From Candidatus Liptonbacteria bacterium (GTDB taxonomy: Bacteria; Patescibacteriota; Minisyncoccia; UBA6257; 2-01-FULL-56-20): 42,815 nt of DNA. Location of the stretch: assembly GCA_016194445.1 (NCBI GenBank), contig JACQBP010000027.1, positions 1-42,815 on the forward strand. Reading direction: 5' to 3'. The position numbers and the translations under genes were made by a program. This document shows positions 1 to 42,815 of this stretch, piece by piece. Every line of letters starts with the position of its first letter. Positions within the stretch are counted from its first letter, which is position 1. The notes beneath the pieces are model-generated. The model had not been told where the DNA came from, did no database searches, and worked only from the letters and a program-made list of their open reading frames with translations.

Positions 1-558
1 AGGAGGTCGAACCGAAGAAAAACTTTCGATTATTTCTCGCAGTAACCCGAGGATTTTTTGCTCATCAATATAACCAACCAAAATTTTGAGCAAAACTTCG
101 TGATCGATATTTTCAAAAAACTTTCTGATATCGCATTTCAGAATCCAAACTGTGCGAGTATGGTTTCGGCTAACCTTGTAAGCCAAGGCTCGAAAACGGT
201 TGATCGCCGTGTGTGTCCCTTTATTTAAGCGACAGGAGAAAGAATCCGCGGTGAATAACCTGTCAAAAAAAGGATAAAGTTTTCGGTAAATTGCGTGATG
301 AAGCAAACGATCATGGACAGAAGCTTTATGAATATTTCTTGGCTTCGGATCAGAGATGTTGAAGGCTACGTAACCGCCATGGGCGTAAGAGAAGTTTACA
401 AGCGCCCTATGAAGCGTTAGGATGTTATCCATTAACCTTAGCCCAAATTCCTGAATGTCGCGCTTACCGCGTTTCCCGCGCAAAAATTCCCGCCAGGCCA
501 GAAGCAAGTTATCAACCGATATAATCTCTTCATAAATCAGCCCAAACTTTCTTTTCAT
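1..558 (-). CDS. Reverse transcriptase of DGR cassette 1 (N-terminal part; runs off the left window edge)
   Basis: Open minus frame from ATG at 558 to position 1, 186 codons with no stop, absent from the ORF track: MKRKFGLIYEEIISVDNLLLAWREFLRGKRGKRDIQEFG...SDPKPRNIHKASVHDRLLHHAIYRKLYPFFDRLFTADSFSCRLNKGTHTAINRF...VWILKCDIRKFFENIDHEVLLKIL. This matches the N-terminal and palm-1 regions of group II/DGR-type RTs. The YxDD box would lie outside the window. Confidence 0.9.
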   Translation of the reverse strand, partial: MKRKFGLIYEEIISVDNLLLAWREFLRGKRGKRDIQEFGLRLMDNILTLHRALVNFSYAHGGYVAFNISDPKPRNIHKASVHDRLLHHAIYRKLYPFFDRLFTADSFSCRLNKGTHTAINRFRALAYKVSRNHTRTVWILKCDIRKFFENIDHEVLLKILVGYIDEQKILGLLREIIESFSSVRPP

Positions 559-593
559 AAAAAGATGACCTTGAGCCCCCCCCGCACTCTCGT

Positions 594-926
594 TTGACCA
601 TTATCCAAAGATTAATCTCGAGCTACAAGCTCTGGCAGGATTTCCTACGCCACTTTCCGAAGACTTCCAGATACACGCTTGGCGAAAAAATCGATCGCCT
701 CTTTATTGAAATTCTTGAGCTCACCCTGGAAGCGAGTTACTTACCAAGAAACAGGAAAGCTCCGTCAATCGAGAAAGCTGTCATCAAGTTAGGATCCTTA
801 AAATTCTTCTTGCAAGTTGCTTGGGAAATTAAGGCTCTCAAAACCAGTCAGTATGCCTTAGTTTCCGAAAAAATCGATGAAATTGGCAGGATGCTAGGCG
901 GATGGTTAAAACAAATATTAAGCTAA
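594..926 (+). CDS. avd: DGR accessory variability determinant, Avd-like four-helix bundle
   Basis: 110 aa with Avd-type signatures (FPKTSRYTLGEKIDRLFIEILELTLEASY...SEKIDEIGRMLGGWLK). TTG start; lies between the RT and the TR but on the opposite strand. Confidence 0.87.
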   Translation: MTIIQRLISSYKLWQDFLRHFPKTSRYTLGEKIDRLFIEILELTLEASYLPRNRKAPSIEKAVIKLGSLKFFLQVAWEIKALKTSQYALVSEKIDEIGRMLGGWLKQILS

Positions 927-932
927 AGCAAA

Positions 933-952
933 ACCCCGCAGAAATGCGGGGT
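933..952 (-). terminator. Hairpin just 3' of TR1 (terminator-like for the TR transcript)
   Basis: ACCCCGCA-GAAA-TGCGGGGT, perfect 8-bp stem. On the minus strand it is followed by TTTTGC. Confidence 0.6.
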
Positions 953-968
953 AAAGCAAAGCCAATTT

Positions 969-1106
969 CTGACGGCGGCAAAACGATAGAAGCCGCCCCA
1001 CCCGTCGTCAACCCAGCGCAAACGCAGGTCACGCTCCGCATCATTCCGATTGAGGTAAGGAACGTTCCAGTTGCCGTTCGAGTTCTGCCAACGCGAACCA
1101 ATGTTT
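969..1106 (-). other. DGR template repeat TR1
   Basis: Aligns without gaps to 1511-1648 (offset 542). Over 969-1101 there are 15 mismatches, 13 at T on + (A in coding orientation). Minus-strand reading is Asn-rich: IGSRWQNSNGNWNVPYLNRNDAERDLRLRWVDDGWGGFYRFAAV. Confidence 0.92.
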
Positions 1107-1136
1107 AGAATGTCATCTACGCCACTGTTCCTCGAA

Positions 1137-1167
1137 AAAATCTTGGAACTGTATCTAATTTGGGATC
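1137..1167 (-). promoter_or_regulatory. Conserved block 5' of TR1
   Basis: aaaatcttggaactgtatctaatttgggatc matches 32916-32946 in cassette 2 at 27/31; 35 nt from the TR edge versus 36 nt in cassette 2. Confidence 0.6.
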
Positions 1168-1451
1168 TCATTCAGTAGATGATTCACCAGAATCACTCTG
1201 GGAGCTGACCTACTGGGCTAAATCCTCCAACATCCTAAACCAAGTAGCTTTGTTTTTGAAGAATCTGGTTGCGACACTGGAGCAAGAAATATCCGACCCC
1301 ACTCTGCGCTTTTCTTGACCTAAAAAATCCTAAATTAGGAAACCGATTCTAGAATTCGGCCGCTTGAAGCCGTGGCCGCAAGCTTACGAGCCTACTATCC
1401 GTTTAGTATTTTAAAATAATTCTCGGGTTTTTCAAAATTTAAAATAAGAAA

Positions 1452-1479
1452 GGGCCCAAGGACAAAAATCCCCGGGCCC
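1452..1479 (-). terminator. Terminator downstream of DGR target 1
   Basis: Minus strand GGGCCCGGGGA-TTTTTG-TCCTTGGGCCC followed by TTTCTTATTTT. Confidence 0.65.
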
Positions 1480-1503
1480 AAGTGATCAAGTGCCAAAGAG
1501 CCA

Positions 1504-2115
1504 CTACTTGCTGACGGCGGCAAAACGATAGATGCCGCCCCACCCGACGTCAACCCAGCGCAAACGCAGGGCACGCTCCGCATCATGCCGAGCGAGGGCA
1601 GGAACGAGCCAGCGGCCGTGCGAGTGCAGCCAACGCGAACCAAGCGCGACCACTGGAAATTCTCGCTGAAGATCGGGGTGCTTCTCGCCGAGCGCGAGCA
1701 GTTCCGGTAGTTCGGCGGGTCGAAGTCCGAGTTTGTCGAGCTCACAAAGGACGTCGTCGGTGGTCATATCTCGTTCAAAATGGACGAGCTGGACTCCGAC
1801 TTCGGCTGTGTCGTTTCGCTTCGACGGGAAGTGGTCTTGGGTAATATCACTGTTTACCCAATCGTACTTTCCAGCCGCGATTCCATCCGCCACGCTCCGG
1901 TCATAGTTGATCGAGAGGGTATAGGTGGGGAATTTCGGCTTGCTCGATTCCAAAATCATTTCCGCAAATCTTTCGATCAGCGGACTTTCCTCGGTAACCG
2001 CGGCGTGGAAATCCGCGTCGCTGATTCCCCGTTTCTGGCGGGCTTTTTCAAGCGCCGACCAGAAACCAGTGATCAAACCGGCGCCGCTCACCGTTGCGGG
2101 AACACTCTTTGCCAT
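1504..2115 (-). CDS. DGR target (variable) protein 1, C-type-lectin-like C-terminus
   Basis: Start MAKSVPATVSGAG at 2115 preceded by AAAGGAG; the tracked ORF start at 2139 is upstream. The C-terminus LGLRPAELPELLALGEKHPDLQREFPVVALGSRWLHSHGRWLVPALARHDAERALRLRWVDVGWGGIYRFAAVSK carries VR1 and looks like DGR variable proteins. Confidence 0.87.
   Translation of the reverse strand: MAKSVPATVSGAGLITGFWSALEKARQKRGISDADFHAAVTEESPLIERFAEMILESSKPKFPTYTLSINYDRSVADGIAAGKYDWVNSDITQDHFPSKRNDTAEVGVQLVHFERDMTTDDVLCELDKLGLRPAELPELLALGEKHPDLQREFPVVALGSRWLHSHGRWLVPALARHDAERALRLRWVDVGWGGIYRFAAVSK
1511..1648 (-). other. DGR variable repeat VR1
   Basis: See TR1. Lies at the 3' end of the target CDS; the stop codon is at 1504-1506. 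Confidence 0.92.
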
Positions 2116-2349
2116 TTCTTGCTCCTTTGTTTGGCTCACCCCTCATCCCGACCCCATGTCGAGACCCCAGGCAAACCTTCAATATACCAAAAGCATCTTA
2201 TCACACCCAATCCAATCCGTCAATAGCTTCATTTCTCCTTTATTTACGGGCTCTAACTTGCGTTTCCACCCTCTATCCCCTCACTCACTCCAATGTAAGG
2301 AAATTTCGCTTTCCGAAACCCCCATTTTTTACAAACTCACTGCCTTAGT

Positions 2350-2485
2350 GTAAATAAATTTTATTCTTGAAACCCCCGGAGTCAGCTTGGCATGGTCCCC
2401 GAGGTATCGAGGGGCAAGCTGACGAGGACAAGGGTAATTTATCGCTGGATAAATTACCCGGGTTGAAAGAATGAAATTTATTTAC
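2350..2485. repeat. Structured intergenic element S1 (three-stem fold, 136 bp)
   Basis: Outer arms GTAAATAAATTTTATTCTTGAAACCC / GGGTTGAAAGAATGAAATTTATTTAC; inner arms GTCAGCTTG/CAAGCTGAC; perfect hairpin GGGTAATTTATC-GCTG-GATAAATTACCC. Confidence 0.7.
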
Positions 2486-2487
2486 AA

Positions 2488-3069
2488 TCAAAACAACTTC
2501 GCCTGATCCGTCATCACTCTCACTTCCACCTGCGCTACCTCCCCCGTCTTTTTATCCGGAATCAAAAACCGCCCCTTCGTTCGGTAAATGTCGTAAAGTT
2601 CTTTGGTGAGTCGCACGTCCTCCAAACAATACTTTTTGAGCTCCTCAATCTTTCCTTCCTTATAAAGCTCAATTGCTTCCGCTCCACTTCCACTTTTAGC
2701 CGCTCCCAAATTCGCTTCCGCCAACCGGCTCAAACTGATTCGACTCCCCGTCGCCATTTCAATTTCTTCGAGCAAATCCACCCGCTCCATCTTCCATAAA
2801 TCCAAATCCCGCGTCGCCGCCTTCGCCTGAAAGTGAGCGTTCAAAACCGGCACGTCGTACCGATTACTGCTAAATCCTACGATTTTCTCCGCATCCCTAA
2901 AAATCTTTCCCAACTCCTCCATCTCGTCTTCCTCAAAACAAAAACACTTATTCTGCGAGTAAGAATAAACGCCTACGACCGAAATTTTGAGTGCGCCAAA
3001 ATTATTCCAACCCACTCCCTCGTCAGTGAAAAAATTTTTCGTCTCAATGTCGAATACCAAAGTATCCAC
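2488..3069 (-). CDS. 3'-5' exonuclease-like / RNase H-fold (DEDD) domain protein
   Basis: MDTLVFDIETKNFF... with later VGFSSNRYDVPVLNAHF and CLEDVRLTKELYDIY, the DEDD exonuclease pattern. Confidence 0.75.
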   Translation of the reverse strand: MDTLVFDIETKNFFTDEGVGWNNFGALKISVVGVYSYSQNKCFCFEEDEMEELGKIFRDAEKIVGFSSNRYDVPVLNAHFQAKAATRDLDLWKMERVDLLEEIEMATGSRISLSRLAEANLGAAKSGSGAEAIELYKEGKIEELKKYCLEDVRLTKELYDIYRTKGRFLIPDKKTGEVAQVEVRVMTDQAKLF

Positions 3070-3183
3070 AGTAAATAAGTGAAAAGTTAAAAGGTCAAAG
3101 TTAAAAATTGATGTTGCTTTATGTTTTCAAAAACATAAAGCTGACCAGAATTTTTAATTTTAATATTTTATTTTTAAATTGTT

Positions 3184-3666
3184 TCAGACGTGCCGGTCGG
3201 CAACGTTCGAAGCCGCATAACTCGAGGGCTTAGTCTTCGGCTCGAAATTATAAGCCCGAATCATCCCTACTACTTCTTGAATCATCACCTTGGTCTCACC
3301 GTTTTCGCCGATATCCGCGTGAATTTCAAAATCAAATTTAATCTCCGGCAGTTTCTTGAGTTCGGTAAGTACCTCCTGCGCTACCTCAAGCGACATGATT
3401 ACTTCCTTAATAATCCGGTCTCTTAAAGTATGAAACTTCCCAAGCTCTAACCGGCGCCAAAAATACCGTCCGCCGTTCCCCACTCGGTGTACCACGACCG
3501 CCGTCACAAAATCCGCCGCCGCGCCTCCGACCTGCTCCGAGTCGGTTCCGATCGTAATCTTGTATTGCCGCTTCGAATCCAGCTTCATAAAACCCACAAT
3601 TTCTCCCACAATCTGGCCAACCGTGAGCTTCAAACCGTAAGAACTGTTAAATAGTAACTGATCCAT
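3184..3666 (-). CDS. YkuK/DUF458-like ribonuclease H-like protein
   Basis: Start MDQLLFNSSYG at 3666 with AGGAG upstream; ITIGTDSEQVGGAAADFVTAVVVHRVGNGGRYFW... is YkuK-like. Confidence 0.65.
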   Translation of the reverse strand: MDQLLFNSSYGLKLTVGQIVGEIVGFMKLDSKRQYKITIGTDSEQVGGAAADFVTAVVVHRVGNGGRYFWRRLELGKFHTLRDRIIKEVIMSLEVAQEVLTELKKLPEIKFDFEIHADIGENGETKVMIQEVVGMIRAYNFEPKTKPSSYAASNVADRHV

Positions 3667-3709
3667 AAATGTTGCTCCTAAGTTAGCAGTTTGAAACAAA
3701 AACGTCAAA

Positions 3710-3839
3710 CCCAGCACCACAATGGCGATGATCCTTTCCTTTATTTTTTATCTTAAATTCCAGCTTAGACTCAAAGGTTGGTCGAATGAAACAACCGTGG
3801 ATCATGACAAACTCGATTTGTCGCCATTGTGGTGCTGGG
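3710..3839. mobile_element. MITE-like inverted-repeat element A (130 bp)
   Basis: Termini CCCAGCACCACAATGGCGA / TCGCCATTGTGGTGCTGGG (19/19), flanked by TCAAA at 3705-3709 and 3840-3844. Confidence 0.7.
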
Positions 3840-4000
3840 TCAAACCCGGTGGTGAAATTCGGACGAATTTCCAAGCTTTAGCTTTCCGAATTTCTACTAC
3901 CCGGGTCAACTGGTGAGTGATCGAATCGGAACCAATTCACCGACAAAACAAAAAAAGGGTCCCCAAGTTACGATTAAACTTGACGACCCTATGTCGCGGC

Positions 4001-4327
4001 TTACCGAGCCGCCGTAGCGCAGTGAGGACACGCCGCACCATTTTTAGAAACCCTCCTTCTCTCCATCACCCGATCAACTCCCCAAGACGAATGACGATCC
4101 ACCTTGCGCCGGGAAACAACCCGCACCGCCTTTCTGATCGATCCTTCTTCGTCTCCCAAGCACGCGGCAATCGCAACACTTTCCGGCGAACGACTCTCCC
4201 CTTCTTCCCTTATAAGAATCCGGAGTTCGTTCATCGCCACATCCACCGATCCAGTCTGCCACGCTCTCGACATGATCTGGTTTAGGAGAAACCGGAGTCT
4301 CTGATCGTTAATGGCTACACCACTCAC
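4001..4327 (-). CDS. Hypothetical protein
   Basis: Likely GTG start (VSGVAINDQRLRFLLNQIMSRAWQTG...) with GGAGG 8 nt upstream. Confidence 0.55.
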   Translation of the reverse strand: MSGVAINDQRLRFLLNQIMSRAWQTGSVDVAMNELRILIREEGESRSPESVAIAACLGDEEGSIRKAVRVVSRRKVDRHSSWGVDRVMERRRVSKNGAACPHCATAAR

Positions 4328-4506
4328 TTTCCTCACCTCCTTCCTCAATGAAAGGTTGTTGGAACTTCTACCCCCAACCTACCTCTCTTAATAACGACTG
4401 TCAACTCAAACCGTTACTGGTCTTTTATCAAACTTTTAATAAATCCAGCCTCTTTGCGAGATTTCAGAGCAGAGTATTTTCCAAAACTTTTACCGGTCAT
4501 AAGGAC

Positions 4507-5922
4507 TTACACGCAAAGGAGCTGGATAAATCCCAAAATTTCTGCTTTTTTAGCCTCAAAAATTTCCCGCGTATTGGCCTCCATCGTTACCCGAAGTAAC
4601 GGTTCGGTATTTGACGGCCGGACATTTAACCACCAATCGGGATATTCAACCGTGAGCCCATCCAATCGATCTTGCTTACCATCTTTATATTTTTCCGCCA
4701 CCGCTTCAATCACTTTATCGCTCGGCATTTCTTGAAGCGGGAAATTGACCTCATCGCCTTTGTAATATTTCTGAAACGGCCGCACCATTTCCGATAACGG
4801 TTCACCGGATTGCGAAATAAGTTCTAGTAAAATTAAAAACGCGATAAACCCCGAATCGGCGTAGCCGTTGTCGCGAAAAGCGTAGTGAGAAGAAAGTTCT
4901 CCGCTTACAATCGCGTTCGTTTCCCTCATCGCTTTGGTTATATTCGCGTAACCTACTGGGGCTCTAATCGGTCGGCCACCCCACATCATCACCTGTTCCC
5001 TAACCATTTTCGAACAAATCACGTTATAAACCACCGCCGCCCCTGGTTCCCGCTCTAACATAAGCTTAGCCAACAAAAGCAACGTTATATCCGCTCGAAT
5101 GAAATTTCCCTTCTCATCCACAAAAAATAACCGATCGGTGTCGCCATCAAAAATTACCCCGAAATCCGCCCCTGTCTCTAATACCTTGTCTCTAATCACT
5201 ATCTGACTCTCCGGCATCAAAGGATTAGAAGGGTGATTGGGAAAATTTCCATCCAATTCAAAAAAAAGCGGGATTACTTTGATCGGCAATCTCGGCGCCA
5301 AAAGTGGCACCACTTTCCCAGCTAAACCGTTTCCAGCATCCACCACTACTTTGAGTGGTTTTACTTTCGAAACCTCTACAAAAGAAAAAAGGTGGTCTAA
5401 AAAAGCCGGCCAGAGATCGTAGGGAACGACACTTCCTGGCGATTCTGGAATATTAAAAGGTTGCTGAACTAATCGAGCGGCATCTCCTCCCCAAACCCAT
5501 TCCATTCTGAACCCCGTGCTAAACTTCGACTCTTTTAAGCCTTGAGGCTGTCGAAGTTTTAGTACCGGGGCGCGCTTAGCAATCTTCATCCCGTTGTATT
5601 CCTTCGGATTATGCGAAGCGGTAATCATGATCGCCCCCGCGTAATTCAGTTTATGGACCGCAAAATAAACCCCGTCGACTGGCACTAGTCCCAAATCGTG
5701 AACGTCCGTGCCCACTCCAATCAGCCCTTTAACCAAGCCGAGGAAAAGCTCCTCGCTTCCAATCCGCATATCCCTGCCTACCGCCACGGGTCCTTTCCCA
5801 AACATCGTCCCCAAAGCCTTCCCAATCACCTCCGCCACCTCACCGTTAATTTCGGTAGGATAAATTCCCCGTACATCGTAGGTTTTGAAAATTGATTGAT
5901 TAATCTTGGGAGCATCCATCAT
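4507..5922 (-). CDS. Phosphomannomutase/phosphoglucomutase
   Basis: FKTYDVRGIYPTEIN, AIMITASHNPKEYNGMKI, GVIFDGDTDRLFFVDE, WLNVRPSNTEPLLRV: alpha-D-phosphohexomutase signatures. Confidence 0.92.
   Translation of the reverse strand: MMDAPKINQSIFKTYDVRGIYPTEINGEVAEVIGKALGTMFGKGPVAVGRDMRIGSEELFLGLVKGLIGVGTDVHDLGLVPVDGVYFAVHKLNYAGAIMITASHNPKEYNGMKIAKRAPVLKLRQPQGLKESKFSTGFRMEWVWGGDAARLVQQPFNIPESPGSVVPYDLWPAFLDHLFSFVEVSKVKPLKVVVDAGNGLAGKVVPLLAPRLPIKVIPLFFELDGNFPNHPSNPLMPESQIVIRDKVLETGADFGVIFDGDTDRLFFVDEKGNFIRADITLLLLAKLMLEREPGAAVVYNVICSKMVREQVMMWGGRPIRAPVGYANITKAMRETNAIVSGELSSHYAFRDNGYADSGFIAFLILLELISQSGEPLSEMVRPFQKYYKGDEVNFPLQEMPSDKVIEAVAEKYKDGKQDRLDGLTVEYPDWWLNVRPSNTEPLLRVTMEANTREIFEAKKAEILGFIQLLCV
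5512..5570. mobile_element. Short inverted-repeat element H inside the phosphomutase CDS
   Basis: CCCCGTGCTAAACTTCGAC ... GTCGAAGTTTTAGTACCGGGG; translated in frame as PVLKLRQPQGLKESKFSTG directly after NGMKIAKRA. Confidence 0.6.
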
Positions 5923-5944
5923 CCTAATCTTAAGCCATTACTTG

Positions 5945-6067
5945 CCCAGCACCACAACTTCGATTTTCTTATGTTTTTTGCTTTTCCAATGTGCATCCAA
6001 ACGAGATAAACTAAGTATACCTCGGTGAAAATTTCAATCAACCGACCTTCGAAGTTGTGGTGCTGGG
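5945..6067. mobile_element. MITE-like inverted-repeat element B (123 bp)
   Basis: CCCAGCACCACAACTTCGA / TCGAAGTTGTGGTGCTGGG, perfect 19-bp inverted repeat; no clear target duplication. Confidence 0.65.
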
Positions 6068-6135
6068 TTTGTTTTTTTCCAATAAATAGAAGAAAATTAT
6101 CTTATTGAGTCCATTCACTTTCGTAAAAATTTAGT

Positions 6136-8259
6136 ATGGCCAAAAAGAATAAAAAACGTCGCGACGAAGAAGAGGATGAAGGTGGTTGGTTAAAATCGGC
6201 TACCAAGCGCTCCATCTGGGGCATCGCTTTAATCGGCCTCGGCTTGATTTTAGTGCTCGCCAGGGGCCATAAGGCTGGGCCAGTGGGAGAACTTATTTTC
6301 AAACTTTTAAATACCCTACTCGGCTGGGGCTATCTCATTCTACCCGCGAGTATAATTTTAGCCGGCGGCGCTATGATCCTAACGAGTAAAAAGCGTCCCT
6401 CCTGGTTAGTCTTTTCCGGCGCCGCTCTCCTGCTTCTCTCCTCCCTCGGCCTCATCCAAATTTTCGCGCCCGAGAAAGGCGGTTGGTTAGGCTTTGCCCT
6501 AGGTTCCTTAAAAACTCCTTTCGGCCAAATCGCCGCCACCGTGATTAACTTAAGCTTCCTAATTATCTCCGTCCTTATCACCTTAAACATCGCCATCAAA
6601 ATCACCCTGCCTAAACGCAAGGAAAAAATCACCGCCGTCGAACCGACCTCCGAAGAAGAGCCCGAAGAAGCCGAAGCGGAAGAAGAAAGTGAGGAAGCGG
6701 AGGAAACCCAAGAAAAAACTCAAAAAGAAGAAAGTAGTCTTAAAAAAGGTATCACCGCTCTTTTCTCGACGCCCCCCAAAGCCAAAAAAATAACGCCTCG
6801 AAAAATCAAGGACTACATCTCTCCCCCGCTCGATCTTCTAAAATCTTCTTCGGAAAAACCCACGACCGGCGACCTCCGCGCTAACGCGAACATCATCAAA
6901 CGCACTCTTGAATCCTTTGGTATCCCCGTCGATATGGGCGAAATCAATATCGGCCCCAAAGTCACCCGCTACACCCTAAAACCCGCCGAAGGTGTTAAGC
7001 TCTCGCGCATCACCGCTTTAAGCCAAGATCTCGCCCTCGCCCTCGCCACCCACCCTATAAGAATCGAAGCTCCCATTCCAGGGAAGTCCCTGGTCGGTAT
7101 TGAAGTGCCCAACAAAGCCGCCGCCTTGGTCCGCTTGGGCAGTTTAATCGGGTATCAAGATTTCCAAACCGCCGGGCCTCTGGGTTTTGCCTTGGGGCGA
7201 AATGTGAGTGGCGAACCGATTTTTGCGTCTATCGACAAAATGCCCCACCTCCTCGTAGCTGGCGCGACCGGCTCTGGCAAGTCCATCATGATTCACTCGA
7301 TTCTTATCTCTCTCCTCTACAAAAACTCGCCCTCCACTTTAAAAATGATCTTGATTGATCCGAAGCGCGTCGAACTCTCCGTCTACGACGGCCTTCCTCA
7401 CTTGGCCACCCCCGTCATCACTCAAAACAAAAAAGCCATCAACGCTCTCCGTTGGGCCATCAGCGAGATGGATCGCCGCTACGATCTTCTCCTTAAGGCC
7501 TCAAAGCGCGACATCAAAAGCTACAACGAAACCAATCCCGAAGAACCGATCCCTTATCTTTTAATCGTCGTCGATGAACTCGCCGACTTAATGACCTCTT
7601 ATGGCCGAGAATTGGAAGGTTCGATTGTGCGCTTAGCGCAGATGGCCCGCGCGACCGGCATCCATTTAATTCTCTCCACCCAAAGACCGTCCGTTGAAAT
7701 CATCACTGGATTAATCAAAGCCAATATTACGAGCCGCATCGCTCTTCAGGTCGCGAGCCAAATCGACTCCCGCACCATCCTCGACACCTCCGGCGCCGAA
7801 AAACTTTTAGGCGGCGGCGACCTCCTTTTTATCTCCTCCGAACTTTCTAAACCCAAACGTATCCAAGGCGCCTACTTAACCGAAGAAGAAGTTAACAAAG
7901 TCGTCGACTTCATTAAAGAAAATAACGAATTTGAAGCCAGCGAAGAGGAAGAAATCGATCTCGAAAATGGATCCAATGGCAACGGTAAACAGGATGTCCT
8001 CGAAGGCTTTGGGGGCGAATCCGAAACCGACGACGAGCTTTACCTCGAAGCCGTCCAAGTGGTGAGCGAAGCGGAGAAGGCTTCGGCTTCCCTCCTCCAA
8101 CGCCGCCTGAAAGTCGGCTACGCCCGCGCCGCTCGTTTGCTTGATTTGATGGAAGAAAACGGTTTAATTGGTCCCGGCGACGGCGCCAAACCCCGCGAAG
8201 TTTTCTCGGACAAAATCGGCGCCGACTTCCCGTCTAAATTTAACGAAGACCAACTTTAA
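6136..8259 (+). CDS. ftsK: DNA translocase FtsK/SpoIIIE
   Basis: N-terminal TM region; HLLVAGATGSGKSIMIHSILISLLYKNSP Walker A; LIVVDELADLM; C-terminal gamma-like domain RRLKVGYARAARLLDLMEENGLIGP. Confidence 0.95.
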   Translation: MAKKNKKRRDEEEDEGGWLKSATKRSIWGIALIGLGLILVLARGHKAGPVGELIFKLLNTLLGWGYLILPASIILAGGAMILTSKKRPSWLVFSGAALLLLSSLGLIQIFAPEKGGWLGFALGSLKTPFGQIAATVINLSFLIISVLITLNIAIKITLPKRKEKITAVEPTSEEEPEEAEAEEESEEAEETQEKTQKEESSLKKGITALFSTPPKAKKITPRKIKDYISPPLDLLKSSSEKPTTGDLRANANIIKRTLESFGIPVDMGEINIGPKVTRYTLKPAEGVKLSRITALSQDLALALATHPIRIEAPIPGKSLVGIEVPNKAAALVRLGSLIGYQDFQTAGPLGFALGRNVSGEPIFASIDKMPHLLVAGATGSGKSIMIHSILISLLYKNSPSTLKMILIDPKRVELSVYDGLPHLATPVITQNKKAINALRWAISEMDRRYDLLLKASKRDIKSYNETNPEEPIPYLLIVVDELADLMTSYGRELEGSIVRLAQMARATGIHLILSTQRPSVEIITGLIKANITSRIALQVASQIDSRTILDTSGAEKLLGGGDLLFISSELSKPKRIQGAYLTEEEVNKVVDFIKENNEFEASEEEEIDLENGSNGNGKQDVLEGFGGESETDDELYLEAVQVVSEAEKASASLLQRRLKVGYARAARLLDLMEENGLIGPGDGAKPREVFSDKIGADFPSKFNEDQL

Positions 8260-8261
8260 TT

Positions 8262-8945
8262 ATGGAAAATGATTTTAGAGCGTTTTTGAGCGCCAAACTC
8301 AAAGAAAAAGGATTAACTTTGAAAAAACTCTCCGAACTAACCGGCATCATTTTAAAACACTTAGAAAATCTGAACTCCGGAAATCTGAGCGATCTCCCGC
8401 CATCTCCCTATCTCCACGGCTATTTAATAAAAATCGCTGAAGTTTTAGAATTCGACGCCGAAGAATGGTGGCCGGTTCTAAAAAGCGAAGAGGAAGTTTC
8501 TTCCTCGGGCGCCGAAGACGCCCTCCCCAAAAATCGCTTTGCCAAAAAACCTCACACCAAAAAAATCTCTCTGGCGCTCATTGGCCTGGTTGTTCTTTTA
8601 CTTTTTGGCCTCCGTCTGCCTAAAATCATTGGCCTGCCCGAAATCGCCGTTACTTATCCAAGTGGTGATGCCACCCTGACCGTCTCCGCCGAAGAAATCA
8701 CCGTTCAAGGTAGTTTGAAAGGCGGCGACAAAGTGATGCTAAACGGCGAAGCTATTCCCCTAAACGCCGATGGCTCTTGGCAAAAAAGTATTCTCCTTGC
8801 GCCCGGCTTAAACACGATCGAAATCACCGCCAAAAAATTCTTGGGCCGAGAAACTAAAGTCACTCGCCAAGTTATCTACGCACCTAGCGAAGAAAAAAAC
8901 CACAGCTCCTCCACTCCCTCTTCCACTAGTCCCACTGATAACTAA
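8262..8945 (+). CDS. RodZ-like HTH membrane protein
   Basis: N-terminal HTH (FLSAKLKEKGLTLKKLSELTGI...YLHGYLIKIAEVL), one TM helix, beta-rich C-terminus. Confidence 0.7.
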   Translation: MENDFRAFLSAKLKEKGLTLKKLSELTGIILKHLENLNSGNLSDLPPSPYLHGYLIKIAEVLEFDAEEWWPVLKSEEEVSSSGAEDALPKNRFAKKPHTKKISLALIGLVVLLLFGLRLPKIIGLPEIAVTYPSGDATLTVSAEEITVQGSLKGGDKVMLNGEAIPLNADGSWQKSILLAPGLNTIEITAKKFLGRETKVTRQVIYAPSEEKNHSSSTPSSTSPTDN

Positions 8946-8956
8946 AATTGGCAAAA

Positions 8957-8993
8957 AAATGAGCCGGAAACGCGTTGAAACGCCTCCAGCTCA
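8957..8993 (-). terminator. Terminator for leftward transcription
   Basis: Minus strand ATGAGCTGGAGGCGTTTCAACGCGTTTCCGGCTCAT followed by TTTTTTTG; ~15-bp stem with wobbles. Confidence 0.65.
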
Positions 8994-9196
8994 TGACTTC
9001 GGATTCACCGAAACAGCGACTAAACTTAGTCGCCATCAGTTGGCTCATTCTGGCTCATCCGAAGAAAGGGAGCACCGTTCGGTTGGTATTCTAGCTCTCC
9101 TTAACCTCCTTTCCTTGGTTTGAGGTTGAGACAACCCGAGAAAACATTACCAGTCATTGTGATTGACTACGTGCCGTCCGCATCTCCGCCGGCCCG

Positions 9197-9349
9197 TTAG
9201 TTTCCGTCTGATGGCTCGATCCGGAACCCACCGTTTGTTGGCTCGGAGCGGCAGTTCCCTTCCAGCCGATCCGACGATGCACACGGATCCGTAATATCTC
9301 TCGCTCTCTCGCCTCCGTACGGATCGCGATACCACGTGGAATCTCCCAT
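9197..9349 (-). CDS. Small hypothetical protein (50 aa)
   Basis: MGDSTWYRDPYGGERARDITDPCASSDRLEGNCRSEPTNGGFRIEPSDGN, preceded by GGGAGGTGAGAGCCAG-ATG. Confidence 0.4.
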   Translation of the reverse strand: MGDSTWYRDPYGGERARDITDPCASSDRLEGNCRSEPTNGGFRIEPSDGN

Positions 9350-9392
9350 CTGGCTCTCACCTCCCTTCGCCCGATCGTTTTGGGTTACGAGT

Positions 9393-9554
9393 CTACGCCT
9401 GTCTGATCTGGCTGAAATCATCCACCGGTGTTTCCGTCATCACCGCGGACTCTTGCATCCAAACCTGCGCCACTCGAGTAGCCACCAGCACCGCCTTCAT
9501 CCCCGTGGTAACCATCGCTGTCAGCTCCAGCGCCGCGCCGGAAATCCGTTCCAT
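9393..9554 (-). CDS. Small hypothetical protein (53 aa)
   Basis: MERISGAALELTAMVTTGMKAVLVATRVAQVWMQESAVMTETPVDDFSQIRQA. An AGGAGGTGAGACTC lies upstream; an overlapping alternative ORF from ATG at 9564 fits that SD spacing better, so the frame is uncertain. Confidence 0.35.
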   Translation of the reverse strand: MERISGAALELTAMVTTGMKAVLVATRVAQVWMQESAVMTETPVDDFSQIRQA

Positions 9555-9630
9555 CCCAGTTCATGAGTCTCACCTCCTCTTTTTGAATTCTACTTGTCTC
9601 TTGTCTCTTTCCTACTTGTCGCTTCCCGGA

Positions 9631-9873
9631 CTACATGGTGAAAAGCCGCTCCCCCGACAAGATCTCGCTGATCATCCGGAGCGTCTTTTCAACCGGTGAA
9701 TGCATGATGTCGTGCGTGTTGAAGGTGCTCTTTGATAGGAACCGCTTTTGCAATCCCGCCGGACCTGCTCCCATTTTCGTCTCCGACCTCAAACAATCCG
9801 CCCGAGAAGATCCAGACCACGGGACTTCCTTCCGAAGCGACCCCGTTCTTTTTACCTCTTTTCTTTTCGGCAC
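9631..9873 (-). CDS. Small hypothetical protein (80 aa)
   Basis: GTG start (VPKRKEVKRTGSLRKEVPW...SPVEKTLRMISEILSGERLFTM) with GGGGAGGTAAGT upstream. Confidence 0.45.
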   Translation of the reverse strand: MPKRKEVKRTGSLRKEVPWSGSSRADCLRSETKMGAGPAGLQKRFLSKSTFNTHDIMHSPVEKTLRMISEILSGERLFTM

Positions 9874-9988
9874 ACTTACCTCCCCACAAATTGTCAAGGT
9901 TTCACGCTTTCAAATGCACAAAACCACTAGCTTAATTATACCCCAACTGTATTTGTAGATAAACCCCAAGTTTTGTAGAATAACCTTA

Positions 9989-11041
9989 ATGACCAAAAAA
10001 GATAAACCAGAATCCCACGACGAGCCCAAAGTTCACTCTGCCGGCAAAGAAGAAAAAGGTAGTATCGAGGAACTTCTGGGTAGTATGCGCGCCAAGTTTG
10101 GCGACGGCGCCATTATGACCTTGGGCGAAACCCACAAGGTTGACATCGCTTCCATCCCCACCGGTTCTTTTTCGCTCGACATCGCGCTTGGCATCGGCGG
10201 CCTCCCGCGCGGCCGCATCATTGAAATCTTCGGCCCGGAATCCTCCGGCAAAACCACCCTCGCGCTAAACGTCGTCGCCCAAGCCCAAAAGCAAGGCGGC
10301 AAAGCCGCCTACATCGACGCCGAGCACGCCCTCGATCCTGAATATTCCAAAAAACTCGGTGTCAAAATCAATGATCTTTTAATCTCCCAACCCGACAACG
10401 GCGAAGAAGCGCTCAACATTTTGGAATCTTTAGTCCGTTCGAATATGGTCTCTGTGGTTGTAGTCGACTCTGTCGCCGCCTTGACTCCTCGCGCGGAAAT
10501 CGAAGGCGAGATGGGCGCGCAATTCATCGGTCTTCAAGCCCGCATGATGTCTCAAGCTTTGCGAAAACTAACCGCCATCTCGGCCAAGTCTAACACGCTC
10601 ATTATCTTCATCAACCAAATCCGCATGCAAATCGGCATGATGTTTGGCAACCCCGAAACCACGCCCGGCGGCAAAGCCTTGAAATTTTATGCCTCGGTCC
10701 GAATCGACGTCCGCCGCATCGCCCAAGTTAAAAAGGGCGACGAAATCATCGGCTCGCGCGTCAAAGCTAAAGTCGTCAAAAATAAAGTCGCCGCGCCTTT
10801 CCGCCAAGCCGAATTCGACATCATGTACGGCGAAGGTATCTCCTACGAAGCCGACGTCTTAAACGCCGGGCTGAAAGCCGGCGTGATTACCAAATCCGGC
10901 GCCAGCTACAGTTTCGAAGGCGAACGCCTCGGCACCGGTTTTGATAACATCCGCGAGAAGTTGAAAGACGACAAAAAACTCTTGAATGAAATCAAGAAAA
11001 AGATCCTAAAAAACCCCAAAGTCGAAGCTTCCCCGGAATAG
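9989..11041 (+). CDS. recA: Recombinase RecA
   Basis: [61 protein letters not shown]. Confidence 0.98.
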
Positions 11042-11084
11042 CCTCTCTATAACTTTTAGTTTTTATTTTTAATTTTTTATTTAT

Positions 11085-12053
11085 CTACAATCGCCCCACC
11101 GCTTCCACAAAACCCGCCTCCGAAGTGCTAAAAATAAAATAATCGTGGAAGTAACCATACACCAAACCAGCCGAAACTTGGGCGAACTTCAAAACCCTCG
11201 CTGGCTGGCTACTACTAATGAGGGTGTCTCGAAAAACTCCGGCTCGGCTCCCAGGATTAGTTAAAAATAATTTTTCAAGATCGGCGGCCGCCTCGAGTTT
11301 CGCAATCTCGGGTCTAAGCGTCACCCAAGTTTTTCCTTGGTTCAATTTAAGGATAAAGCCCGGCCAAAATCCGTTCTTATCCTTGTAAACAAAGTGGGTA
11401 AAATCGTAGCTTAGGTTTAAAGCCAAAAAATCTTCATCCATCACCTTTGCTCCCGTTACTTCTAAAAATTGCGAAAAAGAAAGGACTTGGCCATCTCCAT
11501 CCTTAACCTCAATTTCCCAAAAAGTCGAAGTTGAATTTTCCCGCGCCAGTAGATCTAAAATTTTTTTGTTGTAGTCTGCCAAATCGCCGGCGGCGCCGAC
11601 CGGATAACTCACCGTGAGCGCCAAAACCCTTGGCGCTGGCTCGGCAAAAAATGATTGATGCTCAAATTTAGGGATGTTGAGATGAGCCGGCACTTCTGGT
11701 AAAGCCGAATTCTCCGTGGAAGTTGGATTTACCGCCGCCGGCGCGGTTTGATCCTTTTTGATTAAGGGGTAAAAAAAATAAACTAAAGCTCCTAAAATTA
11801 AAATCATTGCCACTACCCAAAAAATTCTCGAAAAAATCTTCACTGACTGGGCAGTGGAAGTTTTGCCTGGCGCTGCTTGAGGCGTCCGATCCGCTAAAGA
11901 AATTCTTACTGATTGCGGCGACCCTCCTCCCGAAAGCGCCATCGATTTCACGTCCGACTCTAATGTTCTAACCGTCACCTCTGTATGGGGCGGCGGCACG
12001 TAAGTCGCCCGATCTCGATCTTCCGGATTGTTGTTCGCCAAAAAGTCAGCCAT
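11085..12053 (-). CDS. Membrane-anchored hypothetical protein
   Basis: Start MADFLANNNPEDRDRATYVPPPHTEV at 12053; the upstream ORF extension MVAVSLLG lies in element G. One TM helix. Confidence 0.6.
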   Translation of the reverse strand: MADFLANNNPEDRDRATYVPPPHTEVTVRTLESDVKSMALSGGGSPQSVRISLADRTPQAAPGKTSTAQSVKIFSRIFWVVAMILILGALVYFFYPLIKKDQTAPAAVNPTSTENSALPEVPAHLNIPKFEHQSFFAEPAPRVLALTVSYPVGAAGDLADYNKKILDLLARENSTSTFWEIEVKDGDGQVLSFSQFLEVTGAKVMDEDFLALNLSYDFTHFVYKDKNGFWPGFILKLNQGKTWVTLRPEIAKLEAAADLEKLFLTNPGSRAGVFRDTLISSSQPARVLKFAQVSAGLVYGYFHDYFIFSTSEAGFVEAVGRL

Positions 12054-12054
12054 A

Positions 12055-12184
12055 CCCAGTAGTGAAACTGCGACCATTTAAAAATCTTATGGCGTTTAAC
12101 TCAGTATTTATCATCGAACAGCATTAATTTCCCCGACTATTTCAGTTGTTTGGGGCGAATACAAGTCGCAGTTCTACTACTGGG
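12055..12184. mobile_element. MITE-like inverted-repeat element G (130 bp)
   Basis: CCCAGTAGTGAAACTGCGAC / GTCGCAGTTCTACTACTGGG, flanked by CATA at 12051-12054 and 12185-12188. Confidence 0.65.
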
Positions 12185-12253
12185 CATACTTTAATTATAG
12201 CAGTTTTTTTGCTATCTCCCTTAATCTAAAACCTCGAACCCCAAACCTTTAAC

Positions 12254-14377
12254 CTATTGCTGCATCTGCTTGAGCGATAGTCCAATTCTTCCATCTTCCA
12301 CCTTAATCACCTTTGCTCTCACGTGCATCCCTTCTTTGACCACTTCGTTCACACTCTTCACAAATCCGTTTTTAAGCTCGGAGACGTGAATCATCCCGTC
12401 TTTCCCTCCACCCAAATCCACAATCGCTCCAAACTCCAAAACCTTAATCACTTTTCCTTCAATAATTTCTCCCACTTCAAAATCTCTCGTCAAAGATTTT
12501 ATCTCATTGACCGCTTGGTTCATTCTTTCGTGATTCGTTCCCGAAACAAACACCGTCCCGTCTTCATCAATATCAATTCCCGAAAGTTCGTATTTCGCGA
12601 TAAATCCGTTAATCGTCTTCCCACCCGGCCCGATCAAAAGTCCGATTTTTTCTTTATTAATCTTAAAGTGAGATATGGCCGGCGCGTAACTCGAAACTTT
12701 TTCTCGCGGAGCTTTCAAGACTCCACTCATAAACTTCAAAATGTGCAGCCGCGCTTCTTTTGCTTGGGCTAAAGTTTTCGCCAAAACCTCAACCGGCACA
12801 CCAGCTACTTTGACATCCATCTGAATGGCCGTCACTCCCTCTTCTGTTCCCGCCGCTTTGAAATCCATATCTCCGTGATGATCTTCCGGGCCTTGAATAT
12901 CCGTGAGTATCTTATAATTTGGTCGTTGGTCGTTGGTCGTTGGTCGTTGGTCTGTCATAAGCCCCATCGCAATTCCCGCCGCTGGTTTTTTGATTGGGAT
13001 TCCCGCGTCCATCATCGAAAGCGCGCTGGCGCAAACCGTCGCCATCGAAGACGAACCATTCGAAGAAACAATTTCCGAAACCACCCGAATGGTGTAGGGA
13101 AATTCGTCTCTTGAAGGAATCAAATGCTTCAAAGCTTTTTCGGCCAGTGCGCCGTGTCCGATTTCCCGCCGCCCCGGACCTCGGAAAGTGCCGGTCTCAC
13201 CCACCGAATAGGGCGGGAAGTTGTAGTGCAAAAGAAAGCGGCGCTTGCCAGTCGTCTCCATCGTTTCCACAATCTGCTCCGCTCCCGGCGCTCCGAGCGT
13301 GGTCACCGCAAGCGCGTGGGTATTACCTCGCATGAAAAGCGCCGATCCATGAGTTCGCTCAAACAAATGCACCTCCGCCTCGAGTTCCCGCACCTCTTCG
13401 AGTCCGCGTCCATCCGGCCGCTTATCATTCTCTAAAATGTTTTTGTGTACCAGCCGATCCGTCTCCTCATCAAAAATAAAATTGGCTTCCTTTGCCAATT
13501 TTGACTTATCGTTATCAGGAAAATTTTCAATCAGATGACTAACTAATTCTTTTTCCAAAGTCGCCAAACTTTCGTAATACTTCAATCGGTCTTTCGTATA
13601 AACCGTCTCTTCTAATTTCCCCTCCAAAAACTTCGCCGCCGCCGCTTTAACTTGCGGATCAATTTCAGCCAACACAAGCTCCGCTTTTTCTTTGCCGATT
13701 TCTTTCACGATTCCTTTTTGAAAATCCACTAGTTTATCAATTTCCTTCTGGGCCAATTCAAAAGCCTTGACCGCGTCTGACTCGGGTGTCTCTTTTCCAC
13801 CGAGCTCCACCATGTTAATCGCGCCTTTCACGCCCGCCACAAATGTGTCAAAAACAAAATCTTCGGCCTTCAGCTCCGAATTATTGGGATTCACTAAAAA
13901 CTTGTCGCCCACTTTTCCGATTCTCACTCCCGCGACCGGTCCTCCCCACGGCACATTCGATATCGCAAGCGCCGTTGAAGCGCCCATCAGTCCCACAAAA
14001 TCCGGATCGTTTTCTTCATCGTAAGAAAGAATGGTGACCACCACCTGAATCTCTCTCCGAATCCGATTATCAAAAAGTGGTCGCAGTGTCCGGTCCACCA
14101 ACCTGCCGGACAGAATCGCTTCCTCTGACGGCCGGCTCTCTCGACGAATAAACCGCGAACCGATAATTTTTCCCGCCGCGTAAAATTTTTCTTCGTAATC
14201 CACCTTGAGCGGCATATAATCCGTCGATGAATCGTTTTTGGCCATCACGACCGTCACAAGCGCGATCGTCTCGCCGTATTTAGCCAAAACCGCCGCATTC
14301 GTTTGCGGCGCAATCTCCGAAATTTCCAAAGTTAACGTCTTCCCTTCTATTTCTGTTTTAAATTCTTTTCTTTGCAT
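12254..14377 (-). CDS. pnp: Polyribonucleotide nucleotidyltransferase
   Basis: Two RNase PH domains (SGRLVDRTLRPLFDNRIRREIQVV; KRPDGRGLEEVRELEAEVHLFERTHGSALFMRG), KH and S1 domains at the C-terminus. Confidence 0.96.
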   Translation of the reverse strand: MQRKEFKTEIEGKTLTLEISEIAPQTNAAVLAKYGETIALVTVVMAKNDSSTDYMPLKVDYEEKFYAAGKIIGSRFIRRESRPSEEAILSGRLVDRTLRPLFDNRIRREIQVVVTILSYDEENDPDFVGLMGASTALAISNVPWGGPVAGVRIGKVGDKFLVNPNNSELKAEDFVFDTFVAGVKGAINMVELGGKETPESDAVKAFELAQKEIDKLVDFQKGIVKEIGKEKAELVLAEIDPQVKAAAAKFLEGKLEETVYTKDRLKYYESLATLEKELVSHLIENFPDNDKSKLAKEANFIFDEETDRLVHKNILENDKRPDGRGLEEVRELEAEVHLFERTHGSALFMRGNTHALAVTTLGAPGAEQIVETMETTGKRRFLLHYNFPPYSVGETGTFRGPGRREIGHGALAEKALKHLIPSRDEFPYTIRVVSEIVSSNGSSSMATVCASALSMMDAGIPIKKPAAGIAMGLMTDQRPTTNDQRPNYKILTDIQGPEDHHGDMDFKAAGTEEGVTAIQMDVKVAGVPVEVLAKTLAQAKEARLHILKFMSGVLKAPREKVSSYAPAISHFKINKEKIGLLIGPGGKTINGFIAKYELSGIDIDEDGTVFVSGTNHERMNQAVNEIKSLTRDFEVGEIIEGKVIKVLEFGAIVDLGGGKDGMIHVSELKNGFVKSVNEVVKEGMHVRAKVIKVEDGRIGLSLKQMQQ
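12921..12952. repeat. 7-bp tandem repeat (GGTCGTT x4 + GGTC) inside pnp
   Basis: ggtcgttggtcgttggtcgttggtcgttggtc; encodes DQRPTTNDQRP. Confidence 0.95.
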
Positions 14378-14448
14378 AGTTAATTTGTTTTTATTAATAC
14401 CCATCCCGCTTCGGGATACCAAAATTTTTCATTTTGATTTTTAAATTT

Positions 14449-14961
14449 TTATTTCCGCAGAATAATGCGCGGCACTTCCTCGAGGTTTATAAACCGGTCC
14501 GCCGACTCTTGGACTTTCGAAGACGTGCTCCGTTTAAAAGCCGCCACTTCCACTAGTCTGCCGACTCCCCACTTTAAATAATCAATGAGTGGTAAAAAAT
14601 CGCCATCTCCAGTCACAAGCACCACCACATCCAAAAACGAAGACATCCGAATGGCATCCACTGCCATTCCCACATCCCAGTCCGCCTTTTTTAAACCATC
14701 TGGGTAAATTTGTAAATCCTTGCTTCTAAGTTCCAATCCCGACTTCTCTAACGCGTCAAAAAAAGCCGCCTCCCCTTGAGCCGTCTCACTTTTCACCACG
14801 TAGGCCATCGCTCGAATCAGTTGTCTCTCGCCAACCAAAGACCGCATTAGCTCCGGATAGTTAATTCGCCCGTGATAAAGATTTTTTGAGGAATGATAAA
14901 GATTTTGAACATCTACAAAAATCCCAACTCTTTGATTCGTATAATTCATTCCTGGTTTCAT
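14449..14961 (-). CDS. NYN-domain (LabA/DUF88-like, PIN-fold) protein
   Basis: RVGIFVDVQNLYHSSKNLYHGRINY...VVLVTGDGDFLPLIDYLKWGVGRLVEVAAF. Confidence 0.85.
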   Translation of the reverse strand: MKPGMNYTNQRVGIFVDVQNLYHSSKNLYHGRINYPELMRSLVGERQLIRAMAYVVKSETAQGEAAFFDALEKSGLELRSKDLQIYPDGLKKADWDVGMAVDAIRMSSFLDVVVLVTGDGDFLPLIDYLKWGVGRLVEVAAFKRSTSSKVQESADRFINLEEVPRIILRK

Positions 14962-14982
14962 GAAATTAAAAATTTATTTAAA

Positions 14983-15116
14983 GAGAAAATTCAGTTTTTG
15001 ATACCCCCCAGCCGGCGAGCTCGGCGTCCCGACTTTAAGTCGGAACTCACCGAGTGAGGACAGGATTATTCGCCGCTGGAGCGAATAATCCAAGGTTGAG
15101 AAAACTGAATTTTCTC
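14983..15116. repeat. Structured intergenic element S2 (134 bp)
   Basis: Outer arms GAGAAAATTCAGTTTTTGATACC / GGTTGAGAAAACTGAATTTTCTC; CTCGG/CCGAG plus CCGACTT/AAGTCGG; GGATTATTCGC-CGCTGGA-GCGAATAATCC. Confidence 0.7.
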
Positions 15117-15128
15117 GAACAAATCACG

Positions 15129-15395
15129 TTACTTTTTCAGTCCCAACTTTTTAACCACCTTCCCGTAAATCTCGGGCTTTCTTTTTTTCAAATAATCCAA
15201 AAACTTCCGGCGTTTGGAAACCATCTTCAAAAGTCCCCGCCGCGAATGGTTGTCTTTTGGATTCTTTTTTAAGTGTTTGGCTAATTCATCAATCTGCCGG
15301 GAGAGAACCCCCACCTGCACCTCCGCCGACCCGGTGTCTTTCTCGTGAGCCTGATGCTCGCCAATCACTCTCGATTTTACCCTCTTAGTTAACAT
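15129..15395 (-). CDS. rpsO: 30S ribosomal protein S15
   Basis: GSAEVQVGVLSRQIDELAKHLKKNPKDNHSRRGLLKMVSKRRKFLDYLKKRKPE. Confidence 0.97.
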   Translation of the reverse strand: MLTKRVKSRVIGEHQAHEKDTGSAEVQVGVLSRQIDELAKHLKKNPKDNHSRRGLLKMVSKRRKFLDYLKKRKPEIYGKVVKKLGLKK

Positions 15396-15691
15396 GTTTC
15401 CCGATTCTAACTTAAAACCTCCAAAAAAGCAAATGACAACCCTTCTTTTATCTTTTCCTATTCGCGTTATTAAATGAAATTCGTATATTCGTGAATACTC
15501 TTAACCTGTCGCAAAATAATATGCTATATTTAAAAGGAATAACTAATTAACCTAAGTGCCCTAATTATTCTAATCAATTTCCAATACTAGAAATCCAAAA
15601 TTGGGAATTGGTTTTTGGGATTCCTGCCTGCCGGCGGGCAGGTGATTAGGTCAATTAGAAATTAGAACAATTAAAAATTCGTTTCATTCCT

Positions 15692-16579
15692 ATGAAAGTC
15701 GAAACTCTCCTCCAAGACTACTTGAACTATTTGGAGATCGAAAAAAACCGCGCCCCCAAAACTCGGGAAAATTATGAGCGTTACCTCAAAGAATTTCTGA
15801 AGTTCGCCAAAGTAAAATCGCCCGAAGCCATCACTGATCGCCTCGTCACCGAGTTCCGCCTTTTTCTCTCCAGGCGCGACATCAAAAAAATCACCCAAAG
15901 TTATTATGTCATCGCCATCCGCAACTTCCTCAAATACCTCATCAAAAAAGATTACCAAGTCCTCTCGCCGGACAAAATCGAACTCCCCAAAATCTCTCGC
16001 CGTCAAATCGAAATTTTAGAGTATAAAGACTTAGAAAGAATGCTCGCCTTGCCAGATGGCTCGAATCTAAAAGGCTTAAGAGATCGCGCCATTTTGGAAA
16101 CTTTTTTCTCGACCGGCCTGCGTCTCTCCGAACTCTGCTCGCTTGACCGCTATCTAGACTTCGAAAGAGGCGAACTGACCGTCCGCGGCAAAGGCGACAA
16201 ACTCCGCGTCGTCTTTCTTTCCAAATCCGCCAAAGATGCTATTAAAAAATATTTGGAAAAGCGCGGCGATCCCGAAAAAGCGCTTTTCATCAGCTTCACT
16301 AAAAGCAAAAATCCAAAAATTCTCGGACGTATTATCCCAAGAACCGTCCAGCGGATGGTCAATTTCTACGCCCGCAAAGCCGGCATTGTCGGCCACGTCT
16401 CTCCTCATCAACTCCGCCACCAATTCGCCACCGATTTATTGCTAAACGGCGCGGATCTCCGCTCGGTTCAAGAAATGCTCGGCCACGCCAATATTTCAAC
16501 TACCCAAATCTACACCCACATCACCAACAAGGAACTCAAAGAAATCCACGAAACCTTCCACGCCCGCCGCCGCAAATAA
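15692..16579 (+). CDS. Tyrosine recombinase XerC/XerD-like
   Basis: RDRAILETFFSTGLRLSELCSL...HQLRHQFATDLLLNGADLRSVQEMLGHANISTTQIYTHI. Confidence 0.93.
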   Translation: MKVETLLQDYLNYLEIEKNRAPKTRENYERYLKEFLKFAKVKSPEAITDRLVTEFRLFLSRRDIKKITQSYYVIAIRNFLKYLIKKDYQVLSPDKIELPKISRRQIEILEYKDLERMLALPDGSNLKGLRDRAILETFFSTGLRLSELCSLDRYLDFERGELTVRGKGDKLRVVFLSKSAKDAIKKYLEKRGDPEKALFISFTKSKNPKILGRIIPRTVQRMVNFYARKAGIVGHVSPHQLRHQFATDLLLNGADLRSVQEMLGHANISTTQIYTHITNKELKEIHETFHARRRK

Positions 16580-16639
16580 CGTGTCGATATCGCCGCCTTT
16601 CAAAAAGTCATAACACCCCAAATTCTAACCCACTATCTG

Positions 16640-16679
16640 TTTACTATAGTATTCGACGATCGTAAGAAACTATAGTAAA
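16640..16679. promoter_or_regulatory. 40-bp imperfect palindrome upstream of the PaaX/Cas2-like gene
   Basis: TTTACTATAGTATTCGACGATCGTAAGAAACTATAGTAAA. Confidence 0.65.
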
Positions 16680-16713
16680 ATTTAATGAACTAAACTATAA
16701 AACCCAGAAAATT

Positions 16714-17304
16714 ATGAGGGGGAAAATAACCACCAAGATCCTGGAAGTCATCGGGGAAGCAACCCTAGCCACCGCCGATGTTATCTCCGCTCTTTTGAGC
16801 GCTGGTTATGGTGCCTCTTATGGAAAAATGAGCAAAGAACTTAGAAATATAGAAAGTCGCCGAACCCAAAGAAACCTCGAGCTCCGGGAAAAACAGAAAT
16901 TTTATAATCTTTTATACCAGTTGAAAACTGACGGTCTTATTCAGGAAAAAATGAATAATCAAAAAGAAAAAATTCTTACCCTTACAACAAAGGGCAGAAA
17001 AAAGTTAGAAAACCTAAACCAAAAGTTATCAACTTCTTTACCGACTATCGAATACGAAAAGAAAAAAAATGATAAAGCCACGATTATATCTTTTGACGTT
17101 CCGGAAAAGGAGAGTCGGAAAAGAAATTGGTTAAGAGAAACACTGAAAGGAATGGGATTTGAAATGATCCAAAAAAGTGTGTGGATCGGGAAAATCAAAA
17201 TACCGAAGGATTTTCTTATCGATCTACGAAAATTAAAAATAATAGACTTTGTCGAGATTTTTGAAGCTGAGAAGTTGGGTAGTCTTAAAACAAAAATAAA
17301 GTAA
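16714..17304 (+). CDS. PaaX-like regulator with Cas2-like C-terminal domain
   Basis: N-terminal winged-helix-like region; C-terminal KATIISFDVPEKESRKRNWLRETLKGMGFEMIQKSVWIGKIKIP resembles PaaX-C/Cas2 folds. Confidence 0.65.
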   Translation: MRGKITTKILEVIGEATLATADVISALLSAGYGASYGKMSKELRNIESRRTQRNLELREKQKFYNLLYQLKTDGLIQEKMNNQKEKILTLTTKGRKKLENLNQKLSTSLPTIEYEKKKNDKATIISFDVPEKESRKRNWLRETLKGMGFEMIQKSVWIGKIKIPKDFLIDLRKLKIIDFVEIFEAEKLGSLKTKIK

Positions 17305-17329
17305 GAAATTAAACTAGCTAAACTAGTTA

Positions 17330-17369
17330 TTTACTATAGTATCTAACGATCGTTAGGTACTATAGTAAA
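17330..17369. promoter_or_regulatory. 40-bp near-perfect palindrome downstream of the PaaX/Cas2-like gene
   Basis: TTTACTATAGTATCTAACGATCGTTAGGTACTATAGTAAA. Confidence 0.65.
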
Positions 17370-17399
17370 ACCACAAGATGAAAAAACGGAAACAACTAG

Positions 17400-17483
17400 T
17401 GGGCAGGGAGGGGCTCGAACCCTCAATCCCTTACGGGCACAGCGTTCTAAGCGCTGCACGTATACCAATTCCGCCACCTGCCC
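17400..17483 (-). tRNA. tRNA-Leu(UAG)
   Basis: Minus GGGCAGGTGGCGGAATTGGTATACGTGCAGCGCTTAGAACGCTGTGCCC...GGGTTCGAGCCCCTCCCTGCCCA; anticodon loop CTTAGAA. Confidence 0.93.
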
Positions 17484-17702
17484 CTTAAAAAACACCCTTG
17501 CCCTCCCATAGCTCCGCAGCGAAGGAGAGTCGGCTTTTAACCCTTATAAAACAAGGCTTAAAACAATTATTCCCGCACAAGAACCATTAGAACATTACAC
17601 CATTTATTTTCATTTGACAAATCAAAAATTTTATGGTAGCATCTGGCCGTGGCAGAAACCCTGGGTGTTCTCTGGTAAAGAGGCACCAGTCCATCGCCCA
17701 AA

Positions 17703-17732
17703 CCGCGAATGGCAAAGGGTAACTTGCCATTC
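17703..17732 (+). promoter_or_regulatory. Leader hairpin upstream of the 17782 ORF
   Basis: GCGAATGGCAA-AGGGTAAC-TTGCCATTCGC, perfect 11-bp stem, no U-tract. Confidence 0.45.
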
Positions 17733-17781
17733 GCAACTCGACAACTGAATAGAATCTAACCGATAAACGAAGGAGTCTAGC

Positions 17782-19704
17782 ATGGCAGAAAATGCCGCAA
17801 AACCAGCGCTCACTGGTAGTAAGAAACAGACCCAAGATCAACTCTGGGGAGCAATTCTGGGTTTACTCGATGTCCCAATCCGAAAAGCTGCTCAAGCCCT
17901 AGCGGCGAAAGTTCCTCCGGGTAGCATTATCCGGAGCGAGGAACTTGAAACTACTGTGGGAGTCATCAAGGGTTTTGTTGAAGCGTGGTCAGATAAACTT
18001 CATCCCATTTTGGGAAGATCTCTCGAGAGAGGCACCGACTTTCTCGATGACTTCTCAACCGCGCTTTCCTACACTGGTCATCCTCAACACAAAGCGGCTA
18101 AAGCGGCGCTTGAGGGGTGGCGTCAAAGTTTCTTTGCAAATGCCCAAAAGCGTTTACAAAGAACACCGGCGCACAGAATCCAAGATGAGTTGGGGAAAAT
18201 CAAAGCGGAATTCGACGCCGCGATGATTTTACTTGATCACATCGAAGGTAAGGTGGAAATTCCAACCACTGGAACTCCAGCTCCAAGTCACAAATGGCTC
18301 GAAGAATGGCAGAGGTTTAAAAGTCGAGCTGTCAGTGGTATGTCAAACATCGTCCGGCGGCTCGAGTCTTTACCAGGCGCCAGAACCGGAAAACTGAACG
18401 ACTGGAGACGCGAAAAAACTGCGTCATCAAACGGAACACAAGGAGCACCCTTGAACACATCGCCTGCAACACCGCCACCACTTCCGCCGAATCCGCCCGC
18501 AACAAATCCAGGAGGAGGATTCTGGCAGCAGGTATGGCTGGGTTTCCAGAAACTCTGGGCTATTGGCAACTTCTGGCTCCGGTGGCTAATCTTGATCGTC
18601 GCCGCCTGGCCAGTGCTGTTGATCCTCACAAACTTCACGCACTCCCCGAACCTCCTGCACGCGATCGCCTTCGTTCCAACCATCGCGATCATCGCAGCCA
18701 TCCTTATCTGGATCGATCCGATCCTCTTGGGCATCATCTACGCTCTCGACCGGCGGTTCGTCGGAATCCTGCCGAGGGTCATGGTGCTCTTGGCGATCTA
18801 CACGGGTTTGGCTCTCTTTACGAGCTACTTCCCGATCGGATTCGGCGCGATGCTAGTGCTACTCGTGGCCACTCAAGGCCTTTTCTTCAACAAACTCGGA
18901 AGAGGGCCAAAGTGGCTGAGCGCCACCTTCTGGATTGCCATCTTCTTAGTCGGCGTTCCAGCTGTTTATGGTCCCACTATCGGATTCATGAACAGCTACA
19001 TTGTGGGCTGGATCCAACTCACCTTCGGAGTCACGAGAAAAATGGCGTGGGTGGTTCTGCTTACAATCCCCACGCTGACTCTTCTCGGATTGCTCTCGAA
19101 AAACCTCACAGCCATCATCGGAGATAAAGGCACGAAGTGGGTGGTTAGAATCAGCCTCGCCCTATTAGTCTTGGGACTGTGGCAACTCTTCCACCAACCC
19201 GACCGCCTCTTCAATCCCGAAACGGGCAAAGCCGAGTTCAAAGTCGGCTGTGCGACCAAGACGGTCTACTCGAATCTCCCAGTGGATACTAACATCCAAT
19301 ACTCCCCCTATAACGGAGAAAAACTCCGAACTGGTGAGTCTAAAGATGTGAGTCTATCCGCCTTCACCAAAAGGCCACCAGACACCCTTCGTCTCGCGAT
19401 CACCCACGACCCCGAAAGCGTGGATGATTACATCACTCCTCCGCGAAGAGAGGCGGTGGTCATCGTGCCAAAGAGTCCGGGTGACAGCTACCTCGCGACC
19501 TCTCCGATCCGAATCGTTGGCATCTCTTACTGGCGGACCGATCCATCCCAGACCACCTGGTACCGCTATTACCAGAATGGCCGATGGTTTCCTTGGGAAA
19601 AAGACGGACCAGCTGAGAAGCCCCAGACTCCTAAGGACGCGACCATGATTCAATACTGCGCGCTCCCCCATCGGGAAAACCCGATGGGTTGGATTGCTCA
19701 GTAA
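17782..19704 (+). CDS. Large multi-TM hypothetical protein
   Basis: 640 aa: soluble N-terminus, Pro-rich linker, about 8 hydrophobic segments, C-terminal soluble domain; ATG preceded by GAAGGAG; strong terminator downstream. Confidence 0.75.
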   Translation: MAENAAKPALTGSKKQTQDQLWGAILGLLDVPIRKAAQALAAKVPPGSIIRSEELETTVGVIKGFVEAWSDKLHPILGRSLERGTDFLDDFSTALSYTGHPQHKAAKAALEGWRQSFFANAQKRLQRTPAHRIQDELGKIKAEFDAAMILLDHIEGKVEIPTTGTPAPSHKWLEEWQRFKSRAVSGMSNIVRRLESLPGARTGKLNDWRREKTASSNGTQGAPLNTSPATPPPLPPNPPATNPGGGFWQQVWLGFQKLWAIGNFWLRWLILIVAAWPVLLILTNFTHSPNLLHAIAFVPTIAIIAAILIWIDPILLGIIYALDRRFVGILPRVMVLLAIYTGLALFTSYFPIGFGAMLVLLVATQGLFFNKLGRGPKWLSATFWIAIFLVGVPAVYGPTIGFMNSYIVGWIQLTFGVTRKMAWVVLLTIPTLTLLGLLSKNLTAIIGDKGTKWVVRISLALLVLGLWQLFHQPDRLFNPETGKAEFKVGCATKTVYSNLPVDTNIQYSPYNGEKLRTGESKDVSLSAFTKRPPDTLRLAITHDPESVDDYITPPRREAVVIVPKSPGDSYLATSPIRIVGISYWRTDPSQTTWYRYYQNGRWFPWEKDGPAEKPQTPKDATMIQYCALPHRENPMGWIAQ

Positions 19705-19712
19705 CAATACCC

Positions 19713-19747
19713 ACCCCCGCGCGCGCAAACGCCGGGGGTGATTTTTT
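19713..19747 (+). terminator. Terminator after the 17782 ORF
   Basis: ACCCCCGCGCGCGCAAACGCCGGGGGTGATTTTTTT. Confidence 0.75.
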
Positions 19748-19853
19748 TATTTTTCCCAAAGTTAAAATAAAGATTCTAAAAACAAAAAGCTTCGACCTTT
19801 GGTCGGAGCTTTTTGGTAAAAACTCAATCTTCTCTTAACTTTCTTTATGGGGT

Positions 19854-20255
19854 TTATTGCAATGGATTACTTATAGCTTGCGCACAATCAACTCCGTTGG
19901 CAATAATGCTTTGGACTATAAAAGGCACCGCCCGCGCGAGCAACCCGACCGCGACCGCAATCGCCGCGTAGAGAATCTGCTTGTTGGCCGCGCTCACCTT
20001 CTCCGCGTCTCCGCCGGCCGTCAAATACTTGAAGGCTGCCATAATCACAAAGATCACCGCCAGAATAATCAGCACCACGAGCAAAACGTTGGCTATCCTT
20101 TCAATAAGGGCTACAACACCGCACAAATTTTTGATATCACTGCCAGCAACCCTAATGTCAGGAGCAGCACCGGCAGGCTGCGCTAAAACCAAAAGCGGCA
20201 CTAAGAGTTGAGAAGCTAAAAGCGCCACCGTGATTCCTCTTTGTATTTTTGTCAT
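19854..20255 (-). CDS. TrbC/VirB2-like small membrane (pilin-like) protein
   Basis: Signal-like N-terminus, then ERIANVLLVVLIILAVIFVIMAAFKYLTAGGDAEKVSAANKQILYAAIAVAVGLLARAVPFIV. Confidence 0.65.
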   Translation of the reverse strand: MTKIQRGITVALLASQLLVPLLVLAQPAGAAPDIRVAGSDIKNLCGVVALIERIANVLLVVLIILAVIFVIMAAFKYLTAGGDAEKVSAANKQILYAAIAVAVGLLARAVPFIVQSIIANGVDCAQAISNPLQ

Positions 20256-20346
20256 CTTTCTTTTAAATATCTGTTCGCTTCTTTATCTAAACTCACCCTC
20301 GACCTTTCAATCCTTTTATTTTACCCATATGTCTTAAAAATTTCAA

Positions 20347-20472
20347 CCCGGTGCTACAAGTGGGACATTTCTTAATTTTAAGCTAATTTGAAGCTACCGA
20401 CTCAATTATTATCCACACTAAGCATAAGATGTCCGAAGATGGGTTGACTCATCCCACTTGGTAGCCACCGGG
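20347..20472. mobile_element. MITE-like inverted-repeat element D (126 bp)
   Basis: CCCGGTGCTACAAGTGGGA / TCCCACTTGGTAGCCACCGGG, flanked by TCAA at 20343-20346 and 20473-20476. Confidence 0.65.
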
Positions 20473-20476
20473 TCAA

Positions 20477-20603
20477 CCCAGCGCCACAAATAGGACATTT
20501 TTTTGTAATTAGCATTTAACTTGAAATTAGGTTTTGACGTCAGTCGGGTATTAAAGTTTGATACAACAAGTTATGAAGCCCAAATCCTCTTTGTGGTGCT
20601 GGG
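20477..20603. mobile_element. MITE-like inverted-repeat element C (127 bp), adjacent to D
   Basis: CCCAGCGCCACAAA / TTTGTGGTGCTGGG, flanked by TCAA at 20473-20476 and 20604-20607. Confidence 0.65.
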
Positions 20604-21032
20604 TCAACTCCCTCCATTATTACAGACTCCTCCGGGGCACGTTCCCCCGCCAACGATGCTCTCGATTATCAAAACTACCCCTTTAGCCAAGAGAATCACC
20701 GCAAACCCGACCGCCGCGTAAAGAATAGTTCTCCTCCCCGTGCTGAATTTCTCGGGGTCTCCGCCCGCCGAGAGAATCTGAAACCCTCCGACCATCACCA
20801 TCACCGCTACAATCGGCGCGGAGAGCACAATCAATCCATTTAGCACTTTATCCACACAATCTTGTAGCGGTTGAACGTTCGGGTCGTTCCCACACTTTAA
20901 AGGGTTAAGGATATCGAAACTAGAATCGGTTCCCCCACCTTCTCCGCCCTGAGCCCCCATCGCCGTTCCGCCTAAACCCCACAGAATAAAGAAGATGAGT
21001 AAAACTTTAAAAATTCTCTCGGCTAAAAGCAT
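20604..21032 (-). CDS. TrbC/VirB2-like small membrane protein
   Basis: VLNGLIVLSAPIVAVMVMVGGFQILSAGGDPEKFSTGRRTILYAAVGFAVILLAKGVVLIIESIV. Confidence 0.65.
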   Translation of the reverse strand: MLLAERIFKVLLIFFILWGLGGTAMGAQGGEGGGTDSSFDILNPLKCGNDPNVQPLQDCVDKVLNGLIVLSAPIVAVMVMVGGFQILSAGGDPEKFSTGRRTILYAAVGFAVILLAKGVVLIIESIVGGGTCPGGVCNNGGS

Positions 21033-21066
21033 GATTTAAATAATATCATATATTTACAAAAAAGAC

Positions 21067-21972
21067 TTAGGGACAAGCCGACACATACAAGTGAACATGA
21101 GGCGCGGTCCCTTCCGTGCTTAAAGCGCCGCCTGGGCAGGCCTCATATTCATTTTTAAATCCCAACCCGCACTGGCTAGCCGCGTCCAATAAATTACTGA
21201 CAACATTACACGAATCATTAAAATTGTTTGGTGTCGCGTCAACTGCGCAACCGGTGCTGTGATGTGAATCTTGATGGGGACTGCTTGTCGGGTAAGCCTC
21301 AGTTATCCTTATTGGTTGCGATAAAAACCCACTATAGTGCGACGCAAGTTTTCCTCCAGTACAAACCAAAGCTTCCGCCATTTTGGGATTAACCTGGCGG
21401 CCATTTTTATACCAAAACGTTCCCCCGCTAAATGAAACGGGTCCATCCACAAGGTTTAAAACTTCTCCCCCGGGTGGTGTGACATTCCCCTGCGGATTCT
21501 GATTCCCCTGCGGCACCGGTTGATCAAATGGGCTTGTGGGAAGATTGCACTGCACGTGGGGCCAACTCACTCGCGTTCCTGTATCTTGATTGCCAACCAG
21601 CCACAAAAACGTCCCCACAATCAAATAAGCCGAAAGCGTAATGAGCACCCCAATCACTCCTCCTTTAATCATCTGCCGGCCCTTGCCCATCCGCTCCTCC
21701 GAACCGCCGGCCGTCATAATCAAAATCCCCCCGATCACGAAAATAATCGGCGCGATCACGAAAAGCAAAATGGTGATCGCAAAATAAACTACATGTTGAA
21801 CTAAATCCAGCAGGTCGCAAAGACTAGTGCAAACATCACCCGGACAAGTCGCCACGAGCGGTCCCCAATAAGGGATGCTAACGCCGTGGGCCAAAGCCAA
21901 ACCTCGAGGCATCAAAATCAGAATGGTCAAAAGCGCCGCGAGTCCCAAAAGCAGTTTGGCTTTCTGATTCAT
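21067..21972 (-). CDS. TrbC/VirB2-like TM domain fused to an M15/D-Ala-D-Ala carboxypeptidase-like domain
   Basis: TM pair with LIMTAGGSEERMGKGRQMIKGGVIG; C-terminal PIRITEAYPTSSPHQDSHHSTGCAVDATP...APHVHLYVSACP resembles the HxxxxxxD...HxH zinc pattern. Confidence 0.6.
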   Translation of the reverse strand: MNQKAKLLLGLAALLTILILMPRGLALAHGVSIPYWGPLVATCPGDVCTSLCDLLDLVQHVVYFAITILLFVIAPIIFVIGGILIMTAGGSEERMGKGRQMIKGGVIGVLITLSAYLIVGTFLWLVGNQDTGTRVSWPHVQCNLPTSPFDQPVPQGNQNPQGNVTPPGGEVLNLVDGPVSFSGGTFWYKNGRQVNPKMAEALVCTGGKLASHYSGFLSQPIRITEAYPTSSPHQDSHHSTGCAVDATPNNFNDSCNVVSNLLDAASQCGLGFKNEYEACPGGALSTEGTAPHVHLYVSACP

Positions 21973-21973
21973 T

Positions 21974-23269
21974 TTATTTTAAAATCTCGCGCATTAATTT
22001 TGAAACTTCCTCCTCGGCTTGTTGAAGAGAAAGAAAAGAATCTGCTTTGCTAAAAAGTACCTTGTCGATCATTGCTCCGAAAATCCGCCGCGCTTCCTCC
22101 GCGTCTCCCCGCGGCCACGACCGCGCCGTGAGCGCCTGCCTGGCAAAAACTCCGAGCTCCGGGTCTTTTAGCAACCCGGCGATTAAAGCTTTGAGGGCTG
22201 GCGGCCTCTTCGCTTCTTGAAAGTATATCTTTTGAACTCCTGGATTGGTAGTACCGTAAACTATAAAATCCCAAGCCTCCCGGCTGTATCGGCTTTTTCT
22301 CGACACGCCCCAGCCCACGTAATTCGCGAAATTCACGGATTTTTCCGGATCCACTTGCGGCATCATCGCCACCCCCACGTTCAGAAACGGATTTTTTCTC
22401 TTCAAAACATTTAAGTCGTTATAATAGCCGAAAGTCATCGCAGTTTTCCCGTCCGAGAAGCTGTCGAAGGCCTTGCCTAAAGTATCATTCCAGGTGTAGT
22501 TTTGAGAAACGGGATTGGAAAACTGCAAATAGAATTGAAAAGCCCGCGCGCCCGGACCCGTGTTCCCCCCGGCCGTAAAGTTGGCTCTTGAAGACTGATC
22601 GAACATCTCGACTCCATTCTGAAACATTAGTAAATTAAGCAAATCGGCCGCCGAACCCAGGGTCTTCGTCGATCCCCCGATGGCCGCGGCCGCCCGCAAA
22701 ATTTGCCCCCGCTCATCGAGTCTGATTAAAGTTGGAATGAGCGCCTGAAACTCTTTCCAAGTGGTCGGCGGATAAACCACGGCCGCTTGATCAAAAAGGT
22801 CTTTATTGTAAAACAGCGCGAGAGTATCGAGATAAAGCGGCAAGGCGTAGATTCGGCCTCCGCTCACAAAATCTTGCTCCACCACCTGCGGGAAACCGAG
22901 ATTGGGATCTCGAAAAGATGCCAGGGTAAATTGATCAGGGAGCACCGGCGTAAGTTTCGCCTTATCTTTTAAAAGCGACCCGCTCCGCACCAAAAAAATA
23001 TCCGGTCCCTGATCCAGGGCCAAAGCTTCAAGTAAGTCTTTGTCGTAAGTGTCCTCGGAAACTTTTTTATAGTTGATTTTAACTCCGGGCCTCGCCTGGA
23101 CGTAAGCGGAGCGCAGCTTATCAAAAACGCTCTCGTTATCAAAACCCCACACCGTGAGCGTCGCCGACCCCACTTTATTCCGAATATTCAAAAGTATCAA
23201 AACCAAAACCAGCAACCCTAAAAACACCCCGCCCCCCACCATAAAAATTTGCTTCTTAGAAAATGCCAT
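21974..23269 (-). CDS. Extracellular solute-binding protein (SBP_bac_1-like)
   Basis: LTVWGFDNESVFDKLRSAYVQARPGVKINYKKVSEDTYDKDLLEALALDQGPDIFLVRSG...YALPLYLDTLALFYNKDLFD. Confidence 0.85.
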   Translation of the reverse strand: MAFSKKQIFMVGGGVFLGLLVLVLILLNIRNKVGSATLTVWGFDNESVFDKLRSAYVQARPGVKINYKKVSEDTYDKDLLEALALDQGPDIFLVRSGSLLKDKAKLTPVLPDQFTLASFRDPNLGFPQVVEQDFVSGGRIYALPLYLDTLALFYNKDLFDQAAVVYPPTTWKEFQALIPTLIRLDERGQILRAAAAIGGSTKTLGSAADLLNLLMFQNGVEMFDQSSRANFTAGGNTGPGARAFQFYLQFSNPVSQNYTWNDTLGKAFDSFSDGKTAMTFGYYNDLNVLKRKNPFLNVGVAMMPQVDPEKSVNFANYVGWGVSRKSRYSREAWDFIVYGTTNPGVQKIYFQEAKRPPALKALIAGLLKDPELGVFARQALTARSWPRGDAEEARRIFGAMIDKVLFSKADSFLSLQQAEEEVSKLMREILK

Positions 23270-23317
23270 TCCTTTTTAATCTCTCACTATAAAATTAAAG
23301 AAATAGTTTTATTTTAA

Positions 23318-23453
23318 GACCAGATTTGCTTTTGAGAAGCTCTCGCAGGCGCCAAAAGCTTGGCATCCCGCCGGGATTTTTGGTGCCGAGAGCGCAGGCG
23401 AGCGATCGCCGCTGGAGCGATCGAATCGCCGGTTCGAAAAAGCAGATCTGGTC
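23318..23453. repeat. Structured intergenic element S3 (136 bp)
   Basis: Outer arms GACCAGATTTGCTTTTGAG / TTCGAAAAAGCAGATCTGGTC; GCTCTCG/CGAGAGC; CGATCGC-CGCTGGA-GCGATCG. Confidence 0.7.
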
Positions 23454-23503
23454 GAACTTTTGTTACGAGTCGAAGCGGGTTCATAAAATATAATTATTAC
23501 GTT

Positions 23504-25948
23504 CTATATCACCACCACCCCCGCTAATCTATCTCCGGCTTTAAGGTTCATCACCCTTACTCCTTGCGCCGCCCGCCCCGTCACTCGGACACTTTCCAAA
23601 CTCGTCCGGATAATCTGCCCCTTCGCCGAAAGAGTCATAATCTCCGTCTCTTCGCCCACCACCTGCGCGGCGATGAGCTCTCCTGTTTTAGCGGTCACCC
23701 GGGCCGTCGCAATCCCACTGCCCCCTCTCGACTGAACTCGGTATTGGCTAAAGGGAGTCTGCTTGGCAAAGCCGTTCGCCATCACCACCAGAAATTTCAA
23801 AGCTTTGGCCCCTGCCGCTTGAGCTTCTTTTATTATATCAAATCCGGCCACTTGATCGCCTTTTTTAAGTCGAATCCCCATCACTCCCGCCGCTGTCCGT
23901 CCCATCGCCCTGATTTGAGACTCCTTAAATCGAATCGAGCGCCCCTGACTCGTGGCGAGTGTCACCTGGTCCTTTCCGCTCGAGAGCCTCACCCACTTCA
24001 AACTATCCCCCTTTTTGAGAGCCATCGCGATGATCCCAGTTTTCCGAATGTTGGCAAACTCCGCGAGTGAAGTCTTTTTGATGAGTCCGTTCCGAGTCAC
24101 CATCACTAAATAACGCGAGTCTTTAACCTTTTTTTCTTCGCCTTCTCGGTAAGCGATAATGGCGCTCACACCCTCCTCCGACGCCATCTCCAAAAAATTA
24201 TGAATGGCTCTGCCCTTAGAAGTTCGGCCGGCCTGAGGTATCTCGTAAGCTTTAGTTTGAAAAACCCGACCGCGATCGGTAAAGAAAAGTAAATTATCGT
24301 GGGTATTCGCGCTCAAAAATTGCGTTAGAAAATCTTCTTCCGCCACCTCCGAACCGATCAGGCCTTTCCCGCCCCGATTCTGGCTTTTAAAAACTGTCGG
24401 CGAGAGCCTCTTCACGTAACCTCCAGAGGAAAGCGTGATCACCACGTCTTCCTCGGGCACCAAATCTTCTTCCGCGAATTCAACGAGTCCCGTCGAGACC
24501 AATTTTGTCCGACGTTCGTCGCCGTACTTTTCTTTAAGTTCTGTTAATTCTTTTTTTATAATCTGTAACACTCGGGCCGGGCTTTTGAGGATCAACCCAA
24601 GCTCTTTGATCAAAGCCAATTTATCCTTAAGCTCAGCTTCAACTTTTTCTCGTTCGAGCGCCGCCAAGGCCTGTAATCTCATCTCCAAAATCGCCACCGC
24701 TTGAATCTCGCTGAATTTAAAAACTTTTATTAAATTGTTTTTAGCTTCTTCTCGGTCTTTGGATTTTTTAATCGTCGCGATAACTTTATCGATTGCCTCG
24801 AGCGCTTTAGCGAGACCCGTTAAAATATGAGCCCTTTCCTCCGCTTTCCTTAAATCAAACTCTGTTCGCCGCCTCACCACCACTCGGCGATAGTCGAGAT
24901 AGTAGCCGATCATTTCTTTAAGCGACAAAAGGCGCGGCTGAATCCCGTCAACCAAAGCCACCATATTTAAATTAAAATTCTTTTGTAAGTCAGTGTGTTT
25001 GTAGAGCTGGTTTAAAATTTTCTGGGGCGGCACATCGCTTTTAAGTTCAATCACAATGCGCAGTCCCTCGCGTCCAGATTCGTCTCGCAAGTCCCGGATG
25101 CCTTCGATTTTCTTTTCTTGAACCAACTCCGCGATTCTTTTCACCAACTCCGACTTATTCACTTGATAAGGAATTTCGGTCACCACAATCTCAAACTGCC
25201 GCGCCTTCCGCTCTTGAATGTCAACCTTGGCTCTGGTTACAATCGCTCCTCGCCCGGTGAGATAGGCTTCCCTAATTGCCTTGGGGTCAAAAATCAAACC
25301 GCCCGTTGGAAAATCCGGGCCTTTCACGAACTTCAAAAGTTCCTGTCCGGAGGCCTCTGGATTATCCGCCGCGTACAAAATCGCTTCGGTCACTTCACTC
25401 AAATTGTGAGGTGGGATGCTCGTCGCCATCCCAACCGCGATCCCCATCGCCCCGTTTAAAAGCAGGTTGGGTAACTTCGCTGGCAAAACTTTCGGCTCCT
25501 CTCTTGTGGTGTCATAGTTCGGCATCCAATCTACCGTCTCTTTCTCGATGTCTTGCAACACCTCGTCACTTATTTTAGCTAATCGGCTCTCGGTATACCT
25601 CATCGCCGCCGCGCCGTCGCCGTCAATCGAACCAAAATTTCCTTGGCCTTCAATGAGTGGGTATCGAAGCGAAAAATCTTGAGCCATCCGGACCATGGAT
25701 TCATAAATCGCGCTATCTCCGTGCGGATGGTAGCGCCCCATCGTTTCTCCGACCGTGTTGGCTGATTTCCTAAACTTTGCTTGATGCGTCAGTCCCGTGT
25801 CCCACATGCCCCAGAGAATTCTTCGGTGGACCGGCTTTAACCCGTCGCGCACATCCGGCAGAGCGCGCGACACAATCACCGACATCGCGTAATCGATGTA
25901 TGATTCTTTAAGTTCAGCGGTTAGTTCTCTTTTATCTATATTGCCCAT
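23504..25948 (-). CDS. gyrA: DNA gyrase subunit A
   Basis: [81 protein letters not shown]. Confidence 0.97.
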
Positions 25949-26052
25949 TTCGAAAAATTTAAAATTTAAATATAAAAATTAAAAATTCTGGTTGCTCCGA
26001 CGCAATCGCCGGAGCTTCATTAACTTTTAACTTTGATTTTTTAACTTGAAAC

Positions 26053-26346
26053 TCATGGTGATGGCTTTATAATGTACTCCTTCCGGTGGTAAAAAATACC
26101 TTTTAAACTCTCAAAAACTGTTCCGACTCCGCTCTTCATTGTTTCTAAAAATGAAAAGCCTCCCTTCGACTGAACTTTTACCTCTTCCACTGTCGCTGGC
26201 CGGCTCAAGTCAGCCAACAAATTATTGAAATAAGCCAACCAAATATAAACCACTACCATCATGGCGACCAGCGTTACAAGAATCATCCATCTCTTTTTTT
26301 TACCGTCTTCAGCTAATTGTATTTTCTCCAAAAATTTTTTCATCAA
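26053..26346 (-). CDS. Small membrane hypothetical protein
   Basis: 97 aa, one TM segment, in the leftward run downstream of the next CDS. Confidence 0.45.
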   Translation of the reverse strand: MMKKFLEKIQLAEDGKKKRWMILVTLVAMMVVVYIWLAYFNNLLADLSRPATVEEVKVQSKGGFSFLETMKSGVGTVFESLKGIFYHRKEYIIKPSP

Positions 26347-26364
26347 TCTTTTACGTATGATGTT

Positions 26365-26955
26365 TCATGTTTCACGTTTTTCGAGCCAGACCACCTCACC
26401 TATCCGACCCTCAAGATCTTTCTTCTTGAAAACAAACTTCTCTTGAGCCTCCACTTTTTTACCAGTCAGTTTGATAAATTCCGTTGGGTCTTTAAAAAAG
26501 CTAGGCACGATGACCGCCGGTTCCAGTTGCTTCACAATATTTAAAGCCTCCTTCGCCCCTAGTCCCTCTCCCCCACCCACTCCGAGCACCAACACATCGA
26601 GCGCCCCATCCAAATTTTCTATAATTTCGATCGGCGGCGTTTTCTTCAGTTGTCCTAAAAAAGCGAAGTGTATATTTTCCCAGCGCACCCGGTAAATCGT
26701 TTTAACGTTCTTGTCGGTTGATTCTGAATCAATTTGCCAACCCAAAATCTCAATCCCTTTAACCTCATACTCGCCTGGGGTAAAGATCTCTCCTGGTTGA
26801 GGCAAGTAACCTGTCGCCCACGCCGTCGTTCGTAAAATCACCTCGGCCTTAAAACGGGCGCTCGGCGGATCCACGAGTAATGCCAAGTCTCCGCTCTGAA
26901 GCCGAAAACCCCCTTCGCCGTAATAACTTAAAACCATATCCACCCACTTTAGCAA
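26365..26955 (-). CDS. MBL-fold (Lactamase_B_3-like) metal-dependent hydrolase-related protein
   Basis: MVLSYYGEGGFRLQSGDLALLVDPP...ATGYLPQPGEIFTPGEYEVKGIEILG...LDVLVLGVGGGEGLGAKEALNIVKQLEPAVIVPSFF. Confidence 0.7.
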   Translation of the reverse strand: MLKWVDMVLSYYGEGGFRLQSGDLALLVDPPSARFKAEVILRTTAWATGYLPQPGEIFTPGEYEVKGIEILGWQIDSESTDKNVKTIYRVRWENIHFAFLGQLKKTPPIEIIENLDGALDVLVLGVGGGEGLGAKEALNIVKQLEPAVIVPSFFKDPTEFIKLTGKKVEAQEKFVFKKKDLEGRIGEVVWLEKRET

Positions 26956-27056
26956 AAAAATCCCCCTTTGAAAAGCGCGAAAATTGAAAGAATGCCATAA
27001 TTGCGGTGCTGGGTTGACGTCCTCATTTTCCTACTCTATAATCATTTGATTCGATT

Positions 27057-28148
27057 ATGATCACCAATAGCAAGAAAGTTAAACCCATCCTAAACCAACT
27101 CATCAAAGCTGGCGTCACCAACCTGACCGGACCGAGAGAAGGCGACGTCGTCGAGGCCGAACTGATTCGAAAAATGCCTCGCGAGGTTTACTTTGATATC
27201 GACGGTTTTGGCACCGGCGTCATTTATGGCCAGGAATTAGTCAACGCCAAAAATATTATCAAAAACCTCAAACTGGGCGATCATCTCCCCGCCAAAATCG
27301 CTAACCTCGACAACGGCGAAGGTTACATCGAACTTTCATTTTCCGAAGCCGAGAAGCAACAGGTTTGGCAACAAATCAAAGAACTTCAAGAATCTGGAGA
27401 AATTGTCAAAGCGAAAGTGATGGGCGCCAACAGCGGCGGCCTCAATCTGAATCTCTTAAACCTCAAGGCTTTCTTGCCTATTTCTCAACTCTCGAATGAT
27501 CACCAACCCAAAAATATCGAAGGTGAGCGAGAAAAAATTATTGAGGAGTTAAAAAAAATGATCGGCGAAGAAGTGAGTGTCAAAATCATTGATGTCAATC
27601 CAAGGAGTAGCAAACTCATCGTTTCCGAAAGAGAAACGGCGAGCGCCAACATTAAAGAACTTCTAAGCAACTACCAAATCGGCCAAGAGGTGGAAGGTAT
27701 CGTCTCCGGTATTGCCGATTTTGGCGTTTTTGTAAAACTCGTTGATAACCCCGACATCTAAGGGATGGTCCACATCTCCGAACTCGATCACCGCATCATC
27801 GACAACCCCAAAGAAATCGTCAAAATTAACGACACCGTCCGCGTCAAAATTATCGACATCAAAGATAGCCGGGTTTTTCTCTCCCTTAAAGCCTTAAAAA
27901 TTGATCCTTGGCAAAGAGTGGCCGAAAAATACCAAGTTGATCAAGCGGTCCCGGGTCGCGTTTACAAATTCAACCCCTTCGGCGCGGTTGTTGATCTAGA
28001 CGGTGAAGTCCAAGGCATGATCCACATTTCCAAATTCGGCGGTCCCGAAGAAATGAAAAAGACGCTCGTTCAAGGCAGTGAATATAATTTCCGAATTGAA
28101 TCGATTAACCCCGAAGAAAAACGCATCACGCTCGATATTAAGAAATAA
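27057..28148 (+). pseudogene. S1-domain RNA-binding protein (rpsA-like) split by one in-frame TAA at 27759-27761
   Basis: ORFs 27057-27761 and 27765-28148 are in the same frame; FGVFVKLVDNPDI*GMVHISELDH is one S1 domain interrupted by a stop. Confidence 0.8.
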
Positions 28149-28177
28149 AAAAATTCCCCGCCTCCGGGGAATTTTTT
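28147..28177 (+). terminator. Terminator after the rpsA-like gene
   Basis: AAATTCCCCGCCTCCGGGGAATTTTTTT. Confidence 0.75.
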
Positions 28178-28200
28178 TAGCCGTGCCTGGACGGTGAATC

Positions 28201-28220
28201 CCTGCCTGCCGGCAGGCAGG
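28201..28220. repeat. CCTGCCTGCCGGCAGGCAGG palindrome (relatives at 15623-15642 and 28575-28590)
   Basis: cctgcctgccggcaggcagg; cctgcctgccggcgggcagg; cctgcctgccggcagg. Confidence 0.85.
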
Positions 28221-28245
28221 GAACACCGGACTCCAACCCATCTCT

Positions 28246-28320
28246 TGGTGCCGCGGGGGTGAATCGAACACCCTGCGCCTGCCTCTTCAGGGCAGCGCTC
28301 TGCCAATGAGCTACCGCGGC
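28246..28320 (-). tRNA. tRNA-Phe(GAA), CCA encoded
   Basis: Minus GCCGCGGTAGCTCATTGGCAGAGCGCTGCCCTGAAGAGGCAGGCGCAGGGTGTTCGATTCACCCCCGCGGCACCA. Confidence 0.93.
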
Positions 28321-28553
28321 ATATTTGCATTGCGCCATTCTCTTCCAACACCGCTCTTTAAAAACTTCTCTCGCTCTCTTGCTTTTTGGCGCGTTTTGCA
28401 CCTTTCGGAGTATATAACACGCCATGGTTTTTTGGAACGGGTCGTTTTAGTATCACTTTTATTGTGCTCCCTTATACGTCTCTCCAAATCCCCAGTCAAA
28501 CCTGTATAATAACTACCATCTTTCTCGCTTCGAATTATATACACAAAATACAT
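28311..28553 (-). CDS. GIY-YIG nuclease family protein
   Basis: MYFVYIIRSEKDGSYYTGLTGDLERRIREHN...WRVIYSERCKTRQKAREREKFLKSGVGREW. Start at 28553; the tracked ORF is longer upstream. Stop codon lies inside tRNA-Phe. Confidence 0.85.
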   Translation of the reverse strand: MYFVYIIRSEKDGSYYTGLTGDLERRIREHNKSDTKTTRSKKPWRVIYSERCKTRQKAREREKFLKSGVGREWRNANMPR

Positions 28554-28655
28554 AAAATCTTCAGGGCTACACTCCCTGCCTGCCGGCAGGTACCACTGAG
28601 CTACCCAGGCAGCAAAAAGATAATAATTCAAAAAGAGAAACAATTCAACAAATAG

Positions 28656-28727
28656 TCCCCCCGGCAGGAATCGAACCCGCATTTAAAGGTTAGAAACCTT
28701 CCGTTCTATCCATTGAACTACGAGGGG
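28656..28727 (-). tRNA. tRNA-Arg(UCU)
   Basis: Minus CCCCTCGTAGTTCAATGGATAGAACGGAAGGTTTCTAACCTTTAAATGCGGGTTCGATTCCTGCCGGGGGGA. Confidence 0.9.
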
Positions 28728-28783
28728 ATGTGGAACGCATTGATTCTAAACAAAAAATGAGATAAGTTAAAGAGGCTAAAAAA

Positions 28784-28857
28784 CGGGCTGTAGTGTAATG
28801 GCAGCACGAGTCTTTTGGGAAGATTTAGTCCGAGTTCGAATCTCGGCAGCCCGACCA
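28784..28857 (+). tRNA. tRNA-Pro(UGG), CCA encoded
   Basis: CGGGCTGTAGTGTAATGGCAGCACGAGTCTTTTGGGAAGATTTAGTCCGAGTTCGAATCTCGGCAGCCCGACCA; anticodon loop TTTGGGA. Identity assigned by eye. Confidence 0.82.
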
Positions 28858-28919
28858 ATCAGATATTCCCAACCATCCTTGCTTCTTGACTCAAGTTAAA
28901 AACCTACTATATTGAAATT

Positions 28920-28990
28920 AGCCTAAGGCAAAAAGCCCTAGCCTAAACTCTCTTCGAGGGGAAACGCAAGCGGAGGGAGTTTTTGATTTT
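28920..28990 (+). promoter_or_regulatory. Structured leader/attenuator-like region upstream of glnA
   Basis: CTAAGGC-AAAAA-GCCCTAG hairpin, then AACTCTCTTCG...CGGAGGGAGTT followed by TTTTTG. Confidence 0.5.
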
Positions 28991-29042
28991 GAAAACCAAA
29001 AAGTGATTGATCATGAAACCAAACTCACAAGGAGGAAGTAGA

Positions 29043-30401
29043 ATGGGAACAAGCTGGATGCCGCCCAGAAGCCAGGATCAAGCCATCAGTCTCATCGACC
29101 AAGAAGGTGTAAAATCCATTCGCCTGCTCTTCGTCGACCCGATGGGTCGTTTGAAGGGACAGGTGATCACCAGAGGAGAGCTCGAGGCTGTTTTCGAACG
29201 TGGCCAAGGCTTCGACGGTTCTTCGGTGGAGGGTTTCGTCCCGATCGAAGAATCTGACAAAATCCTAAAACCGATATTAAGCAGTCTCCGCATCTTACCC
29301 TACGATCCAGACGAAGCGAAAACCAGAACGGCCATTTTCTTCTCGACGATCTACAACCCAGACGGTAGCCGCTTCGAAGGTGATTCAAGGTTCGTTCTAG
29401 AGCAAACACTCGAAAGGGCCAAGGGAGTGGGATTTGATCATTTCTACTGCGGCCCAGAGATCGAGTTTTTTTACTTCCGAGGTGACAATGGTAATACTCC
29501 CGTCCCCTTGGATCGAGAAGGTTACTTCAGTTTCACCATGACCCACCAGGGTGATGCCGCCCGTCAAGAAGCCGTCACTGCTCTCGAGACGATGGGGATT
29601 CATGTCGAAGGTCATCACCACGAAGTCGCTCCTTCCCAGCATGAAATCGATCTCCGCTACACCGATGCTCTCGAGATGGCCGACTGCATTCTGCTCTATC
29701 GGATGGTGGTCAAAGATCTAGCGGCCAAACGCGGCCTCTGGGCCTGCTTCATGCCCAAACCAATTTTTGGGGTGAACGGTTCGGGCATGCATGTCCATCA
29801 ATCACTCTTCCGAGGTGACGAGAACGCCTTCTTTGACAAAAACAACAAGCACCACCTCTCCAACTGCGCCAGACACTACCTGGGGGGTATCTTCAAATAT
29901 CTCCCTGAATGCCAACTTTTGCTCTGTCAATGGATCAACTCCTATCGACGTCTGATCCCCGGCTATGAAGCCCCGGTCTACCTTACTTGGGGACGCCGCA
30001 ACCGCTCGGCTCTGGTTAGAGTCCCCCAGTACCAACCCGGTCACGAAAAAGCCACTCGGCTCGAGCTCCGTTGCCCCGACCCAGGTTGCAACCCATACTT
30101 AGCTTTGGCCGCCATGCTCAATATGGGACTCCGAGGCATCAAAGAACGACTCGCCCCACCTGAACCGATCGAGGAAAACGTCTACCACATGACTGCCGGA
30201 GAAATGAAAAAGCTGGGCATTACCTCGCTTCACGGCAGCTTCCCGGAAGCGCTCACGGCATTCAAGAAAAGCAACAACGTCCGGAGCCTCCTCAACTCGC
30301 ACCTCACCGAACGCCTCATCGAAAGCAAAGAGAATGAACTCATGAGGTTCAACGAACGAGTTCACCCCTGGGAGCTCGACGAATACGCTCCCTATCTCTG
30401 A
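29043..30401 (+). CDS. glnA: Glutamine synthetase
   Basis: GFDGSSVEGF, GPEIEFFYF, VNGSGMHVHQSLF, NSYRRLIPGYEAPVYLTWGRRNRSALVRVP. Start at MGTSW (29043) with AAGGAGGAAGTAGA-ATG; the tracked ORF starts upstream at 29007. Confidence 0.96.
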   Translation: MGTSWMPPRSQDQAISLIDQEGVKSIRLLFVDPMGRLKGQVITRGELEAVFERGQGFDGSSVEGFVPIEESDKILKPILSSLRILPYDPDEAKTRTAIFFSTIYNPDGSRFEGDSRFVLEQTLERAKGVGFDHFYCGPEIEFFYFRGDNGNTPVPLDREGYFSFTMTHQGDAARQEAVTALETMGIHVEGHHHEVAPSQHEIDLRYTDALEMADCILLYRMVVKDLAAKRGLWACFMPKPIFGVNGSGMHVHQSLFRGDENAFFDKNNKHHLSNCARHYLGGIFKYLPECQLLLCQWINSYRRLIPGYEAPVYLTWGRRNRSALVRVPQYQPGHEKATRLELRCPDPGCNPYLALAAMLNMGLRGIKERLAPPEPIEENVYHMTAGEMKKLGITSLHGSFPEALTAFKKSNNVRSLLNSHLTERLIESKENELMRFNERVHPWELDEYAPYL

Positions 30402-30412
30402 AATCTAACCCC

Positions 30413-30458
30413 TCCCCGTTCGTCCGCCATCTGGCTAGGACGAACGGGGATTTTTATT
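30413..30458 (+). terminator. glnA terminator
   Basis: CCCCGTTCGTCC...GGACGAACGGGGATTTTTATT. Confidence 0.8.
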
Positions 30459-30478
30459 CCCAATCTCCAAAACTAAGA

Positions 30479-30507
30479 AAAGGGCCTCGTCCGAAAACGA
30501 AGCCCTC
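30479..30507 (-). terminator. Terminator downstream of the 30529 CDS
   Basis: Minus AGGGCTTCGTTTTCGGACGAGGCCCTTTTCTTAGTTTTGG. Confidence 0.65.
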
Positions 30508-30528
30508 TGATTCTTTTTCTCTTTGGAT

Positions 30529-30825
30529 TCAGATCAACGTAGTGATCGTCCTCCCTTTGAACGTGACCCTCCCTTCGTCCACCGCCACTGCCCGCATGTC
30601 GTCAGGTGACGGCTTCCCCTGTATCCAACCGCTGACAGGTTCGCCATCAACAAGCACAGCGTGCTCCTCGTCCTGACTCTGCTCCCCTCGCCTGGCCCCG
30701 AGAACCACGGTGTGGTCCCCAAATTTATGGATGGGTCCAAGAGCGAGAATGCCAGTTGGTCTCCCGTCATCAGTCCTGACTCCGGAAATACCAGCCGTAG
30801 GCGCCAGCGACTCGTACCTACACAT
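30529..30825 (-). CDS. Hypothetical protein
   Basis: MCRYESLAPTAGISGVRTDDGRPTGILALGPIHKFGDHTVVLGARRG...RVTFKGRTITTLI; start at 30825 preceded by GGGGG; own terminator downstream. Confidence 0.5.
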   Translation of the reverse strand: MCRYESLAPTAGISGVRTDDGRPTGILALGPIHKFGDHTVVLGARRGEQSQDEEHAVLVDGEPVSGWIQGKPSPDDMRAVAVDEGRVTFKGRTITTLI

Positions 30826-30947
30826 ACACGACCCCCGCGAAAAAAGGTGAAGGGTGAAACTGAAGTTTTTACTCGCAGCAACTCCTTGCCGCAAGCGGTG
30901 AGCTAAAAACCATTATACCCTTATTTCAAAAATTGCCAAGTCCAATT

Positions 30948-31022
30948 TGGTGCGCGCTCGAGGGATCGAACCCCGGACCTACTGTGTGTAAAACAGTCGC
31001 TCTACCACTGAGCTAAGCGCGC
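30948..31022 (-). tRNA. tRNA-Val(UAC), CCA encoded
   Basis: Minus GCGCGCTTAGCTCAGTGGTAGAGCGACTGTTTTACACACAGTAGGTCCGGGGTTCGATCCCTCGAGCGCGCACCA. Confidence 0.94.
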
Positions 31023-31230
31023 TTTATTATTATTCGTATATTACCAGAAATTCGTATATTCGCGATTACCCCCTAGTTTATTGTTCGTTCGCGTTATTTA
31101 AATTAAATTCGTATTATTCGTATCACTTGCCCTCCTAAATTTTTCGACGAAAAACTTTGGAGGGTAAACACGCATTCGCCCGCCCGCCCGACTGAAATCG
31201 TTCAGTCGGGCGGGTATATTGGTATCGCGC

Positions 31231-32079
31231 TTAAGAATTCAACTTCCAAAAATTCTCATACAATTTCGCCACCAGTATCGGCCCCGTCCCGCCCGGCGTT
31301 TTAGTATAAATCACTTTTTTCTCCTCCGCCCCGTCGTGGACCCGTCCTGAGCTTGCCGAAGGATCAAAATCTCCCGAAATTTTTCCGCCCTTCGAAGCGT
31401 ATCCAAAATCAATCACGAGCGCGCCTTCTTTCAAATCTTTGGCTGAAAATAAATTCGGGTGTCCCGTTCCCGAAATCACCACGTCCGCCTCCTTCAAATT
31501 CGGATGAAAGTTCTTAACCGAGCTGTCGTAGATCGTCACCTCCCCCGCCCGGTTCTGCAACCAAAACCCCACCGGCTTCCCAATCAAAAACCCCGCCCCA
31601 ATCAAAATAAACTCGAGCTCCCTTAGCGATTTGCCATTTGCGATTTGCGATTTAAGTATCTCCTCCACCGCCTCCACCGCCGGCGGCGCCACCTTCCCCC
31701 GTCCAGTATAAAAAGCGCCGAGCGCCTGCTCACCCAAACAATCAATGTCCTTCTCCTTCGGCACCGCGTTCAAAACATAGTGTTTATTAATCTGCTCTGG
31801 CAAAGGCAGCTGCACCAAAAACCCGCCGCAATTCTTCGGCTTCGAAAGCATCCCGATCTCGGCTCGCAAATCATCTGTCTTCACTCCTGCCGGCGCCTTA
31901 TATAATCGAAAACTAATCCCCAGCTCCTGCGCCACCTTTTCCTTCTGCTTCAAAAAATTCACCGACGCCGGATCTTCTCCCACGAGCATCGCCCCCATAA
32001 ACTTCCCCTTCCAATCCCCCGGCTTGAATTTCAGCTCTTCGATTAACTTTTGGGCAATTTCCTTGCCGTCTATAATCAT
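31231..32079 (-). CDS. folD: Bifunctional methylenetetrahydrofolate dehydrogenase/cyclohydrolase
   Basis: MIIDGKEIAQKLIEEL, AMLVGEDPASVNFLKQKEKVAQELGISF, CGGFLVQLPLPEQINK, PKEKDIDCL, TPGGTGPILVAKL. Confidence 0.95.
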   Translation of the reverse strand: MIIDGKEIAQKLIEELKFKPGDWKGKFMGAMLVGEDPASVNFLKQKEKVAQELGISFRLYKAPAGVKTDDLRAEIGMLSKPKNCGGFLVQLPLPEQINKHYVLNAVPKEKDIDCLGEQALGAFYTGRGKVAPPAVEAVEEILKSQIANGKSLRELEFILIGAGFLIGKPVGFWLQNRAGEVTIYDSSVKNFHPNLKEADVVISGTGHPNLFSAKDLKEGALVIDFGYASKGGKISGDFDPSASSGRVHDGAEEKKVIYTKTPGGTGPILVAKLYENFWKLNS

Positions 32080-32131
32080 CACAGAAACTTTACTCCAAAA
32101 ATTACAAAAAATAAAGAAAAAACCGTTTTGA

Positions 32132-32368
32132 TCAACTAATAATTCTTTGGATGCCAAAAGTGTTTCCGTGCTTCGTGAGTCCAAGATAGGAGTTTAAAAC
32201 TTCACTACAAGGGTTAGTTTTTATTCGAGCCAACATTCTTCTTTTGGTCGCTGTCCGCAAAACTCGATGGTCAGGAAAATTCACCCAGCCCAAAAAATCC
32301 ACCCCCGACGCCAAAGTTTTTATAAAAACTTTGTTCGGGTGAAGCTCGAGCCTTAGCTTATCCTTGAA
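32132..32368 (-). pseudogene. C-terminal fragment of a DGR reverse transcriptase (catalytic domain missing)
   Basis: FKDKLRLELHPNKVFIKTLASGVDFLGWVNFPDHRVLRTATKRRMLARI...LNSYLGLTKHGNTFGIQRIIS is the RT thumb/C-terminal pattern; no palm or YxDD segment upstream. Confidence 0.8.
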
Positions 32369-32383
32369 CCCCCCCCCGCACTT

Positions 32384-32746
32384 TTGCCCATACTCGAAAA
32401 GACGAAAAGCGCTTATTTTATATGGTACCGTTTCTACCAAATCCTCCCCAAACCCCATCGACACACGCTGGGCGCAAAAATTGACGTTATCTTTGCTGAT
32501 ATTATAGAAGCTATTACCACCGCTGTCTTTCTCTCTCGCGAAGACAAACTTCCTTGGGTTCGTCTCGCTATTAGAAAAATGGATTTGCTAAAAGTTTTCC
32601 TATTGATTTTATGGGAAACAAAATCAATCGATAACAAAAAGTATATCGCCCTGTCAACAGAGTTAGATAAAATCGGCAAAATGCTCGGCGGCTGGAGCGG
32701 TCAACTTACAAAACAAAACTCCCCTAGAAAGCAAGGGGAGAAATAA
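32384..32746 (+). CDS. avd: Avd-like protein, DGR cassette 2
   Basis: LPKPHRHTLGAKIDVIFADIIEAITTAVFLSREDKLPWVRLAIRKMDLLKVFLLILWETKSIDNKKYIALSTELDKIGKMLGGWSGQL; parallels cassette 1 Avd. Confidence 0.85.
   Translation: MPILEKTKSAYFIWYRFYQILPKPHRHTLGAKIDVIFADIIEAITTAVFLSREDKLPWVRLAIRKMDLLKVFLLILWETKSIDNKKYIALSTELDKIGKMLGGWSGQLTKQNSPRKQGEK
32719..32740 (-). terminator. Hairpin 3' of TR2 (terminator-like)
   Basis: CTCCCC...GGGGAG; minus strand continues TTTTGTTTTG. Confidence 0.6.
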
Positions 32747-32752
32747 AGCGAG

Positions 32753-32879
32753 TTGCGAGACGGCGAAGGCAAAGCCATTCTCACGATTCCACTTGTTGTC
32801 AGGATTGTCGAAGCACGTGTTGAGCCATCGGCCGTCATCATTCCGGTTCGCGTTCAGAAGTTTCGGATCACCGTCAGAA
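32753..32879 (-). other. DGR template repeat TR2
   Basis: 127 bp, ungapped alignment to 33220-33346 (offset 467): 17 mismatches, 16 at T on + (A in coding orientation). Confidence 0.93.
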
Positions 32880-32915
32880 ACGCGAGGAATATCACCCATT
32901 TCACTGCTCTTTGAT

Positions 32916-32946
32916 AAAATCTTGGAGCTGAATCTAATTCGGCATC
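32916..32946 (-). promoter_or_regulatory. Conserved block 5' of TR2
   Basis: aaaatcttggagctgaatctaattcggcatc; see 1137-1167. Confidence 0.6.
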
Positions 32947-33132
32947 GCAATGCCCTAATACTCCTCGCCAAGTAACTTTATTTTTTAAAGTCATTATGCG
33001 TCACGCTATCCGAAATCTTAATCGCGGATATTCCGGACATAAAACAACTTGGATTCGGTAGCAGGAAACCATGATCTCCCGCGTATTCACCTAATACCAA
33101 ACGAAGCATATACCATTTCCAATATAAAAATC

Positions 33133-33165
33133 TAGCTCCGTTCCGAAAAATCCGGAACGGAGCTA
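33133..33165 (-). terminator. Terminator downstream of DGR target 2
   Basis: TAGCTCCGTTCCG-AAAAATC-CGGAACGGAGCTA; minus strand continues GATTTTTA. Confidence 0.75.
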
Positions 33166-33173
33166 AGGGCTAA

Positions 33174-33201
33174 GTTCCTAAGCGCTACAGCGCAAAGGAA
33201 C
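33174..33201. other. Hairpin/cruciform immediately downstream of target 2 / VR2
   Basis: GTTCC TAA GCGC TACA GCGC AAA GGAAC, abutting the stop codon. Confidence 0.5.
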
Positions 33202-33837
33202 CTAAGCGTTGAGTGCTACTTGCGAGACGGCGAAGGCAAAGCCACTCCCACGATACCACTCGTTGTCAGGACTGTCGAAGCACGTGCCGAGCCATCGGCC
33301 GTCAACAATCCGGCCCGCGTCCAGAAGCGACGAATCACCGCCAGAATCCTTGATGGGTTCATGCATGGCGACGATCCAGATCAGCCCCATGGCTTCGATC
33401 TCCTTGTCCGTGAATTTCTCGCGGATGAGGCAGGCCAGTTCGGCGTTCGGCTTAGTCAGCTTGCGACGTTCGGCCTCGGCGCGAATCTTCTTCGTGATCC
33501 GGTCGTTGTCCTCGAAGAGCATGCCCTTGAGAACGGCGACTTCGGTCGTCACGCCGTTGGTCGGCTTGAAGTCCGGCGAACGGAGCACCTGCTTGGCGTA
33601 GTTTCCGACGCGGAAGCCTTTGCTCTCGAGCCGGGTGATCCAGTCCTCGCCGGTCGTGCCATCGCTGGTGACCGAGAAGTATATCACGCCATCTTTCTCA
33701 CGCCACGAGCGGGTCGATTCGGAAACCGAGAGTTCGTCGCGGAGAAAACGGAGCGCCATGTCGTGGCCACCGAGCTTCTTGACGATGGCATTGAGTTGAC
33801 CGGCGGTGAGGCCGGCGGATGCGAATTCTGTGCTCAT
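33202..33837 (-). CDS. DGR target (variable) protein 2
   Basis: Start MSTEFASAGLTAGQLNAIVKKLGGHDMALRFL at 33837 with GGGAGGTTTT upstream; C-terminal VR2 SLLDAGRIVDGRWLGTCFDSPDNEWYRGSGFAFAVSQVALNA. Confidence 0.88.
   Translation of the reverse strand: MSTEFASAGLTAGQLNAIVKKLGGHDMALRFLRDELSVSESTRSWREKDGVIYFSVTSDGTTGEDWITRLESKGFRVGNYAKQVLRSPDFKPTNGVTTEVAVLKGMLFEDNDRITKKIRAEAERRKLTKPNAELACLIREKFTDKEIEAMGLIWIVAMHEPIKDSGGDSSLLDAGRIVDGRWLGTCFDSPDNEWYRGSGFAFAVSQVALNA
33220..33346 (-). other. DGR variable repeat VR2
   Basis: See TR2. Confidence 0.93.
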
Positions 33838-33902
33838 AAAACCTCCCTCGCGCTTCTGTGCGCGTTTCATTTCCCTCTGTGCCGAGGAGGCACCATGAAC
33901 CG

Positions 33903-33967
33903 TCATTGGTCATAGCGAGGAATGGCCTTCCGCCAGCTGGCGGATCAAGCCACTTTTCGCTATGACC
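33903..33967. repeat. Inverted repeat upstream of DGR target 2
   Basis: TTGGTCATAGCGA ... TCGCTATGACCAA (13-bp arms). Confidence 0.6.
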
Positions 33968-34135
33968 AATTCACAAATAGCTAAAATCTTTAATTTTCAA
34001 AGAGCTTATTACGTGGAGATTTTAGCACACTTTCCTTCACTTTGTCAAGTTAGGCAGTGTCGTTTGCGCCAACCCCAACTTCCCACTCAAAAAATAACCC
34101 GCCGAATCAAACGCCACATGAACCGGAATGATCAT

Positions 34136-35407
34136 CTAGTACCCAAGCGGAAATTTCTTACAAAGCTTTTTTACCTCCGCGGAAATATTTTTATTATCCA
34201 CCAAAACTTCTTTCATCAACTTCGCCACTTGTTTCATTTCTTTTTCTTTCATCCCCCGCGTGGTCAAGGCCGGCGTCCCCAATCTAATTCCGGACGGATC
34301 CATCGGTGGACGCGGATCATAGGGAATCGTATTTTTATTCACAATGATTCCATTTTTTTCGAGTTTGTCGCTCGCCTCCCCCCCACTCATTCGCTTATTG
34401 GTTAAATCCACTAAAATCAAATGAGTCTCCGTTCCACCCGCCACCAATCGAAACCCCAGCTTTTCGAGTTCTTTTGCCAACACTCCCGCGTTTGCCACCA
34501 CCTGCTTGGCATATTTTTTAAAACTCGACTGCATCGCTTCCTGCATCGTGACTGCAATTCCCCCAATCTGATTGGCGTGCGGCCCGCCTTGCAGTCCCGG
34601 AAAAATTGCCTTATCTATAAGCTTCGATAAATCAATTTCTTTCCTTTCGACGCTTCGATCATCGATCTTCAATCCTTGAACGTAATATTTTCTCTTCGAA
34701 AATATTACTCCCGCCCTCGGCCCCCGCAAAGTTTTGTGCGCCGTGGTCACGACCACATCCGCGTACTTGAAAGGTGTTGGATAAACTCCCCCCGCCACCA
34801 ACCCCGCAAAGTGCGACATATCCACCATCAAGTACGCGCCCGCTTGATCCGCAATCTCTCGAAACTTTTTGAAATCAATCACTTTCGGATAGGCCGTGTA
34901 CCCCGTGATGATGAGCTTAGGTTTTTCCTGCCGCGCGAACTTTCCGATGGCTTCGTAATCCAACTCCTCGGTTTTTTTATTCAACACGTACGGCACCGAT
35001 TTCCACGCTTTTGAAGTGAAGCTCACTTTGTGCCCGTGAGTTAAATGCCCGCCCATATCGAGCTGTAATCCCATAATCTTTTCGCCGAGCGGCACGAGCG
35101 CCGCCAAAATCGCCAAGTTCGCCGGTGAGCCTGAATACGGCTGAACATTCACTCCCCAATCGGCATCTTTTAGCCCAAACGCCTGAAGCGATCTTGCCTT
35201 TGCCGCGTTTTCAATCTCATCAATAAATTCGTTCCCGCCATAGTACCGCTTCTTTGGATACCCTTCGGCGTATTTATTGGTTAAAACCGACCCCAGCGCC
35301 TCGAGCACATCTTTAGAAACATAATTCTCCGACGGAATTAAGTTGATTGTCTCATTCTGCCGCTTAGTCTCCGCTTTTATCAACTTTTCTATCGCCTTGT
35401 CCTTCAT
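34136..35407 (-). CDS. glyA: Serine hydroxymethyltransferase
   Basis: NLIPSENYVSKDVLEALGSVLTNKYAEGYPKKRYYGGNEFIDEIE; VVTTAHKTLRGPRAGVIF. Confidence 0.97.
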   Translation of the reverse strand: MKDKAIEKLIKAETKRQNETINLIPSENYVSKDVLEALGSVLTNKYAEGYPKKRYYGGNEFIDEIENAAKARSLQAFGLKDADWGVNVQPYSGSPANLAILAALVPLGEKIMGLQLDMGGHLTHGHKVSFTSKAWKSVPYVLNKKTEELDYEAIGKFARQEKPKLIITGYTAYPKVIDFKKFREIADQAGAYLMVDMSHFAGLVAGGVYPTPFKYADVVVTTAHKTLRGPRAGVIFSKRKYYVQGLKIDDRSVERKEIDLSKLIDKAIFPGLQGGPHANQIGGIAVTMQEAMQSSFKKYAKQVVANAGVLAKELEKLGFRLVAGGTETHLILVDLTNKRMSGGEASDKLEKNGIIVNKNTIPYDPRPPMDPSGIRLGTPALTTRGMKEKEMKQVAKLMKEVLVDNKNISAEVKKLCKKFPLGY

Positions 35408-35721
35408 TTGTTTATTCCTAGTTTAAAAGCAAATCGCCTTTTTTACAAACAAAAAGCCCTAAACGAACTCCTCCTTTCTCGTCCTATATAAGATGAGCTT
35501 TATAGAACCGTAAGTAAAAGATTATCTAAAAATTACCAAGCTGATTCTAAGTCTCACTGAAACTAAAAAGTTGCTATGACGCGTCATAGCAGAGACAATC
35601 TGCCTGCGAATTTATTATACCCCAAACCCTATTGCCTACCCGTCATAGCATTTGCGACGGCGGGGCTAGTGGCCTCATCTCTTCCCCTTATCCACACTCC
35701 ATCATTCCAACATTAGAACAT

Positions 35722-36402
35722 TCACGCTTCTGTCACTTCCCAATCCCGATGCATCTGCGGAATCATCATCTGCGGATTCCACGCGCGTTTGAGTTCTCCT
35801 AAATCCTGCGACCCCTGATACTTCCCTCCCTCGCCCACATAGTCAATTTCTTTTTTTGATAATGGCGCCACTTCATAAAAAACCATCTGCGCGATTCGCC
35901 GTCCGACGACAAGTGGAATCGAAAAGTGCTGCGAGTTGTTGGTCACCTCCATCGTCCAGCGATTGAAATAGCCAATATCCCCCCAACCCGCGTCCTTGCA
36001 AACCTCTACAAAATTCCGCCCCATCGAAGAGCGCGCGTACATCTTCGCCACACAAATATCTCTGCCTCCGATAAACTCCTGCGTGTGCGCCAAAACCGTC
36101 TCACCGGGTTCTAAAACAATCACCTTCGCCGTGTCGGGAATATTTTTAAGCTCAATCCCCCAGTCTTTTCGGAGCTCTCCGGCCACCTGCGCTTCAAACG
36201 GCCCCGACCAAACCGTCTTGGTTGATTGCTCGTCGTACAAATTATGAATTGTGTGTCTCCCCTTCGGCGCCTTCTCTCTCCAAAACCACGGCCCCAAAGT
36301 CACGTCGTAACTTGTGGTCTTCAAATTCTTCTCGCTAAAAGGCTCGATCACAATCGTCCCTTTTTTCATATGTTCCCGAATCTGATCCTGCGATAAAAGC
36401 AT
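35722..36402 (-). CDS. dCTP deaminase/dUTPase-family protein
   Basis: Start MLLSQDQIREHMKKGTIVIEPF at 36402; VLEPGETVLAHTQEFIGG, MYARSSMGRNFVEVCKDAGWGDIGYFNRWTMEV. Confidence 0.85.
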   Translation of the reverse strand: MLLSQDQIREHMKKGTIVIEPFSEKNLKTTSYDVTLGPWFWREKAPKGRHTIHNLYDEQSTKTVWSGPFEAQVAGELRKDWGIELKNIPDTAKVIVLEPGETVLAHTQEFIGGRDICVAKMYARSSMGRNFVEVCKDAGWGDIGYFNRWTMEVTNNSQHFSIPLVVGRRIAQMVFYEVAPLSKKEIDYVGEGGKYQGSQDLGELKRAWNPQMMIPQMHRDWEVTEA

Positions 36403-36443
36403 ATCCGTTAGTTTAATTCCGAAATCACCAAAAGACAATCCTG

Positions 36444-36516
36444 GGTGCCCAGGGGGAGTTGAACCCCTCATCACTGCTGCCACAGAGCAGCGCTCTACCA
36501 TTGAGCTATGGGCACC
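36444..36516 (-). tRNA. tRNA-His(GUG)
   Basis: Minus GGTGCCCATAGCTCAATGGTAGAGCGCTGCTCTGTGGCAGCAGTGATGAGGGGTTCAACTCCCCCTGGGCACC; G-1/C73 encoded. Confidence 0.92.
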
Positions 36517-36663
36517 ATCTAAACCAACCTCATAGTAAAAAAAATTGTCTTTAACGTCAATAAAATTTTGCCCGCTCTTTATTTTGCTACATGTTTCATG
36601 TTTCAGGTTACATGTCTGAATCTGCTATAATAAAGCCAGTCGCCTAAAGGCGATTTTTTATTC

Positions 36664-37323
36664 ATGCATCCTTCATCTTTTATCCCGACCCAAATTTGGA
36701 CCTACCTTGTTCTCTACTTTTCCACCATCCTCCTTGGCAACGCCGTCGCCTTCTCGGCTTTCATCTTGGCTTTCTTAGGCGGCCTCGGTCCTTGGGGTAT
36801 GCTCTCGGTCGCCATCACCGTCGCCTTGGCCGACTTAAGCGGCGACTCTCTTTGGTTTCTTCTAGGCCGAACTCTTCGTGATACTAAAACTGGCAACTTC
36901 ATCAAACGCCACCTCCCTCATCACGACCTGATCTCGAAGCACATCCACGAAGACAGCTTGAAGTGGCTCTATCTTTCCAAATTCCTCACCTCCGTCACCG
37001 CGCCTTTTCTTTTCCTCCTCGGCTGGTCTGGCAACGTGAGTTTAAAAAAATTCTTCAAAGCCAACATTAGAACCACTTTTTTTTGGATCGCTATCTTGCT
37101 TTTCGTGAGCACGGTGATCGGTTCCGGCCTTTTACCTTTCGTCTCGCCCAAGTTTTTCCGAAAAATCGAAGTGACGATCAGTATGGTGGTTGTCTTTATC
37201 GTCATTTTCCAAATCCTAATGAAGTATCTCACCAAGAAACCCGCCGTCAGAAACTTCTTCAAAAAACTGGCCGGCTTCACTAACGGAAATGGAAACGGCA
37301 ACGGCCTTAACGACTCGAATTGA
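36664..37323 (+). CDS. DedA-family-like membrane protein
   Basis: Multi-TM with ILAFLGGLGPWGMLSVAITVALADLSGDSLWFLLGRTL and SKFLTSVTAPFLFLLGWSGNVSLKKFF. Confidence 0.7.
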   Translation: MHPSSFIPTQIWTYLVLYFSTILLGNAVAFSAFILAFLGGLGPWGMLSVAITVALADLSGDSLWFLLGRTLRDTKTGNFIKRHLPHHDLISKHIHEDSLKWLYLSKFLTSVTAPFLFLLGWSGNVSLKKFFKANIRTTFFWIAILLFVSTVIGSGLLPFVSPKFFRKIEVTISMVVVFIVIFQILMKYLTKKPAVRNFFKKLAGFTNGNGNGNGLNDSN

Positions 37324-37386
37324 CATCTAAAACTTTTCTGCTAGCTTTACTCATAGCACCACAACCTTGGTAACCTTGGAGGGTAT

Positions 37387-37923
37387 GTGAACTGGAAAAC
37401 CATTCCGAACTTCGTGACCGTACTCGGCTTCGTAGCTACTTTCGGCTATGGGTACGCCTTCTTGAGCTTTAAAGAGGAGCTGATCCTACCACTGCTTCTC
37501 ACCGCCTCGCTGACTGATTTTCTAGACGGCGCTCTCGCGCGCTCTTTAAATCAACGTTCAAGGATGGGAACTTTCCTCGACCCTATCCGAGATAAGGTTC
37601 TTCTAGTCGCAGTGCTTTTGAACCTTATAATGATCTATGGCCGAGAAATCACCGCCTTGATAGTCGCAATCACAATCCTTGAAGTTGGCGGAGGCGTTCT
37701 GAATTTCTTAAAAGGCCTCCCTCAACCAGTTCACCCAGTGGGCAAGGTCCGCGGTTTCGTCCACTTCCTCTGCGCTTCCACCATCATCTCTTCGTCCTCC
37801 GTCCATTGGCCAACCGCAAATCCGCAGAGTGTAGAGTGGCTCATCTACCCGATGTTCCTAGCCTCCCTCTTTGCGTTAATCGCCTACACCTTCTTCAATC
37901 GAGCTCCGAAGCCAACAAGCTAA
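37387..37923 (+). CDS. CDP-alcohol phosphatidyltransferase (PgsA-like)
   Basis: TDFLDGALARSLNQRSRMGTFLDPIRDKVLL: CDP-alcohol transferase motif. GTG start. Confidence 0.88.
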   Translation: MNWKTIPNFVTVLGFVATFGYGYAFLSFKEELILPLLLTASLTDFLDGALARSLNQRSRMGTFLDPIRDKVLLVAVLLNLIMIYGREITALIVAITILEVGGGVLNFLKGLPQPVHPVGKVRGFVHFLCASTIISSSSVHWPTANPQSVEWLIYPMFLASLFALIAYTFFNRAPKPTS

Positions 37924-37932
37924 GGGGCTTTA

Positions 37933-37998
37933 CCCGGGTACTACAACTTTGGCGGGCGGAGCCCATAGTCAGCTAAAAACCAAAGTTGTAGTACCGGG
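37933..37998. mobile_element. Short MITE-like inverted-repeat element E (66 bp)
   Basis: CCCGGGTACTACAACTTTGG / CCAAAGTTGTAGTACCGGG, flanked by CTTTA at 37928-37932 and 37999-38003. Confidence 0.7.
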
Positions 37999-38088
37999 CT
38001 TTACTTTTTACAGAACATCGATTATCCTGATCGTACGATAATTTTTAGAATAATTAGGTTAATTAGAAATTAGAATAATTTTCACGAT

Positions 38089-38349
38089 ATGCCCATCACA
38101 ACTTCCGCCAAAAAAGCCTTAAGGCAAAACATCAGTCGGCGCAAGAAAAACCTCCAAAAGAAAGAGGCCTACAAAAAGGCAGTCAAAGAATTTAGAAAAC
38201 TCGTCGCCGGCAAAGACTTAACCAAAGCCGCCGCCGAACTCACCAAAGCTTTTAAAGCCCTCGACAAAGCCGCCAAAACCGGCGTCATCAAAAAGAACAA
38301 AGCTAGCCGCCTGAAGTCGCGCCTCGCTAAAAAGCTCGGGCGCAAGTAA
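38089..38349 (+). CDS. rpsT: 30S ribosomal protein S20
   Basis: MPITTSAKKALRQNISRRKKNLQKKEAYKKAVKEFRKL...ALDKAAKTGVIKKNKASRLKSRLAKKL. Confidence 0.94.
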   Translation: MPITTSAKKALRQNISRRKKNLQKKEAYKKAVKEFRKLVAGKDLTKAAAELTKAFKALDKAAKTGVIKKNKASRLKSRLAKKLGRK

Positions 38350-38457
38350 TTAACCTAATTGTTCTAGTTAGACTAATTACTCTAATCAGAACCCAATCTC
38401 CCAAATCCCAAATAGGATTTATTCAGGTTAATTAGGGCAATTAGAATAATTAGAAAT

Positions 38458-39333
38458 TTACTTGATCGCTAGATCAAGTAGGACTTCTTCATATTCCAAC
38501 TTCCCCGACTTGACCATCAAATCATATCGCGCCAAATCCCGAAGTTTATCCGGCAGTTGATACGCTAAGATATTAAAAATCTTCGCCGGCGGATCATTGG
38601 TCCCCAAAACTTTCTCGAGCGCCCAGAGTCGTTGCGCCACGTTTCTCGATTTAAATCCTAAAATCAAACTCCAAAAGTTCGGCGCTTGCTCCACGCCCAA
38701 GTCCTCCAAATCCCGAACGTCGATCTCGACGCGAGGTCCCGAGCCATGCGAGAGATTACCTAAGTGTTGAATCTTTTCCAACTCCGTCACCAAACCCCAA
38801 GTGTTATTTTGGTAAACATTTCCCAAAAATCTCAAAGCGGCCGGAGTGATTTTTGCGTCCAACCTTTCCGCCTCTTTCAAAATAAAACTCTCCCACTCTC
38901 TTCCTTCAAGAAATTTGAACTCTTGGGTCGTAACCGGCTTGTCCTGATCTTGCCGAATGGGCTTTTTCAAAAGAAAATCCAACGCCTTCACCGGCTTATC
39001 TTTCTCCGACATCAAAACCGTAATGTTTTTGTTCTCCAAGACCCCCTCCAAAATTCTCTTTAACTCCTTCAACTTGCCTGCCCCGTTAGAAATCTTTGAT
39101 TTCTTATCGGGGTCGCTTGTCACTTCAAAACTATTCTCTAAAACCGCCATCTTCGCCACCTGAAAAAGCGACTGGCTAATTAAAAACTCCTGAAATCTCA
39201 AAAAGCCGCCCTCTTCCGCTAAATCGAAATACCCGACCCCCAAATCCGATCGCTTCTTTTTGAACTCCAAGAGGATCTCCCGCTTCTTTTGCTCGCGTCT
39301 GTAGTCGTCAGCCCCATAAAGAAAAATTATCAT
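38458..39333 (-). CDS. holA: DNA polymerase III subunit delta
   Basis: MIIFLYGADDYRREQKKREILLEF...NNTWGLVTELEKIQHL...NFWSLILGFKSRNVAQRLWALEKVL. Start at 39333. Confidence 0.8.
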   Translation of the reverse strand: MIIFLYGADDYRREQKKREILLEFKKKRSDLGVGYFDLAEEGGFLRFQEFLISQSLFQVAKMAVLENSFEVTSDPDKKSKISNGAGKLKELKRILEGVLENKNITVLMSEKDKPVKALDFLLKKPIRQDQDKPVTTQEFKFLEGREWESFILKEAERLDAKITPAALRFLGNVYQNNTWGLVTELEKIQHLGNLSHGSGPRVEIDVRDLEDLGVEQAPNFWSLILGFKSRNVAQRLWALEKVLGTNDPPAKIFNILAYQLPDKLRDLARYDLMVKSGKLEYEEVLLDLAIK

Positions 39334-39338
39334 CGTCT

Positions 39339-40271
39339 CTACTGTATCAACTTTTGGCAAACCGGGCAAAAGTGCGCCGACCTCTGTGCCACTTTAATTC
39401 TATGTATCAAGTGACCGAGAGAACACTTCTCGCCATGCCGCTGGTATGTCAAAATCACGTTCCCATAATTCCCTTTTTTGCCATAAGTATCCCGAAAATC
39501 GTCCGAACTCGTCCCTCGCATTTTGATCCCCTTCGCCAAAATCTTTTTCATCGCCAAATAAAGCGCCTTGATATGCGGCTCTTTCAGCTTCTCCACTCGG
39601 CTCAAGGGATGAATTTTAGCCACATACAAAATTTCGTCCGAATAAATATTTCCAATTCCCACCACAAAACTCTGATCGAGCAACACCTGCTTTATCTTTC
39701 CTTTTTTAACTTTGAACTTGTCTCTAAATTCCTGGTAACTAATCTCGAGCGCTTCCGGCCCCAAATTTTTCAAGTCCGGCAAATTCAAAATCTTCTCTTT
39801 CGGCCCGCATAAAACCTTAGCGAATCGCCGCATATCCGAGAGCGCCAGCATCGGGTACTGTTTGGAATCAAGGAAAAATACCAACCGGATAAAACCATTC
39901 TTCGGATCGTGCATTTCTTTCACCTTTCCATCTGGCCGCCACTCTTGTTTACTGATTTGCAATTTGCCCTTTGCTCTTTGCCATTTCCCTGCCAAAAGAT
40001 GCCCCGTCATTTTGAGATGAACCAAAATCAAATGAGAACTTGCCCGTCCGGAGCGCTTGCGCGAAGGAGGGTCTGATACTTCAATCAAAATATTTTTTCC
40101 TCTTCGCGAAACTCCTAAAATTTTCTTTCCCCGAACGTGTCTCTTAAAAACTTTTAAACTTGTCCCCCTGAAGTACTTCGGCCAATCCGTCCAAACATCC
40201 AAAATTTTGCGTCCCACCACGCGTTTTTGTAGGTCCCTAACTACCGTTTCAACTTCTGGTAACTCCGGCAT
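39339..40271 (-). CDS. mutM: Formamidopyrimidine-DNA glycosylase
   Basis: MPELPEVETVVRDLQKRVVGRKI; VVGIGNIYSDEILYVAKIHPLSRV; C-terminal zinc finger CSLGHLIHRIKVAQRSAHFCPVCQKL. Confidence 0.96.
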   Translation of the reverse strand: MPELPEVETVVRDLQKRVVGRKILDVWTDWPKYFRGTSLKVFKRHVRGKKILGVSRRGKNILIEVSDPPSRKRSGRASSHLILVHLKMTGHLLAGKWQRAKGKLQISKQEWRPDGKVKEMHDPKNGFIRLVFFLDSKQYPMLALSDMRRFAKVLCGPKEKILNLPDLKNLGPEALEISYQEFRDKFKVKKGKIKQVLLDQSFVVGIGNIYSDEILYVAKIHPLSRVEKLKEPHIKALYLAMKKILAKGIKMRGTSSDDFRDTYGKKGNYGNVILTYQRHGEKCSLGHLIHRIKVAQRSAHFCPVCQKLIQ

Positions 40272-40296
40272 TTACAAACATTCTACCTCCTTAATC

Positions 40297-40491
40297 TAAA
40301 AAGGAAGAAAACTCGCTTCCCGAAACCACAAGCGAGAGGGGGGCTTAAAATTTACGAGTGAGTAGAAAAAATTCCGGGTGCCCGGAAGCCTCGCTACAGG
40401 CGGGGCGACCAGGGCAGGATTTTTTCGTATACGAGCAAGTCCAAATTTTGCCCTCCGAAGCGGATTAGGGGAAGCAGTTTTCTTCTTTTTA
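40297..40491. repeat. Large structured intergenic element S4 (~195 bp)
   Basis: Outer arms CTAAAAAGGAAGAAAACTCGCTTCCC / GGGGAAGCAGTTTTCTTCTTTTTA; nested GGGCTTAAAATTT/AAATTTTGCCC and GAAAAAATTCC/GGATTTTTTC; hairpins CCGGG-TG-CCCGG and GCCTCGC-TACAG-GCGGGGC. Confidence 0.6.
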
Positions 40492-41829
40492 CTCCGTCAT
40501 CGCCATCTCCCTCTCCGGTATCACGCTCATGTCCGTCGGCAAGGTAAAGTAAAAAGTCGTCCCTCGATTCACCTCCGACTCCGCCCAAAGTTTCCCTCCA
40601 TGCGCTAAAATAATGTTCTTATTTATATACAATCCCAACCCCGACCCCTCCGTTTGAAACTTCACCGCATTCTCCGCTCTAAAAAACTTCGTAAAGATCT
40701 TGTTGATCTCGCTCGGTGGAATGCCGATACCCGTATCCCGAACACTCACCTGCACAAACGGCTCCCCTTCGAGCTTTTCCACCTTCACCACCACCTCACC
40801 GTTCTGAACGTTGTAGAGAATCGCGTTATCCAAAAAATTATACAAAACCATCGTCAACTTTTCCTGATTGATCATCACTTGCGGTAAAGGATCCTTCGGC
40901 CGGTCAAAATAAACTTTAATGCTCGCCCGCCTCGCCTGCGGCGTGACTTGGGTCAAAATATTATTCACAAAGGTAATAACATCGGTCGGTTCAAAAGTGT
41001 AACCGAAACGGCCTTCCTCAATTTTTGAGATATTAATTAGGTCTTCAATAATCTTCAGTAATTGCTGGCCGGCCTTATTGGCATTTTCCACCAAGATTTG
41101 ATTGTCTTCACTTAAATTTTTATCGCTGGCTAGAGTTTCTAAAGCCCAATTGATATTGGTGACCGGCCCGCGCAACTGGTGAGAAGCCACGGTTACAAAC
41201 TCGCTTTTGGAGCGTAGCAAAAATTGTTCTCTGGTTCGGTCGTTGATCACCTTCATAAATCCCAAAATACCGCCTCCCCGATCGCTAATGGGAGAAGTGA
41301 TCACTCTCAGTTCCATATCGGGATCTTCAAAAGATAAATCCACGATTTGAGGATAAGTCCCCGCTTTCGATCGCGCTAAAATTGACGGCGCGAGCGAAGG
41401 ATAAATTACCTGCGCTAATCTCTTGATCGCCGGCTTTTCAACATCTTGCGGTGTCACCACTGCTCCCACCATCTCCTGCCCTTCCAAACCAAAAAGCTTT
41501 TTAGCCGCTGGATTAAAAAACAAAATCTTAAAACTTCTGTCGTAAATAATCGTCGCATCCTCTAAGTTAAAAACAATATTATTGAGTTCATCTCTTTCGA
41601 ACGCTAGTTGAAAATTTTTTTTAGAAAACGAGTAAGCCATCGCGGAAAATCCAATCGCGCTTACTGCCAAAAGCCCGATTGCGTAAATACTAAAGGGCGC
41701 TGATAAATAAATCCCGGCCAAAATTCCCGCGCCTACCATCGGCAAAACGAGCGCGACCAAAACCAGCCTTTTCTTCAAATCAAAAGGATCAACTACTTTG
41801 ACTGCTTCCGGCTCAAAAGGACTGGCCAT
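40489..41829 (-). CDS. PAS-domain sensor histidine kinase
   Basis: SEFVTVASHQLRGPVTNINWALETLASDKNL (H box), VLYNFLDNAILYN, VSVRDTGIGIPPSEINKIF, EGSGLGLYINKNII. Confidence 0.95.
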   Translation of the reverse strand: MASPFEPEAVKVVDPFDLKKRLVLVALVLPMVGAGILAGIYLSAPFSIYAIGLLAVSAIGFSAMAYSFSKKNFQLAFERDELNNIVFNLEDATIIYDRSFKILFFNPAAKKLFGLEGQEMVGAVVTPQDVEKPAIKRLAQVIYPSLAPSILARSKAGTYPQIVDLSFEDPDMELRVITSPISDRGGGILGFMKVINDRTREQFLLRSKSEFVTVASHQLRGPVTNINWALETLASDKNLSEDNQILVENANKAGQQLLKIIEDLINISKIEEGRFGYTFEPTDVITFVNNILTQVTPQARRASIKVYFDRPKDPLPQVMINQEKLTMVLYNFLDNAILYNVQNGEVVVKVEKLEGEPFVQVSVRDTGIGIPPSEINKIFTKFFRAENAVKFQTEGSGLGLYINKNIILAHGGKLWAESEVNRGTTFYFTLPTDMSVIPEREMAMTE

Positions 41830-41860
41830 ACTTTTTCATCTAAAACCTAAAACCTTTAAG

Positions 41861-42815
41861 CTATAACCTATTTAAATTTCCCCAATCTTTTCCGGCTGAT
41901 ACTTCCACTTTAAGCGGTACTCCTAAATCAAAAACCCCTTCCATTTCTTTTTTAACCAAACTACCCACCTCTTCTATCATATCATCGCGAACTTCAAACA
42001 ACAATTCATCGTGGATGGTCAAAAGCATTCTCGCCTTCTCATTCCCAATTTTCTCCGTCGCGATTTTCTCTCTCAATTTCACAATCGCCATCTTCATAAT
42101 ATCGGCCTCCAAACCTTGAATAGGGTGATTAATCGCTTCTCGTTCTGCTTCCGCCACAAATTGCGGCGCCAAAGAATTTATTGCCGGCAGATACCTCCGG
42201 CGGCCCGTCAAAGTTTTAACGAACCCGAATTTTCTCGCTTCTTGTTTTGTTCGCTCTTGCCATTCCCGAATTTCTGAAAATTCTCGAAAGTACGCCTCCA
42301 CAAACTGCTTGGCTTTGTCCCTCGAAAGCCCGCTTGATTTAGCAAACGCCGCCACTCCCATTCCATAGAGCAACCCAAAATTTAGAGTCTTCGCCAAACG
42401 CCGGTCGTCTTTTGAAACTTTATCCATCGGAATTCCTAAAATTTTTGAAGCGGTTAGCGAATGAATATCAATTCCTTTTTTAAAAGCCTCAATCATCACT
42501 TTATCCTCCGCCACCGCCGCAAAAACTCTAAGCTGAACTTGAGAGTAGTCGAAAGAAACCAGAGAAAAACCTCGTGCCGCCTCAAAAACTGACCGCAACT
42601 CCCGCGACCACTTCGACTCTTGTGGCACGTTCTGCAAATTCGGATTTTTTGAACTCAAGCGCCCTGTCGCCGCCCCCGTCTGCACAAACTCTGTGTGCAC
42701 CCGTCCGTCCTCGGCTATTAAATCCTGAAGTGGTTTTACGTAAGTAGTTTGAATTTTAAAATTCTCCCGGTACTCTAAGATCAAATTGATAATTGGATGT
42801 TCCTCTCGAAACTCC
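41861..42815 (-). CDS. polA: DNA polymerase I, C-terminal part (runs off the right window edge)
   Basis: EFREEHPIINLILEYRENFKIQTTYVKPL, TGRLSSKNPNLQNVP, FSLVSFDYSQVQLRVFAA, RLAKTLNFGLLYGM, LLTIHDELLFEV; open to position 42815, beyond the tracked ORF start. Confidence 0.97.
   Translation of the reverse strand, partial: EFREEHPIINLILEYRENFKIQTTYVKPLQDLIAEDGRVHTEFVQTGAATGRLSSKNPNLQNVPQESKWSRELRSVFEAARGFSLVSFDYSQVQLRVFAAVAEDKVMIEAFKKGIDIHSLTASKILGIPMDKVSKDDRRLAKTLNFGLLYGMGVAAFAKSSGLSRDKAKQFVEAYFREFSEIREWQERTKQEARKFGFVKTLTGRRRYLPAINSLAPQFVAEAEREAINHPIQGLEADIMKMAIVKLREKIATEKIGNEKARMLLTIHDELLFEVRDDMIEEVGSLVKKEMEGVFDLGVPLKVEVSAGKDWGNLNRL

What the first reader, a model, noticed from the sequence alone, without database searches (positions are those of the whole stretch)
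1137..1167. 31-nt block conserved between cassettes at fixed distance 5' of the TR
1137-1167 and 32916-32946 match 27/31 and lie 35 and 36 nt from the TR edges, while the intervening sequence and the TRs themselves are not similar. This suggests a functional part of the TR transcript (its promoter, or a cis element recognised by RT/Avd). The shared minus-strand peptide IR[YF]SSKI[FL]S is probably coincidental, as neither ORF extends meaningfully.
Basis: seen in the sequence. Interest (0 to 1): 0.72.

Follow-up and report, generated by a model that had tools for sequence, protein, structure and literature searches.

The report
Structured 5' domain of DGR template RNA
The short conserved block is the core of a folded RNA domain attached to the 5' end of the template RNA that these tiny uncultured bacteria copy, with deliberate errors, to diversify a protein; the fold is conserved in this group (Patescibacteria) and ends exactly where the copied template begins, so it probably loads the copying enzyme and marks where copying stops.

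Summary
On the minus strand, 1137-1167 is the P2 3' strand, a conserved junction and the P3 5' strand of a three-way-junction RNA directly 5' of the DGR template repeat (TR). The whole leader is homologous between cassettes, not only the 31 nt. Loci found only by their reverse transcriptase (RT) carry the same RNA: 28 of 28 (E 1e-17 to 1e-25). In 69 sequences 95.1% of paired cells are standard pairs (73.3% shuffled). In a tree-based null, all 14 significant column pairs fall in the proposed helices. TR/VR homology starts a median 2 nt after helix P1. A second domain (9/9 significant pairs), a promoter -10 box upstream and a terminator hairpin after the TR (73/81 loci, opposite strand 2/81) make the TR RNA a separate, about 390-470 nt noncoding RNA antisense to avd. 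RT-less cassettes, two in this genome, keep it. A 6-9 bp helix (PC) also joins both TR flanks, giving a retron-like topology. Rfam has no such family. Likely function: RT-Avd loading and template boundary (inferred). Promoter and coding readings of the block are rejected.

The parts
1137..1167 (-). the 31-nt block: P2 3' strand (1163-1167), conserved junction J2/3 (1150-1162), P3 5' strand (1145-1149) and 5' half of the P3 loop
32916..32946 (-). the same block of cassette 2 (P2 3' strand 32941-32945, J2/3 32929-32940, P3 5' strand 32924-32928)
1097..1248 (-). core RNA domain of TR RNA 1: ACTTG linker, P1, P2, P3 (covariance model R1 hit, 90 bits)
32876..32976 (-). core RNA domain of TR RNA 2 (covariance model R1 hit, 93 bits)
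1229..1240 (-). P1 5' strand, TR RNA 1
1103..1114 (-). P1 3' strand, TR RNA 1; abuts the TR 5' edge (1 nt gap)
32957..32968 (-). P1 5' strand, TR RNA 2
32882..32893 (-). P1 3' strand, TR RNA 2; 2-3 nt from the TR edge
1127..1131 (-). P3 3' strand, TR RNA 1 (pairs with 1145-1149)
32906..32909 (-). P3 3' strand, TR RNA 2
1241..1246 (-). conserved linker (T)ACTTG between PC and P1 (candidate priming site, inferred)
1247..1257 (-). PC 5' strand, complementary to the segment 3' of the TR (953-962)
953..962 (-). PC 3' strand, just 3' of TR1
32976..32983 (-). PC 5' strand, TR RNA 2
32741..32748 (-). PC 3' strand, TR RNA 2
1278..1301 (-). PB hairpin of domain A, TR RNA 1
32994..33042 (-). domain A (PA stem 33038-33042/32994-32998 with PB hairpin), TR RNA 2
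1362..1383 (-). 5'-most hairpin PD, TR RNA 1 (loop motif also seen in PB)
33061..33082 (-). 5'-most hairpin PD, TR RNA 2
1405..1410 (-). promoter -10-like box (AATACT) before the conserved 5' start GGATAGTAGG (1391-1400)
33107..33112 (-). promoter -10-like box (TATATG) before the conserved 5' start GGTATTAGG (33090-33098)
934..951 (-). terminator-like hairpin followed by a T-run on the TR strand only, end of TR RNA 1
32719..32740 (-). terminator-like hairpin, end of TR RNA 2
927..1400 (-). inferred whole TR RNA 1 (about 474 nt)
   Evidence: inferred
32709..33098 (-). inferred whole TR RNA 2 (about 390 nt)
   Evidence: inferred
966..1101 (-). template repeat TR1 (14 of 16 TR/VR mismatches at TR adenines)
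32752..32878 (-). template repeat TR2 (16 of 17 mismatches at adenines)
1508..1643 (-). variable repeat VR1 in target gene 1504-2139(-)
33219..33345 (-). variable repeat VR2 in target gene 33202-33906(-)
594..926 (+). avd 1 (Pfam bAvd, E 1.2e-15), opposite strand to TR and RT
32384..32746 (+). avd 2 (Pfam bAvd, E 7.5e-10, just below cut-off)
1..558 (-). DGR reverse transcriptase, N-terminal part (contig ends; continues on contig C11)
32132..32464 (-). C-terminal remnant of a second reverse transcriptase

Best explanation
The block is the core of a conserved, structured 5' domain of the DGR template RNA of a Patescibacteria lineage. SHOWN by comparative sequence: the leader folds into P1 enclosing hairpins P2 and P3 with conserved junctions; a second domain (PA/PB) lies upstream; P1 ends where the TR begins; a -10-like box lies upstream and a terminator-like hairpin follows the TR, antisense to avd. 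INFERRED: the TR RNA is made as a separate noncoding RNA from its own promoter; RT-Avd recognises the leader, also when the RT gene is elsewhere in the genome; the RT copies the TR from its 3' edge and is stopped at the base of P1, which sets the 5' limit of the copied segment (a template-boundary element); and the PC helix, which holds the two TR flanks together, positions the start of copying.
For: Independent MFE folds of most of the 12 family members give the same shape. On A2: 94.3% of cells paired against 73.6% shuffled, and slid registers reach at most about 50%. All 28 RT loci fetched by RT protein alone carry the RNA. A blind phylum scan finds it in 62 of 380 genomes, and all ten same-class genomes listed there besides the own genome also appear as RT-positive. 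69 sequences: 95.1% against 73.3%, 22 of 24 pairs with double changes. Tree-aware null: 14/14 and 9/9 significant pairs lie in the proposed helices, none outside, among about 4,700 each. TR/VR homology starts a median 2 nt after P1 in 64 loci; 1101 of 1150 mismatches at A. Layout TR RNA / inverted avd / RT in 85 of 92 loci; the other 7 keep the RNA without an RT. Terminator on the TR strand 73/81, opposite 2/81. Extended -10 box before a conserved start. Several RTs of about 46-51% identity still have a diverged version at the same place. PC: matched duplexes -7.65 against -5.71 +/- 0.21 kcal/mol permuted, 0 of 2000; with an independent 3' register 65.6% against 60.4%, best of 500 permutations 62.6%.
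Against: No RNA or biochemical data: transcription, RNP formation, stopping at P1 and priming are all inferred. PC is short and A/T-rich; its pairing is significant by permutation, but no single column pair reached significance in the tree-aware test, where the 3' flank was not well aligned. The RT of cassette 1 looks interrupted in this assembly, so this genome's copies may not be active. Nothing shows that RT or Avd touches this RNA.
Confidence: 0.8

Rival explanations
1. The block is a DNA element: promoter of the TR transcript, or a protein-binding site.
For: Conserved at a fixed distance from the TR.
Against: The conserved feature is a nested set of compensated base pairs, which DNA binding does not need. 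The -10-like box lies further upstream, next to a conserved transcript start.
Confidence: 0.03
2. The block is coding: a short peptide or an upstream extension of the TR reading frame, left from the target gene the TR was copied from.
For: In both cassettes the block is in frame with the TR and the differences look conservative.
Against: Leader open in the TR frame in 40/80 loci, the same as other frames (35.5); the TR/VR homology ends at P1.
Confidence: 0.02
3. The leader is a regulatory RNA (riboswitch or attenuator) that controls expression of the RT gene downstream on the same strand.
For: RT lies downstream on the same strand in 85 of 92 loci, and a terminator hairpin lies between.
Against: RT-less cassettes keep leader plus TR; avd, in the opposite direction, separates them; P1 abuts the TR edge rather than the terminator.
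Confidence: 0.07
4. The RNA is a retron-like self-primed template: a nucleotide of the ACTTG linker, set against the TR 3' edge by the PC helix, primes the cDNA, so the primer lies 5' of the template instead of 3' as in BPP-1. (A sharper form of the best explanation, not an exclusive alternative.)
For: PC helix; TR bounded by P1 on one side and PC on the other; the same order as retron msr-msd RNA as described in PMC6868368.
Against: No priming data; the retron AGC motif is absent; the RT is of DGR type; the 3' hairpin could also provide a primer.
Confidence: 0.35
5. The leader, not the 3' spacer, is the functional equivalent of the BPP-1 Sp structure and only recruits RT-Avd; the TR 5' end is set in another way.
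For: The 3' spacer is reduced to a terminator hairpin, whereas in BPP-1 the 3' spacer recruits bRT-Avd (PMC12875486).
Against: The coincidence of the P1 end and the TR start in 64 loci would then be unexplained.
Confidence: 0.2

Closest known systems
Bordetella phage BPP-1 DGR TR RNA (bRT, Avd, Sp spacer)
   Same: TR copied by a DGR RT with Avd; flanking RNA matters: a 3' spacer structure recruits bRT-Avd and a motif 5' of the TR ends cDNA synthesis (PMC12875486 citing Handa 2018 and 2025).
   Different: In BPP-1 the TR follows avd directly (5' flank is avd coding sequence) and a 144-nt spacer precedes brt. Here avd is inverted, the conserved folded domain lies 5' of the TR, the 3' side is a short terminator-like hairpin, and model R1 finds nothing significant in BPP-1 (best E 0.059, not next to the TR).
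Patescibacteria (CPR) DGRs, clade 2 of Roux et al. 2021
   Same: Restricted to Patescibacteria and cellular (PMC8144416); probably the lineage studied here, though the clade number was not tested.
   Different: That paper does not mention RNA structure or secondary structure (text search).
Retron msr-msd RNA
   Same: 5' structured part, 3' template part, ends of the RNA paired, copying thought to be ended by RNA structure (PMC6868368).
   Different: Template is a mutagenised TR homologous to a gene; DGR RT with Avd; no AGC priming motif; additional 5' domains; no msDNA evidence.
Template boundary helix of telomerase RNA (from general knowledge)
   Same: A helix next to the template's 5' edge limits reverse transcription.
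   Different: Unrelated RNA and enzyme; the role here is inferred from position only.

Membership tests
Diversity-generating retroelement | TR/VR pair with mismatches at TR adenines | tested here: met
   (1101 of 1150 mismatches at A over 64 loci)
Diversity-generating retroelement | reverse transcriptase in the cassette | tested here: met
   Cassette 1: RVT_1, homologous to known DGR RTs including BPP-1 brt; cassette 2 has only a remnant
Diversity-generating retroelement | Avd accessory protein | tested here: met
   bAvd E 1.2e-15 and 7.5e-10 (the second just below cut-off)
Diversity-generating retroelement | C-type lectin fold in the variable protein | not tested
   Pfam gave no family; no structure was predicted
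BPP-1-type template RNA | long structured spacer 3' of the TR | tested here: not met
   only a terminator-like hairpin between TR and the avd stop
BPP-1-type template RNA | upstream element that ends cDNA synthesis at the TR 5' end | not testable with these tools
   P1 lies at the right place; function needs an assay
Retron ncRNA | complementary 5' and 3' segments enclosing structured part and template | tested here: met
   PC helix, permutation tests; single column pairs not significant
Retron ncRNA | priming G in a conserved (T)AGC next to the 5' pairing strand | tested here: not met
   the conserved linker is ACTTG
Retron ncRNA | retron RT with VTG in region Y | not tested
   the RT is of DGR type by homology; the region Y motif was not examined
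Any Rfam 15 family | covariance model match at gathering score | tested here: not met

The most novel reading that the evidence does not exclude
A widespread Patescibacteria DGR lineage uses a stand-alone, retron-like template RNA: a 5' structured domain that loads RT-Avd, a PC helix that sets a primer in the 5' leader against the TR 3' edge, and P1 that stops the RT at the TR 5' edge; one RT serves several such RNAs in trans.
Probability: 0.33. Interest if true: 0.9.

Novelty: new variant of a known kind. Interest (0 to 1): 0.78.

Why it matters
DGRs are unusually common in these uncultured bacteria, and how the RT finds its template and where copying starts and stops was worked out in detail for one phage system whose layout differs. 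A covarying RNA at a fixed place gives a defined minimal template RNA, a sensitive covariance model for finding TRs (including RT-less ones), and a direct test of whether RNA structure sets the limits of the mutated segment. It would also help in designing transplantable targeted-diversification tools. If the primer lies 5' of the template, DGRs and retrons share a priming topology.

Tried and rejected
Peptide reading of the block: rejected. Promoter reading: rejected. A pseudoknot between ACTTGG and the P3 loop was considered by eye but no such column pair was significant. A flank-to-flank duplex search in six phage DGRs gave nothing beyond shuffles. R1 finds nothing convincing in BPP-1 and the other phage DGRs even without filters. 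Rfam has no family. Key papers on the BPP-1 RNP (Handa 2018, 2025) and CPR DGRs (Paul 2017) are not held, so their exact RNA claims could not be checked. Viral contigs gave one distant RT only, and R1 did not hit it. The PC column test with a poorly aligned 3' flank was uninformative and the pairing was tested again with an independent 3' register.

Full report
OBSERVATION. The two stretches match 27/31, unlikely by chance, and the pattern occurs nowhere else in the genome. The adenine-biased TR/VR mismatches are on the minus strand, so the block lies 5' of the TR in the TR RNA: TR1 966-1101, VR1 1508-1643, avd1 594-926 on the plus strand, RT1 1-558 on the minus strand; TR2 32752-32878, VR2 33219-33345, avd2 32384-32746, with only a remnant of a second RT.

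RELATIVES. The RT fragment found DGRs in 21 of 38 family genomes and 146 of 383 class genomes. Named relatives are Candidatus Yanofskybacteria, Taylorbacteria, Nomurabacteria, Moranbacteria, Giovannonibacteria and other Parcubacteria/Paceibacteria. Aligning the 140 nt 5' of the TR of family members showed that the block is part of a conserved leader in 12 of them, the two window cassettes included.

STRUCTURE. Single-sequence folds of most members show the same long-range stem closing the leader right before the TR. The model has P1 (12 bp), P2 and P3, with conserved junctions close to GAATACGATACA (J2/3) and GGTGGCGCAGATGG (J3/1). P1 is very variable in sequence, yet 97.9% of its cells pair in the first 12 sequences. 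The block is the P2 3' strand, J2/3 and the P3 5' strand.

BLIND TESTS. Covariance model R1 was built from the 12. All 28 new class-level loci that had been fetched by RT protein alone carry a match at E 1e-17 to 1e-25. A scan of 380 phylum genomes gave 62 positives; all ten same-class genomes listed there besides the own genome also appear as RT-positive. With 69 sequences: 95.1% paired against 73.3% shuffled, covariation score 0.721 against 0.277, slid registers at most 0.208. Because shuffles ignore relatedness, a tree-aware null in the manner of R-scape was written: 14 significant column pairs, all in the proposed helices; for the upstream domain A, 9 of 9, in helices that an unbiased column scan had found. 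More distant RTs (about 46-51% identity) still have a diverged copy at the same place, with weaker and in some cases not significant scores. Phage DGRs, BPP-1 included, gave no convincing match.

PLACE. In 64 loci the TR/VR homology begins a median 2 nt 3' of the P1 strand; 96% of the mismatches are at A. On the other side, a segment just 3' of the TR is complementary to the segment just 5' of the conserved linker ACTTG (helix PC). Matched pairs are better than permuted ones by about 9 standard deviations, and the result holds when the 3' segment is aligned from its own sequence only, although no single column pair was significant in the tree-aware test. So the TR is bounded by P1 at its 5' edge and PC at its 3' edge.

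TRANSCRIPT. Upstream of the core come domain A (PA/PB) and hairpin PD, which shares its loop motif with PB, then a conserved start GGWAGTAGG preceded 6-7 nt upstream by an extended -10-like box. After the TR a terminator-like hairpin with a T-run lies on the TR strand in 73 of 81 loci and on the opposite strand in 2. The inferred RNAs are 927-1400 and 32709-33098. Of 92 loci, 85 have avd inverted and RT on the TR strand downstream; 7 have no RT within reach and 4 of these no avd, yet the RNA is kept. In this genome a third TR RNA on contig C45 has neither, so one RT may serve several RNAs in trans (inferred).

MECHANISM. Shown: a conserved, covarying RNA at a fixed place in the DGR cassette. 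Inferred: it loads RT-Avd (analogy with the BPP-1 spacer; PMC12875486), P1 stops the RT at the TR 5' edge, PC sets the start. The order PC5'-linker-structured part-template-PC3' is that of retron RNA (PMC6868368), but the retron priming motif is absent and priming is untested. Works like: a retron RNA in topology, a template boundary in position. Is: a DGR template RNA, a variant with its folded domain 5' instead of 3' of the TR.

REJECTED. Coding: leader open in the TR frame in 40/80 loci against 35.5 in other frames. Promoter: the block is well inside the transcript.

LIMITS. No expression or biochemical data; the main BPP-1 structure papers were not available; the RT of cassette 1 appears interrupted in this assembly. 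Rfam has no family for the RNA, and the searches of the held library found no description of it.

Noticed in passing
window 1-558 and L091 (contig C11) 2579-3203: The RT of cassette 1 runs off the contig and continues on C11, where the frame ends soon after the YADD motif while the C-terminal motifs lie in another frame with a tandem LPDHRVLRTATKRRM repeat: a decayed RT or an assembly error.
   Followed up: partly
L090 1-710 (contig C45 of the same genome): A third TR RNA with leader, TR, terminator and part of a VR but no avd and no RT: an orphan template.
   Followed up: yes
L090 765-3194: A short 5' fragment of a metG-like gene, then an ORF of 273 aa that looks like a LAGLIDADG homing endonuclease (by eye), then an intact metG-like gene.
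   Followed up: no
L093 7878-7977 and L094 2205-2305: Further TR RNAs without a neighbouring RT in genomes that have an RT elsewhere, suggesting that RTs act in trans.
   Followed up: partly
window 1362-1383 and 1278-1301 (and 33061-33082, 33008-33029): Hairpins PD and PB of the TR RNA share a loop motif close to GRYYACGGYTT in many relatives, as if duplicated; possibly two binding sites for one protein.
   Followed up: no
window 33133-33165 and about 1452-1480: Hairpins 3' of the VRs (13-bp perfect stem in cassette 2), likely both the DGR target stem-loop and the terminator of the target gene.
   Followed up: no

Follow-up and report, generated by a model that had tools for sequence, protein, structure and literature searches.

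The window analysed here is the whole of contig C29 (42,815 bp) of a Candidatus Liptonbacteria genome, G000, which comprises 894 kb in 48 contigs and is estimated to be 99% complete. Three DGR cassettes were found in this genome: cassettes 1 and 2, both in the window, and a reduced third cassette on contig C45. As assembled, no RT frame is intact across the three. Cassette 2 is located between folD and glyA and consists of the following features:

33202..33837, minus strand: target gene of cassette 2 (211 aa), an intact ORF in the ORF list, with the VR at its 3′ end
33220..33346, minus strand: VR2, 127 bp (TR/VR scan)
32874..33001, minus strand: structured 5′ leader RNA upstream of TR2 (covariance model R1, 95.2 bits, E 9e-21; covariation)
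32753..32879, minus strand: TR2, 127 bp (TR/VR scan)
32711..32740, minus strand: terminator-like hairpin directly 3′ of TR2 in the sequence, CTCCCC..GGGGAG and then TTTTGTTTT
32384..32746, plus strand: avd2, with a TTG start (NF033474 E 1.5e-15, bAvd E 7.5e-10)
32369..32377, plus strand: C9 simple-repeat tract at the 5′ end of avd2, adjoining the deletion junction
32132..32368, minus strand: RT2 stump, RT profile positions 263-339 only (128.9 bits)

TR2 and VR2 differ at 17 of 127 positions, and 16 of the 17 differences fall at adenines of the TR, of which TR2 has 32 (hypergeometric P = 1.1e-10); the sole exception is one C->T. VR2 occupies the last codons of the target ORF. The TR/VR scan and the ORF list agree with the sequence-only reading of this DNA, which had described a TR/VR pair with this adenine bias beside an intact target ORF. 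Hairpins like that 3′ of TR2 come after the TR in most relatives whose 3′ flanks were compared. The VRs of DGR targets commonly sit in a C-type-lectin-like domain. Target 2 has no sequence match in Pfam, NCBIfam or PDB, and its AlphaFold model shows pLDDT < 50 over most of the VR; comparison of the predicted fold with PDB yielded no significant match (best E 0.48); C-type lectins are numerous among the hits.

RT2 was earlier called decapitated, and the profile of related RTs confirms this: what remains is the last ~75 codons, without the palm and without YADD. Cassette 2 is a remnant, non-autonomous DGR rather than a complete member, because all that is left of a DGR-type RT is profile positions 263-339. 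Avd is a common but not universal DGR accessory protein. Avd2 matches DivGenRetAVD (NF033474) at E 1.5e-15, below that model's curated cut-off, as well as bAvd (E 7.5e-10) and PHROG 3206 'Avd protein of DGR'. In the start analysis no ATG ahead of the C tract is in frame, and one TTG could act as a start. The claim that cassette 2 keeps Avd therefore holds for the profile matches but less so for a working gene: avd2 is not clearly expressible, judging from its sequence, because the region where relatives start avd fell inside a deletion described below.

The leader RNA upstream of the TR is built of a 12-bp closing stem and two hairpins. The structure was obtained from 45 RT-bearing loci, with G000 and RT-less loci excluded, and displays compensatory changes in 19 of 21 pairs. 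In this alignment 95.7% of cells pair, vs. 73.4% in shuffled and at most 55.4% in slid controls, the comparison with the slid controls being favoured by the derivation of the structure from the tested alignment itself. Model R1, built without cassettes 1, 2 and 3, detects the leader in all three of them, and a search of Rfam with the cassette 2 region (32600-33900) returned no match. An RNA similarity peculiar to cassettes 1 and 2, in the form of a shared hairpin CAGYTCCAAGATTTT, was considered and failed on measurement: their leaders reach only the 80th percentile of identity among between-genome pairs. The shared flanking blocks that had been taken to favour service in trans are thus a clade-wide structured leader RNA and do not link these two cassettes in particular. 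The third cassette (L165, G000:C45) retains a leader (L165:409-545), a TR and part of a VR; 4 of 4 TR/VR differences are at A, neither Avd nor RT lies alongside, and the gene that follows looks like metG.

Cassette 1 lies at the left end of the window:

1..558, minus strand: N-terminal 186 codons of RT1, continuing on contig C11 (L014)
576..583, plus strand: C8 tract at the 5′ end of avd1; with a tract of this length, the ATG that lies 11 nt upstream is not in frame
594..926, plus strand: avd1 (NF033474 E 3.8e-22, bAvd E 1.2e-15)
966..1101, minus strand: TR1, with 14 of 16 differences at A
1095..1273, minus strand: structured 5′ leader RNA upstream of TR1 (R1, 95.4 bits)
1508..1643, minus strand: VR1, inside target 1 (1504-2112; TR/VR scan)

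RT1, the sole other RT found in G000, is cut by the contig end, and its remainder including YADD is on C11, whose right end exactly repeats C29:1-141. This 141-bp identical overlap inside RT1 suggests an assembly (k-mer) branch point. The part of RT1 on C11 (L014 7570-8202) contains two frame breaks, one after YADDFVIF and the other at GTTTTATCAAAAC, as well as a 45-bp tandem duplication. The frameshifts lie close to a contig end and could reflect an assembly error or a strain mixture, so that a working RT may exist. The proposal that cassette 1 supplies its RT in trans nevertheless gains no support from RT1, which as assembled is split between contigs, frame-broken and not demonstrably working.

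GTDB genomes were scanned for loci encoding relatives of target 2, the collections holding one genome per species; the related loci named below (L numbers) come from CPR/Patescibacteria genomes. The target 2 family comprises 32 loci with relatives, many of them 80-85% identical, in Nomura-, Uhr-, Wolfe-, Vogel-, Lipton- and Wildermuthbacteria and other lineages. Such identity across distant CPR lineages leads us to infer horizontal spread, and cassette 2 would belong to a horizontally mobile CPR DGR family. The order in relatives is target, leader RNA, TR, avd (reverse) and full RT. A full RT is kept in L183, L188, L190, L191, L209, L210 and L212, whereas the RT is frameshifted at its C-terminus in L193 (a G004 locus) and split in L186. 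In L183, L188, L190, L191 and L193, where the RT is full or nearly so, the TR/VR differences are adenine-only (16/16 to 21/21); L212 has a full RT but only 15 of its 21 differences at adenines. According to the sequence-only reading, an intact RT at this locus in related genomes would refute the idea and betray an assembly artefact here. Such RTs do exist at the cassette level, but their presence in other CPR genomes points to a secondary deletion in cassette 2, not to an artefact. Mis-joining of RT1 onto cassette 2 during assembly was also considered and is unlikely, as the stump differs from RT1 by ~10% and stumps recur elsewhere.

C-terminal RT stumps were found in L091, L166, L168, L172, L174, L202 and L214; in several of them the left breakpoint is close to RT profile positions 263-279, and several are undecayed. 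The TR is ruined in L172 and L174, the RT tail is decayed in L168, L201 is an N-terminal RT fragment, and L192 has an Avd fragment and TR/VR without RT. The target 2 family also includes many orphan targets. Cassette 2 is one step in a populated decay series. In L198 and L206 the target VR runs straight into the 3′ flank of a TR, as would result from a VR x TR recombination that removed the leader and the TR. In another locus, L124 (G034:C61), two VRs correspond to a single TR; the first lies upstream and the second between avd and RT, with 17/17 and 13/13 differences at A. Among the RTs compared, RT1 comes closest to the cassette 2 stump (90% identity), no other exceeds 77%, and the stump's own cassette family reaches ~71%, which makes cassette 2 a mosaic of that family and an RT1-like RT.

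The deletion junction reads G8-CTCAAGG-TCATC..ATG in cassette 1, TTACAAGATAAGCTAAAG in RT1 and G9-TTCAAGGATAAGCTAAGG in cassette 2; it is also given as G8-CTCAAGGTCATC..ATG, TTACAAGATAAGC and G9-TTCAAGGATAAGC, respectively. These sequences would be accounted for by loss of an internal segment, the ends having joined at a short CAAG-like match next to the simple-repeat tract. Such a deletion would have taken approximately the first three quarters of the RT together with the region of the divergent avd and RT starts, so that the tail of the RT is what is left. The loss appears to be young. The stump scores 128.9 bits against a median of 130.7 for intact C-termini, and over ~43 codons it differs from RT1 by 12 synonymous changes and 1 non-synonymous change. 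These counts show that the lost RT frame was formerly under purifying selection, and they suggest that the stump and RT1 frames were both selected until recently. TR2 departs from the TR consensus of relatives at 19 non-adenine positions and VR2 tracks it at every one of them, a tally counted by eye in which the direction of change is not polarised; the TR2/VR2 core has one non-adenine mismatch. This suggests that retrohoming ran late in the lineage of cassette 2, though some of these 19 positions may have arisen outside the lineage of the window. Purifying selection on the lost frame, the undecayed stump and the tracking of TR2 by VR2 together argue that RT2 was probably lost recently.

The simple-repeat tract beside the junction recurs in other loci. 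In 39 of 57 loci the interval that separates the divergent starts of avd and RT contains a G run of 7-12, and several loci without that run carry (GA)n or a tetranucleotide repeat instead. Read in the avd sense, C7 or longer occurs in 43 loci, the avd frame being open through the tract in 41. No in-frame ATG follows the tract in any of these 43 loci; an in-frame GTG or TTG does so in 21. An ATG lies at most 45 nt upstream of the tract in 39 loci; 9 of these ATGs are in frame, 19 are shifted by one and 11 by two. The tract resembles a switch for phase variation in the 5′ end of avd, and the three ATG phases are what a phase-variable start would give; an untranslated tract is a possible alternative. 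Among the papers listed by a limited literature search, none deals with phase variation of a DGR, which is not proof of novelty.

The question whether cassette 2 is a fossil or is served in trans was raised before, with a leaning towards trans. The best account, which we regard as somewhat better than an even chance, is that cassette 2 has just been frozen by a recent loss of its RT and is now dormant. In the sequenced strain it would retain the last VR2 variant, and its rescue would be only conditional, through RT and Avd from elsewhere, either from an intact RT1 allele or from cells of the population that may still hold RT2. Dormancy is preferred to service in trans because of the state of RT1 and the lost start region of avd2. 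For trans service, TR2 RNA with its leader would be reverse-transcribed by the RT of another cassette, e.g., cassette 1, perhaps with its Avd, and the cDNA would home to VR2. This is a tentative option, clearly less probable than dormancy. The intact leader RNA and TR2/VR2 agree with it, but they do not prove it, given that L168, L172 and L174, with a ruined TR or RT, keep leaders of 82-103 bits. A recurrent class of RT-less cassettes speaks for it more directly. Avd/TR/VR cassettes with no RT trace whatever occur in G006, G283, G091 and G105, each of which carries an intact RT elsewhere in the genome; G283 also has one cassette with an RT stump. G006, whose intact RT is on another contig, has an in-frame avd ATG in its RT-less cassette (L089); in its RT-bearing cassette the ATG, 13 nt before the tract, is out of frame (n = 1). 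Trans diversification was reported in Thiohalocapsa (PMC10907252). Ten RT-less cassettes, several of them with no trace of an RT (L089, L093, L096, L100), have 9 of 153 TR/VR differences at non-A positions, and 55 RT-bearing ones have 50 of 941 (Mann-Whitney P 0.92). This cleanness counts against freezing, and continued service would explain it too; however, RT-less cassettes are equally clean in two genomes whose searches turned up no intact RT, G041 and G022, and in G000, where RT1 is broken. The clean pattern cannot, on these sequences, separate continued service from recent loss and is no proof of the former. The broken frame of RT1 on C11 and the lack of special similarity between the leaders of cassettes 1 and 2 weigh further against it. 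What stands of the earlier leaning is thus the recurrent RT-less class, with four genomes that hold an intact RT, and what does not is a demonstrated donor.

Two other explanations were weighed against the dormancy of cassette 2. Cells with an intact RT2 (or RT1) may coexist in the population, with the assembly representing one variant and VR2 diversity being made in cis, as reported for DGRs 3 and 7 of Thiohalocapsa (PMC10907252). The C11/C29 overlap in RT1, at exactly 141 bases, resembles what a k-mer branch point would leave. We consider such a mixture improbable here, and the ~10% difference between stump and RT1 means that the stump is not a mis-joined RT1. Even less credible, and close to negligible, is that the stump is kept for a function, either as a short protein formed by the thumb domain or as a DNA/RNA element. 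Although stumps recur, most of them broken on the left near profile positions 263-279 and several without decay, undecayed stumps also occur beside a ruined TR (L172, L174), which fits recent deletion; moreover, no conserved start codon was established, and an N-terminal RT fragment exists too (L201).

The closest parallel is the set of incomplete DGR loci of Thiohalocapsa PB-PSB1, in which, as here, the RT is missing or disrupted beside complete loci in one genome, and for which trans activity and intact structural variants were both considered (PMC10907252). The trans-diversified VRs of Thiohalocapsa match the TR of another cassette, whereas VR2 matches its own TR2, so that cassette 2 would need only an RT, perhaps with Avd, in trans. 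The DGR of BPP-1 shares RT, Avd, TR, VR, adenine-specific differences and a hairpin 3′ of the VR; it differs in that avd, TR and RT run in one direction, while avd here runs against TR and RT, and in that the RNA recruiting RT-Avd lies 3′ of the TR, while the conserved structured RNA here is 5′ of it (PMC12875486). The likeness to DGR clade 2 of Patescibacteria/CPR consists in both being cell-encoded Patescibacteria DGRs and does not extend to a clade placement of RT1; the passages of that paper drawn on here hold no discussion of RT loss (PMC8144416). Remote variable proteins of cyanobacteria are likewise hypervariable targets away from any RT, one of them with remnant TR-VR homology and no RT nearby, but they mostly have no local TR, while cassette 2 keeps TR, leader and Avd (PMC7517822).

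A broader and rather doubtful idea is that the DGR machinery of CPR acts as a shared, phase-variable service, in which cassettes stripped of RT and/or Avd but sharing the leader RNA would be served by whichever cassette has both an intact RT and an avd with its simple-repeat tract in frame, cassette 2 being one such client. A DGR RT that serves templates stripped of their own RT would bear on how small genomes come to have many hypervariable genes. About ten natural test cases that have their own TR and VR but lack an RT are supplied here, together with matched relatives; several of these cases come from genomes that carry an intact RT at another locus. In addition, the TR-leader RNA without an Rfam match and the repeat at the avd start make the regulation of CPR DGRs testable.
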